A DNA stretch of 61,892 nucleotides from an uncultured Gammaproteobacteria bacterium (GTDB taxonomy: Bacteria; Pseudomonadota; Gammaproteobacteria; JAADHQ01), in assembly GCA_947258755.1 (NCBI GenBank), contig CAMYJO010000013.1, forward strand, positions 1 to 61,892. Direction: 5' to 3'. The notes beneath the pieces are model-generated. The model searched no databases and was not told the DNA's origin. It saw nothing but the letters and a program-made list of their open reading frames with translations. A program made the position numbers and the translations under genes. This document shows positions 1 through 61,892 of the stretch, in pieces; positions within the stretch are counted from its first letter, which is position 1, and each line of letters starts with the position of its first letter.

Positions 1-1215
1 ATACCATTTACTCAAAAAACCGGCAGCCGGTGGCACACCAATCATTGAAATGGCGCCGATAGCAAAGGCCCCCATGGTCCATGGCATCTGTCGGCCGATA
101 CCTTTTAACTGGCTGATTTCCGTTTTCTTTGTGGCGGTATAAATCGAACCGGCAGCAAAGAATAATGTGATCTTGCCAAAGGCATGTGCCGCGATATGCA
201 TGGCGGCCGCCATGATAGAAAACGGTGCCACCAGTATCGCTGCTATCGTGACATAAGAGAGCTGGCTGACCGTTGAGTAGGCAAGACGTTTTTTCAGGTT
301 GTCCTGGTACAGGGCAATAGTTGAAGCCAGTACGATCGAGATACCCGCGATATACATGATCCAGTTGGCGGCAAAATTGTCAGCTAAGGTAGCAGGCCCA
401 AAGATATAAAGAATGACTTTAACCACGCTAAACACGCCTGCCTTAACCACGGCAACCGCGTGCAGTAAGGCACTGACCGGTGTCGGTGCCACCATGGCCG
501 CGGGTAACCAGCGGTGCAGGGGCATTAATGCTGCCTTGCCAATACCATACATGAATAGTAGTAACAGAATCCCAGTCGTGGTTGCACTGACACCTTCAGG
601 CAGGATGCCGCCCGCTTTGAACTCAACGGTGCCTGCCAGCACCCATGTCCAGATCAGCGCAAACAGGAAGAAAGCAATCGATGATCCCATCAGGATGGCA
701 AGATAGGTACGTGCGCCCTGCTTCGCGGCTTCATTACCCTTGTGCGCAACCAATGGATAGGTGGACAGACTCAACACTTCGTAAAAAACAAACAGGCTGA
801 ACAGGTTGGCCGAAAACGCCAGCCCCATGGTACTGCCGATCGCAATGGCAAAACAGATATAAAAGCGTGTCTGGTTTTTTTCATTATTGCCACGCATATA
901 ACCAAACGAGTAAATCGTGTTGATGACCCATAACAGGCTGGCGATGACGGCAAACATCATACCCAGTGGTTCAATCGACAGTTTTAAAGCAACGCCGGGA
1001 ACAGGTTCGATCAGGGTCTGTGTGATTGCTGTTTTCGATTCCAGGAACGCCTGTAACAGCGGAATAACATGCAGTAGTAATGTGACTGATGTTATCAGCG
1101 CAAGCCATTCCCTGGCATGCCCACCGGGCAGACGTTTACTACCAAATAATGCCATCAGGATGGCGCCGACAAAGGGAATAAAAACACTGGCAATCATCAG
1201 CTCAACGGCACTCAT
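1..1215 (-). CDS. Mrp-type antiporter NuoL/NuoM-like subunit (second D/A-like), 3' end outside window
   Basis: About 405 codons are visible, reading from an ATG at 1215 to the window edge, so the C-terminus is missing. The hydrophobic protein belongs to the proton-translocating NuoL/NuoM/MrpA/MrpD family. It shows the membrane glutamate in a FVFYEVLS segment, the lysine in GIGKAALMPLH and the later AHAFGK segment, all hallmarks of the antiporter-like subunits of complex I and Mrp. Its ATG overlaps the stop of the upstream mrpD gene (ATGA), so translation is probably coupled. Because the upstream mrpB lacks the NuoL-like half of MrpA, this subunit probably substitutes for it. Assignment to MrpD versus MrpA is inference. 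Confidence 0.85.
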   Translation of the reverse strand, partial: MSAVELMIASVFIPFVGAILMALFGSKRLPGGHAREWLALITSVTLLLHVIPLLQAFLESKTAITQTLIEPVPGVALKLSIEPLGMMFAVIASLLWVINTIYSFGYMRGNNEKNQTRFYICFAIAIGSTMGLAFSANLFSLFVFYEVLSLSTYPLVAHKGNEAAKQGARTYLAILMGSSIAFFLFALIWTWVLAGTVEFKAGGILPEGVSATTTGILLLLFMYGIGKAALMPLHRWLPAAMVAPTPVSALLHAVAVVKAGVFSVVKVILYIFGPATLADNFAANWIMYIAGISIVLASTIALYQDNLKKRLAYSTVSQLSYVTIAAILVAPFSIMAAAMHIAAHAFGKITLFFAAGSIYTATKKTEISQLKGIGRQMPWTMGAFAIGAISMIGVPPAAGFLSKWY

Positions 1216-2714
1216 GGTGTCGCTCCTGGCATCACGGGCGCAGGCAGTTCAAGTAACCAGTGTGCCGTGTGCTCGGCAACGCCAACGGTGAGGCTGGTAT
1301 CTATGCCGAACCAGATATTGGCCAGTACCAGTAACCATGTCGGTAGCAGCAGGCTCAGTGGCGCTTCTTTCACGTCAGTATGATCATCACTCGCACTGAA
1401 GAAACCCTGTTCGACGATACGCCATACATAGACCAATGCCAGCAAGGAGCCGAACAGAATGATGGCGACCAGCACAAAATGCCCCTGCTCGATGGCTGCC
1501 AGTATCAGGTACCACTTACTGATGAAACCCACGGTCAGGGGCACGCCGACCAGGCTCAGACCACCGATGACGATGGCCATGAACGTCCACGGCATTTGCC
1601 GTCCCAGGCCTTTGACATGACTGAACTTCACGCCACCCTGGCGGTATAACAAGCAAGCCAGTGCCATGAACAATGCCGCTTTCATCAATGCGTGATTGAA
1701 CAGGTGCAATAATGTCGCGCTAAGGCCACTGACAGACAGAAAACTGATGCCGAGGGTGATATAACCCAGCTGCGCGACACTGGAATAGGCAAACAGGCGC
1801 TTGATATTGTCCTGATAGATCGCGCTCAGGGACGCAAACAGAATCGCGGCAACACCGAGCAGCATCAGGATCTCGGCCAGTGGCAGCACCGAAAACGCAT
1901 AGTCTGCACCAAACACAGTAAATATAAAACGCAGCAACACATACACGGCCACCTTGGTCGCGGTGCCGGCCAGGAAGGCACTGACAATGGACGGCGCATA
2001 GGTATAGGCATTCGGCAGCCACAGGTGTAGTGGAAACAAAGCCAGCTTCAGACTGATACCGACAAACAGAAAGGCGAAGGCACTGAGCATGGTTTTGGTT
2101 TGCGCGACCGCGGGCAGGCGTTGCGCCAGGTCATTCATGTTCAGGGTGCCGGTCAGCATGTACAGCAGTCCTATACCGATGAGGATAAAGGTCGCACCGA
2201 TCGTGCCCATGACCAGGTACTGGTAAGAAGCGGTTAGTGCACGGCGATCACGACCGAGACTGATCAGTGCATAACTGGACAGTGAACTGATTTCGAGAAA
2301 CACAAATACATTGAATGCATCCGCGGTGGCGGTAATGCCCAACAATCCGGTCAGACACAGCAGGTAACTGGCATAGAACATCGGCCAGTGCTGTTGTGGG
2401 ACCTCCTGTTCGATACTCTTTTTCGCTGCCAGCAATACCACGCTGCTGATCGCAGTGACAATCAGCAGCACATAGGCATTCAGGGTATCGATGCGGTACT
2501 CGATACCCCAGGGTGCGGCCCAGCCGCCGAGGATATAACTGATCACACCGCTGCTGCCGGCCTGTTGCAGTAACAGCCACGCAATCACCATCGCCCCCAG
2601 ACTGGCGGAGAAACTCAATAACCATAACAGTGACGATCTGCGTAACAGCACACACAGCGGTGCAGCAATCAATGGCAGGATAACCTGCAGGACTGGCAGA
2701 TGACTACTGATCAC
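1212..2714 (-). CDS. mrpD: Mrp antiporter subunit D
   Basis: A 500-residue polytopic membrane protein of the NuoN/MrpD family, part of a Na+(or K+)/H+ antiporter complex in the inner membrane. Diagnostic residues are Glu141 in FVFLEIS and Lys223 with His230 in SLKLALFPLH, the conserved proton-path residues of this family. Length matches typical MrpD (about 490-500). The ATG overlaps the mrpC stop by four bases (ATGA), and its own stop overlaps the next subunit in the same way, so the operon is tightly coupled. Confidence 0.93.
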   Translation of the reverse strand: MISSHLPVLQVILPLIAAPLCVLLRRSSLLWLLSFSASLGAMVIAWLLLQQAGSSGVISYILGGWAAPWGIEYRIDTLNAYVLLIVTAISSVVLLAAKKSIEQEVPQQHWPMFYASYLLCLTGLLGITATADAFNVFVFLEISSLSSYALISLGRDRRALTASYQYLVMGTIGATFILIGIGLLYMLTGTLNMNDLAQRLPAVAQTKTMLSAFAFLFVGISLKLALFPLHLWLPNAYTYAPSIVSAFLAGTATKVAVYVLLRFIFTVFGADYAFSVLPLAEILMLLGVAAILFASLSAIYQDNIKRLFAYSSVAQLGYITLGISFLSVSGLSATLLHLFNHALMKAALFMALACLLYRQGGVKFSHVKGLGRQMPWTFMAIVIGGLSLVGVPLTVGFISKWYLILAAIEQGHFVLVAIILFGSLLALVYVWRIVEQGFFSASDDHTDVKEAPLSLLLPTWLLVLANIWFGIDTSLTVGVAEHTAHWLLELPAPVMPGATP

Positions 2715-3067
2715 AGTGATGCATCCTGCTCGTGAATATCCTGTTCCTCGATGGTGCCATAGGCCTTGCGGATGCGAATGATCAAGGCCATGGCCAATGC
2801 CGTGGTGGCGACACCGACGACTATCGCTGTCAGGATCAGCACGTGCGGCAGTGGATTAGAGTAACTCGCGTCACCGGCCACGATGATCGGCGCGGTCCCA
2901 CCCTTGACCTTGCCCATACTGATGTACAACAGGAATACCGCGGTCTGGAAAATATTCAGGCCGATGATTTTCTTGACCAGGTTGCCCTGCGCGATGACGA
3001 TATAAAATCCGATCATCATCAGGAAAATAAAGATCCAGTAATTATACAGGTCGATGAAGGTACTCAT
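2711..3067 (-). CDS. mrpC: Mrp antiporter subunit C (NuoK-like)
   Basis: A 118-residue protein with three predicted membrane helices, the NuoK/MrpC fold. The segment SNPLPHVLILTAIVVG is the well-conserved MrpC/MnhC signature. It lies between mrpB and mrpD with ATGA overlaps on both sides. In the complex it forms part of the membrane core next to the D-type subunits. The C-terminus is acidic and short, as usual for the family. Confidence 0.93.
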   Translation of the reverse strand: MSTFIDLYNYWIFIFLMMIGFYIVIAQGNLVKKIIGLNIFQTAVFLLYISMGKVKGGTAPIIVAGDASYSNPLPHVLILTAIVVGVATTALAMALIIRIRKAYGTIEEQDIHEQDASL

Positions 3068-3996
3068 TCCGGCCTCCTGACTTCGGAAAAGGCCAGGAAC
3101 ATGGCGATCATGGTGGCGGTCACGGTAATACCGACACCGAGCTCAACCAGGAATATCCCCCAGTGTTGACCCTTGACCTGATCGGCCGCGAGCACATTGT
3201 AGTTGAGGAATTCGCCACCCAGTAACAGCGTCACAACACCGACACCGATGTACAGCAACAGGCCGCTGGCCATCAACCAGCGCAGTACCGAATCACTGAA
3301 CATGCTTCGGGTTTTGTCGATACCAACAACCAGGCCATAAAGAATAAAACCGGCAGCGAATATGACCCCGGCCTGAAAGCCGCCACCCGGCCCGTAGTCA
3401 CCATGGAACTGGACGTATAACGCAAATAGCAGAATAAAAGGGATCATCAGCCGCGCGACGTACTTGAGTACCGGATGGTGACTGAGGTCATTCAGATTAC
3501 CAGCCTCGTCCTCACGGTGTCGAAACGCGGACAGCAATAACATCACGGCGATGCCGGCGGTGAAAATGACGGTCACTTCGCCCATGGTATCGTAACTGCG
3601 GTAACTGGCGAGCACGGCGGTAACAATGTTGGGCACACCGGTTTCCTGTTGGGCCTGGTCCAGGTAGCGCGGTGCCACATGCTGATGCACCGGCGCCTGT
3701 GGATCGGAAAACGCCGGCATGTCGAGCGTGCCATAAACAAGCGTGGCACCGGTGACCAGCACCACCAGTAAGGGCAGGAATCGGCTATGGGTTGATTTCT
3801 TCTCCTCCCGTGACGTCAGTGCCAGCGTACTGAGAATCAGGATCGTGGATATACCGGCACCGACAGCCGCCTCGGTAAAGGCCACATCGACCGCATCCAG
3901 CGAGACAAAGATTCCGGCCGTCAACAGGCTGTAGATACCGAACAGCATGACTATCGCAAACAGGTCACGCATCACGGCAACGGCGATGGCGACCAC
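3064..3996 (-). CDS. mrpB: Mrp antiporter subunit B, with N-terminal MbhD/DUF4040 region
   Basis: A 310-residue protein in two parts. Residues about 1-90 resemble the MbhD/DUF4040 segment, which is the C-terminal piece of MrpA in seven-gene Mrp operons. Residues about 115-305 are the MnhB domain (PFILLFALYVQFHGDYGPGGGFQAG is split here: PFILLFALYVQFHG then GPGGGFQAG). The listed start is GTG at 3996. A strong AGGAGG (complement of 4046-4051) sits 7 bases before an in-frame ATC at 4038, which would add 14 residues and complete the first helix, so the true start may lie upstream. It overlaps mrpC by ATGA. Confidence 0.88.
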   Translation of the reverse strand: MVAIAVAVMRDLFAIVMLFGIYSLLTAGIFVSLDAVDVAFTEAAVGAGISTILILSTLALTSREEKKSTHSRFLPLLVVLVTGATLVYGTLDMPAFSDPQAPVHQHVAPRYLDQAQQETGVPNIVTAVLASYRSYDTMGEVTVIFTAGIAVMLLLSAFRHREDEAGNLNDLSHHPVLKYVARLMIPFILLFALYVQFHGDYGPGGGFQAGVIFAAGFILYGLVVGIDKTRSMFSDSVLRWLMASGLLLYIGVGVVTLLLGGEFLNYNVLAADQVKGQHWGIFLVELGVGITVTATMIAMFLAFSEVRRPE

Positions 3997-4025
3997 GGCC
4001 AGGAAACCGAGCAGGATGATGTTGA

Positions 4026-4355
4026 TCAGGAGTTCGATGACGACGCCTCCTGCTGCTCATTGACCCCGTAACCAGCGCGATGGGCCGCCCTGGCCAGCGC
4101 AAAACTGGCGGTCGGGCTGGTAAACCATAGGAATAACAGGATGAATAACAATTTCAATGTCACCAGGCTGATGCCGGCCTGCAATACCAGGCCCAGTACT
4201 ATTAGTCCCGCGCACAAGGTGTCAGACACACCGGCGGCATGCATGCGCGTATAGAAATCAGGAAAGCGCAACAAACCGATGGCAAAAGTCAGCGACAGAA
4301 AACTGCCTGTTAGCAGTAATGCGTAACTGCAGTAACTGATCAGTGTATCCCACAT
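4026..4355 (-). CDS. mrpG: Mrp antiporter subunit G
   Basis: A 109-residue protein with three membrane helices, matching MrpG/MnhG/PhaG. The segment LLRFPDFYTRMHAAGVSDTL is the family signature (Arg-Phe-Pro-Asp and His-Ala-Ala). MrpG is needed for assembly and function of the antiporter complex. It follows mrpF by five bases. Its last codons contain the AGGAGG that probably serves the next gene, mrpB. Confidence 0.93.
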   Translation of the reverse strand: MWDTLISYCSYALLLTGSFLSLTFAIGLLRFPDFYTRMHAAGVSDTLCAGLIVLGLVLQAGISLVTLKLLFILLFLWFTSPTASFALARAAHRAGYGVNEQQEASSSNS

Positions 4356-4360
4356 AGGCC

Positions 4361-4636
4361 CTACTCCTTGTCCTTTGGCATCACCAGCTGGCCGGACTCA
4401 AAAAAACGTAACACCGCCAGGGTACTGATAAAGTTGATCAGCGCGTACACCAGTGCAATATCGAGAAAGTCAGGGCGCTGAGTCAGAAAACCATACACGC
4501 CGAGAAACAGCACAATCTTGGTGCCAAAGGTATTAACGGCCAGAATACGGTCAAAAATACTCGGACCCAGCAACGCACGCGCCAGGGTCAGGGCCATCGC
4601 GACCAGCAAGGCGATTGCCGTCACCGCCAGGATCAT
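4361..4636 (-). CDS. mrpF: Mrp antiporter subunit F
   Basis: A 91-residue protein with three membrane helices, family MrpF/MnhF/PhaF. The segment RALLGPSIFDRILAVNTFGTK matches the conserved GPSxxDRxLAxNxxGT motif, split here as GPSIFDR and LAVNTFGT. The ATG overlaps the stop of mrpE (ATGA at 4633-4636). It acts as a small membrane subunit of the antiporter. Confidence 0.93.
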   Translation of the reverse strand: MILAVTAIALLVAMALTLARALLGPSIFDRILAVNTFGTKIVLFLGVYGFLTQRPDFLDIALVYALINFISTLAVLRFFESGQLVMPKDKE

Positions 4637-5118
4637 TGAAATCGCTCCAGTTTTTCAAGCTGTTCTTTCATCTCGGGGCTTTCCAGGGCCTGCATGGTTT
4701 CATCGGTGAGGCTGTGGACCAGAAATGAGTCTTTATCGACGGTGACCGTGACGGTACCGGGTGTCAGTGTAATCGAGTTCGCATGCACCACACGGGTTAC
4801 ATCACGCTTCCACGGGCTGGGTATTTTTTTAAACTGGGGTTGGATATCCAGGCGTGGTTGCCAGATCTTGATAGCCACATGAATATTGGATTTGATTATT
4901 TCTAGCAGCAGCCACATCCAGTAGCGCGGCAATCTCAATAGTAATAGAGGCGGCAGCACCCTTTCATCGCTAATGTGCATTTTCCAGTTGAGCCACATCA
5001 CCAGCGCAATAGACAGGGCACCCAGGATCAGGGTAAAGGCAACATAATGGCCTGACAATGCCAGCCAGAATATTGCCAGTAATGCTGTTAGTAGCAGACT
5101 ATGCTTCACTTTTATCAA
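4633..5118 (-). CDS. mrpE: Mrp antiporter subunit E
   Basis: A 161-residue membrane protein of the MrpE/MnhE/PhaE family, first gene of the operon. Two or three N-terminal helices are followed by a cytoplasmic domain with HANSITLTPGTVTV, the conserved MrpE motif. The listed start is TTG at 5118; a GTG three codons later (5109) is an alternative, and neither has a convincing Shine-Dalgarno. The 73-base gap to the SLC13 gene upstream is short, so read-through from that gene or a promoter in the gap are both possible. Confidence 0.9.
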   Translation of the reverse strand: MIKVKHSLLLTALLAIFWLALSGHYVAFTLILGALSIALVMWLNWKMHISDERVLPPLLLLRLPRYWMWLLLEIIKSNIHVAIKIWQPRLDIQPQFKKIPSPWKRDVTRVVHANSITLTPGTVTVTVDKDSFLVHSLTDETMQALESPEMKEQLEKLERFQ

Positions 5119-5191
5119 AGAACATTATCTTATAAATCGTTGATATGCAGCATACTATTTGTCCATTGTTCATACAATATGGTTTACCGCA

Positions 5192-7147
5192 TTAGTAGAC
5201 GATATTCATCATGACCATCATCACGACCAGGAACAGTACGGTCATGATGCCACCCGCCCTCATATAATCTGGTACGCGATAGCCACCTGGCCCCATAATC
5301 AGCGCGTTGACCTGATGGGTCGGGATCAGGAAAGAGTTTGAGGTTGCCAGGGCCACGGTCAATGCAAATACCGCCGGGTTGCCACCCGCACCGATAGCGA
5401 TATTGACCGCCAGCGGTACCAGTAGTACGGTCGCACCGACGTTGGACATGACCAGGGTAAAGAAGGTCGCCAATACGGCAACGGCCAACTGTACCAGCCA
5501 GATCTGCGGGTCTTCACCAAACAGACTCAATGTTGCCTCGGCAATCCAGCGTGCTGTGCCCGAGGTCTCCACCGCCAGACCGAGTGGGATCAGGCTGGCC
5601 AGCAGAAATACGGTTTTCCAGCTGACCGCCTGGTAGGCCTCTTCGATCTTGATCACGCCGGTCAGGATCATGCCCAGGGCACCGACCAGCAGGCTGACGG
5701 ACAGGCGCAGATCACTGAAAATCACCAGACCCAGGGCGATCGTAAAAAACAGGCCAGCCCAAGCGACCTTGTGCGGGCGTAATTCTTCATGCGGGTATTC
5801 GGTTGTCACAACGACAAAATCACGATTCTTTTCCAGTCGTGCCAGCGCCTCCCAGGAGATGTGTCCGACCAGTGTATCACCGGCCTGGAACGGGGTATCA
5901 CGCGCACCCTCGCCTTGCCGTATGGTGTCGCCACCACGGTGCAGCGCCATCAGTGCGAAACCGTAGCTTTTACGTAACCATACGTCGGCGGCTGATTTAC
6001 CGATTAGTGATGAACCCGGCGCGATCACGATCTCGGCAATTCCGGCCTGGTTACTCGATAGCAGATCCGAGAAGACATCGAGGCTCTTTTTCGGCTCTGC
6101 TTTAATTTCTTCGCCAAAGGATGCCAGCCCATCGACACCCGCCAACACACACAGAGTCTGGTCTTTTTCCAGCAGGGTTTCCCTGTTTGGCCAAACGGGA
6201 GATTGACCCTTGCCGCGGCAGATTGCGATCACACGTACCTTGTGGCGCTTCTCAATACCGAGTACATCTTCACCGATCAGCTTGCTGTCGAATGGCACGA
6301 CAAATTCTGTCATACGGTAATCGATACCGTAGACATCCTTGAAATATTTCATTGGATTGACCGCTTCTGCCAGGGCCTTGGCATCGGTACCGCTGGGCAG
6401 TACGAAGCGCCCTGCCAGGATAAAGTACAGAATACCGGCCGTTACCAGCGCCAGGCCGATCGGCGTTACCGAGAACAATGACCAGGTCTCCATTTGCTGG
6501 GGCGCGGGCAAGGCCTTGTTGGAGGTCAGGATCAGGTCATTTAACAAGATCAGCGGACTAGAGCCGACCATGGTGATGGTACCACCGAGAATGGCACAGA
6601 AGCCCATCGGCATCAGTAGACGCGACATCGGCAGCCCGGAACGTGACGAAATACGACTGACGACAGGCAGGAACAGCGCCGCAGCACCCACGTTCTGCAT
6701 AAAAGAGGAGATAAAAGCGACGGTACTGGAAATGATCGGGATGATACGTGATTCGGTCTTGCCGCCGACTTTCAGGATAAAGGTCGCCACCGTGCCCATC
6801 AGCCCGGTTTTATCCAGGCCGGCACCGATAATCATGACCGCAACAATCGACATGACCGCATTACTGGAGAAACCATCGAACAGATGCTTGTTGGGCACCA
6901 GTCCCTGCTCCAGGCCGACAAAAGGGGCAATCAACGTGGTCAACCCGAGCAGCACCATAATCGAGATCGCGGCGACATCGACACCGACGATTTCAAATAT
7001 GAACAGGTACATGGTCAACAATAAAATGGCGATGACCCAGGCAATTTCAACGCTAGGCGCGACACCGGACAGGTAGTAGCCCATCATTATAAATACAATG
7101 GCCATGATCAAACGTGTAATGTTGGGACCGGAAAATAACGTGCTCAC
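5192..7147 (-). CDS. SLC13/DASS family permease with two RCK_C (TrkA_C) domains
   Basis: A 651-residue inner-membrane transporter. The N-terminal half (about 1-265) and C-terminal half (about 450-651) are hydrophobic CitMHS/Na_sulph_symp-type blocks. Between them lie two cytosolic RCK_C domains at about 285-360 and 375-450 (for example SKLIGEDVLGIEK and GSSLIGKSAADVW, each followed by a GDTL- or DQTL-type end). Family members carry anions such as dicarboxylates or sulfate with Na+, and the RCK_C pair suggests ligand gating. The substrate cannot be read from the sequence. Its position beside Mrp genes suggests a shared Na+ economy. A leader with an intrinsic terminator lies upstream. Confidence 0.87.
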   Translation of the reverse strand: MSTLFSGPNITRLIMAIVFIMMGYYLSGVAPSVEIAWVIAILLLTMYLFIFEIVGVDVAAISIMVLLGLTTLIAPFVGLEQGLVPNKHLFDGFSSNAVMSIVAVMIIGAGLDKTGLMGTVATFILKVGGKTESRIIPIISSTVAFISSFMQNVGAAALFLPVVSRISSRSGLPMSRLLMPMGFCAILGGTITMVGSSPLILLNDLILTSNKALPAPQQMETWSLFSVTPIGLALVTAGILYFILAGRFVLPSGTDAKALAEAVNPMKYFKDVYGIDYRMTEFVVPFDSKLIGEDVLGIEKRHKVRVIAICRGKGQSPVWPNRETLLEKDQTLCVLAGVDGLASFGEEIKAEPKKSLDVFSDLLSSNQAGIAEIVIAPGSSLIGKSAADVWLRKSYGFALMALHRGGDTIRQGEGARDTPFQAGDTLVGHISWEALARLEKNRDFVVVTTEYPHEELRPHKVAWAGLFFTIALGLVIFSDLRLSVSLLVGALGMILTGVIKIEEAYQAVSWKTVFLLASLIPLGLAVETSGTARWIAEATLSLFGEDPQIWLVQLAVAVLATFFTLVMSNVGATVLLVPLAVNIAIGAGGNPAVFALTVALATSNSFLIPTHQVNALIMGPGGYRVPDYMRAGGIMTVLFLVVMMVMMNIVY

Positions 7148-7628
7148 TGTGCGCTCCTGGCAAATTAGAAAATAATCATATAATGATTATTAATCTAAGA
7201 ACTTCATGCATGTAATAAGTAAATAGTAAAAATAACAATAAGTTAAAGATGCTTTCTGAGTACTACAAGCATCGACAGTAATCCAATGCTGATAGCGAGT
7301 GCTAACTGACAAAAAACGGGGGAAAAGCCCCCTGAAAAGCATGATTCACAACAAAAAGGACGCACATTATACCCTTGAATTGAGTAGAAAAAAAGGCTGG
7401 GTTGCCAAAAAAATGACATTTAACTAATAACTAGCCCTTTTCTGCATCAATTTGCGTCATCCCACTCTCGGCCGATACCGCTAATTCAAACCATAGGCAT
7501 CTGCTGCAAACGCGCATTCGTGCATGTTGGTCGGCAGATGAATCCATATTATCGATATATTATTTGTTAATATGCTAATATAGGTTATTTTGATCATTCC
7601 TGTTACCAACGCAAACGAGGTAAGCATC
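7148..7628. other. Long intergenic leader region between SLC13 permease and DUF2892 gene
   Basis: About 480 bases without a protein gene, between divergent genes. It is AT-rich and holds a candidate minus-strand promoter (TATAAT, complement of 7366-7371). An intrinsic-terminator-like hairpin follows it (see separate entry). No tRNA or recognised riboswitch class was seen. Confidence 0.5.
7311..7333 (-). terminator. Intrinsic terminator or attenuator in the SLC13 leader
   Basis: On the minus strand a GGGGG/CCCCC stem (7328-7332 pairing with 7318-7322, five-base loop) is followed by G and six T residues (7316-7311). It lies about 165 bases upstream of the SLC13 start and about 35 bases downstream of a TATAAT. 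It could attenuate the permease transcript or end a transcript of roughly 50 nt. Confidence 0.6.
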
Positions 7629-7832
7629 ATGAGTATAGATAAAATTGTAATGGCTTTCGCCGGAGTTGTGATCCTGTCCAGTCTGACTCTGTCGCAGTTC
7701 CATCATCTGAACTGGTTATGGTTAACGGCATTCGTTGGCGTCAATGTGTTGCAGTCCGCGTTCACCGGATTTTGTCCTCTGGCTACGGTATTGAAAAAGG
7801 TCGGTGCCAAGCCAGGGGCTGCATTCGACTAA
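7629..7832 (+). CDS. DUF2892 small inner-membrane protein
   Basis: A 67-residue protein from ATG at 7629, preceded by a GAGG ribosome site about 10 bases upstream; a longer reading from 7590 adds 13 residues with no support. Two helices are joined by a short loop and end in [12 protein letters not shown], the conserved DUF2892 end (GFCPL/YxxLG type). The same domain forms the membrane anchor of YgaP-like rhodanese proteins. Its function alone is unknown. It stands as a single gene divergent from the SLC13 permease. Confidence 0.82.
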
Positions 7833-8020
7833 ACAGTGACTCGAATGGCAAGCGTCTGTTCAACATTGATCAGACGCCGCAGCTCACACATGCAATGAAC
7901 ATGGTACGAGCGGCACCCCCGCCACGATCAACATTGCCGGGATGCCGCAGGTGCTAATCTATTTAGCGACTCATCACTCAGGGACAGCGATGGGGGCGCC
8001 AATGAAGAAAGGTACTTTTT

Positions 8021-8046
8021 ATCGCGGCCAATGGCCGCTCCTACAG
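8021..8046. repeat. REP-like palindrome
   Basis: GCGGCC-AAT-GGCCGC followed by TCCTACAG. This resembles the REP elements of pseudomonads (GCGG...CCGCTCCTACAG). It is intergenic, between the DUF2892 gene and the small membrane gene at 8081. Confidence 0.5.
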
Positions 8047-8080
8047 AGGCTGAAGGGTTAGTCGGTTGCCTGTATCATGC

Positions 8081-8284
8081 TCAGCGCAACATCAGCCACA
8101 TGCAGACAACACTGACGATAGACAGCCCTGCCCCCCAGAATGCCAACCAGAACTTCTTAAAACGAAACCCGGCATAGACAAAACCGATACCTAGCACCAA
8201 TCCATAAATGGTACTGCCAACAATCATGTCGTCACTGGCGTGATGTGCCAGTGGCTGTAAAGATTCACCTTCACGATAACGCAT
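8081..8284 (-). CDS. Small two-helix membrane protein, unknown function
   Basis: A 67-residue hypothetical protein. A polar N-terminus of about 20 residues is followed by two predicted membrane helices (about 22-40 and 46-65). The start ATG at 8284 lies 12 bases after the stop of the GIY-YIG gene, so the two are probably cotranscribed. I do not recognise the family and no catalytic motif is visible. Its size and hydropathy pattern support a real gene. Confidence 0.6.
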   Translation of the reverse strand: MRYREGESLQPLAHHASDDMIVGSTIYGLVLGIGFVYAGFRFKKFWLAFWGAGLSIVSVVCMWLMLR

Positions 8285-8296
8285 CAGTATTAACGG

Positions 8297-8548
8297 TCAG
8301 TCGCTGACCAGCCGTTCCTTTTGTTGTTTGCTCAATTTTTTTATCTGGCTCTCGAACTTGCAGGCCTCGGAACGTGTGTCAAAGTGTCGTTCAAAAATCA
8401 ACGCCACCGGTCTGCGCGCCCGCGTGTACTTTGCACCTAACCGATCGTTATGATTATGTTCATCGAGCCGGCGACTGACATCGATAGTAACCCCGGCATA
8501 CAGGCTATTGTCACGACAACGAAGAATATACACAGTCCATTTTTTCAT
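8297..8548 (-). CDS. GIY-YIG domain protein (YhbQ/UPF0213-like)
   Basis: An 83-residue single-domain GIY-YIG protein. The VYILRCRDNSLYAGVT segment carries the paired Tyr motifs (YIL ... YAG), Arg27 and Arg28 follow in the VSRRLDEHN segment, and a Glu lies near residue 61 (SEACKFE). Such small proteins are stand-alone nuclease-fold proteins whose biological role is poorly defined; E. coli YhbQ is the nearest named example. It is followed after 12 bases by a small membrane protein gene. Confidence 0.88.
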   Translation of the reverse strand: MKKWTVYILRCRDNSLYAGVTIDVSRRLDEHNHNDRLGAKYTRARRPVALIFERHFDTRSEACKFESQIKKLSKQQKERLVSD

Positions 8549-8756
8549 GTTGTCATGATAGTAGAAGCTATTGAAGAATAGTAGCTAGTACCAAGATTAA
8601 AAGAAAGACTAAGCTGTTTTTTTCTAACCACATGCTGCTATTTTTTTCCTGGCTGGTGGTTACTCCTAAAAGCGTCGAACAATGAAAAATCTGGCGAATT
8701 ATTGATGGCCTCGTATTACTTTTATCTTTAATCTTGTACCTTTCCCCTGACGTTAA

Positions 8757-8786
8757 AAAAAACCCCGCTACATGGGTGGGTCCTGA
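8757..8786 (-). terminator. Possible terminator after the PEP-CTERM gene
   Basis: On the minus strand a short ACCC/GGGT hairpin is followed by a run of eight T residues. The stem is only four to five pairs, so the call is weak, but the position just past the PEP-CTERM stop is right. Confidence 0.35.
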
Positions 8787-8799
8787 AATAGTGTAATAC

Positions 8800-9444
8800 T
8801 TATACTGCTTTTTTTCTTGTTTTAAACCCCAATCCAGCCAGACCCAGGCCCATCACCGCCAGCGTGGCAGGCTCAGGGACCGGTGTCATATTCGTAGAAA
8901 AACCGTTATTACTGTTAAAGGTAATATCATCGATGACAAAGCAACAATTACCCGGGCTTCGATATTCAATGCGGGAAATATCACTACCGGTAAATGTTAC
9001 CAATTCCATATCATCCTGAAAGGGCTGATGAAATCGACCAACAACATTATTACTATTATCAAAAGCAATCGCAGTGAATTTAGGTCCGGATTGAGGTGAA
9101 GGCGCACGATGCTCTCTTGCCCCTACCAGGAACGAAACCGATGTTTGCGATCTTGCAAAAAAGATGGAATCGAAATTCTGCACTGGCGAATTGTCATCAA
9201 AGCTAGCGTTGCTGTTATAGGCCAGAAAATTATTGCCACTAAATCCAGTGGCGCCAAAATTACTTCGACTATTCAGTATCGCACCACCGCCACCGAATTT
9301 AATACCCAGACTAGAATACAGCGATGTTAGTGGATCGCTATTAATAAAAAGAGAGGGCGCATTGAGTGGGTCCCCTACTGCGTCCATCTCAAAGTTGATG
9401 GTGATTGCCTGGACAGAGGTGCTTGCAAGGCCGAGTACGATCAT
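8800..9444 (-). CDS. PEP-CTERM sorting domain protein, signal peptide apparently frameshifted
   Basis: A 214-residue exported protein. The C-terminus carries the VPEP motif, a hydrophobic helix and a basic tail (KTRKKA), the PEP-CTERM signal processed by exosortase. The body is Gly/Asn/Ser-rich with a CC pair (GNCCFVIDD). The in-frame ATG at 9444 leaves only a 13-residue hydrophobic start ending in SVQA, lacking a basic n-region. Just upstream an ATG at 9473 with a good GGAGA site encodes ten residues (MNIRNYLIRP) in another frame and stops on the ATGA overlap. Together they would make a normal signal peptide, so a one-base shift is likely. Function beyond surface sorting is unknown. Confidence 0.8.
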   Translation of the reverse strand: MIVLGLASTSVQAITINFEMDAVGDPLNAPSLFINSDPLTSLYSSLGIKFGGGGAILNSRSNFGATGFSGNNFLAYNSNASFDDNSPVQNFDSIFFARSQTSVSFLVGAREHRAPSPQSGPKFTAIAFDNSNNVVGRFHQPFQDDMELVTFTGSDISRIEYRSPGNCCFVIDDITFNSNNGFSTNMTPVPEPATLAVMGLGLAGLGFKTRKKAV

Positions 9445-9473
9445 GGCCTAATAAGATAATTGCGTATATTCAT
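9441..9473 (-). other. Ten-codon open frame ahead of the PEP-CTERM gene (displaced signal-peptide start)
   Basis: An ATG at 9473 is preceded by GGGAGAAGAA and encodes M-N-I-R-N-Y-L-I-R-P before a TGA that overlaps the next ATG. The basic residues and position fit the missing n-region of the downstream signal peptide. It could be a frameshift mutation, a base-call error, or a real coupled leader. Confidence 0.55.
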
Positions 9474-9656
9474 TTCTTCTCCCAACACGATTTCGATAAC
9501 TTCTGTGTTAAGGGCAAGTATGGTGCCAACGTGAATATATACAATTAATACAATATGTTATGTGTTTTTGATAAATTATATTTAACGTAATGTAAGAAAT
9601 GCCGATATCTATCAACCGATTATATTGTCGTTAATCGCAGTTCCCTCGCAGTGAAA

Positions 9657-10676
9657 TCAATCAAGCCTTTTCCAGTTTTCCTCGTCCCGGCTGACTTCAT
9701 GTTTCGCCCACTGTTGAAACGCCGTACGTGTCGCATAACCGGAGGTTCGTCTGCCTTTTCCGGCGACGACCTTGTAGATGATCATGTCCTTGTCCGCCTG
9801 CTCACTGGATGATTGGTCGACAATCAACCTGACGGACCAGTCCTTACCGTATTGGCCATTACTATAATAATGACCGAGTAGCAGTTGATCAGCTTTAAAG
9901 ACAGACTGCTGCGATTTGTTGATGGCCAGTCCATAAATGCGCAGCAGCTCATGTTCATTGACGTCCACAAACGAATCTATCTGACTTAAGGCGTAAACAA
10001 AGTCTGCGTGGGAAATGGCCGCAGGTATTAGTTCATCCGTGTCTTTATCATGCGTTTTTTGTAGTCTATGCAAAGCTACCGGGTAACGGCGCCATGCAAA
10101 CAGGGCATTAAACAAAAGGCCTATTAATAGAATGATAGCAACATTCAACAGTACTGGCGTGAGTACAAACTGGTAGGCCAGCTCATGCGTCGCTTCGCCA
10201 CCGACAACTGCAGACAATGCCGTTGCACCTCCCGGCGGGTGTACACATTTCAGATAATACATAGCACCGGTGGCCAGACCCACTGCCAGACTGGCAGCAA
10301 GAATTTCATTAATCAGCAATTGCGCACAGCTAACACCGATCAGGGCTGAGACGACATGGCCTGCGGCAACCGGCCAGGGTTGTGACAATGGCCCATGTGG
10401 GACTGCAAACAACAATACGGCGGATGCGCCCATAGAGGCCACCAAGATAGCTGCGGCAACAGGCCCAAGTAGCCAGTGGCTGCTTACAAAGATCGCAGCG
10501 ATAGCGAGGCCGGCGCCCAGCGCCGAAACGAGCTTCTCGGTATGGCTAGCCAGGGTCTGTTCAACACCGATCGCGACCAATAGCTTGTGTTTGATGCTGC
10601 TAAATCTCGATTCCGGCGCAGTCGCCATTAGCGCATCACCGTCTGCCGGCCTGTCCGGCACTCGATATTGGGCCAC
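9657..10676 (-). CDS. HPP family integral membrane protein
   Basis: A 339-residue protein with about five membrane helices in residues 45-195 and the HPP motif (CVHPPGGATAL) that names the family. Plant and bacterial HPP proteins have been linked to nitrite transport, but the substrate here is not shown. A hydrophilic C-terminal domain of about 140 residues follows. The start listed is GTG at 10676; an ATG 16 codons inside (10628) is a plausible alternative and neither has a clear ribosome site. It stands alone, and a DnaA box lies just upstream. Confidence 0.82.
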   Translation of the reverse strand: MAQYRVPDRPADGDALMATAPESRFSSIKHKLLVAIGVEQTLASHTEKLVSALGAGLAIAAIFVSSHWLLGPVAAAILVASMGASAVLLFAVPHGPLSQPWPVAAGHVVSALIGVSCAQLLINEILAASLAVGLATGAMYYLKCVHPPGGATALSAVVGGEATHELAYQFVLTPVLLNVAIILLIGLLFNALFAWRRYPVALHRLQKTHDKDTDELIPAAISHADFVYALSQIDSFVDVNEHELLRIYGLAINKSQQSVFKADQLLLGHYYSNGQYGKDWSVRLIVDQSSSEQADKDMIIYKVVAGKGRRTSGYATRTAFQQWAKHEVSRDEENWKRLD

Positions 10677-10682
10677 CGGGCC

Positions 10683-10691
10683 TGTGGATAA
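10683..10691. promoter_or_regulatory. Isolated consensus DnaA box
   Basis: TGTGGATAA is a perfect DnaA box (complement TTATCCACA). A degenerate second copy (TGTGGAATAA) starts three bases later. It sits directly upstream of the HPP gene start and near an AT-rich stretch (10765-10870) that includes an 8-bp inverted repeat (10771-10790). Confidence 0.45.
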
Positions 10692-10930
10692 CTCTGTGGA
10701 ATAAATGTTCGGGAGCAGGGCTTTTTAGGCATTGCTTTATTGGGGAAACCGATTCGCTGGACCAAAAAATATTATTATATTCATAATAATCAATATTTTA
10801 TATTGTTTTTATAGCTTGGCGTCAAAAAATGGTGACAATTTTTTCGCTGTAACAATAACTTAACATGGATTGTGAATAAAGCCCTCAGTCCGTACCAGGC
10901 ATTGGCAGCGGACAGCGTAACAGGGCAGGG

Positions 10931-11812
10931 CTATTTAATGTGGTCAAGGATGCCATCGAGCTCGTCATTGCTGTTAAAACTGATCACCATTTTTCCCTTG
11001 CCATTGGGCTTGCATTGCAACTGCACCGCCGCGCCCAGTTTTTCCGACAGGTCTTGTTGCAAGCGCCTGATATTCGGGTCCATGGTTTGCGTGCTAGCGG
11101 TCTTGGCCTTGGCCGGTTCGTTAAGCTTGCGTACCAGTTGCTCGGTCTCACGTACCGACAGGCCTGCTTTGGCTACCTTGTTGGCGGTGTCGGTCTGCTG
11201 CCTGCCTTTCAGCGCCAGTAAGGCACGTGCATGGCCCATTTCCAGGCGGCCTTTCTCGAGCAGCATTTTCACTTCTTCATTCAGTTCCAACAGACGCAGC
11301 AGGTTAGCCACACCACTGCGTGAACGGCCAACGGCTTCAGCGGCCTGTTGCTGGGTGAGCTCGAATTCTTCCATCAGGCGATGCAGGGAACGTGCCTCTT
11401 CCATCGGGTTGAGGTTTTCACGCTGGATGTTTTCGATCAGTGCCATCGCGATCGCGGCACGGTCATTGACATCACGCACGACTACCGGCACGGCCTGCAG
11501 ACCGGCGATCTGCGCGGCACGCCAGCGGCGCTCACCGGCGATGATCTCGTATTTCTCCTTGCCGACAGGACGTACGACTATCGGCTGTACCAGGCCTTGC
11601 TCACGAATGGAGTCGGCCAGCTCCTCCAGGCTTTCCTGGTGCATATTGGTACGCGGCTGGTATTGACCGCGTTGTAACAGATCAACCGCAAGCTCACGTA
11701 ACTCACCGTCTACGGCTTGTTTGCTCTCGGTCGATGGAGTGGTGGTGGCGGTGCTGGAGCCACTGAGCAGGGCATCGAGCCCGCGCCCTAATCCGCGTTT
11801 TTTAGTTGCCAT
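10931..11812 (-). CDS. parB: Chromosome-partitioning protein ParB
   Basis: A 293-residue ParB/Spo0J. The basic N-terminal ParA-stimulating tail (KKRGLGRGLDALL, residues 4-16) is followed by the ParB/Srx CTPase domain with GERR at 93-96, a helix-turn-helix region around 147-170 and a C-terminal dimerisation domain. It binds parS palindromes, slides as a CTP clamp and drives origin segregation with ParA. Its probable targets are the two TGTTCCACGTGGAACA sites inside recF in this window. It follows parA by 31 bases. Confidence 0.97.
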   Translation of the reverse strand: MATKKRGLGRGLDALLSGSSTATTTPSTESKQAVDGELRELAVDLLQRGQYQPRTNMHQESLEELADSIREQGLVQPIVVRPVGKEKYEIIAGERRWRAAQIAGLQAVPVVVRDVNDRAAIAMALIENIQRENLNPMEEARSLHRLMEEFELTQQQAAEAVGRSRSGVANLLRLLELNEEVKMLLEKGRLEMGHARALLALKGRQQTDTANKVAKAGLSVRETEQLVRKLNEPAKAKTASTQTMDPNIRRLQQDLSEKLGAAVQLQCKPNGKGKMVISFNSNDELDGILDHIK

Positions 11813-11843
11813 GAGATTTTTAAAATTTTATCCAGTGATTTAA

Positions 11844-12644
11844 TCAAGCCGTAGCGGATTGTGAATCCATATCGCTACGTTGTTCTTCCCTGCGTATCAT
11901 TTCACCTGCCAATGCCAGGTAGGAGAGGGCTCCCCTCGATGTTTTATCATAATTCAGTATCGGTAGGCCATGGCTGGGTGCCTCGGCCAGGCGTACATTG
12001 CGCGGTATCATGGTGCGATAGACCTTCTCGCCAAAATGCAGGATCAGTTGCGAAGACACCTGGTTGGCGAGGTTATTGCGCGGGTCAAACATGGTCCTTA
12101 ACAAACCCTCGATTTCGAGGCCGCTATTGATCGAACCCTTGATTTGCTCAATCGTATCCATCAGTGCGGTCAGGCCTTCCAGCGCATAGTACTCACATTG
12201 CATCGGGATCATCACACCCTGTGCTGCGGCCAACGCATTGATCGTCAGCATGTTCAGCGAAGGCGGACAATCGATGATAATATAATCATATAAATCATTG
12301 ACTTGCAGAAGTGCCTGGCGCAGACGTTGCTCGCGGCCATCGGCATTCATCAGGCCCACTTCGGCGGCCGTCAGGTCGGCATTGCCCGGTAATATATCAA
12401 AGCCGACGTCGGTGTTGCGCTGGATCACATCCTGGATGCCGGCATCACCGAGCAGGACATCACAGCTGGACAATTCGATCTCATTTTTATCGATGCCGGA
12501 ACCCATGGTCGCATTACCCTGCGGATCCAGATCAATCAGCAAGACACGACGTTTCGTCGCCGCCAGTGAGGCGGCCAAATTGACGGAGGTGGTCGTTTTA
12601 CCTACTCCACCTTTCTGATTGGTAACGGCTATTATCCTGCTCAT
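11844..12644 (-). CDS. parA: Chromosome-partitioning ATPase ParA (Soj)
   Basis: A 266-residue ParA/MinD-type ATPase. The deviant Walker A motif KGGVGKTT is at residues 11-18, followed by LLIDLDPQGN and the IIIDCPPS Walker B-type segment. There is no N-terminal helix-turn-helix, so it is the short chromosomal Soj type. It binds non-specific DNA as an ATP dimer and moves ParB-parS complexes. It is upstream of parB in the same operon. rsmG, its usual neighbour, lies 1.2 kb upstream beyond an inserted hydrolase-like gene. Confidence 0.97.
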   Translation of the reverse strand: MSRIIAVTNQKGGVGKTTTSVNLAASLAATKRRVLLIDLDPQGNATMGSGIDKNEIELSSCDVLLGDAGIQDVIQRNTDVGFDILPGNADLTAAEVGLMNADGREQRLRQALLQVNDLYDYIIIDCPPSLNMLTINALAAAQGVMIPMQCEYYALEGLTALMDTIEQIKGSINSGLEIEGLLRTMFDPRNNLANQVSSQLILHFGEKVYRTMIPRNVRLAEAPSHGLPILNYDKTSRGALSYLALAGEMIRREEQRSDMDSQSATA

Positions 12645-12825
12645 GCTTATTATTTGTATAAGAAAGTGAAACTTATTGTAGCCCTATTTAGTATGAAACT
12701 GTAGCCTGACATTATCTATCGAAAAATCATGATCTTAAGCGCAAAGCATACGGTTCCGGGGCGACCATGCGCCTGGGCGAACTGAGACGGTTAACGGCCA
12801 TGCATGACGGCAAGGAAAATGCTGC

Positions 12826-13704
12826 CTATTTCGCGCCCAGGTGCTTGCGGATAAAGCGGGCGGCACGGACCACAGCATCCTTGGTAGCGAGGTCGTCTGC
12901 AAACTGACGCACGCGCTCCGGCCTGAAATCAAAACCACGCTGTACACCCGGATACATGACCAACTGCACCGGCCGTTTTTTCTTCAACATGTTATCGGCG
13001 GCCGTCTCAATTACACGGCGTCGCTGGTATTGTTCCTCGTCTCCATAAAAAATCAAAGACGGGATTTTCAGCTCGTCGGCCTCATTGGCATAGCTGTATA
13101 CCTGTAAGGGCTCGGCCGCGTTCGGGTCCTGCCAATGTGGATAGAAGGAAACATAACAGGCCAGGCGATCCTGTTGGCGTTTCTTGGTCACCGCCAGTTT
13201 CAATGAGTAGTAACCGCCACGGGTATGCGAGTAACTGCAGACCTTGTCACCGGCAATATCCTTTTGCGTCATCATGTGATCAAGGCCCTTGCTCAGGTCT
13301 TCTTCGAGCACATAATCATGTTCGATCGGTCGTGGGTCGATATCACGGCCGAAATACAGGTCCGGGGCATAGACAACAAATCCGCGCGCCGCAATCCAAT
13401 GGGCCAGACGTTTGATCTCGTCGACCAGTCCCGGTCGTCCGTGCACAAACAAGACGCCGGGAAATTTGCCTTTTTGTTTCGGCCTGAATATCAGCGCCGG
13501 GATCTCAACGTCACCATTTGTATAGCTGGTTTCGCGGGTGATGACATCATAGTTACGCGGCGGCTGGATTTTACCTTCATTCCACCAGGCATCATCCCAC
13601 CACCAGGAATTATCCGGCTGCGCTTCGGGCGAGTGTGACCAGGCTGTATTCAGGGTCAATAAAGAAACGCAGATTAACAATATTTTAAGGCTTGGATTAT
13701 TCAT
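12826..13704 (-). CDS. Exported dienelactone-hydrolase-like alpha/beta protein with altered catalytic residues
   Basis: A 292-residue protein with an N-terminal signal peptide (residues 1-23) and a dienelactone hydrolase fold (LFVHGRPGL oxyanion segment, acid loop FYGDEEQ with Asp222). The nucleophile elbow reads SHTRGG, placing Thr161 where family members have Cys or Ser. The usual late His of the HGF motif is Arg256 (VQRGFD). These two changes suggest loss of classic hydrolase activity, although a shifted alignment cannot be excluded by eye. The tryptophan-rich N-terminal stretch (residues 34-41) is unusual. It lies between rsmG and parA, interrupting the standard order. Confidence 0.78.
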   Translation of the reverse strand: MNNPSLKILLICVSLLTLNTAWSHSPEAQPDNSWWWDDAWWNEGKIQPPRNYDVITRETSYTNGDVEIPALIFRPKQKGKFPGVLFVHGRPGLVDEIKRLAHWIAARGFVVYAPDLYFGRDIDPRPIEHDYVLEEDLSKGLDHMMTQKDIAGDKVCSYSHTRGGYYSLKLAVTKKRQQDRLACYVSFYPHWQDPNAAEPLQVYSYANEADELKIPSLIFYGDEEQYQRRRVIETAADNMLKKKRPVQLVMYPGVQRGFDFRPERVRQFADDLATKDAVVRAARFIRKHLGAK

Positions 13705-13804
13705 CGGTAATGGTTCCGGTATTGTGGCTGGTGCTGTTCATCGGGCCAGGTCGTTCTGTATGCGATGATTATATCGTATATAGTGCGGGCAGGCGAACCG
13801 TCCC

Positions 13805-14524
13805 TCAGGCAGTGGCCGTAATAATAACCAGGTGGCGCTCGGCATCCATACCCGGTACCTGCAATGGCTCGACCCTGTCTATGCGAAACCCTTGCGGTAT
13901 CGATTCTAGTTCTGCGAGCGGGTAGGTCCCTTTCATCGCCAGTATCACCGCGTCCTCGGACAATAAGTGCTGGACACCTGCGATCAGGTTTTCTATGGCG
14001 CTATAGGCCCTTGCGGTCACGGTATCGAAACGTTGCTCGGACTGGAATGCCTCCACTCTATCGGTAACAACGCTGACATTTTCCAGCCCCATTTCCGTAA
14101 CCGCCTGCTGGATGAAACGTGTTTTCTTATTGTTACTGTCCAACAGTGTGAAATGCAGTTGTGGGTTCAAAATGGCCAGTGGTATTCCCGGCAGGCCGGC
14201 ACCACTGCCGACGTCCAGTATCTGCTGACCCTGCAGGAAAGGATGGATAACAATAGAATCCAGTATGTGCCGAGTCAGCATCAGCTTGACGTCACGCACC
14301 GAGGTCAGGTTGTAGACCCCGTTCCATTTGTGTAGCAACAGAACGAACTGCACAAAGCGTACGGCCGCAGCCTCGGGCACGCTGAAGGGCAGGGCAGTCA
14401 GTTGTTCGCCCAACAACCGTTGCAATGTATCCGCATCGACACCGGCATCCGCAGCGTGCTTGCGCTGGTGACGCTTATGATTTCTGGACAGGTTCATTCG
14501 TACATCAGGGTTTGGTGGCAACAT
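13805..14524 (-). CDS. rsmG: 16S rRNA (guanine527-N7) methyltransferase RsmG
   Basis: A 239-residue RsmG (GidB), which methylates G527 of 16S rRNA using SAM. The Rossmann SAM-binding motif is ILDVGSGAGLPGIPLA and the acidic turn is LLDSNNKK. The start at 14524 overlaps the DUF302 stop by 20 bases; a Met ten codons in (14497) gives a protein closer to the family length. No clear Shine-Dalgarno decides between them. It is normally next to mnmG, but here about 9 kb of other genes intervene. Confidence 0.95.
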   Translation of the reverse strand: MLPPNPDVRMNLSRNHKRHQRKHAADAGVDADTLQRLLGEQLTALPFSVPEAAAVRFVQFVLLLHKWNGVYNLTSVRDVKLMLTRHILDSIVIHPFLQGQQILDVGSGAGLPGIPLAILNPQLHFTLLDSNNKKTRFIQQAVTEMGLENVSVVTDRVEAFQSEQRFDTVTARAYSAIENLIAGVQHLLSEDAVILAMKGTYPLAELESIPQGFRIDRVEPLQVPGMDAERHLVIITATA

Positions 14525-14957
14525 CCGAGAATTTATTCAGCGCGCCTGTCATTTTAGCGACAATCTTTTCGCGATCATCAATGTCATGGCGTTTGGCAAG
14601 AAACGCGGGGTTATTATAACTCAACCAGACCTTACCCTTTTCATCTTCCCAGGCCAGTGCCTTCATCGGAAAGTCGATGCCAGCGGTCTGTTGGCTGGTA
14701 AACATGTGACTGCCTAATTTGGGATTACCGAATACCAATAATTCAGTCGGCCTCAATTTGATGCCGGCACCCTTGGCCTTTTCATGATGTGCCCAACGAA
14801 GAGCGATGCCAATACCTTTTTTCTTCAATACATTTTCAAGGCGGTCGATGGTTTCCTTGACACTGAAAGCACTTGGCTTGGTGATTAACCCATGGTCCGC
14901 CAGCGCCAGATTACTCATCAACAGGGTAAATACAATGGCCAATATTTTTATTTTCAT
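14505..14957 (-). CDS. DUF302 domain periplasmic protein
   Basis: A 150-residue protein from the ATG at 14957, chosen because AAGGAGAGAG lies just upstream and it yields a clean signal peptide (KIKILAIVFTLLMSNLALA). The longer reading to 15029 adds 24 unlikely residues. The mature part is a DUF302 domain (KIGIGIALRW-like region, LLVFGNPKLG, PMKALAWED). Such proteins are common and their function is uncharacterised. It overlaps the start of rsmG. Confidence 0.85.
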   Translation of the reverse strand: MKIKILAIVFTLLMSNLALADHGLITKPSAFSVKETIDRLENVLKKKGIGIALRWAHHEKAKGAGIKLRPTELLVFGNPKLGSHMFTSQQTAGIDFPMKALAWEDEKGKVWLSYNNPAFLAKRHDIDDREKIVAKMTGALNKFSDVATKP

Positions 14958-15095
14958 GACTCTCTCCTTAATATTATTGTGTCCCTTCACTAAGATAGCA
15001 CAGTTATATTGATACACTGTGTTTTTCAAAGCCGAAAAGAATAATTACGGCTAAAAATCACCATTTGACGGTATTTCTGCAAGGTCTATCGGCGC

Positions 15096-16226
15096 TTACA
15101 GCAGCCCCTGTTGATTCAGCCAGACAGCACCACCGACAACCAGCACGGCCACACCGGTGAGCGCCAGCGCGATCTTGATGACACTATAGGGGCGCTCGCC
15201 CTGAATATTGCCGTTCCTGCCATTAACAACAAATCGATAAGTCTTTTTTCGAAACTGGAAACTGGCTGACCATAAGGGTAACAACACATGTTTGAACGTA
15301 GTCTCACTGTGCTGTGTTTGCAAACGGTGAATTTGCTGCTGGTCACCGCCAATACCCCGCCTGACATCGTTACGAATCACATTATCCATCACGGTTTGCG
15401 CCAGGTTAAAACCTTCGTCGAGTTCGACCTGATAGACCTCACTACTGAAGCCACTTAAATAGGCCTCTGAGTACGGCACCAGGTTTTCCAGGTCCCAGGG
15501 TTCAAGCCAATCGGTTATTTTTCTCGGCAAACTGCGTGTTGCACCGATCAGGACGTCATTAAAATGCCTTTGTGTGTGGCCGCTGACCGGTGTCCAGCGA
15601 ATGCGCGGTTCCATACGTGTGCGATTAACACTGCGACCGTTTTCATAACTGGTATAGCTAACCTGTACATAATAAACATCACCGCGCAGACCCGAATAGG
15701 ACGTATCGGTGTAGCTATCGTAGGTCCAGTAGGGAATATAAACACCATTTAGCTGTGAATCCTCACGCGCAAATTCTTTTAACGCACTGGGAGCAAACCA
15801 CAGGCCCGATAACCATTGCCTGTAGTACTCCCTAGCTTGATCGGCGCTGATCGAGAACGGTAATAAAGCCTTGGCCTTGATCGGTTTGATATGGCTGGTG
15901 CTGGTAATGACCGCAGTACCACAAAACGGGCATTCCCCCGCATGGATATGCGCATCGAGTTCAAACTGGGCCGCGCATTGAACACATTTTATGACGTTCT
16001 CTTGCGGCGTAATCAGTTCAGCCCGCTGTAGTTCGCGCAAGGCTGCATGGAAATCCACTTCACGTATCGGCTCGTCGGAACGAACAATGGCATTGCTGTG
16101 GCCGCAATAATTGCACTCCAGCTGACCGCTGCCAACCGCATAGGTCAGCATAGCGCCACATTGCTCACAGGGGTAACGTGTCTCGGTCAGCTCCCGCGTG
16201 GAAAGCTCACCTACTGCGTGATCCAT
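15096..16226 (-). CDS. Double zinc-ribbon protein with C-terminal membrane helix (YdjG-like)
   Basis: A 376-residue protein starting at ATG 16226, one base after the SPFH gene stop; a longer reading to 16352 only runs into that gene. Two zinc ribbons are seen near the N-terminus (CEQCG...CNYCG and CVQCA...CPFCG). A long middle domain with repeated Tyr/Trp follows, then a C-terminal membrane helix (about 350-370). The architecture resembles Bacillus YdjG, whose gene neighbours an SPFH protein in a PspA-associated set. It is last in a ten-gene cluster. I infer that it is a membrane-tethered partner of the SPFH protein; no enzymatic motif is visible. Confidence 0.78.
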   Translation of the reverse strand: MDHAVGELSTRELTETRYPCEQCGAMLTYAVGSGQLECNYCGHSNAIVRSDEPIREVDFHAALRELQRAELITPQENVIKCVQCAAQFELDAHIHAGECPFCGTAVITSTSHIKPIKAKALLPFSISADQAREYYRQWLSGLWFAPSALKEFAREDSQLNGVYIPYWTYDSYTDTSYSGLRGDVYYVQVSYTSYENGRSVNRTRMEPRIRWTPVSGHTQRHFNDVLIGATRSLPRKITDWLEPWDLENLVPYSEAYLSGFSSEVYQVELDEGFNLAQTVMDNVIRNDVRRGIGGDQQQIHRLQTQHSETTFKHVLLPLWSASFQFRKKTYRFVVNGRNGNIQGERPYSVIKIALALTGVAVLVVGGAVWLNQQGLL

Positions 16227-16227
16227 A

Positions 16228-17328
16228 TCAGCTGGACGGTAGTGGTGGCGGCAGGTCCGGTTTAAATTGGTCGCTGAGTGTTGCCACCTCACCGGCAGGT
16301 TTCCATTCGGCCATGCCATTCGCCCACACCAGGGTATCCGTGTTGACCTCACCGTTAAGAATACGTGCGCGCACTTCGTTCAAACTGAATGGGCCGTTGG
16401 CCTCACCGTCAAGGGCGACATGGTATTGCATTAGATGCGGTAAGGGTGGCGGTGTACTCGCGGCCGCCTGACCTGAATCCGATTCCTTGGCCAGTTTATT
16501 GGCCATGGCAAAACCTACACCCAGGCCAATACCATCGGCTGCACCACCGCCCGGATTGCTGGCGGCGGCCTCCATGGCTGCACCCGTTTGATATTTAAGG
16601 TATTTATCCAGATTACCAACCACGCCCATACTGGTGCGTTTATCCAGTGCCTGTTCGACGACGGGTGGCAGCGAGATGTTTTCGACCAGCATCCGGGTCA
16701 ACTCCAGGCCATACTCCTCGAACTCCGGGGCAATGCGATCGGTGAGAAAATCACCTAGCTGGTCATAATTCGCGGCCATGTCCAGCACCGGGATGTCTGC
16801 TGAGGCAATCACAGTGGCAAAGCGTGACGTGATCAGGTTGCGTAACTGATCACTGATTTCCTCGATGGTGAACTGACCATCGGTGCCGACAATCTCACGA
16901 ATGAATTTCAAGGCATCATCGATACGGACCGCGTAGGTGCCAAAGGCACGCAGACGCACCGCACCGAACTCACTGTCGCGCAACATCAATGGGTTTTTCG
17001 TGCCCCACTTCAGGTCAACAAAGCGTTTAGTGTTGCAGAAATAGACCTCGGCTTTGAACGGGCTGTTAAAGCCATGGTCCCAGTGCTGCAAGGTCGTCAA
17101 TATCGGCAGGTTCTTGGTTTCCAGTTCATAGATACCCGGCGACAACACATCGGCGACCTCGCCCTCGTTAACAAATACGGCCACCTGGGTTTCACGTACG
17201 GTCAGTTTGGCGCCATACTTGATTTCATTGCCATAGCGCTCAAAACGATACACCATCGTGTTGCTGCTATCATCGGTCCATTCAATGACATCAACAAATT
17301 CACCAAACAGTTTATCAAACAATCCCAT
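16228..17328 (-). CDS. SPFH (band-7-like) domain protein with C-terminal GYF_2 domain
   Basis: A 366-residue protein of the YdjI-type SPFH family, often misnamed virion core protein. The SPFH region spans about residues 20-245. A Gly/Ala-rich linker follows, then a GYF_2 domain at about 308-355 (YHVALDGEANGPFSLNEV ... TLVWANGMAEW). There is no N-terminal membrane helix, so it is probably peripherally membrane associated. The start is supported by GGGGAGC overlapping the TelA stop. It is tightly packed between telA and the zinc-ribbon gene, suggesting a common complex. Confidence 0.86.
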   Translation of the reverse strand: MGLFDKLFGEFVDVIEWTDDSSNTMVYRFERYGNEIKYGAKLTVRETQVAVFVNEGEVADVLSPGIYELETKNLPILTTLQHWDHGFNSPFKAEVYFCNTKRFVDLKWGTKNPLMLRDSEFGAVRLRAFGTYAVRIDDALKFIREIVGTDGQFTIEEISDQLRNLITSRFATVIASADIPVLDMAANYDQLGDFLTDRIAPEFEEYGLELTRMLVENISLPPVVEQALDKRTSMGVVGNLDKYLKYQTGAAMEAAASNPGGGAADGIGLGVGFAMANKLAKESDSGQAAASTPPPLPHLMQYHVALDGEANGPFSLNEVRARILNGEVNTDTLVWANGMAEWKPAGEVATLSDQFKPDLPPPLPSS

Positions 17329-17331
17329 AAT

Positions 17332-18516
17332 CTAGCTCCCCTGTGTGCTGCCTGTACCCGCTTCGGGCTTGGCGCGAGCGTGGGCCGAAGTCAGTGATTG
17401 CTTCAATTCTGATTCCAGTTTCAGCAATTGCGATTCGGCTTCGACGCGACGTCGTTTGCCTTCATCGGCGATTTGCAGGCTTTCTTCGATAGTCGCAATC
17501 AGGTTGGCATTGGCACGTTTGATGGACTCAATATCATAAATTCCACGTTCCATTTGTTCACGCACTTCACGGTTGGCTTCACGCAGATTTTCAGCATTTT
17601 TTTCCAGTAATTCATTGGTCAGGTCGGATGCCGCCTTGACGTCCTTGGCCGCCGCGGCCGAACGATAAATGGTGACCGCTTGTGCCAGTTGCTGGCGCCA
17701 TAAGGGTACGGTATTGACCAAGGTCGAGTTTATTTTATTGACCAGTCCCTTATCGTTTTCCTGAACCAGACGGATACTGGGCAGGCCCTGCATAGCCACC
17801 TGGCGCGTCAGCTTGAGGTCGTGGACACGGCGTTCCAGGTCATCGCGGTCGGTACGTATATCACGCAGCTCCTGCGCCTTGAGCACGTCCTCGCTGTTCT
17901 TTGCCATCTGTTCGAAATCAGGAATGATTTCGGATTCGATTACGCGCAGTTGTTCTTCGCCAGCGGAAATATACAGCTCCAGCTTATGGAAATAGTCCAG
18001 GTTGGCGGTATACAGTTTATCGAGTGAGGTAATGTCACGCAGCAATGTCGTTTTGTGCCCTTCGAGGTTGTCCGTGATGACGTCGATCTGTTTGCGCACA
18101 CCTTCGTATTGCTGGATAAATTTGGCTACCGGTGTCATGCCACCAAACAATTTAACAAACATGTGTTTGAAAAAACCGTGCTTCTTGTTCGGGTCCAGCT
18201 CATCAACATCAAATCCACGCAACACCGTCACCATGTCGTTGAGTGAACTCCCCGCTGTACCCAGGTCCTTGTTGCGTACGCCTTCAAGCATGCTATCGGA
18301 TATGGTCGTTAACTGTTCCTGCGCTTTGCTGCCGAAAAAGATAATTGAATTTGTATCTTTCAGGTCAATTTCTTTCATCAGGCTTTCGATGATTTGTTTT
18401 TTCGAGCCGTCCGCCTGTGAATAGGCTACCAGGTCGCTACTCACTTCCGGTAATAGTTCTGTGCCTGGCAGGGCGGATATCTCCTGATTAGGATGTTCTG
18501 TGTGCGTGCTTGTCAT
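17332..18516 (-). CDS. telA: TelA family toxic-anion-resistance protein
   Basis: A 394-residue mainly helical protein of the TelA (toxic anion resistance) family, with long coiled-coil stretches and the VNTVPLWRQQLAQAVTIYR segment (written in part: VPLWRQQLAQA) typical of the family. Family members are linked to tellurite and cell-envelope antibiotic tolerance by poorly known means. A GAGGAG site lies 10 bases upstream of the ATG. It follows an XpaC gene, a frequent pairing in bacteria, and precedes the SPFH gene by three bases. Confidence 0.9.
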   Translation of the reverse strand: MTSTHTEHPNQEISALPGTELLPEVSSDLVAYSQADGSKKQIIESLMKEIDLKDTNSIIFFGSKAQEQLTTISDSMLEGVRNKDLGTAGSSLNDMVTVLRGFDVDELDPNKKHGFFKHMFVKLFGGMTPVAKFIQQYEGVRKQIDVITDNLEGHKTTLLRDITSLDKLYTANLDYFHKLELYISAGEEQLRVIESEIIPDFEQMAKNSEDVLKAQELRDIRTDRDDLERRVHDLKLTRQVAMQGLPSIRLVQENDKGLVNKINSTLVNTVPLWRQQLAQAVTIYRSAAAAKDVKAASDLTNELLEKNAENLREANREVREQMERGIYDIESIKRANANLIATIEESLQIADEGKRRRVEAESQLLKLESELKQSLTSAHARAKPEAGTGSTQGS

Positions 18517-18574
18517 GACTTGTGACTCCTCTTGCTTGGCATTTTTTTAACAGCTACGGGCTCGTTTTTACTGC

Positions 18575-19417
18575 TCAGGAAACCCCTTCCTTTTCCAACT
18601 GCATTTGTAATACTTCTATCTGAACTTCCAGTTCGGTTGCATTGTTCTCCAATAATTTTTCCTGTTGCTCAGCGATGACTGTTTCTATGGTGTCGAGAAC
18701 GCGACGAAAATTAGCATCCAGTTCGACAGAATCCAGCTGCTTGTGTGCATGCGCATACCCGGCGGTGACTTGCTGGGCGCCATCGAGATAAACCTTTAGA
18801 AATTTGCGCGCGCGGCGTGCATCGCGCGGGTCTTCTTCAATGGTGCTGAGTATATTTCTGGCCTCACTAATGATACGTCGCAGGCGGTCCTTGAGTTCCT
18901 GGTTGTGTATTTTTGCGCGCGCATCCTCGATGCCGGCAATCCTGGTTTCCGCTTCCTCCAGTAGTTCTAGCACTTCTTCGGAGGTGATGCCGATAGCGGC
19001 AACATTCGGATTGCGACGTGCCGGATCAAAACCATAATAAAGATAAAAACCGATATAGGCAGCAAGACCTAACAGCAGACTGACCAGCGTGCCATTACCA
19101 ATGGCAATCTTGGAGGTGAAAGCAATGCCGATGCCTAGCACGATAGCGCCCAACATTTTGTAGGGCAGGGTGCTGCTACGGCGCACGATCTTACGTTTTT
19201 TCGCTTGCGCCTCGATGGCGATGCCCTTGCGCGCCAGGGTCGCCGCGGTCATGGCCAGCACAAAACCGATGCCACTGCCTACCGCCAGTTGCAGGTTGTC
19301 ATTCAGCAAGGCGATCAACGTCGCAGGCAATAACGGCAACGGCAACAGATATAACAGGATGCCACGCAGCTGGTACCTGGAGGGCTTGGTGTTATCTGGG
19401 GAATATCGCTTGACCAT
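18575..19417 (-). CDS. XpaC-like membrane protein (TelA partner)
   Basis: A 280-residue protein. Four predicted membrane helices lie in about residues 18-135, as two hairpins. A cytoplasmic helical domain follows (about 150-280) with the FDPARRNPNVAAIGIT motif and long coiled coil. It fits the XpaC / 5-bromo-4-chloroindolyl phosphate hydrolysis family, a name that reflects a screening phenotype and not a proven activity. It is adjacent to telA, as often seen, and 21 bases downstream of a 29-codon membrane peptide gene. Confidence 0.84.
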   Translation of the reverse strand: MVKRYSPDNTKPSRYQLRGILLYLLPLPLLPATLIALLNDNLQLAVGSGIGFVLAMTAATLARKGIAIEAQAKKRKIVRRSSTLPYKMLGAIVLGIGIAFTSKIAIGNGTLVSLLLGLAAYIGFYLYYGFDPARRNPNVAAIGITSEEVLELLEEAETRIAGIEDARAKIHNQELKDRLRRIISEARNILSTIEEDPRDARRARKFLKVYLDGAQQVTAGYAHAHKQLDSVELDANFRRVLDTIETVIAEQQEKLLENNATELEVQIEVLQMQLEKEGVS

Positions 19418-19438
19418 ATGTCGTCTTCCGTTACCTTA

Positions 19439-19528
19439 TTATATGGAGAACAGCGCCTGCCATGAGATCATGCCGGTGCTGGCAATCAACAGAATCAAGC
19501 CAATGGTTTTTTTTAGCGTTACAGGCAT
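19439..19528 (-). CDS. 29-residue single-helix membrane peptide
   Basis: ATG at 19528 is preceded by GAAGGGGAG, a strong ribosome site seven bases away. It encodes 29 residues: a short basic start (VTLKKT), one hydrophobic helix (GLILLIASTGMI) and a brief tail ending at TAA 21 bases before xpaC. Size, ribosome site, hydropathy and position all argue for a genuine small protein cotranscribed with xpaC-telA-SPFH. The family is unknown. Confidence 0.6.
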   Translation of the reverse strand: MPVTLKKTIGLILLIASTGMISWQALFSI

Positions 19529-19738
19529 GCCAAACTCCCCTTCAATATGTATAGTCAATGATACTTAAAACAGTACTGGATGAGTGCGCTAAAGCGTTAA
19601 CTTTTGTAAGAATATAACGCTATTGGCCTAGCTGACATTTAATCATAGCATTATCCAGTTTATTGTTCTTTCAGGTGCGCCACTACAATTTCACAATATA
19701 TTCAATTAGATAGTTCACGCCCGTCAAAAACCCGTCTA

Positions 19739-21289
19739 TTAATGAAACCACTTGTTCCAACCCTTCTCGTAATAACGCAGTAGTTTATGCGTTTGCAGCA
19801 CATTGAGATCGGTGTCTACGCTGCTCATGTCTGGGGCAAATACCGGCATCGTTGCCAGGGTCTGTGCATTCAGATAACGTGTTTTCTGATTCAACTTGAT
19901 CGACGACCAGTCAATGCGTTGTGCCGAGGCCAGGATAAAGCCCCATTCACCAAAGGTCGGCACATAACTATGATAGGGCAGTAGCTGCCAGTTGGCGTTG
20001 CGACTAAAGCGGGATTGAGTTGCCTGCATGGTGTTGTGGATACACCAGAATGCCTCACGTGCATACAGCGGCGAGGTCGCCTGCGTGACCAGCATGCCAT
20101 CAATTGCCAGGCGGGCCGACAGCATGCTGTAGAAACTACGTGTGTAGAGCTTGCTGATGCCGATATCATTTGGGTCCGGCAGGTCGATAATGATCACATC
20201 ATAGAACTGTTTATCCTGCTCGATAAATTTCCACGCGTCCTGGTTAACAATGCGCAGGCGTTCATCGACCAGGGCATGTTTATTGAGTTCGGCCAGCATC
20301 GGATTGTCGCGGAACAGGCGTGTCATCTCACTGTCGAGGTCGACGAGCACAACCTGGCCAACATCGTTGTATTTGAGCACTTCCCTGGCAGCCATGCCGT
20401 CTCCACCACCGAGGATCAAGATACTGTTATGTCGTCGGCTTAAGGCCATGGCCGGGTGGACCAGCGATTCATGATAACGGTATTCGTCCAGGCTATTGAA
20501 TTGTAATTGGCCGTTTAAATGGAGGCTGATGCTTTCACCATCACGCGTCAGTACAATATTCTGATAGGGCGTTGTCTTCGAAAAAATTATTTCACCAGTA
20601 TAGAGTCGATTCTGGAAAAAACCGGTCAAGCTGTTCACTAATATGAAGCCTGCGATTAATAACAATCCAGTACAGCCAATCATAACGATCAGTAATTTTC
20701 GTATCTGGATATGGCGATAAAAAACATACAGGCCGAGCATGGCGACAAAACAGTTTAAGGAGCCAAATAATAATGCGCTGCGAAACAGCCCCAGCTGCGG
20801 TACTAACACCAGTGGAAACAGTAGTGAGGCGGCCAATGCGCCGATATAGTCGGCGGTCAGTACATTGGAAACATTGAGTCGCAGTATCCTGTATTCCTTC
20901 AATAGACGAATGACGATCGGTATTTCCAGGCCCACCATGGCACCGATCATTACCGTGATAATGAATAAAAAAATCTGGTAGTTGTCGAGGTGACTAAAGG
21001 CAAAGAACAGCAAATAGGCACTAAAGCCGCCGAGCAGTGCTATGGCGCATTGAACCAGTATAAAGGTTTCGGCCAGCCGTTCGCTGACATAACGTGATAA
21101 AAATGAACCAACGCCCATGGCCGCCATGAACAATCCGATCACCAGGGAAAACTGCAGTACGGAATTGCCAAGCAGGTAGCTGGAAATCGTGCCCGCCAGT
21201 AATTCGTATATCAATCCGCATATAGCAATGATCAATGTCGAAAACAGCAGTACCGCATTGGCGCGATTGGGTGATAGCTCCTGTGCCAT
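19739..21289 (-). CDS. Membrane-anchored spermidine-synthase-like aminopropyltransferase
   Basis: A 516-residue protein. Residues about 15-225 form seven or so membrane helices. The remainder is a spermidine synthase/SAM-fold domain with YHESLVHPAM, ILILGGGDGMAARE (SAM-binding), VVLVDLDSEM and the catalytic-loop Asp in DLPDPND. Known soluble relatives transfer aminopropyl groups from decarboxylated SAM to putrescine; whether this fused form does so is unknown. No SAM decarboxylase gene is in the cluster. It follows the DUF350 gene by 30 bases. Confidence 0.87.
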   Translation of the reverse strand: MAQELSPNRANAVLLFSTLIIAICGLIYELLAGTISSYLLGNSVLQFSLVIGLFMAAMGVGSFLSRYVSERLAETFILVQCAIALLGGFSAYLLFFAFSHLDNYQIFLFIITVMIGAMVGLEIPIVIRLLKEYRILRLNVSNVLTADYIGALAASLLFPLVLVPQLGLFRSALLFGSLNCFVAMLGLYVFYRHIQIRKLLIVMIGCTGLLLIAGFILVNSLTGFFQNRLYTGEIIFSKTTPYQNIVLTRDGESISLHLNGQLQFNSLDEYRYHESLVHPAMALSRRHNSILILGGGDGMAAREVLKYNDVGQVVLVDLDSEMTRLFRDNPMLAELNKHALVDERLRIVNQDAWKFIEQDKQFYDVIIIDLPDPNDIGISKLYTRSFYSMLSARLAIDGMLVTQATSPLYAREAFWCIHNTMQATQSRFSRNANWQLLPYHSYVPTFGEWGFILASAQRIDWSSIKLNQKTRYLNAQTLATMPVFAPDMSSVDTDLNVLQTHKLLRYYEKGWNKWFH

Positions 21290-21318
21290 TCTATAATCTA
21301 TCCGATCTTTGTCATTGC

Positions 21319-21543
21319 TTAACTGATCGCAGCAGATATAATCAAGCCGATGGCGATGACGACAGAACCGATAATAACGCCCAAGGCGACATTATGATCT
21401 TCACTGATCTCCTTATGAATTTGATAAGGCGTCAGGATGTCGATAATTTTATAGGCCAGTATAAATATGACAATGCCGATCACACTATAAACAATTGACG
21501 ATAAGATCGGCCCAATATGCAGTTCATTAATAATTTGTTCCAT
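21319..21543 (-). CDS. DUF350 membrane protein (YjfL-like)
   Basis: A 74-residue protein with two membrane helices (about 12-33 and 50-72) joined by a polar loop ending in HKEISEDHNVALG, the DUF350 signature. A good AGGAG precedes the ATG. Related E. coli YjfL lies in a PspA-like gene set, and DUF350 genes often neighbour polyamine-type enzymes and DUF4178. Function unknown; a role in membrane stress is inference from context. Confidence 0.86.
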   Translation of the reverse strand: MEQIINELHIGPILSSIVYSVIGIVIFILAYKIIDILTPYQIHKEISEDHNVALGVIIGSVVIAIGLIISAAIS

Positions 21544-21568
21544 CGTTAGCTCCTATGTTGCTGTAACT

Positions 21569-21733
21569 TTATTTTCCGGTATGGGTACGGCCAACACCAC
21601 GCAGACCACCATGCGCGCTGCCTTCGCGACTGCTTTTTTTAATGCTCGGTTCCATCACCCCCATATCATTGACGGTAACGTAAATTGCGCCGATGGTGAG
21701 CACAGTAAAGAGGATAAACACCAGCCTAGTCAT
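21569..21733 (-). CDS. Small single-helix membrane protein, unknown
   Basis: A 54-residue protein if started at ATG 21733, within an ATGATGATG run that overlaps the stop of the DUF4178 gene; an open frame to 21772 is longer but less likely. One N-terminal helix (RLVFILFTVLTIGAIYV) is followed by a Ser/Gly/basic tail. Family not recognised. It occupies the position between DUF4178 and DUF350 and is probably translationally coupled to the former. Confidence 0.6.
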   Translation of the reverse strand: MTRLVFILFTVLTIGAIYVTVNDMGVMEPSIKKSSREGSAHGGLRGVGRTHTGK

Positions 21734-23012
21734 CATCATCCTCGCTATAGGCACTCCAACGTCGGCTCTCAAACGAAAACCTTCTTATCGCAAGACTACT
21801 CAATGCCAACAGACTGACAATGACCATCGCGATGAAATAACGGGAGACAATCACACCCTCTTTGATACTGATATAGAGCGTCTTTTGTTGTGCCTTGTTA
21901 CCGCGTTCGCCGGTGCCGCCTTCTGCAAACACACGCATACTGTATTCGCCGGCCTCCGGCACTTTAAAATAAGTACTGACGCTACGCGAACCTTCACTCC
22001 AGCTCTCACCACCTTCATAACCGTGATAATAGGAAATCTGTTTGGCTAAGGAGAACACCGGAGACTGGTCTTTTTCGACGACAATGTCCAGCCAGGTCCA
22101 GGCATTGCTCAGGTTTAGAGATAAGTTCAACTTGACCAGCCGCTCAGGTTTTGTGATCTGAAACTGTTGTGTCAACACCCCATCTTCCTGCAGATAGTCC
22201 TGCGCGGATAACGCGGTCCGCAGCACCCTGTTACCCGAACCCATGATCAACGCCAGTAGTAATAATACAATCGATACCGGCACAAAAAACTTGCCGGCCA
22301 CGACCAGGCCTTTGATAAAGCCACTAGGAATATAGGGCTGCGCTGCATGGATTCCGCGAGGCTTGCGATAGCTTTCAGGCATGTCGAAGGCCTGCTTCAT
22401 TACCTCGAAGGGCAGGTATTCGCTTACGGAGTATTCCTGTTCGGTGGCGGTTTTTTCCAGGCTATACGCATAGGGCGGGGCTATGCCTTCGATCAAATTA
22501 ACAACATCATTCTTCTCAGCACGCCATGTCAATTCGCCTTCCACATACGACACCCTGGCCGAATAATAGTCGATGACCTTATAGGTACGCTCGCGCACCT
22601 TAAATTGTGAACGTGCCAGCTTGATGACCGGGCCCTCCGGCATATCGCGTACTTTATGGCTAAAAATAAAATGACCTTGATCGTACTCGAGCCAGGCATA
22701 GCCATGAGTCGGTGAATAGATTTGATATTCGAGCCAGGATGAGGGGTCATCAATGGTCGTGTATTCAACCACCCCTATAATAGTAAAATCGACACCTTTG
22801 ATTGTACCTGTTTGTCCAATCTTCAGCGGCATATAGGGCCGCTGCACATCAATGTACCTTTTTAAGACGGCGTATTCTTTTTTTGCATCCAGGGTTGTGC
22901 CGCAATAGCCACAGGTGATGGTTTGTATTCTGCGGCCGCCGCCATAGATTGAGACCGGTGCACCGCATTGCGTACAATTGATACTCTTGATCTGTTTATA
23001 GTCCGTAGCCAA
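21726..23012 (-). CDS. DUF4178 protein with N-terminal zinc ribbon and membrane helices
   Basis: A 428-residue protein. An N-terminal zinc ribbon (CTQCGA ... CGYCGT, residues about 11-40) leads into a DUF4178 domain (about 55-200; IKGVDFTIIGVVEY, WLEYQIYSP). A membrane helix lies near 240-262, then a beta-rich probable extracytoplasmic region, and a last helix near 395-412. DUF4178 proteins accompany DUF350 and aminopropyltransferase-like genes in several bacteria; function unproven. It starts one base after the stop of another DUF4178 gene. Confidence 0.82.
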   Translation of the reverse strand: MATDYKQIKSINCTQCGAPVSIYGGGRRIQTITCGYCGTTLDAKKEYAVLKRYIDVQRPYMPLKIGQTGTIKGVDFTIIGVVEYTTIDDPSSWLEYQIYSPTHGYAWLEYDQGHFIFSHKVRDMPEGPVIKLARSQFKVRERTYKVIDYYSARVSYVEGELTWRAEKNDVVNLIEGIAPPYAYSLEKTATEQEYSVSEYLPFEVMKQAFDMPESYRKPRGIHAAQPYIPSGFIKGLVVAGKFFVPVSIVLLLLALIMGSGNRVLRTALSAQDYLQEDGVLTQQFQITKPERLVKLNLSLNLSNAWTWLDIVVEKDQSPVFSLAKQISYYHGYEGGESWSEGSRSVSTYFKVPEAGEYSMRVFAEGGTGERGNKAQQKTLYISIKEGVIVSRYFIAMVIVSLLALSSLAIRRFSFESRRWSAYSEDDDD

Positions 23013-23013
23013 A

Positions 23014-23613
23014 TCAGAGCGGCTCTATGTCAAAGGCATCGATCCACACACCTTTATATAGTTTTTTCTGCCCTTCAAAACACTCAAGTGTGTATAAAAT
23101 GTTGTGCTTGCCGGAAAGATGTACATAATCATGCTTCTCGCCCGGCATAATACGTTCAGGCAATTGACCTGACACGGCAATGCATTCAGCGCTATCTACT
23201 TCAGTGACCAACAGGTTTTGCTTGAGTAAATTAATTTTTTCGCCAGGTTTGAGATATTTACACCCAGGCAGGTCCTTGATATTTTCCAGCGCTGACTCGA
23301 TCGCTATATCGCCTTCATCCACACTAATCCATTTGCCGTCACCAGCATCGGTCATGACCCACCATTCTTCCCAAAGCCCATCACCGTAATCAAATTGCAA
23401 GCGGCCGATGGTTTCGAAATTCATATTGCGGTAACGGTAATGTCTGCCTAAGGTAAAGATCGAGGGCGCATCGACCTGCGCCGAGCGCAGGCCAGCATTC
23501 TTAACGGCCTCATCCTCAATAAACAGGATGTTACTGCAATGTTCACACACCATCAGTTTGGTAAAATCAAGATTGTCAGGCGTTTGTGCGCCGCAGGCAG
23601 GGCAATTAAACAT
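23014..23613 (-). CDS. DUF4178 protein with N-terminal zinc ribbon
   Basis: A 199-residue soluble protein, first gene of the 15.1-23.6 kb cluster. It has a zinc ribbon (CPACGA ... CEHCSN, residues 4-27) and a DUF4178 domain (about 50-190; FETIGRLQFDYGDGLWEEWW, given in part as FETIGRLQF). It lacks the membrane helices of its neighbour, suggesting a soluble/anchored pair. It has no close upstream gene (184 bases to mnmG), so a promoter probably lies in that gap. Confidence 0.8.
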   Translation of the reverse strand: MFNCPACGAQTPDNLDFTKLMVCEHCSNILFIEDEAVKNAGLRSAQVDAPSIFTLGRHYRYRNMNFETIGRLQFDYGDGLWEEWWVMTDAGDGKWISVDEGDIAIESALENIKDLPGCKYLKPGEKINLLKQNLLVTEVDSAECIAVSGQLPERIMPGEKHDYVHLSGKHNILYTLECFEGQKKLYKGVWIDAFDIEPL

Positions 23614-23797
23614 AGTGATTATCTGTTTGAATTCCGTGTCGTTATTATTATATAAGTAAACCTCTGATTAATTGGTCATTAATTTATCAGAAATTTCTTA
23701 AGTTAAAGTTAAATTGATAACATCCTAGCTTGTATTTCACTGCCCATGTGTTCAGTAACAAATGTTATTGAAACACGCCCGGCTTCGCAAATCATTA

Positions 23798-25678
23798 TCA
23801 GGCCGAGCGCCTCAGTTTCTTCAAATGCACCAACAGCAAGGATACCGCCGCCGGTGTCATACCTGGAATACGACTAGCCTGGCCAATAGTAACGGGCCTG
23901 GTCTTTATTAATTTTTCTGTTACCTCAAACGACAGACCTTTTACATCGCTGAAATCCAGGTTTGCAGGAATATTGGTTTGCTCATGTTTCAGATGCCGGG
24001 CGATCTCTTCCTGCTGACGGTTGATATAACCGGAGTACTTGATCTGGATCTCAACTTGTTCGGCGACTTTCGGGTCATGCACAGCCGGGCCTGCACCAGG
24101 TAGGGTCATCAGCTGGGCATAGCTGACCTCGGGACGGCTTAACAATTCATCCAGCTTCGCTGCCCTGCTCAGATTTTGCCCCAACACGGCGGTGATGGCA
24201 TCGGCCGGGACTTTTTCCGGCGCGATACTGGTCTGGCGCAGACGCTGTCGCTCACTGTCAACGGCCTGTTTTTTTTGTTCAAAGGCCTGCCAACGTCGGT
24301 CATCGACCAGGCCAAGCTCACGTCCGGTTGGGGTTAGTCGCAGGTCGGCATTGTCTTCGCGCAGTAATAAACGGTATTCGGCGCGGCTGGTGAACATACG
24401 GTAGGGCTCGGCGGTACCGCGGGTAATCAGGTCATCGATCAGGACACCGATATAGGCCTGATCACGGCGCGGGCACCAGGGCGCTTGTTCACGGGTAAAC
24501 TGGCAGGCATTGATACCGGCCACCAGACCCTGTGCAGCGGCCTCTTCATAACCGGTCGTACCGTTTATCTGTCCGGCAAAAAACAGGCCTTCAATGAACT
24601 TGGTTTGCAGTGATGGCAACAGATCACGCGGGTCAAAATAATCGTATTCAATGGCATAACCAGGACGGGTAATATGCGCGTTTTCAAAGCCCTTCATCGA
24701 ACGCACCAATTCATACTGCACATCAAAGGGCAGGCTGGTGGAAATGCCATTCGGGTAGACCTCGTGTGTTTTCAGGCCTTCCGGTTCGACAAAGATCTGG
24801 TGTGAGTCCTTGTCGGCAAAACGCACGACTTTGTCTTCGATTGACGGGCAGTAGCGTGGTCCGACACCGTCTATGACACCGGTATACATCGGTGAACGAT
24901 CCATACCGGAACGGATGATCTCATGCGTCTTTGCATTGGTATGGGTGATATAACAGGGTATCTGTTGCGGGTGTTCGTCGACATGCCCCATATAAGAGAA
25001 TACCGGCAACGGCGTATCGCCCGGTTGTTCCTCCAGCACGCTGTAGTCAATACTGCGGCCGTCGATACGTGGCGGCGTACCGGTCTTCAGGCGATCGACA
25101 CGAAACGGTAATTCACGCAGCCTTTGTGATAGTGCGTTGGCCGGCGGATCACCAGCGCGGCCACCTTGATAATGCGACAGGCCGATATGAATCAGACCAC
25201 CGAGGAAGGTACCGACCGTCAACACCACGGAGCGCGCGGAAAATTTCAGGCCCATCTGCGTGACCACGCCAACGACACGGTCCTGTTCGACGATCAGGTC
25301 ATCGACCGCCTGTTGGAACAGGCTTAGGTTGGGCTGGTTTTCGAGGGTCTCGCGCACAGCCTGTTTGTATAACACACGGTCGGCCTGCGCCCGCGTCGCA
25401 CGCACGGCCGGGCCCTTACTTGCATTCAGGGTACGAAACTGGATACCGCCGAGGTCGGCAGCATGGGCCATGACCCCACCCAATGCATCCACTTCCTTGA
25501 CCAGATGGCCCTTTCCGATGCCGCCGATGGCGGGATTACAGCTCATTTGTCCAAGGGTCTCGATATTATGGGTCAGTAACAGGGTATTGGCGCCCATACG
25601 CGCAGCCGCGAGCGCTGCCTCGGTTCCAGCATGCCCGCCCCCTATTACAATAACATCGAAGTTTTGTTGATATTTCAT
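23798..25678 (-). CDS. mnmG: tRNA uridine-5-carboxymethylaminomethyl modification enzyme MnmG
   Basis: A 626-residue FAD/NADH enzyme that, with MnmE, modifies U34 of certain tRNAs. The N-terminal dinucleotide motif is [12 protein letters not shown] and the family motif [14 protein letters not shown] follows. The start is placed at ATG 25678 because the protein then begins [11 protein letters not shown] like its family; the reading to 25705 adds nine residues. E. coli MnmG has 629 residues. MnmE is also encoded in this window at 46.3 kb. It is usually cotranscribed with rsmG, but here separated by the DUF4178-TelA cluster. Confidence 0.97.
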
Positions 25679-25757
25679 AATCTTACTATCTTTTGTCGGC
25701 CTCAATCAGTACCCGGGGAGATTTCACTTGGCAGTCCACTATATAGGCAATATCTAT

Positions 25758-25777
25758 CAATTAATTTTAATTAATTG
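25758..25777. repeat. Perfect 9-bp inverted repeat upstream of mnmG
   Basis: CAATTAATT-TT-AATTAATTG, about 80 bases upstream of the mnmG start. All A/T inside, so it may be an operator or simple AT-rich palindrome. Confidence 0.5.
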
Positions 25778-26024
25778 GTTTTATCTTCTATTTGAGGCCC
25801 CTATTGTCCGCTTACAACATCAAAATTGAACACTTTTTAAGCAAAACGTATTCTATGCCTTTTTATCGCTATAGCCAATAACAACGACCTGCCATTATTG
25901 TAGTACGCTGACTAGCCGCCGCCCCCCGCGATCATACTGGACGAATGACCTTGGCCAGCCATCTATATAGTATTTATTTTCTGATGTTATCCATAGTTTA
26001 CCACTGAGCCTGATTAATTCCCTT

Positions 26025-26046
26025 GATATCGATGCATATCGATATC
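26025..26046. promoter_or_regulatory. Perfect 9-bp palindrome (operator candidate) upstream of ABC exporter
   Basis: GATATCGAT-GCAT-ATCGATATC, 132 bases ahead of the ABC ATPase start. A second inverted repeat TGATTT-N9-AAATCA follows at 26048-26068. Paired palindromes ahead of an efflux operon suggest a repressor site, but no regulator gene is adjacent. Confidence 0.45.
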
Positions 26047-26177
26047 GTGATTTTAATGATATAAATCATCATCCCCCTTCTCTGTTATAGACAAGGTTAT
26101 TACCTGCTCTTATATTGAACAGTACTGCTGGCATTTATACGCAAATCACGCACTGACGATATTCGAGGTACCATGCG

Positions 26178-26924
26178 ATGCCTGATCCACGGACTGATTT
26201 GGACGCGGCTTCAAAAAACAGTCAACCTGTATTTCATGCTTCTGACCTGACCAAAACCTATCAAATGGGTGAGGTGCAGGTGCATGCCTTACGCGGTGTT
26301 GATCTAGATTTATATGCGGGAGAATTTGTTGTCCTGCTTGGCGCATCCGGAAGCGGCAAATCAACCTTACTGAATATCCTCGGTGGCCTTGATGCGCCGA
26401 GCTCAGGCAGTGTCTATTATCGCGACCATGATCTCGGTGTGTATGATGATAGCAATATGACCCGTTACCGGCGCGAACATGTCGGCTTTGTGTTCCAGTT
26501 TTATAACCTGATCCCCAGTCTCACCGCGTATGAAAATGTCGCCCTGGTAACCGAGATCGCTGAAAAGCCATTATCACCGGATAAAGCACTGGAACTGGTA
26601 GGCCTCGGTGATCGCATGGATCATTTTCCTGCACAATTGTCCGGTGGTGAGCAGCAACGTGTTGCCATTGCCCGGGCAATCGCCAAACAGCCCGAAGTAT
26701 TACTGTGTGACGAACCCACCGGCGCGCTTGATGTCAGCACCGGTGTACTGGTACTTGAGGTTATCGAACAGGTCAACCGCGAACTGGGGACAACGACCAT
26801 TGTCATCACCCATAATGCCGCCATTGCCGAAATGGCCGACCGCGTGATTCATTTGAGTAATGGCCAGATCACGACCATACAGAAAAATAAAACCAAGAAA
26901 TCCCCAAAAGACATAGTCTGGTAA
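26178..26924 (+). CDS. ABC transporter ATP-binding protein (LolD/MacB type)
   Basis: A 248-residue ATPase with Walker [10 protein letters not shown] (about 56-64), Q-loop VFQFYNL, signature LSGGEQQR and Walker B VLLCDEP with TGALD. It matches the LolD/MacB/YknY class that pairs with FtsX-like permeases. The ATG is preceded by CGAGGT. The C-terminal tail is lysine-rich (KNKTKKSPK). It is first of three genes; the permease starts 13 bases later and an HlyD-type adaptor follows. Confidence 0.93.
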
Positions 26925-26937
26925 CGGCGCAGCGAGC

Positions 26938-29301
26938 ATGCGGGCCATCGACAAAAAACTCTGGCGTGATCTATGGCACATGCGCGCACAGGCCATGGCC
27001 ATCATTTTAGTCATTATGTCGGGAGTCGCTGTCTTTATCATGTTTATCAGCACGCTGGATTCGCTATACCTTACCCGTGCCAACTATTACCAGGAATATC
27101 GCTTTGCACATGTTTTTTCAACACTTAAACGTGCACCCGATAGTCTGCTTGAGCGTATCGAGGATATTCCGGGCACTGCCAGGGTGGAAACGCGGGTTGT
27201 CGTTACCGTCAACCTGGATATCCCCGGTTACGACGAACCGGTAACGGGTCGCCTGGTCTCTATCCCAGATAGTGGCCAGCCGCTATTGAATCTGTTGCAT
27301 TTACGCCAAGGCCGATTAGTGGAGCAGGGACGGGATAATGAGGCTGTCATTAGCGAGGCCTTTGCCACTGAACACGGCTTTGTCCCTGGTGACAAAGTAC
27401 ATGCCATCATCAACGGTCGGCGCAAGGCATTGCACATTGTTGGCATCGCGATGTCGCCTGAATATGTCTATCAATTGCGTCCCGGCGGCGTGTTTCCTGA
27501 CTATGAACGCTACTCCATTATCTGGATGGGGCGTACCGCCCTCGGTAATGCCTATGACCTCGATGGAGCGTTTAATGATGTCGTCCTGAGCCTGGCCGCG
27601 AACGTCAATGAGAAGGATGTTATCGAACGTCTTGATAATTTGCTCGAACCCTATGGTGGTCGTGGTGCCTATGCGCGCGAGCACCAACTGTCCAATAATT
27701 TCCTCACCGAAGAACTAAAGACACTGAACAACAATGCATCGATTTTTCCGGTGATCTTCCTTGCGGTAGCGGTGTTTCTACTGAACGTGGTCGTTGGCCG
27801 CCTGATTGCGATGCAACGCGAACAAATTGCGGCACTGAAGGCATTTGGTTACAGCAATCTTGATGTGGCAATGCATTATTCCAAATTGGTCGTGGTGATT
27901 GTCATCTCCGGCGTACTGATGGGTGTCCTGACCGGCGTCTGGCTGGGACAGGGTATGAGCGAACTCTATATGGATTTTTTCAGCTTTCCGTATTTGCATT
28001 ACCAATTGACACCGGCAACGATTGTTAAGGCCGCGTTGATTAATACCCTTGCCGCCATGGCAGGTACGTTATTTGCCGTTCGTGCTGCGGTGCGATTACG
28101 ACCGGCAGAAGCCATGCGTCCTGAGCCGCCAAGCTCGTATAGTGTTTCTGTGGTCGAACGCATGGGCATCAAACGCTTATTGTCACAGCCCAACCGCATG
28201 ATCATACGCCACATACAACGCAGGCCGGTAAAATCACTGTTGTCCGTCATTGGCATCGCTATGGCCTGCGGCATCATGATGACCGGGCGCTTCCAACAAG
28301 ACACCATTAGTTACATGATGTACATTCAATATGGTCTGATGCAACGTGAAGATATATCCCTGACCTTTGTTGAACCGACATCGCGTAAAGCTATTTTTGA
28401 ATTAAAAAATATGCACGGCGTCAAACATGTGGAGGCATTTCGTACTGTACCGGTGCGCCTGCGATTTCAACATCGCAATCACCGTACCGCGATCCACGGC
28501 GTTAGCCCTGATGGAGATATCAAACGTTTGTTTGATGCCAAGCTGAAGCTGATAAAGCTTCCGGATGAGGGCATTGTGCTGACCGATTTTCTCGGGAAGT
28601 TACTTGGCGTTAAGGCCGGCGACCGTCTGACTGTGGAAGTCCTGGAGGGTAATCGTCCGGTTCGAGAACTCACTGTCGTCGGCCTTGTCAATGAGTACAT
28701 GGGCGCCAGGGCCTATATGAACCTGGCATCCTTAAATCGCTTTATGCGCGAAGGACAGGCCATCTCCGGTGTCTATCTCGCTGTCGATGATAGTGAAAAG
28801 AATCGCTTGTTCAGGAAGTTCAAGGATATGCCACGAATCGCCGGCACCCTGGAACGCGAGCAGGAAATCAAAAACTTTTACAAAACCATGAATGAAACGA
28901 TGATCTTTATCACCTCGGTTGCCACCGTATTTGCGATGGTCATTGCCTTTGGTGTCGTCTATAACAGCGCGCGTATTTCGTTAACTGAGCGTAGCCGCGA
29001 ACTGGCCAGCTTGCGTGTACTCGGCTTTACCCGTGCAGAGATTTCCTACATTCTACTCGGTGAACTTACTATACTAACCTTACTGGCGATCATTCCGGGT
29101 TTTTTGATCGGCGAGGCCCTATGCGGCCTGATCGCAAGCGCATTGCAGTCCGAGCTTTATCGCGTACCGGTCGTACTAGAGACACAGACCTACGCTTTTG
29201 CGGCCACCGTCGTTATCCTGTCTGCCGTTATCTCGGGACTGGTGGTGAGACGAAGACTGGACAAGCTTGACTTGATTGCTGTTCTTAAAACCAAGGAGTA
29301 A
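26938..29301 (+). CDS. ABC transporter permease, duplicated FtsX-like (LolC/MacB family)
   Basis: A 787-residue permease with two MacB-like periplasmic domains and two FtsX domains. The first helix is near residues 15-38, a three-helix FtsX block spans about 270-395, another helix lies near 430-450, and a second FtsX block spans about 660-775 (LTERSRELASLRVLGFTRAE, a typical FtsX coupling segment, seen here as SRELASLRVLGF). It would export or extract a substrate using the adjacent ATPase. The substrate is unknown. The stop is inside the ribosome site of the adaptor gene. Confidence 0.9.
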   Translation: MRAIDKKLWRDLWHMRAQAMAIILVIMSGVAVFIMFISTLDSLYLTRANYYQEYRFAHVFSTLKRAPDSLLERIEDIPGTARVETRVVVTVNLDIPGYDEPVTGRLVSIPDSGQPLLNLLHLRQGRLVEQGRDNEAVISEAFATEHGFVPGDKVHAIINGRRKALHIVGIAMSPEYVYQLRPGGVFPDYERYSIIWMGRTALGNAYDLDGAFNDVVLSLAANVNEKDVIERLDNLLEPYGGRGAYAREHQLSNNFLTEELKTLNNNASIFPVIFLAVAVFLLNVVVGRLIAMQREQIAALKAFGYSNLDVAMHYSKLVVVIVISGVLMGVLTGVWLGQGMSELYMDFFSFPYLHYQLTPATIVKAALINTLAAMAGTLFAVRAAVRLRPAEAMRPEPPSSYSVSVVERMGIKRLLSQPNRMIIRHIQRRPVKSLLSVIGIAMACGIMMTGRFQQDTISYMMYIQYGLMQREDISLTFVEPTSRKAIFELKNMHGVKHVEAFRTVPVRLRFQHRNHRTAIHGVSPDGDIKRLFDAKLKLIKLPDEGIVLTDFLGKLLGVKAGDRLTVEVLEGNRPVRELTVVGLVNEYMGARAYMNLASLNRFMREGQAISGVYLAVDDSEKNRLFRKFKDMPRIAGTLEREQEIKNFYKTMNETMIFITSVATVFAMVIAFGVVYNSARISLTERSRELASLRVLGFTRAEISYILLGELTILTLLAIIPGFLIGEALCGLIASALQSELYRVPVVLETQTYAFAATVVILSAVISGLVVRRRLDKLDLIAVLKTKE

Positions 29302-29305
29302 TACC

Positions 29306-30499
29306 ATGCATTGGCAGACTCGTGTTAAAATCGGCATCCTCATAGTCCTGGTAGTGGCGGCTATTGCTTATGGTTTCAAGCCTACGCCGGTCTACGTCGA
29401 TGCCGCGCAGGCCAAACACGCAAAGATGAGTGTCATCGTTGAAGAAGAGGGCAAGACCCGGGTTATTGATCGATTTGTTATTTCTGCCCCGGTGTCCGGT
29501 TATGCACGGCGTGTTCTGCTGGATGTCGGTGATAACGTCAGCCGCGGTCAGTCCTTACTACAACTTGAACCCTTACGTTCAGCGGTACTTGATCCTCGCA
29601 GCCGTGCCGAAGCACAGGCGCGCGTCGCCGCAACCAAGGATGCACTCAGCGCTGCCAGAGAGAAAGTCAAGGCGGCCTCTGCCAACGCCGATCTCGCCAA
29701 GACCAATCTTGAACGTATAGCGAGACTGCGTAAAAATAATCATGTCACTCAGGACCAACTCGACCATGCGCAGGCAGAACAACGCAGCAGCGAAGCAGAA
29801 TTACGCTCTTCAAAGTTTGCCGTTGAAGTAGCACGGCACGAATGGGAGGCAGCAAAAACTACATTACAATATTCTGCCGCACAAAACACGCAAGCGGCTA
29901 GCGAACAAGTCGTGATCAATTCGCCTATTGATGGCAGTGTGCTTAAGGTCCACCGTGAAAGTGAGGGCGTTGTCAGTGCAGGCCAAGCACTGCTCGAAGT
30001 GGGCAACCCTGATACGCTGGAAGTCGAGATTGATGTGCTGTCGATAGATGCTGTACGTATAAAACCAGGGACTACCGTTATCCTCAATCGCTGGGGTGGC
30101 GAAAAGACTCTAGAGGGTGTTGTACGCATGGTTGAACCGGTCGGTTTTACCAAAATATCGGCCTTAGGTGTTGAAGAACAGCGGGTACCCGTTATTGTCG
30201 ATATTGTTTCTCCTATTGAACAATGGAAGCGACTCGGTGATGGCTACCGGGTTGAGGCCGGTTTCGTTTTGTGGGAACAGGAGAATGTGCTACAAATACC
30301 ATCAAGCGCTTTATTTCATTATAAGGATGACTGGGCAGTATTTGTTATTGAGGATGATCGTGCGCAGCGCCGAATTGTCAGCATCGGCCAACGCAATGGC
30401 CTGGTCGCTCAAATAGTCGATGGTCTTGCTAGTGAGGAAATAATTGTGACCCATCCTGATAATGATATCAGCGATGGTACTCGCCTGCGCATTCGCTGA
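29306..30499 (+). CDS. HlyD-family periplasmic adaptor of the ABC exporter
   Basis: A 397-residue membrane-fusion protein from ATG 29306, preceded by AAGGAG; a reading from 29276 overlaps the permease and is less likely. It has an N-terminal membrane helix (about 6-24), a biotinyl-lipoyl half (VISAPVSGYARRVLLDVGD), a helical hairpin (about 100-195) and the matching second half (VINSPIDGSVLKV), then beta-barrel domains. It links the permease to an outer-membrane channel encoded elsewhere. The set resembles DevBCA/MacAB-like exporters. Confidence 0.9.
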   Translation: MHWQTRVKIGILIVLVVAAIAYGFKPTPVYVDAAQAKHAKMSVIVEEEGKTRVIDRFVISAPVSGYARRVLLDVGDNVSRGQSLLQLEPLRSAVLDPRSRAEAQARVAATKDALSAAREKVKAASANADLAKTNLERIARLRKNNHVTQDQLDHAQAEQRSSEAELRSSKFAVEVARHEWEAAKTTLQYSAAQNTQAASEQVVINSPIDGSVLKVHRESEGVVSAGQALLEVGNPDTLEVEIDVLSIDAVRIKPGTTVILNRWGGEKTLEGVVRMVEPVGFTKISALGVEEQRVPVIVDIVSPIEQWKRLGDGYRVEAGFVLWEQENVLQIPSSALFHYKDDWAVFVIEDDRAQRRIVSIGQRNGLVAQIVDGLASEEIIVTHPDNDISDGTRLRIR

Positions 30500-30548
30500 T
30501 TCCTGTATCGATAGACAATACTGAGTTTGTCGGCAGGCGCTCTTTACG

Positions 30549-30749
30549 CTATTCATCTCTTTTCGTGGTCGTTAAGTATAACCACAGAAAGCCCGAGATG
30601 CCTGCCAGGGCCGAGGCCAGCAGAATGCCGCTCTTGGCCATTAACAAGTCTTCAGGGTGATGAGCAAAACCTAACTCTGCAATAAATATAGACATCGTAA
30701 AACCGATGCCGCCCATCAGAGCAACACCGATTTCGATAACAGGCCGCAA
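30549..30749 (-). pseudogene. nhaA: C-terminal remnant of Na+/H+ antiporter NhaA
   Basis: A 66-codon open frame whose sequence GGIGFTMSIFIAELGF and following AKSGILLASALAG match the C-terminal two helices of NhaA. Full NhaA has about 390 residues. In the same frame a TGA lies about 20 bases upstream, and the following DNA belongs to another gene, so the rest of the gene is gone. The first codon is TTG. I read it as a decayed fragment left by deletion or rearrangement. The window still encodes an Mrp antiporter. Confidence 0.8.
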
Positions 30750-30767
30750 TAAAACATTGTGAATAAT

Positions 30768-31058
30768 TCAGTTATGTTTTCTACTACAGGCTGATCTTAT
30801 TTCCATCGTAGCCTGGATGCTCTCGATCCCCGACAGATGCTCCAGCAGGCATCCATTGTATGCACGTCTCTTGGCTGACGTGAAGCTAGGGTTTCTGTAA
30901 TTCTCTTCACAGGCCTGTTTTATCAGGCTGGCGGTAACATCCAGTTTTGCACCTTTCAGGTGTTTCAATATACAATCATCGTATTCAGATTGTCCGGCAT
31001 GAACCGAGGTTGCAAGCGCTAAAAGCAGGACACTGATAGTTTTCAATGATTTCTTCAT
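30768..31058 (-). CDS. Small secreted four-cysteine protein (VF_A0006-like)
   Basis: A 96-residue protein from ATG 31058 with a signal peptide ending in SVHA. The mature part contains two similar units, each with DCILKHL or GCLLEHL followed about 20 residues later by a second cysteine (IKQAC, RSAC), giving four cysteines that likely form disulfides. It resembles the VF_A0006 family of four-cysteine periplasmic proteins; I recall this name but could not verify it. Role unknown. Confidence 0.72.
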   Translation of the reverse strand: MKKSLKTISVLLLALATSVHAGQSEYDDCILKHLKGAKLDVTASLIKQACEENYRNPSFTSAKRRAYNGCLLEHLSGIESIQATMEIRSACSRKHN

Positions 31059-31165
31059 ATTAAGTCCAGCCTCTGTCAATATTTGGCATAATAATTCGCA
31101 TGGTATGGCAGTGACAAGAAACCTTGGATAAAGTCGTTGCCTACTCCATACTGATTCAAAATTAT

Positions 31166-32563
31166 CTAGATCTGACTGAGGTCAACAATATCACCAGCCT
31201 TTGGCACCGATGCTACTAATTGTAGTTTTTCATGCAGCAGTTGGCTGAATTCCTGTTTGACTTCAGGATCACCATGCACGACAAACACCTTTGGTTTATT
31301 AATGAAACCGCCCGCCCATTGTAACAGTTCGTTCTGATCGGCATGCGCAGAAAGGCCGCCGACCGTATGGATCTGGGCATTGACGTCGTAAAACTCTCCA
31401 TGAATCTTGACCTCCTTTTCTCGATTGACCAGCCTGCGGCCCAATGTTCCATTGGCCTGATAGCCAACGATCATGACATGGCATTCTCTGCGAGTAATAT
31501 TGTGCTTCAAGTGATGTATTATTCGACCACCGTTACACATGCCACTCCCTGCAATGATAATGGCACCACTCCTGATTTCGTTTATTTGCATGGACTCTTC
31601 TACGGCATGGGTCAACTTCAGATTGCGCAGGTGAGGCATTTCATTGATTTGACTACGTAACTTGGTTGCCTCTTCGTCATACAAGTGTGGATAATCCCAG
31701 TAGATGTGGCTTGCCTCGATGGCCATTGGACTGTCGAGAAATATTTGCCAACGATCCAGCCCCCATTCATCGTAATTCGTTCCCATCAGGTACAGTAATT
31801 CCTGGCTTCGGCCAATGGAAAATGCTGGGATCAGGATATTGCCATGCTCAGCCCCGGCTCTACTGATAACTTCGCCTATTTCCTCAATCGTCTGTTGCCT
31901 GTCTCTGTGCAGGCGGTTGCCATAGGTACTTTCCATCAGTACCAAGTCTGCCTCTTCAATGGTCGTCGGATCATTCAGTATGGGTGTGTCGTACTGGCCA
32001 ATATCGCCGCTGAAGACAATTTTACGGGTTACACTGCCTTCAGTGAGCCATATTTCCACCATGCAGGCACCCAATATATGTCCGGCATCCTGATAACGGA
32101 TGGAGATGCCTGGTAAAATCTGCCGTTTTTCACGATAGGGCATACCTTCCATATGCTCCCATGCTTTAATCGCATCGGCTTCCGTGTACAAAGATTCTAT
32201 GGGTTCCAAGCCTTTTTTCGCGCGTTTTTTATTTTGATATTTGGCATCGCGCTCTGCCAGGCTGGCGGAATCACGCAACAATACGGCACACAGATCCCTC
32301 GTTGCATTTTGAGTGTATATGGGGCCACGGAAACCACGCTTGACCAATAGCGGCGTGCGTCCCGAGTGATCAATATGGGCATGGCTCAATACCACTGCAT
32401 CAATCTTGTCGAGGTCAAACGGAAAGGGCTCACGGTTGGCTTCCTCTTCCTTGCGCCTGCCCTGTATCAGCCCACAATCTATCAGGATCTGATATTCACC
32501 GTTTCTGATGATATGGCATGATCCGGTCACACCACCAGTGGCGCCATAAAATTCCAACTCCAT
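31166..32563 (-). CDS. MBL-fold hydrolase with beta-CASP and RMMBL domains
   Basis: A 465-residue protein with metal motif HAHIDHSG, ESTYGNR, a beta-CASP middle and the RMMBL-type end (GYQANGTLGR, GLSAHADQ, VHGDPE). This is the CPSF73/RNase J-related architecture, so the probable activity is RNA endonuclease or exonuclease with two zinc ions. It is transcribed divergently from the PhnD-like gene. No neighbour indicates a specific substrate. Confidence 0.9.
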   Translation of the reverse strand: MELEFYGATGGVTGSCHIIRNGEYQILIDCGLIQGRRKEEEANREPFPFDLDKIDAVVLSHAHIDHSGRTPLLVKRGFRGPIYTQNATRDLCAVLLRDSASLAERDAKYQNKKRAKKGLEPIESLYTEADAIKAWEHMEGMPYREKRQILPGISIRYQDAGHILGACMVEIWLTEGSVTRKIVFSGDIGQYDTPILNDPTTIEEADLVLMESTYGNRLHRDRQQTIEEIGEVISRAGAEHGNILIPAFSIGRSQELLYLMGTNYDEWGLDRWQIFLDSPMAIEASHIYWDYPHLYDEEATKLRSQINEMPHLRNLKLTHAVEESMQINEIRSGAIIIAGSGMCNGGRIIHHLKHNITRRECHVMIVGYQANGTLGRRLVNREKEVKIHGEFYDVNAQIHTVGGLSAHADQNELLQWAGGFINKPKVFVVHGDPEVKQEFSQLLHEKLQLVASVPKAGDIVDLSQI

Positions 32564-32795
32564 TATTACGCTCCTTTTCGCCTTTTAAGACAGGGGGAAA
32601 GACATTATCTATGTTATTACATAAGCATTCTAATATCATCGTTAAATAACAATATGTTATTCAGCCCGCTCTTAATTCCCTGTTATTAATACAGTTTTGA
32701 TCCACGCACGATTAAAGATCGCTACCTGAAATGCCGACATGTTTACTGGGACATAGCACCTGGCCCCTGGCAGTCATACTGCATTCTCCATTGCT

Positions 32796-33710
32796 ATGAC
32801 GAGCACTATAACGACAACGAACAGCAATGAAGGATTAGTCTTGCAACATAGAGTGGTATATCAACGTTTTTTCGCGCTTATTCTGGTTTGCAGCGAGCTA
32901 TTGTTTTGTCGGCTTGCCTTTAGCGCTGAAGACCCTCTGGTCATGGGTATTTTTCCCAGGCGTAATGCTGCTACCACGATCACCCTGTTTAAACCGATGG
33001 CGGCCTACCTGAGTAAACAACTGGGTAGAGAAGTAACGTTGGTGACAGCGAGAAATTTTGCTTCATTCTGGAAGGGTATCGTCGATAAAAAATACGATAT
33101 TGCTCACTACAACCAGTATCACTATATAAAATCGCATGATGAATTCGGTTACGAAGTAATTTTAAAAAATGAGGAATTCGGCGAATCTTTGATTGCGAGC
33201 GCGTTGGTCGTTAGAAATGATAGTGGCATCAATACACTGCAAGATCTAAAAGGTAAAAAAATACTGTTTGGCGGCGGCCCCAAGGCGATGCAGTCATACA
33301 TTATCACGACCCTGATGCTCAGGCGGGCAGGTCTTATGAAGGGCGATTACCAGGAACTGTTTGCAAAAAATCCACCCAATGCCTGCATAGGCGTTTACCA
33401 TCAACACGCAGATGCGGCGGGTGCCGGTAATTTGGTGGTAAATTTTCCAGCAGTGAAAAACAAGATCAATGTAGATGAGATCAGTTTTCTTGAATTGAGT
33501 AAAAAAATGGAACAATTACCCTGGGCAGTCAAGGGTAACATGGATCCCGCTTTGAAAATAAAAATCCAGTCAGTTCTCAGCACCTTAACAAGCTCTGAAG
33601 AAGGTCGCTCAGTATTGAAACAAGCAAAATTAACCAACTTACTAAAGGTTGAAGACGCCCAATATAATACTCATCGTGAAATTATCAAGGAACTGGAAGC
33701 ATACCCCTAA
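32796..33710 (+). CDS. PhnD-like periplasmic binding protein
   Basis: A 304-residue phosphate/phosphite/phosphonate-type substrate-binding protein with a signal peptide (hydrophobic FFALILVCSELLF). The fold is recognisable from MGIFPRRNAAT, NFASFWKG, HYNQYHY and VKGNMDP. The listed ATG has no good ribosome site; a TTG at 32841 with AAGGA six bases before it gives a more ordinary signal peptide. No permease or ATPase gene is adjacent; a sensor kinase follows eight bases later. It probably delivers ligand information to that kinase. Confidence 0.85.
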   Translation: MTSTITTTNSNEGLVLQHRVVYQRFFALILVCSELLFCRLAFSAEDPLVMGIFPRRNAATTITLFKPMAAYLSKQLGREVTLVTARNFASFWKGIVDKKYDIAHYNQYHYIKSHDEFGYEVILKNEEFGESLIASALVVRNDSGINTLQDLKGKKILFGGGPKAMQSYIITTLMLRRAGLMKGDYQELFAKNPPNACIGVYHQHADAAGAGNLVVNFPAVKNKINVDEISFLELSKKMEQLPWAVKGNMDPALKIKIQSVLSTLTSSEEGRSVLKQAKLTNLLKVEDAQYNTHREIIKELEAYP

Positions 33711-33717
33711 GCACTAT

Positions 33718-35625
33718 ATGAAAAATAAACAACAAACAGAGAAGCGCTTTGTCAGCCTTGGTACCAAATTTATTTTGCTAGTTGTCATCATTCTACTGAG
33801 TACGATGGGCGTGGCTGCTTATGTGAATGTAAATTTGCAAAAAAGCAGTATCATCGAGCAGTTAAAGGCCAAGGGTCAGACCATGGGTAGTTTTATTTCC
33901 CTGATTAGTACTGATGCGATTCTAGGCTATGATTTCATCCTGCTGGATCGTTATATGGAAGAAATTTCACATCAGCCTGATGTCGTCTATGGGGCAATAT
34001 TCTCTCCCAAAAACACCAACCTTAGTTCCTATCTTAACAAGCAACATCCCTACATTGCCCCTGCACTGGTAGATAACACACCAACTATTCTAAATGTGAT
34101 AGAGCAAGTCAATACGCATGAAGATATACTGCCGATGGAATTTGCGATTCAGAATGGTGATGAGACGATAGGTATATTGCATATCGGGCTAAGCACCAAA
34201 AAGGCCAGTGAGCTTTCAAAGCGGGTTTTCAAAGAACAACTTGCGGAAATAGTCGTTATCATTCTTTTTCTAAGCCTGTGTATCTATTATGTCTTCCGCA
34301 CTAATGTACTGCGGCCGGTACGTAATCTAATTACCAGCTCCGAACGCCTGGCTATAGGTGATATCGACCATAAAGCCAGTATCATTTCTAACGATGAACT
34401 CGGTACACTTGCACGCTCATTCAATCAGATGACCGATTCTCTTAATAACAGTCATATAGAAAAAGACAACGTGGTAGGCCAACTGCTAAATGCAAATAAA
34501 AAACTGGAAACAGCCACCAAGGCCAAAAGTGCTTTTATGGCCAATATGAGTCATGAAATTCGCACACCATTAACAGCGATTATAGGTTTTGGCGAACACC
34601 TGCAATCGCCAGATATCCCAATGTCGGACCGTGGTAAAGCGATCGACTCTATTGTACAGAATGGCGCACATCTGCAACAAATCATCAACGATATACTCGA
34701 TCTTTCAAAAGTTGAGGCCGAAAAGCTGGAAGTTGAACGTATTGAGGTATCCTTGTTTGAATTGATCAAACACATAGAAACACTGGTCAGTATTCAAACA
34801 CAGGAACGTGGTTTAACTTACACCATTGATTACGATTTCCCATTGCCGGAAAAAATTATTACTGACCCGCTGCGCTACAAACAGATATTGATTAACATCT
34901 GTAATAACGCCATCAAGTTTACAGAAAAAGGTGGCATACATATCAATATTGCACTACAACAAAATCGCAAACTAAGGGTCGATATTAAGGATTCTGGTAT
35001 CGGGCTCGAAGCAGATCAAATAGACAGGATCTTTGAGGCCTTTACCCAGGCCGACTCAAGCACGTCAAGAAAATATGGTGGCACTGGATTAGGGTTACCG
35101 TTATCTCGCAAACTGGCTGAAATGCTCGGTGGAAACATTACCGTGACCAGCACACCTGGATTAGGTAGTTGCTTCAGTATCGTCACTGACCCCGGCTATA
35201 TTGATACAGCAAAATTGATCGATAAAGTTCCAAGTAATGTGCACACCACATCGAAAACTGAATCTGACACAGCACCTGTTCAACTTTCAGGAACTATCCT
35301 GCTTGCAGAGGATACTATTGACAACCAGCGTCTGATTTCCATGTATATTCATAAAGTGGGCGCTCACATTGACATCGCCAATAATGGTCAGGAGGCGGTA
35401 GATGCGGCGCTGTCAAAGGAATATGACCTCATTCTTATGGATATGCAGATGCCGATTATGGACGGCATGCAGGCCGTGAAGATTTTACGCGAAAGGTCTT
35501 ATAGCAAACCGATAGCGGCGCTTACGGCTAACGCGATGAAAAAAGACATGGAATACTGTATCAATGCTGGCTGTGATGATTTTCTGGCGAAACCAATTGA
35601 TCGTAAAAATTTACTGCGCTTCTAG
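33718..35625 (+). CDS. Hybrid sensor histidine kinase (HAMP-HisKA-HATPase-REC), 3' end frameshifted
   Basis: A 635-residue membrane kinase from ATG 33718. It has TM1 (about 17-38), a periplasmic sensor (about 40-180), TM2 (about 186-205), HAMP, HisKA with His279 in MSHEIRTPLT, an ATPase domain (NNAIKF, DSGIGLE, GGTGLGLPLS) and a REC domain with Asp575 (ILMDMQMPIMDG). The frame ends abruptly after KPIDRKNLLRF. In the next frame the sequence continues LLEKYL, the normal REC end, and then an Hpt domain, so one base appears lost near 35619. It follows the PhnD-like gene by eight bases. Confidence 0.9.
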   Translation: MKNKQQTEKRFVSLGTKFILLVVIILLSTMGVAAYVNVNLQKSSIIEQLKAKGQTMGSFISLISTDAILGYDFILLDRYMEEISHQPDVVYGAIFSPKNTNLSSYLNKQHPYIAPALVDNTPTILNVIEQVNTHEDILPMEFAIQNGDETIGILHIGLSTKKASELSKRVFKEQLAEIVVIILFLSLCIYYVFRTNVLRPVRNLITSSERLAIGDIDHKASIISNDELGTLARSFNQMTDSLNNSHIEKDNVVGQLLNANKKLETATKAKSAFMANMSHEIRTPLTAIIGFGEHLQSPDIPMSDRGKAIDSIVQNGAHLQQIINDILDLSKVEAEKLEVERIEVSLFELIKHIETLVSIQTQERGLTYTIDYDFPLPEKIITDPLRYKQILINICNNAIKFTEKGGIHINIALQQNRKLRVDIKDSGIGLEADQIDRIFEAFTQADSSTSRKYGGTGLGLPLSRKLAEMLGGNITVTSTPGLGSCFSIVTDPGYIDTAKLIDKVPSNVHTTSKTESDTAPVQLSGTILLAEDTIDNQRLISMYIHKVGAHIDIANNGQEAVDAALSKEYDLILMDMQMPIMDGMQAVKILRERSYSKPIAALTANAMKKDMEYCINAGCDDFLAKPIDRKNLLRF

Positions 35626-35678
35626 AGAAGTATCTCACTGCCAAGGAAGTCGATATAACAGCGCCGATAACTTCGACG

Positions 35679-35999
35679 ATGAATGATGCTCATGAATTTC
35701 AAGATATTATCGACATGTTTGTCGAACGTCTTCCATCACTGCTTGAAAATATTCAGAATGCCTTTGATGTTCAAGACTGGCAACGATTGCAAGCTTTGAC
35801 TCATGAGTTAAAAGGTGTCAGCGGTTCTCTTGGCTTCCCCTCGTTGACGGATGTGTCGGTAGCTATTGAAGATAAACTAAGTCAAGACCTTCATGATGGC
35901 ATCAAGGCACATATAACTGAACTTAATACACTAATCGAACGAGTTCTTGCCGCAAAGGCAGGGAAAGAAACTCACCAAGCACTGCAGATCCAAAGCTGA
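35679..35999 (+). CDS. Hpt phosphotransfer domain (detached C-terminus of the hybrid kinase)
   Basis: A 106-residue Hpt domain with the phosphorylatable His in THELKGVSGSLG. The open frame extends upstream of its ATG without a stop back through LLEKYLTAKEV, which is the missing end of the preceding REC domain. The simplest reading is a single HK-REC-Hpt protein of about 760 residues split by a one-base deletion. If the shift is real, the Hpt could still be made from the ATG at 35679 and act in trans; no strong ribosome site is seen there. Confidence 0.85.
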   Translation: MNDAHEFQDIIDMFVERLPSLLENIQNAFDVQDWQRLQALTHELKGVSGSLGFPSLTDVSVAIEDKLSQDLHDGIKAHITELNTLIERVLAAKAGKETHQALQIQS

Positions 36000-36132
36000 G
36001 AGTAAAACCATACTCTAAAATTAGCTCACTCTCGTACTACTGTTATACCTGCTGCAAATCTATGAATTCGTTTGTCAGACAAACATGCCTGGAACTATTA
36101 GCTATTTCATAGTGTTATAACAAGTCCATTTT

Positions 36133-36150
36133 TTCAGCTTCAATTCAGCT
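36133..36150 (+). promoter_or_regulatory. Direct-repeat operator candidate for the adjacent OmpR-type regulator
   Basis: TTCAGCT-N4-TTCAGCT gives an 11-bp repeat period, the arrangement bound by OmpR/PhoB-family dimers. It lies 44 bases upstream of the cytochrome b561 start, ahead of the whole four-gene unit that encodes such a regulator. Confidence 0.55.
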
Positions 36151-36193
36151 TGCCCTGATAGCATTGTTTCATAATTTCAACAGAGGCAAGACC

Positions 36194-36784
36194 ATGAACA
36201 ATCAACAATACACAAAGGTATGGGATCCGTTTATACGTTTCTTTCATTGGACCCTGGTGATCGCTTTTGTGCTGGCCTATTTCACTGAAGACGATTTTAT
36301 GACACTACATACCTGGGCCGGTTATACCGTGCTCGGTCTGTTAGTGGCCAGAATCGTCTGGGGTCTGATTGGCAGCCGGCATGCACGGTTTAGTGATTTT
36401 GTTTTTTCACCAAGTACTATTATCGCCTACCTGAAGGATACCTTATACCTACGGGCCAAACGTTATCTTGGGCATAACCCGGCCGGGGGCGCGATGGTGC
36501 TCCTGATGATTCTCAGTCTACTGATCACCTCATTGAGCGGACTCGTGGTCTATGCAGTCGAAGATGGTGCCGGGCCACTAGCGAACTGGGTTACTCAGGT
36601 GGGTCATGATGAAGCCGAGATCTTTGAAGAAGTGCACGAATTTTTTGCCAACCTATCGGTTCTGCTGGTGTTGTTGCATATCGCAGGTGTCCTCGTAGAA
36701 AGCATGGTACACCGTGAAAACCTTGTACGCACGATGATCAATGGCAAGAAACGATTAAGTAACGACAAGATCACGAAAGAATAG
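36194..36784 (+). CDS. Cytochrome b561-type membrane protein
   Basis: A 196-residue protein with four membrane helices and the haem-ligand pattern of the cytochrome b561 / Ni-Fe-hydrogenase b-type family (FFHWTLV, LHTWAGY, LHIAGVLVES). The start ATG 36194 is preceded by AGAGGCAAG; the reading from 36164 is less likely. It is followed by a PepSY protein and a two-component system. Family members pass electrons at the inner membrane; the partner is unknown, the small PepSY protein being a candidate. Confidence 0.88.
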   Translation: MNNQQYTKVWDPFIRFFHWTLVIAFVLAYFTEDDFMTLHTWAGYTVLGLLVARIVWGLIGSRHARFSDFVFSPSTIIAYLKDTLYLRAKRYLGHNPAGGAMVLLMILSLLITSLSGLVVYAVEDGAGPLANWVTQVGHDEAEIFEEVHEFFANLSVLLVLLHIAGVLVESMVHRENLVRTMINGKKRLSNDKITKE

Positions 36785-36850
36785 ATTCAAACAGATCCAG
36801 ACACTGGATATTTATAAATCAAGCAGTACTATTGTACTAAGGAGTAAACG

Positions 36851-37153
36851 ATGAAAAAACGCACTATCTTTACACTGATCGCGGCTGGCCTTATCGGCAG
36901 CTTGTCATTGACCCAGGCCGATACACATGATGAAGCGCGCAAGCTTCGTGACCAGGGTGATATTCTGCCACTGGAAACGATATTGGAAAATGCTGCCAAG
37001 GACTATCCCGGCAAGGTCATCGAAGTAGAGCTGGAATCAGAGTATGGTGGCCACCAGTACGAGCTTGAGGTATTGGATAAGGATGGCAAGGTCTGGGAAC
37101 TGAAGTATGATGCCCGTAGTGGTGAATTACTGAAAAAAGAGTTAGAGGACTAA
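36851..37153 (+). CDS. Periplasmic PepSY domain protein
   Basis: A 100-residue protein with a signal peptide ending LTQA and a single PepSY domain (ILENAAKDYPGKVIEVELE ... YDARSGELLKKE, seen in parts). A good AAGGAG precedes the ATG. PepSY proteins of this size often neighbour PhoPQ-like two-component systems and b-type cytochromes. It may modulate the kinase or help the cytochrome; both are inferences. Confidence 0.86.
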   Translation: MKKRTIFTLIAAGLIGSLSLTQADTHDEARKLRDQGDILPLETILENAAKDYPGKVIEVELESEYGGHQYELEVLDKDGKVWELKYDARSGELLKKELED

Positions 37154-37165
37154 ACCAGGTGGACC

Positions 37166-37834
37166 ATGCGACTGTTATTGATTGAGGATGACCGGGCACT
37201 GGTCCTACAGTTGAAACCGGAACTGGAACGTTCCGGTTTTGCTGTTGATGTCAGTCACAATGGTGTCGAAGGGGAATATCTAGGTAATGAGGATATTTAT
37301 GATCTGGCCATCCTCGACCTTGGACTTCCCGAGCGCAGCGGTATCGATGTATTAAAAAACTGGCGCCAGGCAAACAATCGCTTGCCGGTCATAGTACTCA
37401 CCGCGCGCGATGCCTGGCATGAACGTGTACAAGGTTTTCAGGCCGGCGCCGATGATTATCTTGGCAAACCCTTTCATAGTGAAGAACTGATCGCCCGTAT
37501 CCAGGCGCTATTGCATCGCGTGCATCAGCATCCAGCCGGTCAGCTCAAAGCAGACGGTCTGGTCCTGGACGAGCAAACCCAGAGCGTCATGCTTGATGAT
37601 GGAATACAATATACACTGACTAACACTGAATTTCGTTTACTACGCTACTTCCTGTTACATTTGGATAAAGTCCTGTCGAAATCAGAGCTCAGTGAACATG
37701 TCTATGAGCAGGATGCCGACAAGGATAGTAATGTCATCGAAGTCTATGTGCGTCGTTTACGCGAAAAGCTGGGCAAGGGGCGCATCGAAACGCGGCGTGG
37801 ACAGGGCTATGTTTTCCATGGCAAACCAACATGA
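37166..37834 (+). CDS. OmpR-family response regulator
   Basis: A 222-residue regulator: receiver domain with DD at 8-9, phospho-acceptor Asp51 (LDLGLPERSG) and Lys near 103 (LGKPFH), then a winged-helix domain ending in ETRRGQGYVF. It overlaps the kinase gene by ATGA. It likely binds the direct repeat at 36133-36150 and so controls its own operon. It is closest in type to PhoP/QseB. Confidence 0.94.
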   Translation: MRLLLIEDDRALVLQLKPELERSGFAVDVSHNGVEGEYLGNEDIYDLAILDLGLPERSGIDVLKNWRQANNRLPVIVLTARDAWHERVQGFQAGADDYLGKPFHSEELIARIQALLHRVHQHPAGQLKADGLVLDEQTQSVMLDDGIQYTLTNTEFRLLRYFLLHLDKVLSKSELSEHVYEQDADKDSNVIEVYVRRLREKLGKGRIETRRGQGYVFHGKPT

Positions 37835-39180
37835 ATTCACTCAAACTGAGACTGGGCACCGGTATCCTGCTGAGTATTTCAGTTATTTTTATCCTGCTGT
37901 GGCTGGCCGGAAGTTATAGTATTCGCGTACTGATTGAAGAGCAGATGTCAACCAGACTGACGCATGACAGTGAGAGCCTGTTGTCACGTTTACAATTCAT
38001 CGATGCTGCACAAATACGCATTGACTCTGCTGATATCGATTCCATTTATCACCAGGCATTTTCCGGTCACTATTTTGTTATTCGCTCCGGCACAAGTATC
38101 ATCCGTTCGCGATCCCTGTGGGACCAGGATCTTCAATTACCCTCTCCTCTAGCTGCAGGTTCGAGGCAGCTGCGACTCATTGGTCCGCAGCAACAGACCT
38201 TACTCGTTGTTCAGCACGTCTATCAGAAACAAGGAAAGCCAATAGATATTCTGGTTGCTGAAGACCTGAGTAGCATTGAAAAACAAATAAAGCACTTCCG
38301 CAACTGGTTTGGCCTCGTCGCCCTGGTGGTCTTGTTATTGCTGGTATTGGTGCAAGTATTTATTGTTCGCATCAGTCTAATACCCTTACAGCGTACACGA
38401 CAACAGATCGCAGAACTCGAGGCGGGTCAACGCACGCAGTTGGATAGTCATGTGCCAACTGAATTACAACCACTGGTGGGCGAGGTCAATCATTTGCTAT
38501 CGCGCATTGGACAACGCTTGCAACGTTCGCGCAACGCCGTCGGTGACCTTGCGCATGCGCTTAAAAAACCACTAACGGTGCTGACGCAACTCAGTCAGGA
38601 TGATCGTCTGCGCCAAAATGGGGATATCAAGGAACAACTCGATTATCATACAAGCGAGATTAAACGTAGCATCGACCACGTATTAAAAAGGGCGCGTCTT
38701 GCCGGTGAAGGACCGGCTATCGCACAGTTTTCATTGCAACGTGACCTTCCACCGTTGCTGGATACACTACGTAGCATGTACCCCGACAAGGTCATTGTGC
38801 CAACGCTGACGCTGCATGATCATGACCTGGTGCCCTTTGACCGTGAAGATATGATGGAGTTGTTGGGTAATATTCTCGACAATGCCTGCAAGTGGGCGCA
38901 GCATCAGGTCAACCTGTCGCTTGATATTAACACTGCACTACAGATCGTCGTTGAGGATGACGGCCCCGGAATCGGCAGCGAGGATTTGAATCGATTGACC
39001 GCACGCGGTACACGCCTGGATGAGAACATCCAGGGCCATGGCCTGGGACTATCGATAGTACGCGATATTATCCAACAGTATGCGGGCAATATCTCGTTTA
39101 CAAATGTCCATGAATACAACAACGGTTTGTGTGTAGAGATCAGCTTACCTCTTAAACAAGCTGACGGCCCCAGTGCTTAA
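37831..39180 (+). CDS. PhoQ/QseC-type sensor histidine kinase
   Basis: A 449-residue membrane kinase with helices near 8-30 and 165-187 around a periplasmic sensor. A HAMP-like linker follows, then the H-box LAHALKKPL with His242, N-box LGNILDNACKWA, and G-boxes DDGPGIG and GHGLGLSIV. It is partner of the overlapping response regulator. The signal is unknown; the PepSY and cytochrome b561 neighbours point to envelope or redox conditions. Confidence 0.92.
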   Translation: MNSLKLRLGTGILLSISVIFILLWLAGSYSIRVLIEEQMSTRLTHDSESLLSRLQFIDAAQIRIDSADIDSIYHQAFSGHYFVIRSGTSIIRSRSLWDQDLQLPSPLAAGSRQLRLIGPQQQTLLVVQHVYQKQGKPIDILVAEDLSSIEKQIKHFRNWFGLVALVVLLLLVLVQVFIVRISLIPLQRTRQQIAELEAGQRTQLDSHVPTELQPLVGEVNHLLSRIGQRLQRSRNAVGDLAHALKKPLTVLTQLSQDDRLRQNGDIKEQLDYHTSEIKRSIDHVLKRARLAGEGPAIAQFSLQRDLPPLLDTLRSMYPDKVIVPTLTLHDHDLVPFDREDMMELLGNILDNACKWAQHQVNLSLDINTALQIVVEDDGPGIGSEDLNRLTARGTRLDENIQGHGLGLSIVRDIIQQYAGNISFTNVHEYNNGLCVEISLPLKQADGPSA

Positions 39181-39516
39181 TATACAGTAGCACTGGATAA
39201 CTGCATTACTGATCGGAAGTAATAAAGTCAGTCGGCCAGTTTTAAAGATTATCGAGAACCAGGATTCATCCAATAGCGGACATTGGTCGACACCTGGTGA
39301 AGGGGCAGGAAACGACCCAAAGTGGACGCTGACCGTCATCCCCGAATGTTTTAGTCGGGGATCCATGGCCTTAAAGGTATCAGGCCCATTTCTGCAATCG
39401 TGTGACTAATGGATCCCCGATCCCCGACTAAGTCTCTCGGGGACAGGCTGCGCTGGGATGACGGACTGAAGGAATAGCGGATTGTGGCCAAAAGCAGAAA
39501 TTCACCGAAACACTGG
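39181..39516. other. Intergenic region holding a dispersed-type repeat
   Basis: No gene is seen between the kinase and the RND permease, which converge here. The centre is occupied by the repeat listed next. The rest shows no ORF or clear terminator. Confidence 0.5.
39333..39464. repeat. Palindromic repeat unit, MITE/REP-like
   Basis: About 132 bases bounded by CCGTCATCCC and its complement GGGATGACGG. Internal inverted copies also occur: TTAGTCGGGGATCCAT (39351-39366) matches the complement of 39409-39418 and of 39421-39431. This looks like a mobile, non-coding repeat of the kind seen in many copies in proteobacterial genomes. Confidence 0.65.
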
Positions 39517-42500
39517 CTAAGCTCCCTTTTCGTTTTCTATCACCTCGACAAAGCCGAGATCTTCCATAATGGTATAGCTCGCGGGTAGGACCAGCAAGGT
39601 TAGAAAGGTAGAGGCGATCATGCCAAATACGACACTGGCGACCAGCGGTACCAGCACCTGTGCCTGCAGACTGGTTTCCAATAATAACGGGAACATGCCG
39701 GCGACCGTCGTAATAGAGGTCAGGAATATAGCGCGGAAACGGTCCCTTACTGCCTGGCCCGCGGCATCATGTAAGGTCAAGCCTTCACGACTGCGAATTT
39801 TCACGTATTCCACTAAAAGGATGGAATCATTGACGACGATACCGGCCAGAGACACAAAACCGATCATGCTGGGCAGGGTCAGGTCCAGGCCCATCAGCAG
39901 GTGACCCCAGATGACGCCGATCAGGGCCAGAGGAATATTGATCAGTACCACCAGCGGTTCCCGATAATTGCGGAAGGTCAGACTCAACAGCAGGAACACA
40001 CCGGCGATACCGGCGATAAATCCACTCAATACCGAAATATTGGTTTCCCCTGAACTTTTGACTTCACCTTCGAGGCCGAATGTGAGGCCGGGATAATCAT
40101 GTTGTAATTGGCTCAGAAAACGTTTTTTAGTGTCGTTAATAACCTCGTTGGTATTGGCAATTTCACTATCGATGTCGCCAGAGATGGTGATTGTGCGCTG
40201 GTGATTAATACGTACGATACGCGAAAATTCCCGCACTTCATTAATTTGGGCAATCGCCGCCAGCGGAATGGCTTCTCCCTGTTTGGAAAACACCGTAAGG
40301 CTTTCAAAATCCGTCAGCGCATTTTGCGGATCACTGTCCAGTTTGACATTGATCTCATAGGCTTCGCGACCCTGGTAGACATCGCTGACCTTGGTGCCCT
40401 GATAGGCGGCGCGCAGTTGCAGTGATAATTGTTGTGCATCGAGCCCTGAGCTCAGCGCGCCCGGGTACAGGTTGACACTGAACTGGGGTTTACCGGGACG
40501 CAGGTCATCCATGATATTGGACACGCCCGGATATCCCTTCAACCAGTTCTGCAATTCCCATGAGGCCCTGGATAATTGCTGCAGGTCCTGGCCCTGCAGA
40601 CGTATCGAAATCGCCTGGCCAGCCGGGCCGAAAGCGGGCTCCTTGTATTGAATGGATATGGCATCGGCAATCGTGGGCGTGGTCTCTAACCATAAACGGC
40701 GCAGTTCATTCAACGAGTTGTTACGTGTTTCCGCATCCAGCAGATCCAGACTAATGGTGGCCAGATGCGCGCCTTCTTCGCCGGCATCGACATTAGTGCT
40801 ATACGAAACCTGAATGTTTTTGACCAGTTCACCTTCATCTTCCGGCGGCAGTTGTGCCACGGATTTCTGCAGGCTATCCAGCAGCGTTGCTACGACTTCT
40901 TCCGTGCGTGAGAACGGTGTCCCCTGTGGCATGATAATGCGGGCATCGAGAATATTACCTTCCAGGTCCGGGAACGATTTAAATTTAATGAAGCCTGCCG
41001 GGATCAGGCTAAAGGAGATTATAAACAGGGCGATGGCCCCACCCAGCACCGCATAGCGGTAACGAATGGCCAGATCACCCATGCTGCCGACGCGATCGCG
41101 TAAACGTTCGAAGTGCACATCAAAGCGTTCACGCCAACCGCTACGTTTCTGGTCATAGTGGCGTTCTAACGAGTGCGTCAGATGATGCGGAAGAATCAGG
41201 AAGGCCTCTATCAGGCTGATAATGAGCACGCTCAGTAACACCACAGGTAATACCCCCATGATCTGACCCATATCACCTTTGAGGAACAACAGGCTGCCAA
41301 ACAATATGGCTGATGTGGTGAACGATGAGAACACACCACGTGCAACCTTACTGATTCCGTCTACTGATGCCTGCAGTGGACTTTTACCATTGCGATATTC
41401 GGTTTCAATGCTTTCGGATATAACAATGGCATCGTCCATCAGGATACCAATGGCCATCAACAGCGCGACCATGGATATCATGTTAATGCTGATACCAAAG
41501 GTACTCATCATGACCAGACCGCCAATGAAAGAGATCGGTAATCCCAACGCAACCCAGAATGTATAACGCCAGGTAAAAAACACGAACAGGGCCAGCGTCG
41601 CAAGAAATAATCCTTGCCAGCCATTTTTTACCAACAAGCTCAGGCGGTCCTGAACAATGGAAGCGGTATCCTGGGTGATCACCAGGCGCGTACTGTCAGG
41701 CAGGCGTGCATTTTCCGCATCGACAAATTGCTTGACCGCATTGAACACGGTCAGGGTGTCATCACTGAGGTTTTTACTGACCTTCAGCGTCGCTGCGGGT
41801 TTGCCATTCAGGTCGGTACGCATTTCCTCGTCGGTAAAATCATCAACAATGCGTGCTATTTCACCCAGACGTAATTGTGCACCATCGACATTATCAAGCA
41901 CAATAAGGTCAGCCAGTTCATCCACGGTACGACGTTCGTTACGGAAACGTATCTGGTAGGAGCGTTCATCACTATCCATCGTACCGGCCGGCATATCCAG
42001 AGACTGGCTTTTTATGCGCTGGGCAATATCTTCAATACTTAATTGGTACTGGCGCAGGCTTTCCGGTTTGATCAATACACTGAGTTGATGGGTAGAGAAA
42101 CCGGAAACAGTGACAATGGGGATGTTCGGCAGGGCCAGCAGGCGATCGCGATAATACTCGGCCAGGGCTTTCAATTCCGGCTGGGCCAGGTCCGCATTAA
42201 TGGCCACACTGACCACCGGTTTCGTGCGACCCAGTTCTTCAATCACCGGCTCCTCGGCATTGTCCGGAAAATCGGTAATACCATCCACGGCGGCATTGAC
42301 GTCATCCAGAAACTGCTGGATGTTGCCTTCTTCCTGCATGTCCAGGGTCAAACTGCCGATGTTGTCGCGGGCCTCGCAGCGTTGCTCTTCCAGAAAACTG
42401 ATGCCATCGGTCGCATCTTCCAGTCGGTTGCATATGCCTTCTTCCACTTCACCGGTACTGGCACCCGGGTAAAGCACGCTGACCTTGACCTTGTTGGTGT

Positions 42501-42615
42501 CGATTTCAGGGAAGGTTTCCTTGGTCAGTGTCGGTAGAACCAGCAGCCCGGCCATCAAGATGATAAACATCAGGATGTTGGCCGCGGTCTGGTGACTGGC
42601 AAAATAACGAATCAT
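39517..42615 (-). CDS. RND efflux permease (AcrB/HAE-like)
   Basis: A 1032-residue resistance-nodulation-division transporter with a helix at the N-terminus, two large periplasmic loops and two six-helix blocks, the usual duplication. Recognisable segments are VLYPGASTGEVE, DDAIVISESIE in the fourth helix region (acidic residues for proton relay) and NDSILLVEYVK. It pumps out hydrophobic or amphipathic compounds with an adaptor and an outer-membrane channel; the latter is not in this window. It starts two bases after the adaptor stop. Confidence 0.93.
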   Translation of the reverse strand: MIRYFASHQTAANILMFIILMAGLLVLPTLTKETFPEIDTNKVKVSVLYPGASTGEVEEGICNRLEDATDGISFLEEQRCEARDNIGSLTLDMQEEGNIQQFLDDVNAAVDGITDFPDNAEEPVIEELGRTKPVVSVAINADLAQPELKALAEYYRDRLLALPNIPIVTVSGFSTHQLSVLIKPESLRQYQLSIEDIAQRIKSQSLDMPAGTMDSDERSYQIRFRNERRTVDELADLIVLDNVDGAQLRLGEIARIVDDFTDEEMRTDLNGKPAATLKVSKNLSDDTLTVFNAVKQFVDAENARLPDSTRLVITQDTASIVQDRLSLLVKNGWQGLFLATLALFVFFTWRYTFWVALGLPISFIGGLVMMSTFGISINMISMVALLMAIGILMDDAIVISESIETEYRNGKSPLQASVDGISKVARGVFSSFTTSAILFGSLLFLKGDMGQIMGVLPVVLLSVLIISLIEAFLILPHHLTHSLERHYDQKRSGWRERFDVHFERLRDRVGSMGDLAIRYRYAVLGGAIALFIISFSLIPAGFIKFKSFPDLEGNILDARIIMPQGTPFSRTEEVVATLLDSLQKSVAQLPPEDEGELVKNIQVSYSTNVDAGEEGAHLATISLDLLDAETRNNSLNELRRLWLETTPTIADAISIQYKEPAFGPAGQAISIRLQGQDLQQLSRASWELQNWLKGYPGVSNIMDDLRPGKPQFSVNLYPGALSSGLDAQQLSLQLRAAYQGTKVSDVYQGREAYEINVKLDSDPQNALTDFESLTVFSKQGEAIPLAAIAQINEVREFSRIVRINHQRTITISGDIDSEIANTNEVINDTKKRFLSQLQHDYPGLTFGLEGEVKSSGETNISVLSGFIAGIAGVFLLLSLTFRNYREPLVVLINIPLALIGVIWGHLLMGLDLTLPSMIGFVSLAGIVVNDSILLVEYVKIRSREGLTLHDAAGQAVRDRFRAIFLTSITTVAGMFPLLLETSLQAQVLVPLVASVVFGMIASTFLTLLVLPASYTIMEDLGFVEVIENEKGA

Positions 42616-42617
42616 GA

Positions 42618-43976
42618 CTATTCTGCTCTGCTGGCGCGCTTTGCCAGGGCTTTTTCATATTCGCTGGCATGTATGGGTGTCAGTGGCATGCCCTCAATAA
42701 CCGGGACCAGATCATTAATGATGATTTGCTCGTCTTCCAGCAAGCCGCTGCGTATCACGGCCAGATCACCCTGTTGCTGCTGTATCTCAATGGCCTTTAT
42801 CTGCAGGCGCTTGTCTTTATCGACCACATACACACGGCCGTGGTGTATGGCCTTGCGTGGTATGACAATGGCCTGTCGTTGTGGTGCATAGAGTTCCACG
42901 GCTGTAAACATACCCTTTAGCAATGGCGGCCTGCGTCCGGGGATCACTTTCTCATAGGGCCGGTCAACGCCGACAACGATACCGAGGGTGCGACGGATAG
43001 GATCAATGGATTCGCTGAAGCGTAAAACCTTGGCATCCCACCAGGCATCCGGCATATCGCCGACCAGTTTTACCTGTGCCGATAGATTCAGTCTGCTAAG
43101 GATATCCCGGGTAACACCCATAGTAGGTTGATCAAAGATTTTGCCGTCGAGGTGGCTGACCAATGCACGCATATGCAGTATCGGCAATTGTGCATTGATT
43201 TCCACTCCATTAATATCCAGGGCCTCGAATAGCTGTGTACCGACGTTTACAAACTGGCCCTTCTCGATGGCTACGGAACCAATACGTGCACTGAATGGCA
43301 GGGTAATTTCAGTACGGCCGAGCGTTGTTTGTTGTCCTTTTACTTGCTCTTCGGCACGAGTAATCTGCGATTGGACACTGGCCTTGCGGCTGGCGTAGCT
43401 GTTCATCTGACCCTGAAATTCCGATACAGACTGGCGCAGCTGGATCACTTTCTGTTCTTCAGCATCCAGTGTCGAGCGCGCGATCAGTTTACGATCCCAG
43501 ACACTGCGAATGCGCTCCAGTTCTTTCTCGCCCACTTCAAGATTTTTTTTGGCCAGGTTCAGAGAGCGACGTGTGGTTTGTTCTTCAACCTGCAATTGTT
43601 TCAGTGACGATTTACTCGCTGCCAGATCGGCCTGGGTTTGTTTTAAACTAACTTCATAATCTTCCTGAGCAATTCTGACCACGACTGTACCGGCCTTGAT
43701 GCTGTTACCTTGTTTAAGATCAGGATGCAGGTAGGTGATCTTACCGCTGACCTCGGCCAAGGTTTGTAAGGTGACCGTTGGTTCTACGTTACCGTAGGCG
43801 GTGACCTTCGCACTAAAAGGTATGCGTTTGACTGTGATGGTATCGACGGTTTTACTGGGCATCTCTGTGCCGGCATGTTGCAGCGGCGCACGACCCTTAA
43901 CCAGTAGAATGGCAACAAGTATGCCAATGCCAAGAACAATAAATAGAATGTATGGTTTTTGCAGGAATTTTTTCAT
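42618..43976 (-). CDS. RND periplasmic adaptor protein
   Basis: A 452-residue membrane-fusion protein. An N-terminal helix (about 10-26) is followed by a lipoyl half (LAEVSGKITYLHPDLKQG), a long coiled-coil hairpin (about 115-215), the second half (LPFSARIGSVAIEKGQFV) and beta-barrel domains. It is the adaptor for the RND permease encoded immediately downstream, and the two genes form one operon. No local repressor gene of the TetR or MarR class is seen. Confidence 0.92.
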   Translation of the reverse strand: MKKFLQKPYILFIVLGIGILVAILLVKGRAPLQHAGTEMPSKTVDTITVKRIPFSAKVTAYGNVEPTVTLQTLAEVSGKITYLHPDLKQGNSIKAGTVVVRIAQEDYEVSLKQTQADLAASKSSLKQLQVEEQTTRRSLNLAKKNLEVGEKELERIRSVWDRKLIARSTLDAEEQKVIQLRQSVSEFQGQMNSYASRKASVQSQITRAEEQVKGQQTTLGRTEITLPFSARIGSVAIEKGQFVNVGTQLFEALDINGVEINAQLPILHMRALVSHLDGKIFDQPTMGVTRDILSRLNLSAQVKLVGDMPDAWWDAKVLRFSESIDPIRRTLGIVVGVDRPYEKVIPGRRPPLLKGMFTAVELYAPQRQAIVIPRKAIHHGRVYVVDKDKRLQIKAIEIQQQQGDLAVIRSGLLEDEQIIINDLVPVIEGMPLTPIHASEYEKALAKRASRAE

Positions 43977-44135
43977 AGACGATTCACGCTATAGAATATT
44001 GTCAGATCATGCCTTAATGTAGCACATGCTGATTATTAATCTAATAAAAGTTAGTGCGCTAGCCGATGATAGAGCTGTTGTTATTCACTATCTCTGTTAC
44101 AACATATATACCTAGTAAAGTTGGTCTGGCTTGCT

Positions 44136-44210
44136 ACTTAACGGTTGCTCTCACAAGATTTTTTTCGAGACGCAGCGTAGCAATAATTCCAGTGGAGCGA
44201 CTTGTTATGT
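44136..44210 (-). repeat. attC-like recombination site (GFA cassette)
   Basis: About 75 bases just past the GFA stop. Read on the minus strand it begins ACATAAC and ends GTTAAGT, matching the RYYYAAC...GTTRRRY ends of integron attC sites, with imperfectly complementary inner parts (AACAAG near the start, GAGAGCAACC near the end). Confidence 0.55.
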
Positions 44211-44218
44211 GGTTGTTC

Positions 44219-44641
44219 TTATGAAGAGCCATACATTTCAAAAATTTCTGCTTCAGTCAAATCCTTTGTTTTGTTTGAAAAGCTGTAAAATGAAGGTTTT
44301 CTATCAATAAATACCTGGTTTTCGAAAACAAAATTCTCTTGGTCGTCAAAAAGCCCAACAGCTACCATGTGCTGCTTGCTTTCTTTTAAGCGATAAAATA
44401 AATGGCTCCCACATTTTTTACAAAAGCCGCGTTCCGCCCAACTCGAAGAATTATATACCGTAATATTTTCTTCTCCATCGAATGAAACTTCGGTTCCGCA
44501 ATCGATTTCCATATAGGGTCCACCGCCCCATTTTCGACACATTCCACAATGACATGCGCCTACTTTGTTACTGGGATTAGTTGCAGTAATACGTACAGAG
44601 CCACAAAGGCAACTTCCAGTTTGCTTGTTTGTTTTAGTCAT
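44219..44641 (-). CDS. GFA-family (glutathione-dependent formaldehyde-activating-like) zinc protein
   Basis: A 140-residue protein with the Cys pattern of the GFA/CENP-V fold: GSCLCGSVR, GACHCGMCRKWG and FCKKCGSH, binding two zinc ions. Family members may act in glutathione-adduct chemistry, but most are uncharacterised. The gene is visibly AT-richer than its neighbours, stands between two attC-like elements and reads in the same direction as two other small genes. It is a typical integron cassette passenger. Confidence 0.88.
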   Translation of the reverse strand: MTKTNKQTGSCLCGSVRITATNPSNKVGACHCGMCRKWGGGPYMEIDCGTEVSFDGEENITVYNSSSWAERGFCKKCGSHLFYRLKESKQHMVAVGLFDDQENFVFENQVFIDRKPSFYSFSNKTKDLTEAEIFEMYGSS

Positions 44642-44700
44642 ATTGCGCTCCTAATGCTTGTATTTGATATACCCGCATATCACCAGGCTAAGTAGCACGC

Positions 44701-44790
44701 GTATAACGCGTCTTTGCTTGAGACCTTTGTAGGGTGATTCACTGGTATCTTTTGTGAATGAAAGCGGTTAAACCACACCCGATAGTTAGT
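44701..44790 (-). repeat. attC-like recombination site (methyltransferase cassette)
   Basis: About 90 bases starting eight bases after the methyltransferase stop. On the minus strand it begins ACTAAC and ends GTTATAC. An inner ATTCAC...GTGAAT pair (44744-44750 region) gives it a hairpin core. The fit to the attC consensus is partial. Confidence 0.5.
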
Positions 44791-44797
44791 AATAGAT

Positions 44798-45457
44798 CTA
44801 AACGTTTGTTCTTTTAAATGTAGTGACATATGTGCCTAGCTCTCCAATATTCGAAGAATCTTGCTCTACATATTTCCCTACAACTTTAAGCCCACATGAT
44901 ACAAAAGAGTCTATATGCTGGGAAGTTAATAGCCATGGAGGGCCGTTCTCGAAAGACCTTTCTTCCTTACTTACTTCTGCAATAACAAGAAGTTGGCCAT
45001 CACTTGCGACAAAATCAGCTATATTTTGGATCAATTCCATTTCATACTTTGGCGGAAGTGCTTGAACCGTGTAGATTTCAAGAACGAAATCGAATTTTCG
45101 TTTCCAGTGAGGCTGTGTAACTAAGAGATCTGCCTGCACAAATTCTACTTTTGACTGAGGGAAGCGCTCTTTACAGAACTTTATTGCTGTCTCGGAAACA
45201 TCGAAGGCTGTTACCTGAAAGCCAAGCGCTTCTAATTCGATAGCATCATCGCCCATACCACAACCTACAACTAACGCTGATTTTTCGTCTCCTTCTAATG
45301 GGTTTTTCTTTAACCAATTACCGAAAGAAGGATGGGTATCCATGTTTGCCCAGGGCACACCCTCACCATTTTTATTGGAACCAGCATAGAGTGGCTCAAA
45401 CCAGTTTGACGGTTGATTTTCCTGAACGGGGAATCTGTCTTGGTTTTTATTTTTCAC
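44798..45457 (-). CDS. SAM-dependent methyltransferase (TPMT-like)
   Basis: A 219-residue methyltransferase. SAM motif I is LVVGCGMGDDAIEL, followed by TAFDVSETAI and the post-motif VQADLL. The N-terminus (NWFEPLYAG) and overall length fit the thiopurine methyltransferase-like group. The start is GTG at 45457. It lies in the AT-rich cassette-like region between two attC-like elements. Substrate unknown. Confidence 0.85.
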   Translation of the reverse strand: MKNKNQDRFPVQENQPSNWFEPLYAGSNKNGEGVPWANMDTHPSFGNWLKKNPLEGDEKSALVVGCGMGDDAIELEALGFQVTAFDVSETAIKFCKERFPQSKVEFVQADLLVTQPHWKRKFDFVLEIYTVQALPPKYEMELIQNIADFVASDGQLLVIAEVSKEERSFENGPPWLLTSQHIDSFVSCGLKVVGKYVEQDSSNIGELGTYVTTFKRTNV

Positions 45458-45504
45458 TTTACCACTCCAGTTAAAATATTAGACCAGTCATATGCTATTG
45501 GCCC

Positions 45505-45570
45505 GCCTAATGATCAGCATAACTTGCGCCATGTTTTGTTGCAGCGTCAGCGTTTAACCGCTTGTTAGCC
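45505..45570 (-). repeat. attC-like recombination site (GNAT cassette)
   Basis: About 66 bases. On the minus strand it begins GGCTAACAAGCGG and ends ATTAGGC. It overlaps the last codons of the GNAT gene (Leu-Thr-Ser-Gly then stop), a pattern common in integron cassettes whose genes end inside attC. Confidence 0.65.
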
Positions 45571-46024
45571 GCTTTTCCATTCTAAAATTATTAAGTATTT
45601 CCCCTCTAATTTCTAATGCTTGTTTTTTTGTGACAATAAATCCATGAGAAGCATAAAAGGGCTTGGCCGTTACACTTACCTCTGAGAAAAGTGAATCTAG
45701 ACCTTCCTGAGTCGCTTCTTCTTGTATTTTTTTCATAAGTAGTGAACCGACTCCTTTTCGTTGCCATCTATGATCACAAAAAAAATGATCTATAAGCCCG
45801 TTTTCTTGTAGGTCGGCGTAGCCGACGATACGCTCGTCATTTACCACTACAAACGGGTTAATGCTCTCTATTTTATTTCTCCATATTTCTTTGTCTAAGT
45901 CAGGCGGTGCCCAGGCTAAGATTTGAGATTTATTATAGTCTCGAATATTAATTCTGTGTATCGTGTTGAAAAATATCTCCCAGAGGGAGCTCTCTTCACC
46001 ACTTTTATATCTTCTTATGTACAT
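45554..46024 (-). CDS. GNAT family N-acetyltransferase
   Basis: A 156-residue acetyltransferase with the acetyl-CoA motif RWQRKGVGSLLM (Q-x-x-G-x-G type) and IDHFFCDH before it. The C-terminus reads RLTSG encoded within the attC-like element, a hallmark of cassette genes. It is AT-rich relative to flanking mnmE and RND genes. The acetyl acceptor is unknown; small-molecule or peptide substrates are equally possible. Confidence 0.88.
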   Translation of the reverse strand: MYIRRYKSGEESSLWEIFFNTIHRINIRDYNKSQILAWAPPDLDKEIWRNKIESINPFVVVNDERIVGYADLQENGLIDHFFCDHRWQRKGVGSLLMKKIQEEATQEGLDSLFSEVSVTAKPFYASHGFIVTKKQALEIRGEILNNFRMEKRLTSG

Positions 46025-46033
46025 ACCTATGTG

Positions 46034-46115
46034 CTGCTAACGTCTAAAATCACTGGCGCCAAAAGCATAGTGAAGCGACACTTTTTTGAGTCGGCTGGAG
46101 GTGTTTGTTATACGT
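46034..46115 (-). repeat. attC-like recombination site at the outer edge of the cassette region
   Basis: About 80 bases upstream of the GNAT gene. On the minus strand it begins GTATAACAAAC and ends GACGTTAGCA, with a CAGCCGACTC / GGCGCCAGTG inner region. It would belong to a cassette that is now lost, or mark the array boundary. Confidence 0.55.
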
Positions 46116-46143
46116 TGCATTCATCAATAATTTCAATAAAATA

Positions 46144-46192
46144 TTTGGGGTCAGAGTAAAAACTCAAATCTAAGTCCCGTTATGACCCCAAA
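46144..46192. repeat. Inverted repeat with GGGGTCAGAG motif
   Basis: TTTGGGGTC (46144-46152) pairs with GACCCCAAA (46184-46192). The GGGTCAGA core recurs in the hairpin at 61521-61581, suggesting a common repeat family. It lies between the cassette region and mnmE. Confidence 0.5.
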
Positions 46193-46259
46193 CTTATGAT
46201 CCCATAACTTTTGCAATTACTATCTTAAACACATGCCGCAGAACAAAGCGACGCCGTGC

Positions 46260-47636
46260 TTACTTACCGATGCAAAAACTGGAAAATATTTTTCCGAGCA
46301 AATCATCACTGCCAAATTCGCCGGTTATTTCAGCGAGGTCCTGTTGCGCCTCGCGTAACTCTTCGGCGGCCAGTTCGCCTGCTTTCGCCTGTTCCAGTTG
46401 TTCTCTGCACTTATACAAGTGCGTACCTACTCTTTCCAAGGCATCGACATGGCGACGTCGGGCAATGAATTCACCTTCGCCACCGGCCTGGTAGCCGACG
46501 CACTGCTCGAGGTGTTTTCTCAATAAATCTACACCTTGCTGTTGTTTGGCAGACAGTGTAATGACTGCGGGCTCACCCTGCTCGATGGCCGGTTCGTTCG
46601 CACTCAAATCACATTTGTTACGGACGATGGTCAGACCGGGGCCGGTCGGTAGCTGTTGCAATATGGCTTTGTCTTCGTCTGTGACGCCATCGCGGTCATC
46701 GACCAATAATAGTACACGGTCGGCCTTTTCTATCTCCGACCAGGCGCGTTCGATACCTATTTTCTCTACCTGGTCATCGGTATCGCGCAGACCGGCGGTG
46801 TCGATAACATGCATTGGCAGGCCATCGATCTGGATATGCTCACGCAATACATCGCGTGTGGTTCCTGCAATTTCTGTGACGATCGCCGATTCCTTTCCGG
46901 CCAGAGCATTCAGTAGACTGGATTTGCCGGCATTCGGTCTACCGGCGATAACGACGGTAATGCCCTCATGTAGCAAACTGCCTTGTCTGCTGGATTGCAT
47001 CAGGGCAGCAAAATTATCATCCAGCTGATCCAGGCGTTGATAGATAGTGTTATCGGACAGAAAGTCGATCTCCTCTTCCGGGAAATCAATCGCGGCTTCG
47101 ATGTACATACGTAATTCAGTCAGGCCCGTTAGCAGTTCATTAACACGTTCGGAAAATACACCCTGCAATGAACGCACTGCTGCACGCGCTGCCTGTTCAC
47201 TACTGGCATCGATGATATCGGCGATCGCTTCTGCCTGCGCCAGATCCAGCTTGTCATTGAGGAAGGCCCGTTCGGAAAATTCACCCGGCCTGGCAATGCG
47301 TGCGCCAGCCTGGATACAGCTTTGCAGGATCAGGTCGAGAATGATTGGGCCGCCATGCGCCTGCAGTTCGAGTACATCTTCACCGGTAAAGGAGTTGGGT
47401 CCCTGGAAATACAGGGCAATGCCCTGGTCCAAAACCTGACCATCTGTGGCGTAAAAAGGACAATACTCAGCCAGGCGTGCTTGCGGAACCCGGGTCAGTA
47501 GTTGTTGGGCGATATCCTGACAGGCCGGGCCGGATATGCGAATGATACCGACACCTCCACGTCCGGGCGCTGTGGCAATGGCGGCGATGGTGTCATTATC
47601 TGTCAACGTTTCAAATGTCTTCGCTATGGATGTCAA
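46260..47636 (-). CDS. mnmE: tRNA modification GTPase MnmE
   Basis: A 458-residue MnmE (TrmE) with N-terminal folate-binding domain, a helical domain, an inserted G domain and the C-terminal CIGK motif, with the catalytic Cys four residues from the end. G motifs are [21 protein letters not shown] and the base-recognition NKCD. It works with MnmG, also in this window, on U34 of tRNA. It lies downstream of yidC with an intrinsic terminator between them. Confidence 0.97.
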
Positions 47637-47644
47637 ACACGTTT

Positions 47645-47673
47645 AAAAAACAAAGGGGACCTAAGTCCCCTTT
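47645..47673 (-). terminator. Intrinsic terminator after yidC
   Basis: A perfect nine-pair stem, AAAGGGGAC/GTCCCCTTT (47652-47660 with 47665-47673, loop of four), is followed on the minus strand by G and TTTTTT (47650-47645). It separates the rpmH-yidC unit from mnmE. Confidence 0.85.
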
Positions 47674-47683
47674 GTCTGCTTTA

Positions 47684-49369
47684 TTATTGCGCCTCAACCC
47701 TTTTCGTTATCACCCATTGTTGCGCTATTGACAGGCCGTTATTGACGACCCAATACAACACCAGCCCTGCCGGGAAGAACAGGAAGAACACGGTAAACAC
47801 AAACGGCAAGGCCATCATGATCTTGGCCTGCATAGGGTCCATCGGTGCCGGATTCAGTTTTTGCTGGATGAACATGGTCGCACCCATCAATATCGGCAAC
47901 ACAAAGTACGGGTCTTTAGCTGACAAATCCTGGATCCATAACATAAAGGGCGCCTGGCGTAATTCCACGGCTTCCAACAATACCCAGTACAGTGCGATGA
48001 ACACCGGGATCTGTACCAGGATGGGCAAACAACCACCGAGTGGATTGATTTTTTCCTTTTTGTACATCTCCATCATAGCCTTATTCATGCCCTGACGATC
48101 ATCGCCATAGCGCTCTTTCAGGCTCTGCAAGCGCGGTTGCAATTTACGCATATTGGCCATGGATTTATAACTGGTTTCGGATAGTTTATAGAAGGCCAGT
48201 TTGATGATCACGGTCAGGAATATAATCGCCCAGCCCCAGTTACCGATCAGGCTGTGGATCGCGCTCAATAACCAGAACAAGGGTTTTGCAATCACGGTCA
48301 GGAAACCGTAATCAGCGGTCAGTTCCAGACCCGGGCTGATATCTTCGAGTACGTTCTGGTCTTTCGGGCCAACGTAGAGCTTACTAAAGTATTGTTTGCT
48401 TTGGCCCGGTGTGAGTGTTTCCGATGGCGAAATCATGCCCAGGTAATAGCGATAATCTTTGTAATTACTGAAGAAGGTATTGTTCTCTGCAGCTGCTGGA
48501 ATCCAGGCGCCGAGGAAATAATGTTGCATCATACCGATCCAGCCACCCTGGATATTAGTACGATTCAGTTTAGTTTCCTGCATATCGCTGAATTGAATCT
48601 TTTCATACAACTCTTCTGGCGTGTATATGACACCACCCATGTAGGTCTGCATCATGAACATGGACTGACTTTCCTGGCCAAAATGCGTGCGCTGTTGTTG
48701 GCGATAGAAACTACCCTGCCAATCCGATGATGAATTATTTTCAACTTTGACGGCCATGTCGATTAAATGACTGCCGCGATGAAAGGTGTAGGTCCTGGTC
48801 ACGTTAATGCCGGAGGGATCAGACCAGGTCATATTCACCTGTAGTTGGTCCTGACCTTCTACCAACTTGTATTCTGTCTTGTCGGTTTGAAACTGTTGCT
48901 CATGCGATGGCCCTTGCCCCTTCAACATCGAGAACCCTGATTGTGCGACAAACAATTTCGCACCTGAGTCGGTCATTAACAGGAAAGGTACTTCCGGCTT
49001 ATCTTGTTCGACCGGATATTTTTTCAATTTCACTTCACGGATATCACCGCCAAGGGTATCGAGTATGACATCAAGGTAATCGGTGCTGACGTGTATGCGC
49101 TGAGCCGAATCTAACTTATTACCCTCACCGCTGATCGTCGGGCTGCTAGGTTTAATTGGAGCCGTAGCCGCAGGGACATCACTCGAAGTCGCAGGTGCGC
49201 TGGGTGCTGGTACCGCGCCGGGTACGGCTGCTGTTGGCGCTGCGGTTTGCGCCACGCTTTCAGTGCCGGGTGTTTGTTCACTGACACCATAGTCACGCTG
49301 CCATTCCTGGTAAAGCAGCATGCCGAGAAACACGAGCCCGATGAATATAAAAAGCCTTTGATTTTCCAT
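47684..49369 (-). CDS. yidC: Membrane protein insertase YidC
   Basis: A 561-residue YidC. The N-terminal helix (QRLFIFIGLVFLGMLLY), a Pro/Ala-rich linker and a large periplasmic domain (about 70-345) precede the 60KD_IMP core with five helices (about 355-545). The start is ATG 49369, giving the usual MENQR start; a reading to 49510 runs back into yidD. It inserts membrane proteins with or without Sec. It follows yidD by seven bases. Confidence 0.96.
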   Translation of the reverse strand: MENQRLFIFIGLVFLGMLLYQEWQRDYGVSEQTPGTESVAQTAAPTAAVPGAVPAPSAPATSSDVPAATAPIKPSSPTISGEGNKLDSAQRIHVSTDYLDVILDTLGGDIREVKLKKYPVEQDKPEVPFLLMTDSGAKLFVAQSGFSMLKGQGPSHEQQFQTDKTEYKLVEGQDQLQVNMTWSDPSGINVTRTYTFHRGSHLIDMAVKVENNSSSDWQGSFYRQQQRTHFGQESQSMFMMQTYMGGVIYTPEELYEKIQFSDMQETKLNRTNIQGGWIGMMQHYFLGAWIPAAAENNTFFSNYKDYRYYLGMISPSETLTPGQSKQYFSKLYVGPKDQNVLEDISPGLELTADYGFLTVIAKPLFWLLSAIHSLIGNWGWAIIFLTVIIKLAFYKLSETSYKSMANMRKLQPRLQSLKERYGDDRQGMNKAMMEMYKKEKINPLGGCLPILVQIPVFIALYWVLLEAVELRQAPFMLWIQDLSAKDPYFVLPILMGATMFIQQKLNPAPMDPMQAKIMMALPFVFTVFFLFFPAGLVLYWVVNNGLSIAQQWVITKRVEAQ

Positions 49370-49376
49370 TTTTATT

Positions 49377-49607
49377 TTACTTCTGTTGTTTGTTAACTTC
49401 CGGGACGGGATCAACGCCTCCGGGTGACCAGGGATGGCAGCGCGATAATCTGCGTATAGCCAACCAGCTTCCATAGAGCGCCCCGTGCTTTTCAATAGCG
49501 GTATGCGCATAACACGAACACGAGGGATAAAATCGACAATGATTACCCAGAAGCGGGCTTATTATATATTGGTATGAACGAATAATAAAAATCAGGATTG
49601 TACGCAT
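49377..49607 (-). CDS. yidD: Membrane protein insertion efficiency factor YidD
   Basis: A 76-residue YidD with the signature [20 protein letters not shown] (three Cys; seen in parts [15 protein letters not shown]) and an amphipathic N-terminal helix. It assists YidC-dependent insertion at the inner face of the membrane. It overlaps rnpA by 16 bases in the standard rpmH-rnpA-yidD-yidC order. Confidence 0.96.
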
Positions 49608-49963
49608 TTTTTTACCAACCTGTCCCAGTGTTTTGACAGAGAGCGTTGTATCTCATTATTGCTCCTGTCCTGCAAGCCTTTTTTAGCCAGGACCACGATA
49701 TCGAGTCCTTGCAGTTGTTGCTGCCGGGCCCGAAAGCTTTCGCGGATGAGGCGTTTGATGCGGTTGCGTTGCACGGCCTTGGCAATGGTTTTCTTGGCAA
49801 TAGCCAGTCCGAGCCTGGCGCTGGCCTGTTGGTTGCTGCACACCAGTACTGTAAACAGTTGATCACTGGAGCGAATCGGGTCGGCAAATACCTGTTGGTA
49901 TGCAGGCCCACTTAAGAGCCTGGCCGATCGGGGAAAACAGCAGCTGGGGTTATGCTCATTCAA
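49592..49963 (-). CDS. rnpA: Ribonuclease P protein component
   Basis: A 123-residue basic protein with the RnpA motif [17 protein letters not shown] (RNR core) and the start region F-PRSARL. It binds the RNase P RNA and helps 5' maturation of tRNA. The RNA partner gene is not in this window. It follows rpmH by 138 bases and overlaps yidD. Confidence 0.95.
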
Positions 49964-50101
49964 AAATACACCTTAAAATTCAGAGATTTAAGGTCTGAAC
50001 TATTCTGTAATAAACAGATGGCAGGTTTAGCTTTGTTGACTCGTAGAAAGACGCTTCACTATAAGGGGTCCGAACTGCCCGTTATAGTGGCTAACTATAT
50101 A

Positions 50102-50236
50102 TTAAGGTGTAAGTTGCTTACGGCCCTTGGCGCGCCTGGCATTAATCACTGCTCGGCCGCCGGTGGTGCTCATACGTGCACGAAAACCGTGGGTACGTGC
50201 CCTTTTTAATACACTGGGTTGGAATGTTCTTTTCAT
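50102..50236 (-). CDS. rpmH: Ribosomal protein L34
   Basis: A 44-codon gene from ATG 50236 to TAA 50102. The translation begins [14 protein letters not shown], contains THGFRARM and [16 protein letters not shown], and is a perfect match in length and motif to bacterial L34. It is first gene of the rpmH-rnpA-yidD-yidC unit and is divergent from dnaA, the canonical origin-proximal arrangement. Confidence 0.98.
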
Positions 50237-50335
50237 AGCGCCCTACCTGATTAAACAACCGGAACAAGCCGGATTAAATGAACCGGCAATCCTACTGTGT
50301 AGCGGGTAATGTGTCAACAGAAAAAATAATTAGTT

Positions 50336-50359
50336 TTATCCACTCTTAATTGTGGATAA
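50336..50359. promoter_or_regulatory. DnaA boxes in the rpmH-dnaA intergenic region
   Basis: TTATCCACT (50336-50344, one mismatch) and TGTGGATAA (50351-50359, perfect) face each other. Position 75-95 bases upstream of dnaA suggests autoregulation of dnaA and possibly part of the origin. Confidence 0.75.
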
Positions 50360-50432
50360 CTTTGGTAATTAGCGATAGAATCGAGCAATAATAAAGTTAT
50401 TAACAATCTCTTCATAATAAAAGGGAGTTTTC

Positions 50433-51755
50433 TTGTCCAGTCTTTGGAATCTGTGTCTTCAATATCTTGAAGATGAGTTGCCGCAAAACCAGTTTAATAC
50501 CTGGATCAGGCCCCTGCATGCAGTTCAGAATGGCCAGTCTTTACAACTGCTGGCGCCTAATCAATTTGTTCTTGACCAGGTTAAGGACAATTTTCTCGAG
50601 TCGATCCAGGAATCCCTGCAGAGTCTGAGTGAGGCGGAGCCACCGAACCTGAAATTACAGGTCGGTAGTGTACATCAGGCCCAGCCCACCACCAATACGG
50701 TCGCCGCGGTCGCTGACAAAGAAACGATCTCGCATAAAAGCAATATCAATCCGGATTTCACCTTTACCTCTTTTGTCGAGGGTAAGTCCAACCAATTGGC
50801 GCGCGCTGCCTCGGTACAGGTTGCCGAAAATCCCGGTAAAGCCTATAACCCATTGTTTATATACGGAGGAGTTGGTCTCGGCAAGACTCATCTGATGCAC
50901 GCTGTTGGCAATATGATGATGGTCAATAATCCCAATGCCAAGGTCGTTTACCTGCATTCGGAGCGCTTTGTCGCCGATATGGTCAAGGCCCTGCAACATA
51001 ACTCCATCAATGAGTTCAAGCGCTATTACCGTTCCGTGGATGCCTTGTTGATCGATGATATCCAGTTTTTTGCCAAGAAAGAGCGTTCCCAGGAAGAGTT
51101 TTTCCATACCTTCAATTCCTTGCTGGAAGGCCATCAGCAGGTCATCCTGACCTGTGATCGTTATCCGAAAGAGGTCAACGGCCTGGAAGAACGCCTTAAA
51201 TCCCGTTTTGGCTGGGGTTTAACGGTCTCGGTAGAACCCCCGGAACTGGAAACCCGCGTTGCCATCCTGCTCGGTAAGGCCAAGCAGATGCAGGCCGATT
51301 TACCCGACGAGGTGGCCTTCTTTATTGCCAAACGCCTGCGTTCCAATATCCGCGAACTCGAGGGCGCCTTGAAGCGTGTTATCGCCAATGCCCACTTTAC
51401 CAACCAACCGATCACGCTGGAATTTGCTAAAGAGGCATTGCGCGACCTGCTTTCCCTGCAGGATCGATTGGTCAGCATTGAGAACATTCAGAAAACCGTG
51501 GCTGAGTATTACAAAATTCGTGTGCATGATTTATTATCAGCACGAAGAACCCGTTCGATTACCCGGCCACGGCAGATTGCCATGAGCCTAGCAAAGGAAC
51601 TGACCAATCACAGTCTGCCAGAGATTGGTGATGCCTTTGGTGGCCGCGATCACACGACTGTGCTGCATGCCTGCCGTAAGGTTAAGGAACTTCGGGAGAC
51701 CGAAATCAGGATCAGGGAAGACTATTTGAGCCTGTTGAGAATGTTAAGCGCATAA
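50433..51755 (+). CDS. dnaA: Chromosomal replication initiator DnaA
   Basis: A 440-residue DnaA. Domain I ([15 protein letters not shown]), a linker, the AAA+ domain with Walker [11 protein letters not shown] and Walker [10 protein letters not shown], and the C-terminal DNA-binding domain with the DnaA signature [13 protein letters not shown] are all seen. The start is TTG at 50433, supported by AAGGGAG nine bases upstream, and there is no in-frame ATG giving domain I. Upstream DnaA boxes imply self-control. Confidence 0.97.
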
Positions 51756-51981
51756 TGTGGATAACTTGTTGATATAAACGGCTTCAATAGTTATTCAATT
51801 GTTATCCACAGTTTGATAACAAAATACGAAGCCTTGATACAATGGTTATACAGTCGAAATAATGTTATAAGTAGTTGATTTAATTATTAAAATTAATGTT
51901 ATTAACAGAGCCACCCTTTGTTAATAATAACAATAACAAAGATATATTTATTTTATTAATATTAATAAATAGGGAATTCGA
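51756..51981. other. oriC: Probable replication origin (oriC) between dnaA and dnaN
   Basis: Two perfect DnaA boxes in opposite directions, TGTGGATAA (51756-51764) and TTATCCACA (51802-51810), are followed by weaker copies. An extremely AT-rich stretch from about 51860 to 51972 (runs of TTAAT/AATAAC) can serve as the unwinding element. The gene-strand switch is nearby and the dnaA-dnaN location is the common place for oriC in many bacteria. Some DnaA boxes also lie upstream of dnaA, so the origin may be bipartite. Confidence 0.8.
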
Positions 51982-53082
51982 ATGAAGTTCAAGATCAAAC
52001 GTGAAACCTTACTTAAGCCACTTCAGTTTGTCATCGGGGTTGTAGAACGCAGGCAAACATTACCCGTACTATCGAATTTATTGCTTCAGGCCGATACTGG
52101 CAAAATATCTCTGACATCCACCGATCTGGAGGTGGAGCTGGTCGCTAATTTTGATCTTGATGTGCAGGATGGTGGTGAGATCACGATACCGGCACGTAAA
52201 TTTCTGGATATCTGTAAGGCCTTACCGGACGATTCAGAACTCAATATCGGTTTCAAAAATGAGCGGGTACAGGTTCGATCAGGAAAAAGTCGTTTCACAC
52301 TGGCGACCTTACCAGCTGCCGAATTTCCACTGATCGAAGACATCAAGGTGCAAATGGAATTCAGCGTGCCACAACGTCAGCTGAAAAAATTGATAGAACG
52401 CACTCACTTTGCCATGGCTCAACAGGATGTCCGTTATTACCTGAATGGTCTGTTATTCGAGATCAAGGCCGGGCAGTTAAGGACTGTCGCCACTGATGGC
52501 CATCGACTGGCAATCTGTGAAGTAGATGCTGACATTACCAGTGATGATCATCACCAGGTTATTGTCCCGCGTAAAGGTATTCAGGAATTGGCGCGCTTGC
52601 TTGAGGATTCTGACGAGAAGGCATTAATACAGCTGGGTTCCAATCATATCCGTATTCAACTGCCGGACCTGCGTTTCACATCGAAATTAATTGATGGCAA
52701 ATTCCCTGACTATAACAAGGTCCTGCCCAAGGCCAGTGATAAATTCATCCATGCAGGACGAGATACCCTGAAACAGGCCCTTGTGCGTACATCTATCCTG
52801 TCGAATGAAAAATACCGCGGGGTCAGATTAACACTGGATAAACAAAGCCTGTCGATCCAGGCACACAACCCGGAGCAGGAAGAGGCCGAGGAAGAGCTGG
52901 AAATCGATTATCAGGGTGAGCCAATCGAGATTGGTTTTAATGTTAATTACCTGCTGGACGCATTGAATGCGATTCCGGAAGAAAAGGTCACGATCTCACT
53001 GAGCGATTCCAATAGTAGTTGTCTGATTGAGCCAGCGGAGTCTAAAGACAGCCGTTATGTCGTCATGCCAATGCGGCTCTAA
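51982..53082 (+). CDS. dnaN: DNA polymerase III beta sliding clamp
   Basis: A 366-residue beta clamp, identical in length to E. coli DnaN. It begins MKFKIKRETLLKPLQ and ends with the conserved MPMRL, and three repeated clamp domains are recognisable. It is the processivity ring of the replicative polymerase. It lies in standard order between the origin and recF; the ATG is preceded by AGGGAA. Confidence 0.98.
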   Translation: MKFKIKRETLLKPLQFVIGVVERRQTLPVLSNLLLQADTGKISLTSTDLEVELVANFDLDVQDGGEITIPARKFLDICKALPDDSELNIGFKNERVQVRSGKSRFTLATLPAAEFPLIEDIKVQMEFSVPQRQLKKLIERTHFAMAQQDVRYYLNGLLFEIKAGQLRTVATDGHRLAICEVDADITSDDHHQVIVPRKGIQELARLLEDSDEKALIQLGSNHIRIQLPDLRFTSKLIDGKFPDYNKVLPKASDKFIHAGRDTLKQALVRTSILSNEKYRGVRLTLDKQSLSIQAHNPEQEEAEEELEIDYQGEPIEIGFNVNYLLDALNAIPEEKVTISLSDSNSSCLIEPAESKDSRYVVMPMRL

Positions 53083-53126
53083 TCCAATCAGCAGAAACCG
53101 GACCGCGGAAGGGCTATAGCCTACCT

Positions 53127-54212
53127 ATGGCACTGACAAAACTGGGTATACGAAATTTCAGAAATCTACATCATGTCGATCTGGAACCATCCGAAGACCT
53201 GAATCTGATCATTGGCCAAAATGCCTCAGGCAAAACCAGCCTGCTTGAGGCCATTTATTTTCTTGGCAGGGCCCGTTCATTCCGTACCCACCGCTCCGAC
53301 AGACTAGTTGAAAAAGGCCAGAAATCGCTATCTGTCTTTGCACAGCAACAGTTAGAAAACGGCAAAAAAGTGCCATTTGGTGTGCAAAAAGACCCAAAAA
53401 TGGTGCAAATCCGCATCAATGAACAAAAAATAAACAAAGTGGCCGATCTGGTCAAAAACCTGCCTTTACAGCTTATTCACCCCAATAGTCACCAATTATT
53501 AGAGGAAGGGCCACGCTATCGAAGGCAATTCCTGGACTGGGGCGTGTTCCACGTGGAACATCGTTTTTATCCGGTTTGGCATCGATACCAGGCGGCGCTG
53601 AAACAACGCAATATGGCGCTTAGGCAATCCAGTGCAAAAGAACTGATCCAGGTATGGGACAAAGAGTTGATCGAATCGGGCAATTTGTTGCACCAGATGC
53701 GCACCGAGTACGTCAATGAGCTGCAGCTCTTATTGAAATCGTATATAGAGCCGGTCCTTGGACCACTGGATCTCGGAATTCATTATCAGGCGGGCTGGGC
53801 AAAGGAGTTGACCCTTGAAGAGGCCATCGTGCGCTCACTTGAAAATGATATGGATCGTGGTTTTACCGGCGTCGGCCCTCAGCGCGCCGATATCAGTATT
53901 AAGATAGATGGCGTTCTCGCCAGTGAGCGTATATCGCGTGGCCAACAAAAGATTCTGGTGACTTGTCTGTTGCTGGCGCAGGCCGGCCTGTTTAATGAAA
54001 AAACAGGTAGAAAATGCGTGTTGCTGATCGATGATGTGGCGGCCGAGCTCGATCCTGACAACCGCAACAGGTTGTTACAGGTCTTGCATGGTATGAAGGT
54101 GCAGATGTTTCTGACCTCGATTGAAAAGAAAACACTGCTACCGATGAGAGCGTATTCCTCGACATCCAAGATGTTCCACGTGGAACACGGTAAGCTGACA
54201 GACGTGGTATAA
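53127..54212 (+). CDS. recF: DNA replication and repair protein RecF, carrying two parS sites
   Basis: A 361-residue SMC-like ATPase with Walker A GQNASGKTSLLE, signature SRGQQK and Walker B LLIDDVAAELD. It loads RecA at gaps with RecO and RecR. It is 45 bases after dnaN and upstream of gyrB. Two 16-bp palindromes encoding Phe-His-Val-Glu-His in the protein are perfect parS sites. A probable gyrB promoter overlaps its stop codon. Confidence 0.96.
   Translation: MALTKLGIRNFRNLHHVDLEPSEDLNLIIGQNASGKTSLLEAIYFLGRARSFRTHRSDRLVEKGQKSLSVFAQQQLENGKKVPFGVQKDPKMVQIRINEQKINKVADLVKNLPLQLIHPNSHQLLEEGPRYRRQFLDWGVFHVEHRFYPVWHRYQAALKQRNMALRQSSAKELIQVWDKELIESGNLLHQMRTEYVNELQLLLKSYIEPVLGPLDLGIHYQAGWAKELTLEEAIVRSLENDMDRGFTGVGPQRADISIKIDGVLASERISRGQQKILVTCLLLAQAGLFNEKTGRKCVLLIDDVAAELDPDNRNRLLQVLHGMKVQMFLTSIEKKTLLPMRAYSSTSKMFHVEHGKLTDVV
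53545..53560. promoter_or_regulatory. parS: parS centromere site 1
   Basis: TGTTCCACGTGGAACA is a perfect 16-bp palindrome equal to the ParB binding consensus TGTTnCACGTGnAACA. It lies inside recF. Confidence 0.93.
54172..54187. promoter_or_regulatory. parS: parS centromere site 2
   Basis: A second perfect TGTTCCACGTGGAACA palindrome near the 3' end of recF, 627 bases from site 1. It is expected to nucleate ParB clamps together with site 1. Confidence 0.93.
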
Positions 54213-54213
54213 T
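54205..54213 (+). promoter_or_regulatory. Extended -10 promoter candidate for gyrB
   Basis: TGGTATAAT (TG-n-TATAAT) overlaps the recF stop, 62 bases ahead of gyrB. No good -35 is seen, consistent with an extended -10 type. An imperfect CCTTTATATATAAGG palindrome (54242-54258 area) follows. Confidence 0.45.
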
Positions 54214-54271
54214 GTTTCGGTTACTGTTAGTAGTCTGATATCCTTTATATATAAGGTATTACAGGGAATAA

Positions 54272-56689
<2,418 letters not shown>

Positions 56690-56731
56690 GCGGCGAATGC
56701 AGCGTACGTATCTTTATTTCAGGTAAGGACA

Positions 56732-57004
56732 ATGGACATGTCTAGTTTAAGTAATGTCCATATAGCCGGCGCAGCTGCAATCGGATTTTTTGTGCTGGCA
56801 GTATTGATGACCCTATTGATGTCCAGACATATCATTAAGGGTGAGTCCAATACACCTGGCATCCTGAAAACATTGTTCAGGGGTGAGCCTTTGAGCGAGA
56901 CGGGCATGCGTTATCGTATCGGTGCCTTCATCGCAATAATGTTCGCGATCATGAATACGCTGGCCACGGCATTTATTTACATTGCTGAACAAACAATTCC
57001 CTAA
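56732..57004 (+). CDS. Small two-helix membrane protein, unknown
   Basis: A 90-residue protein with helices near 10-32 and 66-88 and a polar loop (GILKTLFRGEPLSETGMRYR). AAGGACA precedes the ATG. The sequence has no family I recognise. It stands alone 43 bases after gyrB and could be cotranscribed with it. A palindromic repeat follows it. Confidence 0.68.
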   Translation: MDMSSLSNVHIAGAAAIGFFVLAVLMTLLMSRHIIKGESNTPGILKTLFRGEPLSETGMRYRIGAFIAIMFAIMNTLATAFIYIAEQTIP

Positions 57005-57033
57005 ATCATCATTAGCGAACCTTTGATTAATTA

Positions 57034-57116
57034 GTCATTGCGAGGAGAGAAACGACGAAGCAATCTGTTACTACTTGATTCTGTTTAACAGATTGCCACG
57101 CTGTGCTCGCAATGAC
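57034..57116. repeat. Short inverted-repeat element (TCATTGCGAG type)
   Basis: The 83-bp unit is bounded by GTCATTGCGAG and CTCGCAATGAC, with an inner CAATCTGTT (57061-57069) / AACAGATTG (57088-57096) pair. Similar non-coding units beginning GTCATTGCGAG are widespread in bacterial genomes. It probably folds into a hairpin. Confidence 0.7.
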
Positions 57117-57168
57117 TTGAAATTTTAAATTAATTAAAGGCTCCCAAGACAATAATACACCCTGAACC

Positions 57169-58407
57169 ATGTCACGCTTACTTGTCATAGGCTATGTCTG
57201 GCCGGAACCCGGTTCATCCGCTGCCGGGACGCGCATGCTGCAACTGCTGGAATTGTTCCGGCACCATCAATGGCAAATCACGTTCAGCAGCCCGGCTGCA
57301 GATAGTGAATACTGTGCCGACTTGGAATCCCTGGGCATACAGCGCCAGCGCATCGAATTAAACAACAGCAGCTTTGACGATTTTGTCAGTCAATTTCAGC
57401 CGGACATTGTCCTGTTTGATCGCTTCATGATGGAGGAGCAGTTTGCATGGCGCGTCGAGAAAAACTGTCCGCAGGCCATGCGACTATTGGAATCGGTCGA
57501 CTTGCATTGTCTGCGTACAGCGCGGCAAGATGCGAGTAAACAGCAACGTGACGTTAGTCAACGCGACTATCACAGTGATATTGCCAAACGAGAAATTGCC
57601 AGCATACTACGTTGTGACCTGAGCCTGATTATCTCGGCGACAGAAATGGAACATCTCGTCAGCGTTTACCGTATCGACAGACAGTTACTGCATTATGTAC
57701 CGTTTATGTTGGAGCACATTGACCCCGGTAAGGCGAGTGAACAATTACCTGATTTTTCTGAGCGCCAGGATTTCATCTTCATCGGTAACTTTCAACATGC
57801 GCCGAATTGGGATGCGGTCCGCTATCTTAAACAGGATATCTGGCCGCGCATAAGGGCATTACTGCCACAGACACAGTTACATATCTATGGTGCCTACACA
57901 CCGGATAAGGCAAAGCAACTGCATAATGCGGCCGAAGGCTTTTTGATTGAAGGGCGTGCAGAGGATGTAGGCCAGGTCATGCAACAGGCACGTGTATGTT
58001 TGGCGCCGCTGCGTTTCGGTGCCGGACTGAAAGGCAAGCTAATTGATGCCATGCAATATGGCACACCCAGCGTGACCAGCAAAATCGGTGCTGAGGGCAT
58101 GCACGCAGAGCTACCGTGGAATGGTGCGATAGAAGATCAAGCCGAGGCATTTGCGACAGCAGCACAACAGCTATACCAACAAGCGCCATTGTGGCAGCAG
58201 GCACAGATGGATGGTTTTCACATAATCAACACGGTCTATAATAAAGCGACCTTGGGCCAGGCGCTGATGCAAACAATCAAACAGGTCATGGATAACCTGG
58301 AACAGCATCGACTGGATAATTTTACCGGCGCCATGCTGGGTCATCATTCCATGAAAAGTACGCAGTATATGTCGCGCTGGATTGAAGAAAAAAACAAGCA
58401 TAAGTAA
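57169..58407 (+). CDS. Glycosyltransferase (GT4-like, GT-B fold)
   Basis: A 412-residue protein with an N-terminal Rossmann-like half (LLVIGYVWPEPGSSAAGTRM) and a C-terminal glycosyl_trans_1 half (FIFIGNFQHAPNWDAV, RVCLAPLRFGAGLKGKLIDAM). It would transfer a sugar from a nucleotide donor, probably in envelope polysaccharide or a protein-linked glycan. Neighbours give no pathway, and no other sugar genes are nearby. Confidence 0.86.
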   Translation: MSRLLVIGYVWPEPGSSAAGTRMLQLLELFRHHQWQITFSSPAADSEYCADLESLGIQRQRIELNNSSFDDFVSQFQPDIVLFDRFMMEEQFAWRVEKNCPQAMRLLESVDLHCLRTARQDASKQQRDVSQRDYHSDIAKREIASILRCDLSLIISATEMEHLVSVYRIDRQLLHYVPFMLEHIDPGKASEQLPDFSERQDFIFIGNFQHAPNWDAVRYLKQDIWPRIRALLPQTQLHIYGAYTPDKAKQLHNAAEGFLIEGRAEDVGQVMQQARVCLAPLRFGAGLKGKLIDAMQYGTPSVTSKIGAEGMHAELPWNGAIEDQAEAFATAAQQLYQQAPLWQQAQMDGFHIINTVYNKATLGQALMQTIKQVMDNLEQHRLDNFTGAMLGHHSMKSTQYMSRWIEEKNKHK

Positions 58408-58534
58408 GCGGCCTTCTGTATTGATGTCGATAAATACCGATGGCGGATAACGGCATATCAATATAAAATAATCATACCCTTGTCATGACAATGGCTTACC
58501 CAGTGTTGAACGAAAACAGAGATTAGTGAATACC

Positions 58535-59305
58535 ATGCTCATTGTAATATCACCCGCAAAAAAACTGGACTATGAAAGTGATCTGAAAACCAAGACCTTT
58601 ACGATCCCTGATTACCTGGATGACTCCGCCCTGCTGATCAAGCGCATGCGCGACTTTTCCAGCCTGGATATTTCAGAATTGATGCATGTCAGCAGCAAAA
58701 TAGCCGAGCTCAATTTTGACCGCTATGAGGCCTGGACCCCCAAGTTCACAGCCAACAATGCCCGACAGGCGGTTTTCGCATTCAGGGGCGATGTCTACAC
58801 CGGCCTCGATGCTGATACCTTAAAGAAGGCCGACCTGGATTTCGCGCAAAAACACCTGCGTATTCTGTCCGGCCTTTATGGTCTGCTCAGACCCCTTGAC
58901 CTGATGAAGGCCTATCGACTGGAGATGGGCACCAAGCTGGAAAATGTGCGCGGCAAGAACCTGTATGAATTTTGGGGCATGAAGATTACCGATGGCCTCA
59001 ATGAGCAGCTGAAAAAGATCAAATCGAGTACGCTGGTCAATCTGGCCTCGAATGAGTATTTCAAATCGGTAAAGCCGAAGGCCATTAATGGTGAAATCGT
59101 CACGCCATCGTTCAAGGAATTCAAGAATGGTGATTACAAGATGATCGGTATCTACGCCAAGAAAGCGCGTGGACTGATGAGTCGTTTTATTATCCAGAAC
59201 CGGCTCTCTGACATAGAAGACATCAAGTCATTTGACCTGGAAGGCTATAAAATCAATAAAAAACTGACCAAGGGCAATAACCTGGTGTTTACCCGCAGGC
59301 AATAA
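58535..59305 (+). CDS. yaaA: Peroxide stress protein YaaA (DUF328)
   Basis: A 256-residue YaaA/UPF0246 protein beginning MLIVISPAKKLDYES at ATG 58535; a GTG at 58526 is a possible alternative start. Diagnostic segments are YRLEMGTKL, LASNEYFK and the final KGNNLVFTR. In E. coli YaaA limits iron-driven oxidative damage and is controlled by OxyR. It stands alone here, and no clear OxyR site was seen. Confidence 0.95.
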   Translation: MLIVISPAKKLDYESDLKTKTFTIPDYLDDSALLIKRMRDFSSLDISELMHVSSKIAELNFDRYEAWTPKFTANNARQAVFAFRGDVYTGLDADTLKKADLDFAQKHLRILSGLYGLLRPLDLMKAYRLEMGTKLENVRGKNLYEFWGMKITDGLNEQLKKIKSSTLVNLASNEYFKSVKPKAINGEIVTPSFKEFKNGDYKMIGIYAKKARGLMSRFIIQNRLSDIEDIKSFDLEGYKINKKLTKGNNLVFTRRQ

Positions 59306-59348
59306 TCCCGGTATTGTTGATTGGTTTTGACTATCATAATATAACAAC

Positions 59349-59395
59349 TAATAGTTATTACAGATATAAAAAAGAGCCAGTAACTATAACTATTA
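59349..59395. repeat. AT-rich 10-bp inverted repeat
   Basis: TAATAGTTAT (59349-59358) pairs with ATAACTATTA (59386-59395) over a 27-base spacer, downstream of yaaA. It could be a weak stem-loop or a protein site; no T-run follows. Confidence 0.4.
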
Positions 59396-59458
59396 TATAT
59401 TATTCAATGGCTTATATAATTATTCTTTGACTACTAGCTAACAGCCAGCATAGAACGA

Positions 59459-59914
59459 ATGACGCAAGAACGAGACAAGGAACAGGCGCTACAAGCCGTC
59501 TTGTACGCCGAAATTCCACTGACGCAATCGATAGGCATTGAGGTCATCGAGCACACAGACATGTCACTCACGCTGAGCGCCCCGATTGAGAATAATATTA
59601 ACCATAAATGCACCGCATTTGGCGGCAGCCTCTATTCTGTGGCCGTGTTATCGGGTTGGGGACTGATCTATCTACTGTTAAAGCAGCATCAGCTGACGGG
59701 TCATATTGTCATCCAGGAAAGTAACACCCGGTTCATAAAACCGGTTTCGTCCAGGATAACGGCAAAATGTGCATTCGAGTCTGAACAACAGATAGACGGT
59801 TTTCTGAACATGTACAAGAAAAGAGCCAAAGCAAGAATAAAACTGCAGTCACGAATCATGGTAGATAATGAGGCAGCAGTCCTGTTTAGTGGCAGCTATG
59901 TTGTACACCGCTAA
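59459..59914 (+). CDS. YiiD_C-type thioesterase domain protein
   Basis: A 151-residue hot-dog-fold protein of the thioesterase_2/YiiD C-terminal family. The segments HKCTAFGGSLYSVAVLSGWG and TRFIKPV are typical. In E. coli this domain is fused to a GNAT domain in YiiD (FabY); here it stands alone. It may act on acyl-CoA or acyl-ACP; substrate unknown. Confidence 0.88.
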   Translation: MTQERDKEQALQAVLYAEIPLTQSIGIEVIEHTDMSLTLSAPIENNINHKCTAFGGSLYSVAVLSGWGLIYLLLKQHQLTGHIVIQESNTRFIKPVSSRITAKCAFESEQQIDGFLNMYKKRAKARIKLQSRIMVDNEAAVLFSGSYVVHR

Positions 59915-59971
59915 TCAGTCATATCTATTCAAGAATAATAATTGCTGCTTTGCGTGTTAGGATATTGTTTA

Positions 59972-60931
59972 GTGGAAACCATATTTAAAATATTGAATAC
60001 ATTCCTGGTGCTAAGCATGCTCACTGCCTGCCAGACAATGCCGCAACGTGTCGCCGATCTGGATATAGAGGATGCGCATAGCGGTGGCGCCTTAATACGT
60101 TTTGATCAAAGCAACCAAACCCTGGCCTCCGGTGGCTGGGAAGGCCTTATTAAACTAAGGGCCCTGCCTGATGGAAAAGTGATCCATGCCTGGCAGGCAC
60201 ATGATGATTCTGTCAACGGCATAGTGTTTATTAAACAAGGCAAGCACATTATTAGCGCCGGGTATGATGGACACTTGAAACATTGGGCACGCCACGGTTA
60301 CTTAGTGAAGCAAAGACTACTGTCCAGCCCAATTACCGACATGCTGTTGGATGAATCTAAAGGTCTAGTCATGACGGCACATGCAGATGGCTCCGTTCAA
60401 CGGCATCGGCTATCCGATTTTAAGCCACTTAAACATTATCAGGTACATAAAGGTGCGGTCAGAGCACTTACCTGGCACAGTAAGACACAACAACTGGCAT
60501 CCAGCGGCCATGACGGTCGGATTGTCATCATTGATCGCAATGACAACAGTCGTCAACTGCCCTCACCTGCCACCGATGCCTGGTCACTGGCGTTTACGCC
60601 GGATGGAACTTACCTGTTTGGTAGCGGTTGGTTTGACCTATTCAGCTGGCAGCTAAAGTCAGGAAAATTGAGTGTAATTGATACGCCACATAGAGGTATC
60701 ATCAAAGAGATTCAGTTTGCCCAGCAGGGTCAGGTATTGGCCACCATCAGCAGGCAAACCGATAGTTCAGTTTATTACCTGGAGCCCTTTACCGGCAAGA
60801 TCGTCAAAATTTTTCAAAGACATGAATTATGCGGCGAGCATATACGGGTTTCACCCAACGGAAGATATCTAGCCTCCAGCAGTGATGATGCCAGTTTGCG
60901 GGTTTGGGACTTAAATTCAGATAAGCAATAA
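59972..60931 (+). CDS. WD40-like repeat lipoprotein
   Basis: A protein of about 319 residues, starting at GTG 59972, chosen because it gives a clean lipoprotein signal ending in the lipobox LTAC; the open frame continues back to 59942. The mature part is a beta-propeller with WD40-like repeats (HDDSVNGIVF, GHDGRIVIID, ASSSDDASLRVWDL, the last with the classic Trp-Asp). It is probably anchored in the outer membrane facing the periplasm. Role unknown; likely a protein-interaction scaffold. Confidence 0.82.
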   Translation: METIFKILNTFLVLSMLTACQTMPQRVADLDIEDAHSGGALIRFDQSNQTLASGGWEGLIKLRALPDGKVIHAWQAHDDSVNGIVFIKQGKHIISAGYDGHLKHWARHGYLVKQRLLSSPITDMLLDESKGLVMTAHADGSVQRHRLSDFKPLKHYQVHKGAVRALTWHSKTQQLASSGHDGRIVIIDRNDNSRQLPSPATDAWSLAFTPDGTYLFGSGWFDLFSWQLKSGKLSVIDTPHRGIIKEIQFAQQGQVLATISRQTDSSVYYLEPFTGKIVKIFQRHELCGEHIRVSPNGRYLASSSDDASLRVWDLNSDKQ

Positions 60932-60950
60932 AGCTTAACTTGTAGACGGA

Positions 60951-61466
60951 TTATTCTGACCCCGTCTCTGCTTGTATTTTCAAGGCATCATTCATCGAAT
61001 TGAGCATGACCGGGACGTGATTACTGAATTTACCCCAAAAGAGTGGCACGAGCATGCCTTTAAACAATTCTTTATGTACCAGTCGTGTACCGGTAGCGGT
61101 TTGCTCCAGTTCAAAGATCTTATCATTGGTCATTAATATTTCGGACATCATTTTTGCGCGCCAGCGAAATGACGTCGGTTCCTGGAGGTTGGTTACAACA
61201 GGTATATAGTTTGGACCGTCCTTGCCATCCTCGCCGATCATCGTGATATTGAGTTCAGAACCAAGAGCAGGCGTGCCACTCGCCTGGTTGATGATCGGAG
61301 TCCATTCCTTCCAGCTTTCGAAATCAGTGAGAATGGCCCACACTTTTTCAGGCGGTGCAGCAATTTCAACTTCTGTTCGTATTTCACGCATAGCATTTCC
61401 TTCTGCCCACAAAAAGAGACCGGCGGTTAAAAGGATAATAAGAATTATTAAAATTATTTTTTTCAT
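60951..61466 (-). CDS. SRPBCC family (polyketide cyclase-like) protein with N-terminal anchor
   Basis: A 171-residue protein from ATG 61466, preceded by AGGAAAC; the open frame to 61661 merely reads through a hairpin repeat. One N-terminal helix (IILIILIILLTAGLFLWA) is followed by an SRPBCC domain (IAAPPEKVWAILTDFESWKEW, seen in parts). Such domains bind hydrophobic ligands in a deep pocket. The signal or anchor sequence suggests an extracytoplasmic location. Ligand unknown. Confidence 0.84.
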   Translation of the reverse strand: MKKIILIILIILLTAGLFLWAEGNAMREIRTEVEIAAPPEKVWAILTDFESWKEWTPIINQASGTPALGSELNITMIGEDGKDGPNYIPVVTNLQEPTSFRWRAKMMSEILMTNDKIFELEQTATGTRLVHKELFKGMLVPLFWGKFSNHVPVMLNSMNDALKIQAETGSE

Positions 61467-61520
61467 AATGTTTCCTGTATTTTCACTATTAAGGAGAAAG
61501 AAAGTGATAATAAAAGAGTG

Positions 61521-61581
61521 ATCAATAGGGTCAGACTCGATTGATTCTCTAGTCAATTCAATCGAGTCTGACCCTATTGAT
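61521..61581. repeat. Perfect 24-bp inverted repeat with GGGTCAGACTCGATTGA arms
   Basis: The arms 61521-61544 and 61558-61581 are exact complements, with a 13-base loop. The GGGTCAGA core recurs in the 46144-46192 element. It looks like a member of a dispersed repeat family and would form a strong hairpin on either strand. Confidence 0.75.
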
Positions 61582-61719
61582 ACTATTGATATTAAGTAAT
61601 TGCAAAAACCATAAATAGTCTTGAAATCATTTTTTATTCCTAACATAAAATAGAGGGGCACCGATTGGCGTCACGTTTGAATGCAGGGTTAGGGAGCCTC
61701 TGCACGGAGATTGAAGCTA

Positions 61720-61892
61720 TCAGGTGTCTTCTGGAGCTATAGCCAAGAGGATCTTCCCGGCAACCTGCGACGCTCGTTGGGGTTTACGTTTTATGTTTTC
61801 CAGGATTGATTCAATCGACGCCGTTCCTTCAAGGCCTGCCCACTCCGCCATTTGCTCTGGTGTCGCATCGAGATAGGCCATCCTCCAGCTAC
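61720..61892 (-). CDS. Partial ORF at window end, unknown
   Basis: An open frame of at least 53 codons reads to TGA at 61720. An ATG is visible at 61881, but GGAGG touches it too closely for a start and the frame is open to the edge, so it may begin outside the window. The visible residues (MAYLDATPEQMAEWAG then IESILENIKRKPQRA) show no family I recognise. The flanking GAGCCTCTGCACGG (about 61694-61707) resembles an insertion-sequence end, so a mobile origin is possible. Confidence 0.35.
   Translation of the reverse strand, partial: SWRMAYLDATPEQMAEWAGLEGTASIESILENIKRKPQRASQVAGKILLAIAPEDT

Follow-up and report, generated by a model that had tools for sequence, protein, structure and literature searches.

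TelA is known mainly from tolerance to tellurite and bacteriocins. The xpaC-yaaN operon, in which yaaN encodes TelA, lies within the core sigma-W regulon (PMC3498285), and a mutant of lmo1967 (TelA) is more sensitive to nisin, according to a passage of PMC12791056 that cites this result. In Bacillus subtilis, YdjI and YdjG are needed for the localisation of PspA (PMC8581546). Ravi et al. 2024 described operons that combine DUF4178, DUF350 and a TM-spermidine-synthase with PspA, as well as PspA-free variants, and a PspA-less band-7/SHOCT variant that also encodes AdoMet decarboxylase and polyamine oxidase; the authors suggested the aminopropylation of unknown substrates (PMC11237479). The PspA-free and band-7 variants are already published, and the main text of that paper, as searched here, names neither TelA nor GYF. 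A search of the literature for a GYF/GltJ link also returned nothing.

Here we analyzed a window of 61,892 nucleotides from an uncultured gammaproteobacterium (contig CAMYJO010000013.1). The original prediction, made from the letters of this DNA, was that ten genes in the window form one PspA-independent membrane-protection system that may use aminopropyl groups.

A ten-gene cluster between rsmG and mnmG

The minus strand carries all ten genes, from 23613 to 15096 in the order originally given, with Pfam matches to DUF4178 (twice), DUF350, Spermine_synth, XpaC (PF10112), TelA and Band_7_1 plus GYF_2. Module 1 begins with a cytoplasmic zinc-ribbon DUF4178 protein of 199 aa (23014-23613; PF13785, 39.8 bits; two CxxC motifs), followed by a 428-aa protein in which a zinc ribbon and DUF4178 are joined to two TM helices around a beta-rich region (21726-23012; PF13785, 58.3 bits; TM and motif scans). 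The motif scan also revealed GGESWSEG in this second protein, a motif common to some homologues. The third gene encodes a small single-TM protein (21569-21733; 54 aa when read from the ATG at 21733) that has a Gly/Ser/Arg-rich tail and a C-terminal lysine (..GVGRTHTGK). Three in-frame ATGs follow one another here (21739/21736/21733) and overlap the stop of the gene before; the protein starts at one of them and has 54 aa or slightly more depending on which is chosen. It is a real gene, with 50% identity over 40 aa to its counterpart in genome G301, and lysine-tailed equivalents occur in all 36 of the operons examined below. A short YjfL-like DUF350 protein with two TM helices (21319-21543, 74 aa; PF03994, 52.3 bits) and a 7-TM aminopropyltransferase of 516 aa, hereafter TM-SpeE (19739-21289; PF01564, 119 bits; NF002956 (PRK03612), 633 bits for a cut-off of 472; catalytic motifs present), complete the module.

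Module 2 starts beyond a 210-nt junction (19529-19738) with a 29-aa single-TM peptide, pep29 (19439-19528), kept upstream of a 280-aa membrane protein of the XpaC family (18575-19417; PF10112, 100 bits). TelA comes next (17332-18516, 394 aa; PF05816, 374 bits), and the adjacent PF10112 and PF05816 genes identify an XpaC-TelA operon. The last two genes encode an SPFH protein of 366 aa (16228-17328; Band_7_1, PF13421, 338 bits; GYF_2, PF14237, 65 bits), in which the motif scan found PPPLP motifs ahead of GYF_2 and C-terminally, and a 376-aa double zinc-ribbon protein, ZnR-TM, with four CxxC motifs, one C-terminal TM helix and homologues in other module-2 loci (15096-16226).

Intergenic spacing is -8 to 58 nt throughout the cluster, which confirms the predicted tight arrangement on one strand, bar the 210 nt between TM-SpeE and pep29 where the modules meet; one overlap was adjusted to the ATG start of the small TM protein. 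The proposed insertion between rsmG and mnmG was also supported, with a gap of 184 nt to mnmG. A small secreted-protein gene (14505-14957, a 150-aa ORF) also lies between the cluster and rsmG, both in the window species and in G003, a genome of the same genus. PspA and SAM decarboxylase had been noted as absent; this holds within the window, but not genome-wide, as a single PspA-family gene is present on contig C3 (54.6 bits) and SpeD (SAM decarboxylase) is encoded outside the cluster at C6:102276. An ordinary SpeE-like protein is encoded elsewhere in the genome as well.

The cluster joins two operons that exist independently

In G003 the gene order is rsmG, the 150-aa ORF, ZnR-TM, SPFH, TelA, XpaC, pep29 and mnmG, and module 1 is absent. 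Protein identity between G003 and the window is 76-92% for MnmG, XpaC, SPFH, ZnR-TM and the 150-aa ORF, and 73% for RsmG. The nucleotide alignment of both loci showed homology over mnmG, then a break of ~4.2 kb corresponding to module 1, and homology again upstream of pep29. The 210-nt gap aligns with the mnmG-pep29 spacer of G003 and so probably corresponds to the promoter region of the resident module 2. Promoter and terminator scans gave matches near chance level, which we did not count as positive evidence, and no terminator-like site was reported in the junction on the minus strand.

Among the 369 sampled genomes of the class, TelA adjoins a Band_7_1 SPFH gene in about 17, usually with ZnR-TM next and with XpaC and a pep29-like ORF before; module 2 occurs without module 1 in the same-genus genome and about 15 others. 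Genes 6-10 are a recurrent operon. Because 13 other loci have a homologous small ORF upstream of XpaC, and because dN is 0.11 and dS 1.01 between the window and G003 (dN/dS about 0.11), pep29 is, judged by its conservation, a genuine gene.

The existence of two modules was therefore borne out, as both exist independently elsewhere, but their unity was not: across these 369 genomes the joined arrangement was found in the window genome only, module 2 occurs by itself in a genome of the same genus, and the upstream region of module 2 is kept between the modules. The ten genes are two operons side by side, a species-level merger of two known operon kinds. The simplest reading consistent with the sequences is that a ~4.2-kb cassette was inserted between mnmG and the upstream region of a resident operon, although the polarity may be the reverse, a loss of the cassette from G003. 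The insertion-repeat check revealed no evident repeats flanking the cassette.

Module 1 belongs to a PspA-free operon type

DUF4178 was detected in 5/369 genomes of the class and 26/398 of the phylum, in loci of two kinds. In the first, a single DUF4178 lies beside PspA (G374, G380, G386 and G141; PspA is 3.8 kb away in G377). The second has two zinc-ribbon DUF4178 domains and lacks PspA at the locus in every one of its 22 genomes (0/22), among which are the window genome, G070, G301 and a Riflebacteria MAG. Searching the whole genomes, we found no PspA match in 12 of them, a sub-threshold match in one, and PspA elsewhere in nine. This supports the claimed PspA-independence of the operon type, and PspA was rejected as its generally missing member. 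The original prediction had named two observations that would speak against a single system, namely modules regularly apart with neither transcription nor regulation in common, or a pspA gene elsewhere in this genome as the usual missing member. The outcome was divided: the modules are usually apart, and a PspA-family gene does lie elsewhere in the genome, but PspA is not the general missing member. In the tree, the TM-SpeE proteins from PspA-free operons group together as a single clade (95/95; 96% of bootstraps), separate from the PspA-linked ones, and the window TM-SpeE is sister to that of G301.

The public annotation of Novosphingobium sp. ES2-1 gives SPFH, DUF4178, DUF4178, a small hypothetical protein, DUF350, a polyamine aminopropyltransferase, an FAD oxidoreductase and speD, and this operon sits on a plasmid. 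Relatives of TM-SpeE were found on large plasmids and none in phage records; a single-sequence scan of genome contigs returned one relative only. Many related operons carry a flavin amine oxidase. The AlphaFold model of DUF4178 had a mean pLDDT of 65.8 (low to moderate confidence) and no PDB match with E below 0.05.

SPFH and TelA recur beside module 1

A Band_7_1 SPFH protein (at least 159 bits) was found in 22/22 genomes with tandem DUF4178 vs 1/7 with single or other DUF4178 (Fisher 1.5e-5, relatedness uncorrected), and its gene lies directly upstream of DUF4178 in 12 of the 22. In the class sample, strong Band_7_1 matches occurred in 4/4 tandem-DUF4178 genomes vs 18/365 others (Fisher 1e-5, relatedness uncorrected). 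In f223, the only family in which SPFH is usually encoded away from module 1, SPFH was detected in 173/198 (about 87%) at E<=0.001; as SPFH is nearly universal there, its co-occurrence with DUF4178 in f223 is uninformative, and we rejected it as evidence.

The tails of the SPFH proteins differ by operon. In most TelA operons the tail is GYF_2 flanked by PPPLP-type motifs, and in the DUF4178 operons sampled it is SHOCT; a zinc ribbon takes this place in G301 and HTH_17 in G225. In the tree, the window SPFH falls in the TelA-operon clade and not in the DUF4178-linked clade. Thus, module 1 has no SPFH of its own here, and lies beside an operon that has one. TelA itself lies inside the TM-SpeE/DUF350/DUF4178 operon in two other lineages, an Alteromonas mediterranea plasmid and G398. 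Because SPFH and TelA recur in such operons, PspA, SPFH (Band_7_1) and TelA seem to share one slot around a common DUF4178/DUF350/TM-SpeE core, and we infer that they are functionally equivalent in it.

A lysine-ended tail accompanies TM-SpeE

All 36 TM-SpeE operons examined (35 loci plus the window; G521, with no TM-SpeE, was left out) encode a membrane- or lipid-anchored protein whose tail has lysine as its last residue and is usually rich in Gly, Ser and Arg. We put forward this tail, found in every TM-SpeE operon examined, as new here. In most loci it belongs to a separate protein of 45-100 aa; in Burkholderiales-like genomes it is the C terminus of the double-DUF4178 protein, and in Alteromonas, G398, G141 and G002 it ends a larger exported or membrane protein. 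The terminal lysine is encoded by AAA in some loci and AAG in others, followed by any of the three stop codons, and therefore selection acts on the amino acid.

An automatic scan, which required a TM segment, a G/S/R share of at least 36% over the final 25 residues and a terminal K, retrieved exactly one ORF in each of 30/35 loci vs 0/20 control loci. In the five loci that the scan misses (L017, L019, L101, L106 and L110), such a protein lies just below the composition cut-off and was identified by inspection, as was the window copy, which prompted the search. Other ORFs of the same loci end in lysine in 17/430 cases; these counts, too, are uncorrected for relatedness. Strong as the pattern is, the criterion was set after the first examples had been seen, so that the scan does not amount to a pre-registered test.

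A model for TM-SpeE and its tail protein

TM-SpeE carries a Spermine_synth domain behind an N-terminal multi-TM region and retains the aminopropyltransferase motifs DExxYHE, GGGDG and DxPDP. It aligns with solved thermospermine and spermidine synthases, thermospermine synthase being the best structure match, and its acceptor-side motif is D-L-P-D-P. With the catalytic motifs intact, the aminopropyl chemistry proposed at the outset is likely. The structure model (pLDDT 54) serves for a rough count of TM helices only. Across the seven predicted TM helices, charge bias points to an N-in/C-out topology, and the tail proteins also look C-out, being lipoproteins, signal anchors or proteins with a single TM after cytoplasmic domains, which would put catalytic domain and tail alike in the periplasm. 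Decarboxylated SAM (dcSAM) is cytoplasmic, a point against the model below; that it is supplied on the periplasmic side via the TM domain of TM-SpeE is speculation. Since SpeD is encoded elsewhere in the genome, dcSAM should be available, and since a second SpeE-like protein is encoded there too, ordinary spermidine synthesis is probably served. Hypusine and silaffins are precedents for polyamine-type modification of lysine.

The best explanation, which we hold to be about evenly poised, is a composite of a resident envelope operon and a PspA-free cassette upstream of it that acts on the tail lysine. We hypothesize that a pep29-XpaC-TelA-SPFH-ZnR operon, a type tied elsewhere to tolerance of envelope stress, gained a five-gene cassette of ~4.2 kb just upstream. 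SpeD, encoded elsewhere, would make decarboxylated SAM, and the membrane-embedded TM-SpeE would modify the tail protein, which is flexible and tethered to the membrane, by attaching at least one aminopropyl group to its C-terminal lysine. The product, a tethered polycation, may stabilise the membrane surface or report on it. Assembly of the complex would fall to the zinc-ribbon DUF4178 proteins and DUF350, and a scaffold of SPFH or TelA, in this case from the neighbouring operon, would replace the PspA of related operons. The terminal lysine is a candidate aminopropyl acceptor that we rate somewhat below an even chance, and it could serve recognition or assembly instead of modification. In an extension to the whole TM-SpeE family, which we hold to be less likely than not, the tail lysine would be a dedicated protein substrate, yielding a surface-tethered polyamine that may be made at the outer face of the cytoplasmic membrane, with PspA, SPFH and TelA as interchangeable partners of the core.

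Other readings explain part of these data. TM-SpeE may make a free polyamine at the membrane (e.g. spermidine, thermospermine or aminopropylated agmatine), the lysine tail being a structural or regulatory partner. The score above the cut-off of the NCBIfam equivalog 'polyamine aminopropyltransferase', thermospermine synthase as best solved-structure match and the flavin amine oxidase of many related operons speak for this. However, the genome already encodes a separate SpeE-like protein, the D-L-P-D-P motif departs from the D-C-T-D-P of E. coli SpeE (a sequence used for orientation only, beside the solved structures), and the invariant terminal lysine would be left unexplained. We find this reading possible but lean against it.

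Two further readings concern the joining of the modules. A mobile cassette may have landed by chance and be functionally unconnected to the TelA-SPFH operon. The insertion-like structure, the plasmid-borne relatives of TM-SpeE and the position of the window SPFH outside the module-1-linked clade all suit this, but links of SPFH and TelA to module 1 recur independently, and Band_7_1 accompanies tandem DUF4178 in all four class genomes that have it vs few of the others (the comparison uncorrected for relatedness, as above). We view chance landing as a serious contender, if short of probable. The opposite proposal, that of one integrated, co-transcribed ten-gene machine working as a PspA-independent membrane-protection complex, can draw on the shared strand, the small gaps, the junction in which no terminator-like site was reported, and the pairing of SPFH and of TelA with module 1 in other lineages. 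Against it stand the uniqueness of the joined form among the 369 genomes of the class, the occurrence of module 2 alone in the same genus and the upstream region retained between the modules, and we consider it unlikely.

Polyamine genes repeatedly adjoin PspA, SPFH and DUF350 genes, and the lysine-ended tail offers a specific, testable candidate substrate. The slot that PspA, SPFH (Band_7_1) and TelA share hints at a common scaffold function and gives a mechanistic context for TelA. We expect two points to last, judging from the sequences compared: the lysine-ended tail is conserved, and PspA, SPFH and TelA appear to be exchanged for one another around a single core.

Comparison with described operons

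The group 2 operons of Ravi et al. (CesT/Tir-PspA) resemble module 1 in having DUF4178, DUF350 and a spermidine synthase fused to N-terminal TM helices, and, as found here, in encoding a lysine-ended tail protein. In contrast to them, the window locus has no CesT/Tir-PspA dyad, and it carries two zinc-ribbon DUF4178 proteins, a short 2-TM DUF350 and a TM-SpeE of a separate clade. The PspA-less band-7/SHOCT variant (among the group 3 variants of Ravi et al.) is likewise PspA-free, SPFH-associated and polyamine-linked, and in the DUF4178-SPFH operons of our survey we found SHOCT tails, speD and flavin amine oxidases. The window cassette differs in containing no SHOCT-SPFH, speD (located at C6:102276) or oxidase; no polyamine oxidase is found among the ten genes, and the nearest SPFH is GYF_2-tailed and part of the TelA operon.

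Module 2 shares with pspA-ydjGHI of Bacillus subtilis (PMC8581546) an SPFH protein beside a double zinc-ribbon membrane protein, a likeness by anatomy only. The window locus has neither PspA nor the TPM-domain protein YdjH, its SPFH tail is GYF_2 with PPPLP instead of a zinc ribbon, and TelA and XpaC are present. Finally, the order XpaC then TelA is that of the sigma-W-regulated xpaC-yaaN operon of Firmicutes (PMC3498285), to which the window adds the 29-aa TM peptide, SPFH-GYF_2 and the zinc-ribbon TM protein.

Components of the TelA operon and related proteins

The TelA protein of the window (17332-18516) shares only 53% identity with the TelA of a same-genus genome (L057:9405-10526) but 73% with that of locus L056, which belongs to another family. 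Because the cross-family protein is closer than the same-genus one, this comparison suggests that telA was replaced in one lineage.

In the SPFH proteins encoded by TelA operons (window copy, 16228-17328), the GYF_2 domain is flanked on both sides by PPPLP-type motifs, one of which lies, in most of these proteins, at the very C terminus. Together, the domain and its bracketing motifs look like a self-binding device for polymerisation or switching. At locus L071, a Band_7_1 SPFH protein (L071:7610-8725) carries an HTH_17 domain at its C terminus, and its partner is a zinc-ribbon membrane protein.

Many homologues of the 29-residue peptide (L055, L058, L059, L063, L066 and L070) contain a lipobox-like SCQA or SCPA, and may therefore be mini-lipoproteins; the window's peptide (19439-19528) has SWQA at this position. 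Between the ten-gene cluster and rsmG, we also observed a secreted-looking 150-residue protein (14505-14957), kept in G003, a same-genus genome carrying the TelA operon alone. It resembles the C-terminal part of NCBIfam NF002454 (labelled CrcB), scoring below the model cut-off.

PspA-family genes and related operons

In the region L023:7956-10305 (contig C3), the sole PspA-family gene of the window's genome (198 residues, 55 bits) is preceded by a divergent response regulator gene and followed by genes for a 197-residue membrane protein and then a VWA-domain protein. A comparable short PspA-family match occurs in G301, whose TM-SpeE is sister to the window's.

The same-genus genome G002 carries a PspA/YjfI-type operon (L021:217-7468) with SpeD, TM-SpeE, DUF350 and a lipoprotein whose last residue is lysine; thus, both operon flavours are present within one genus. 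An Alteromonas mediterranea plasmid operon (L113:5947-12605) encodes, in this order, TM-SpeE, SpeD, a 169-residue transmembrane protein, TelA, DUF4178, a lipoprotein-like protein whose C-terminal end is SSGK, and DUF350.
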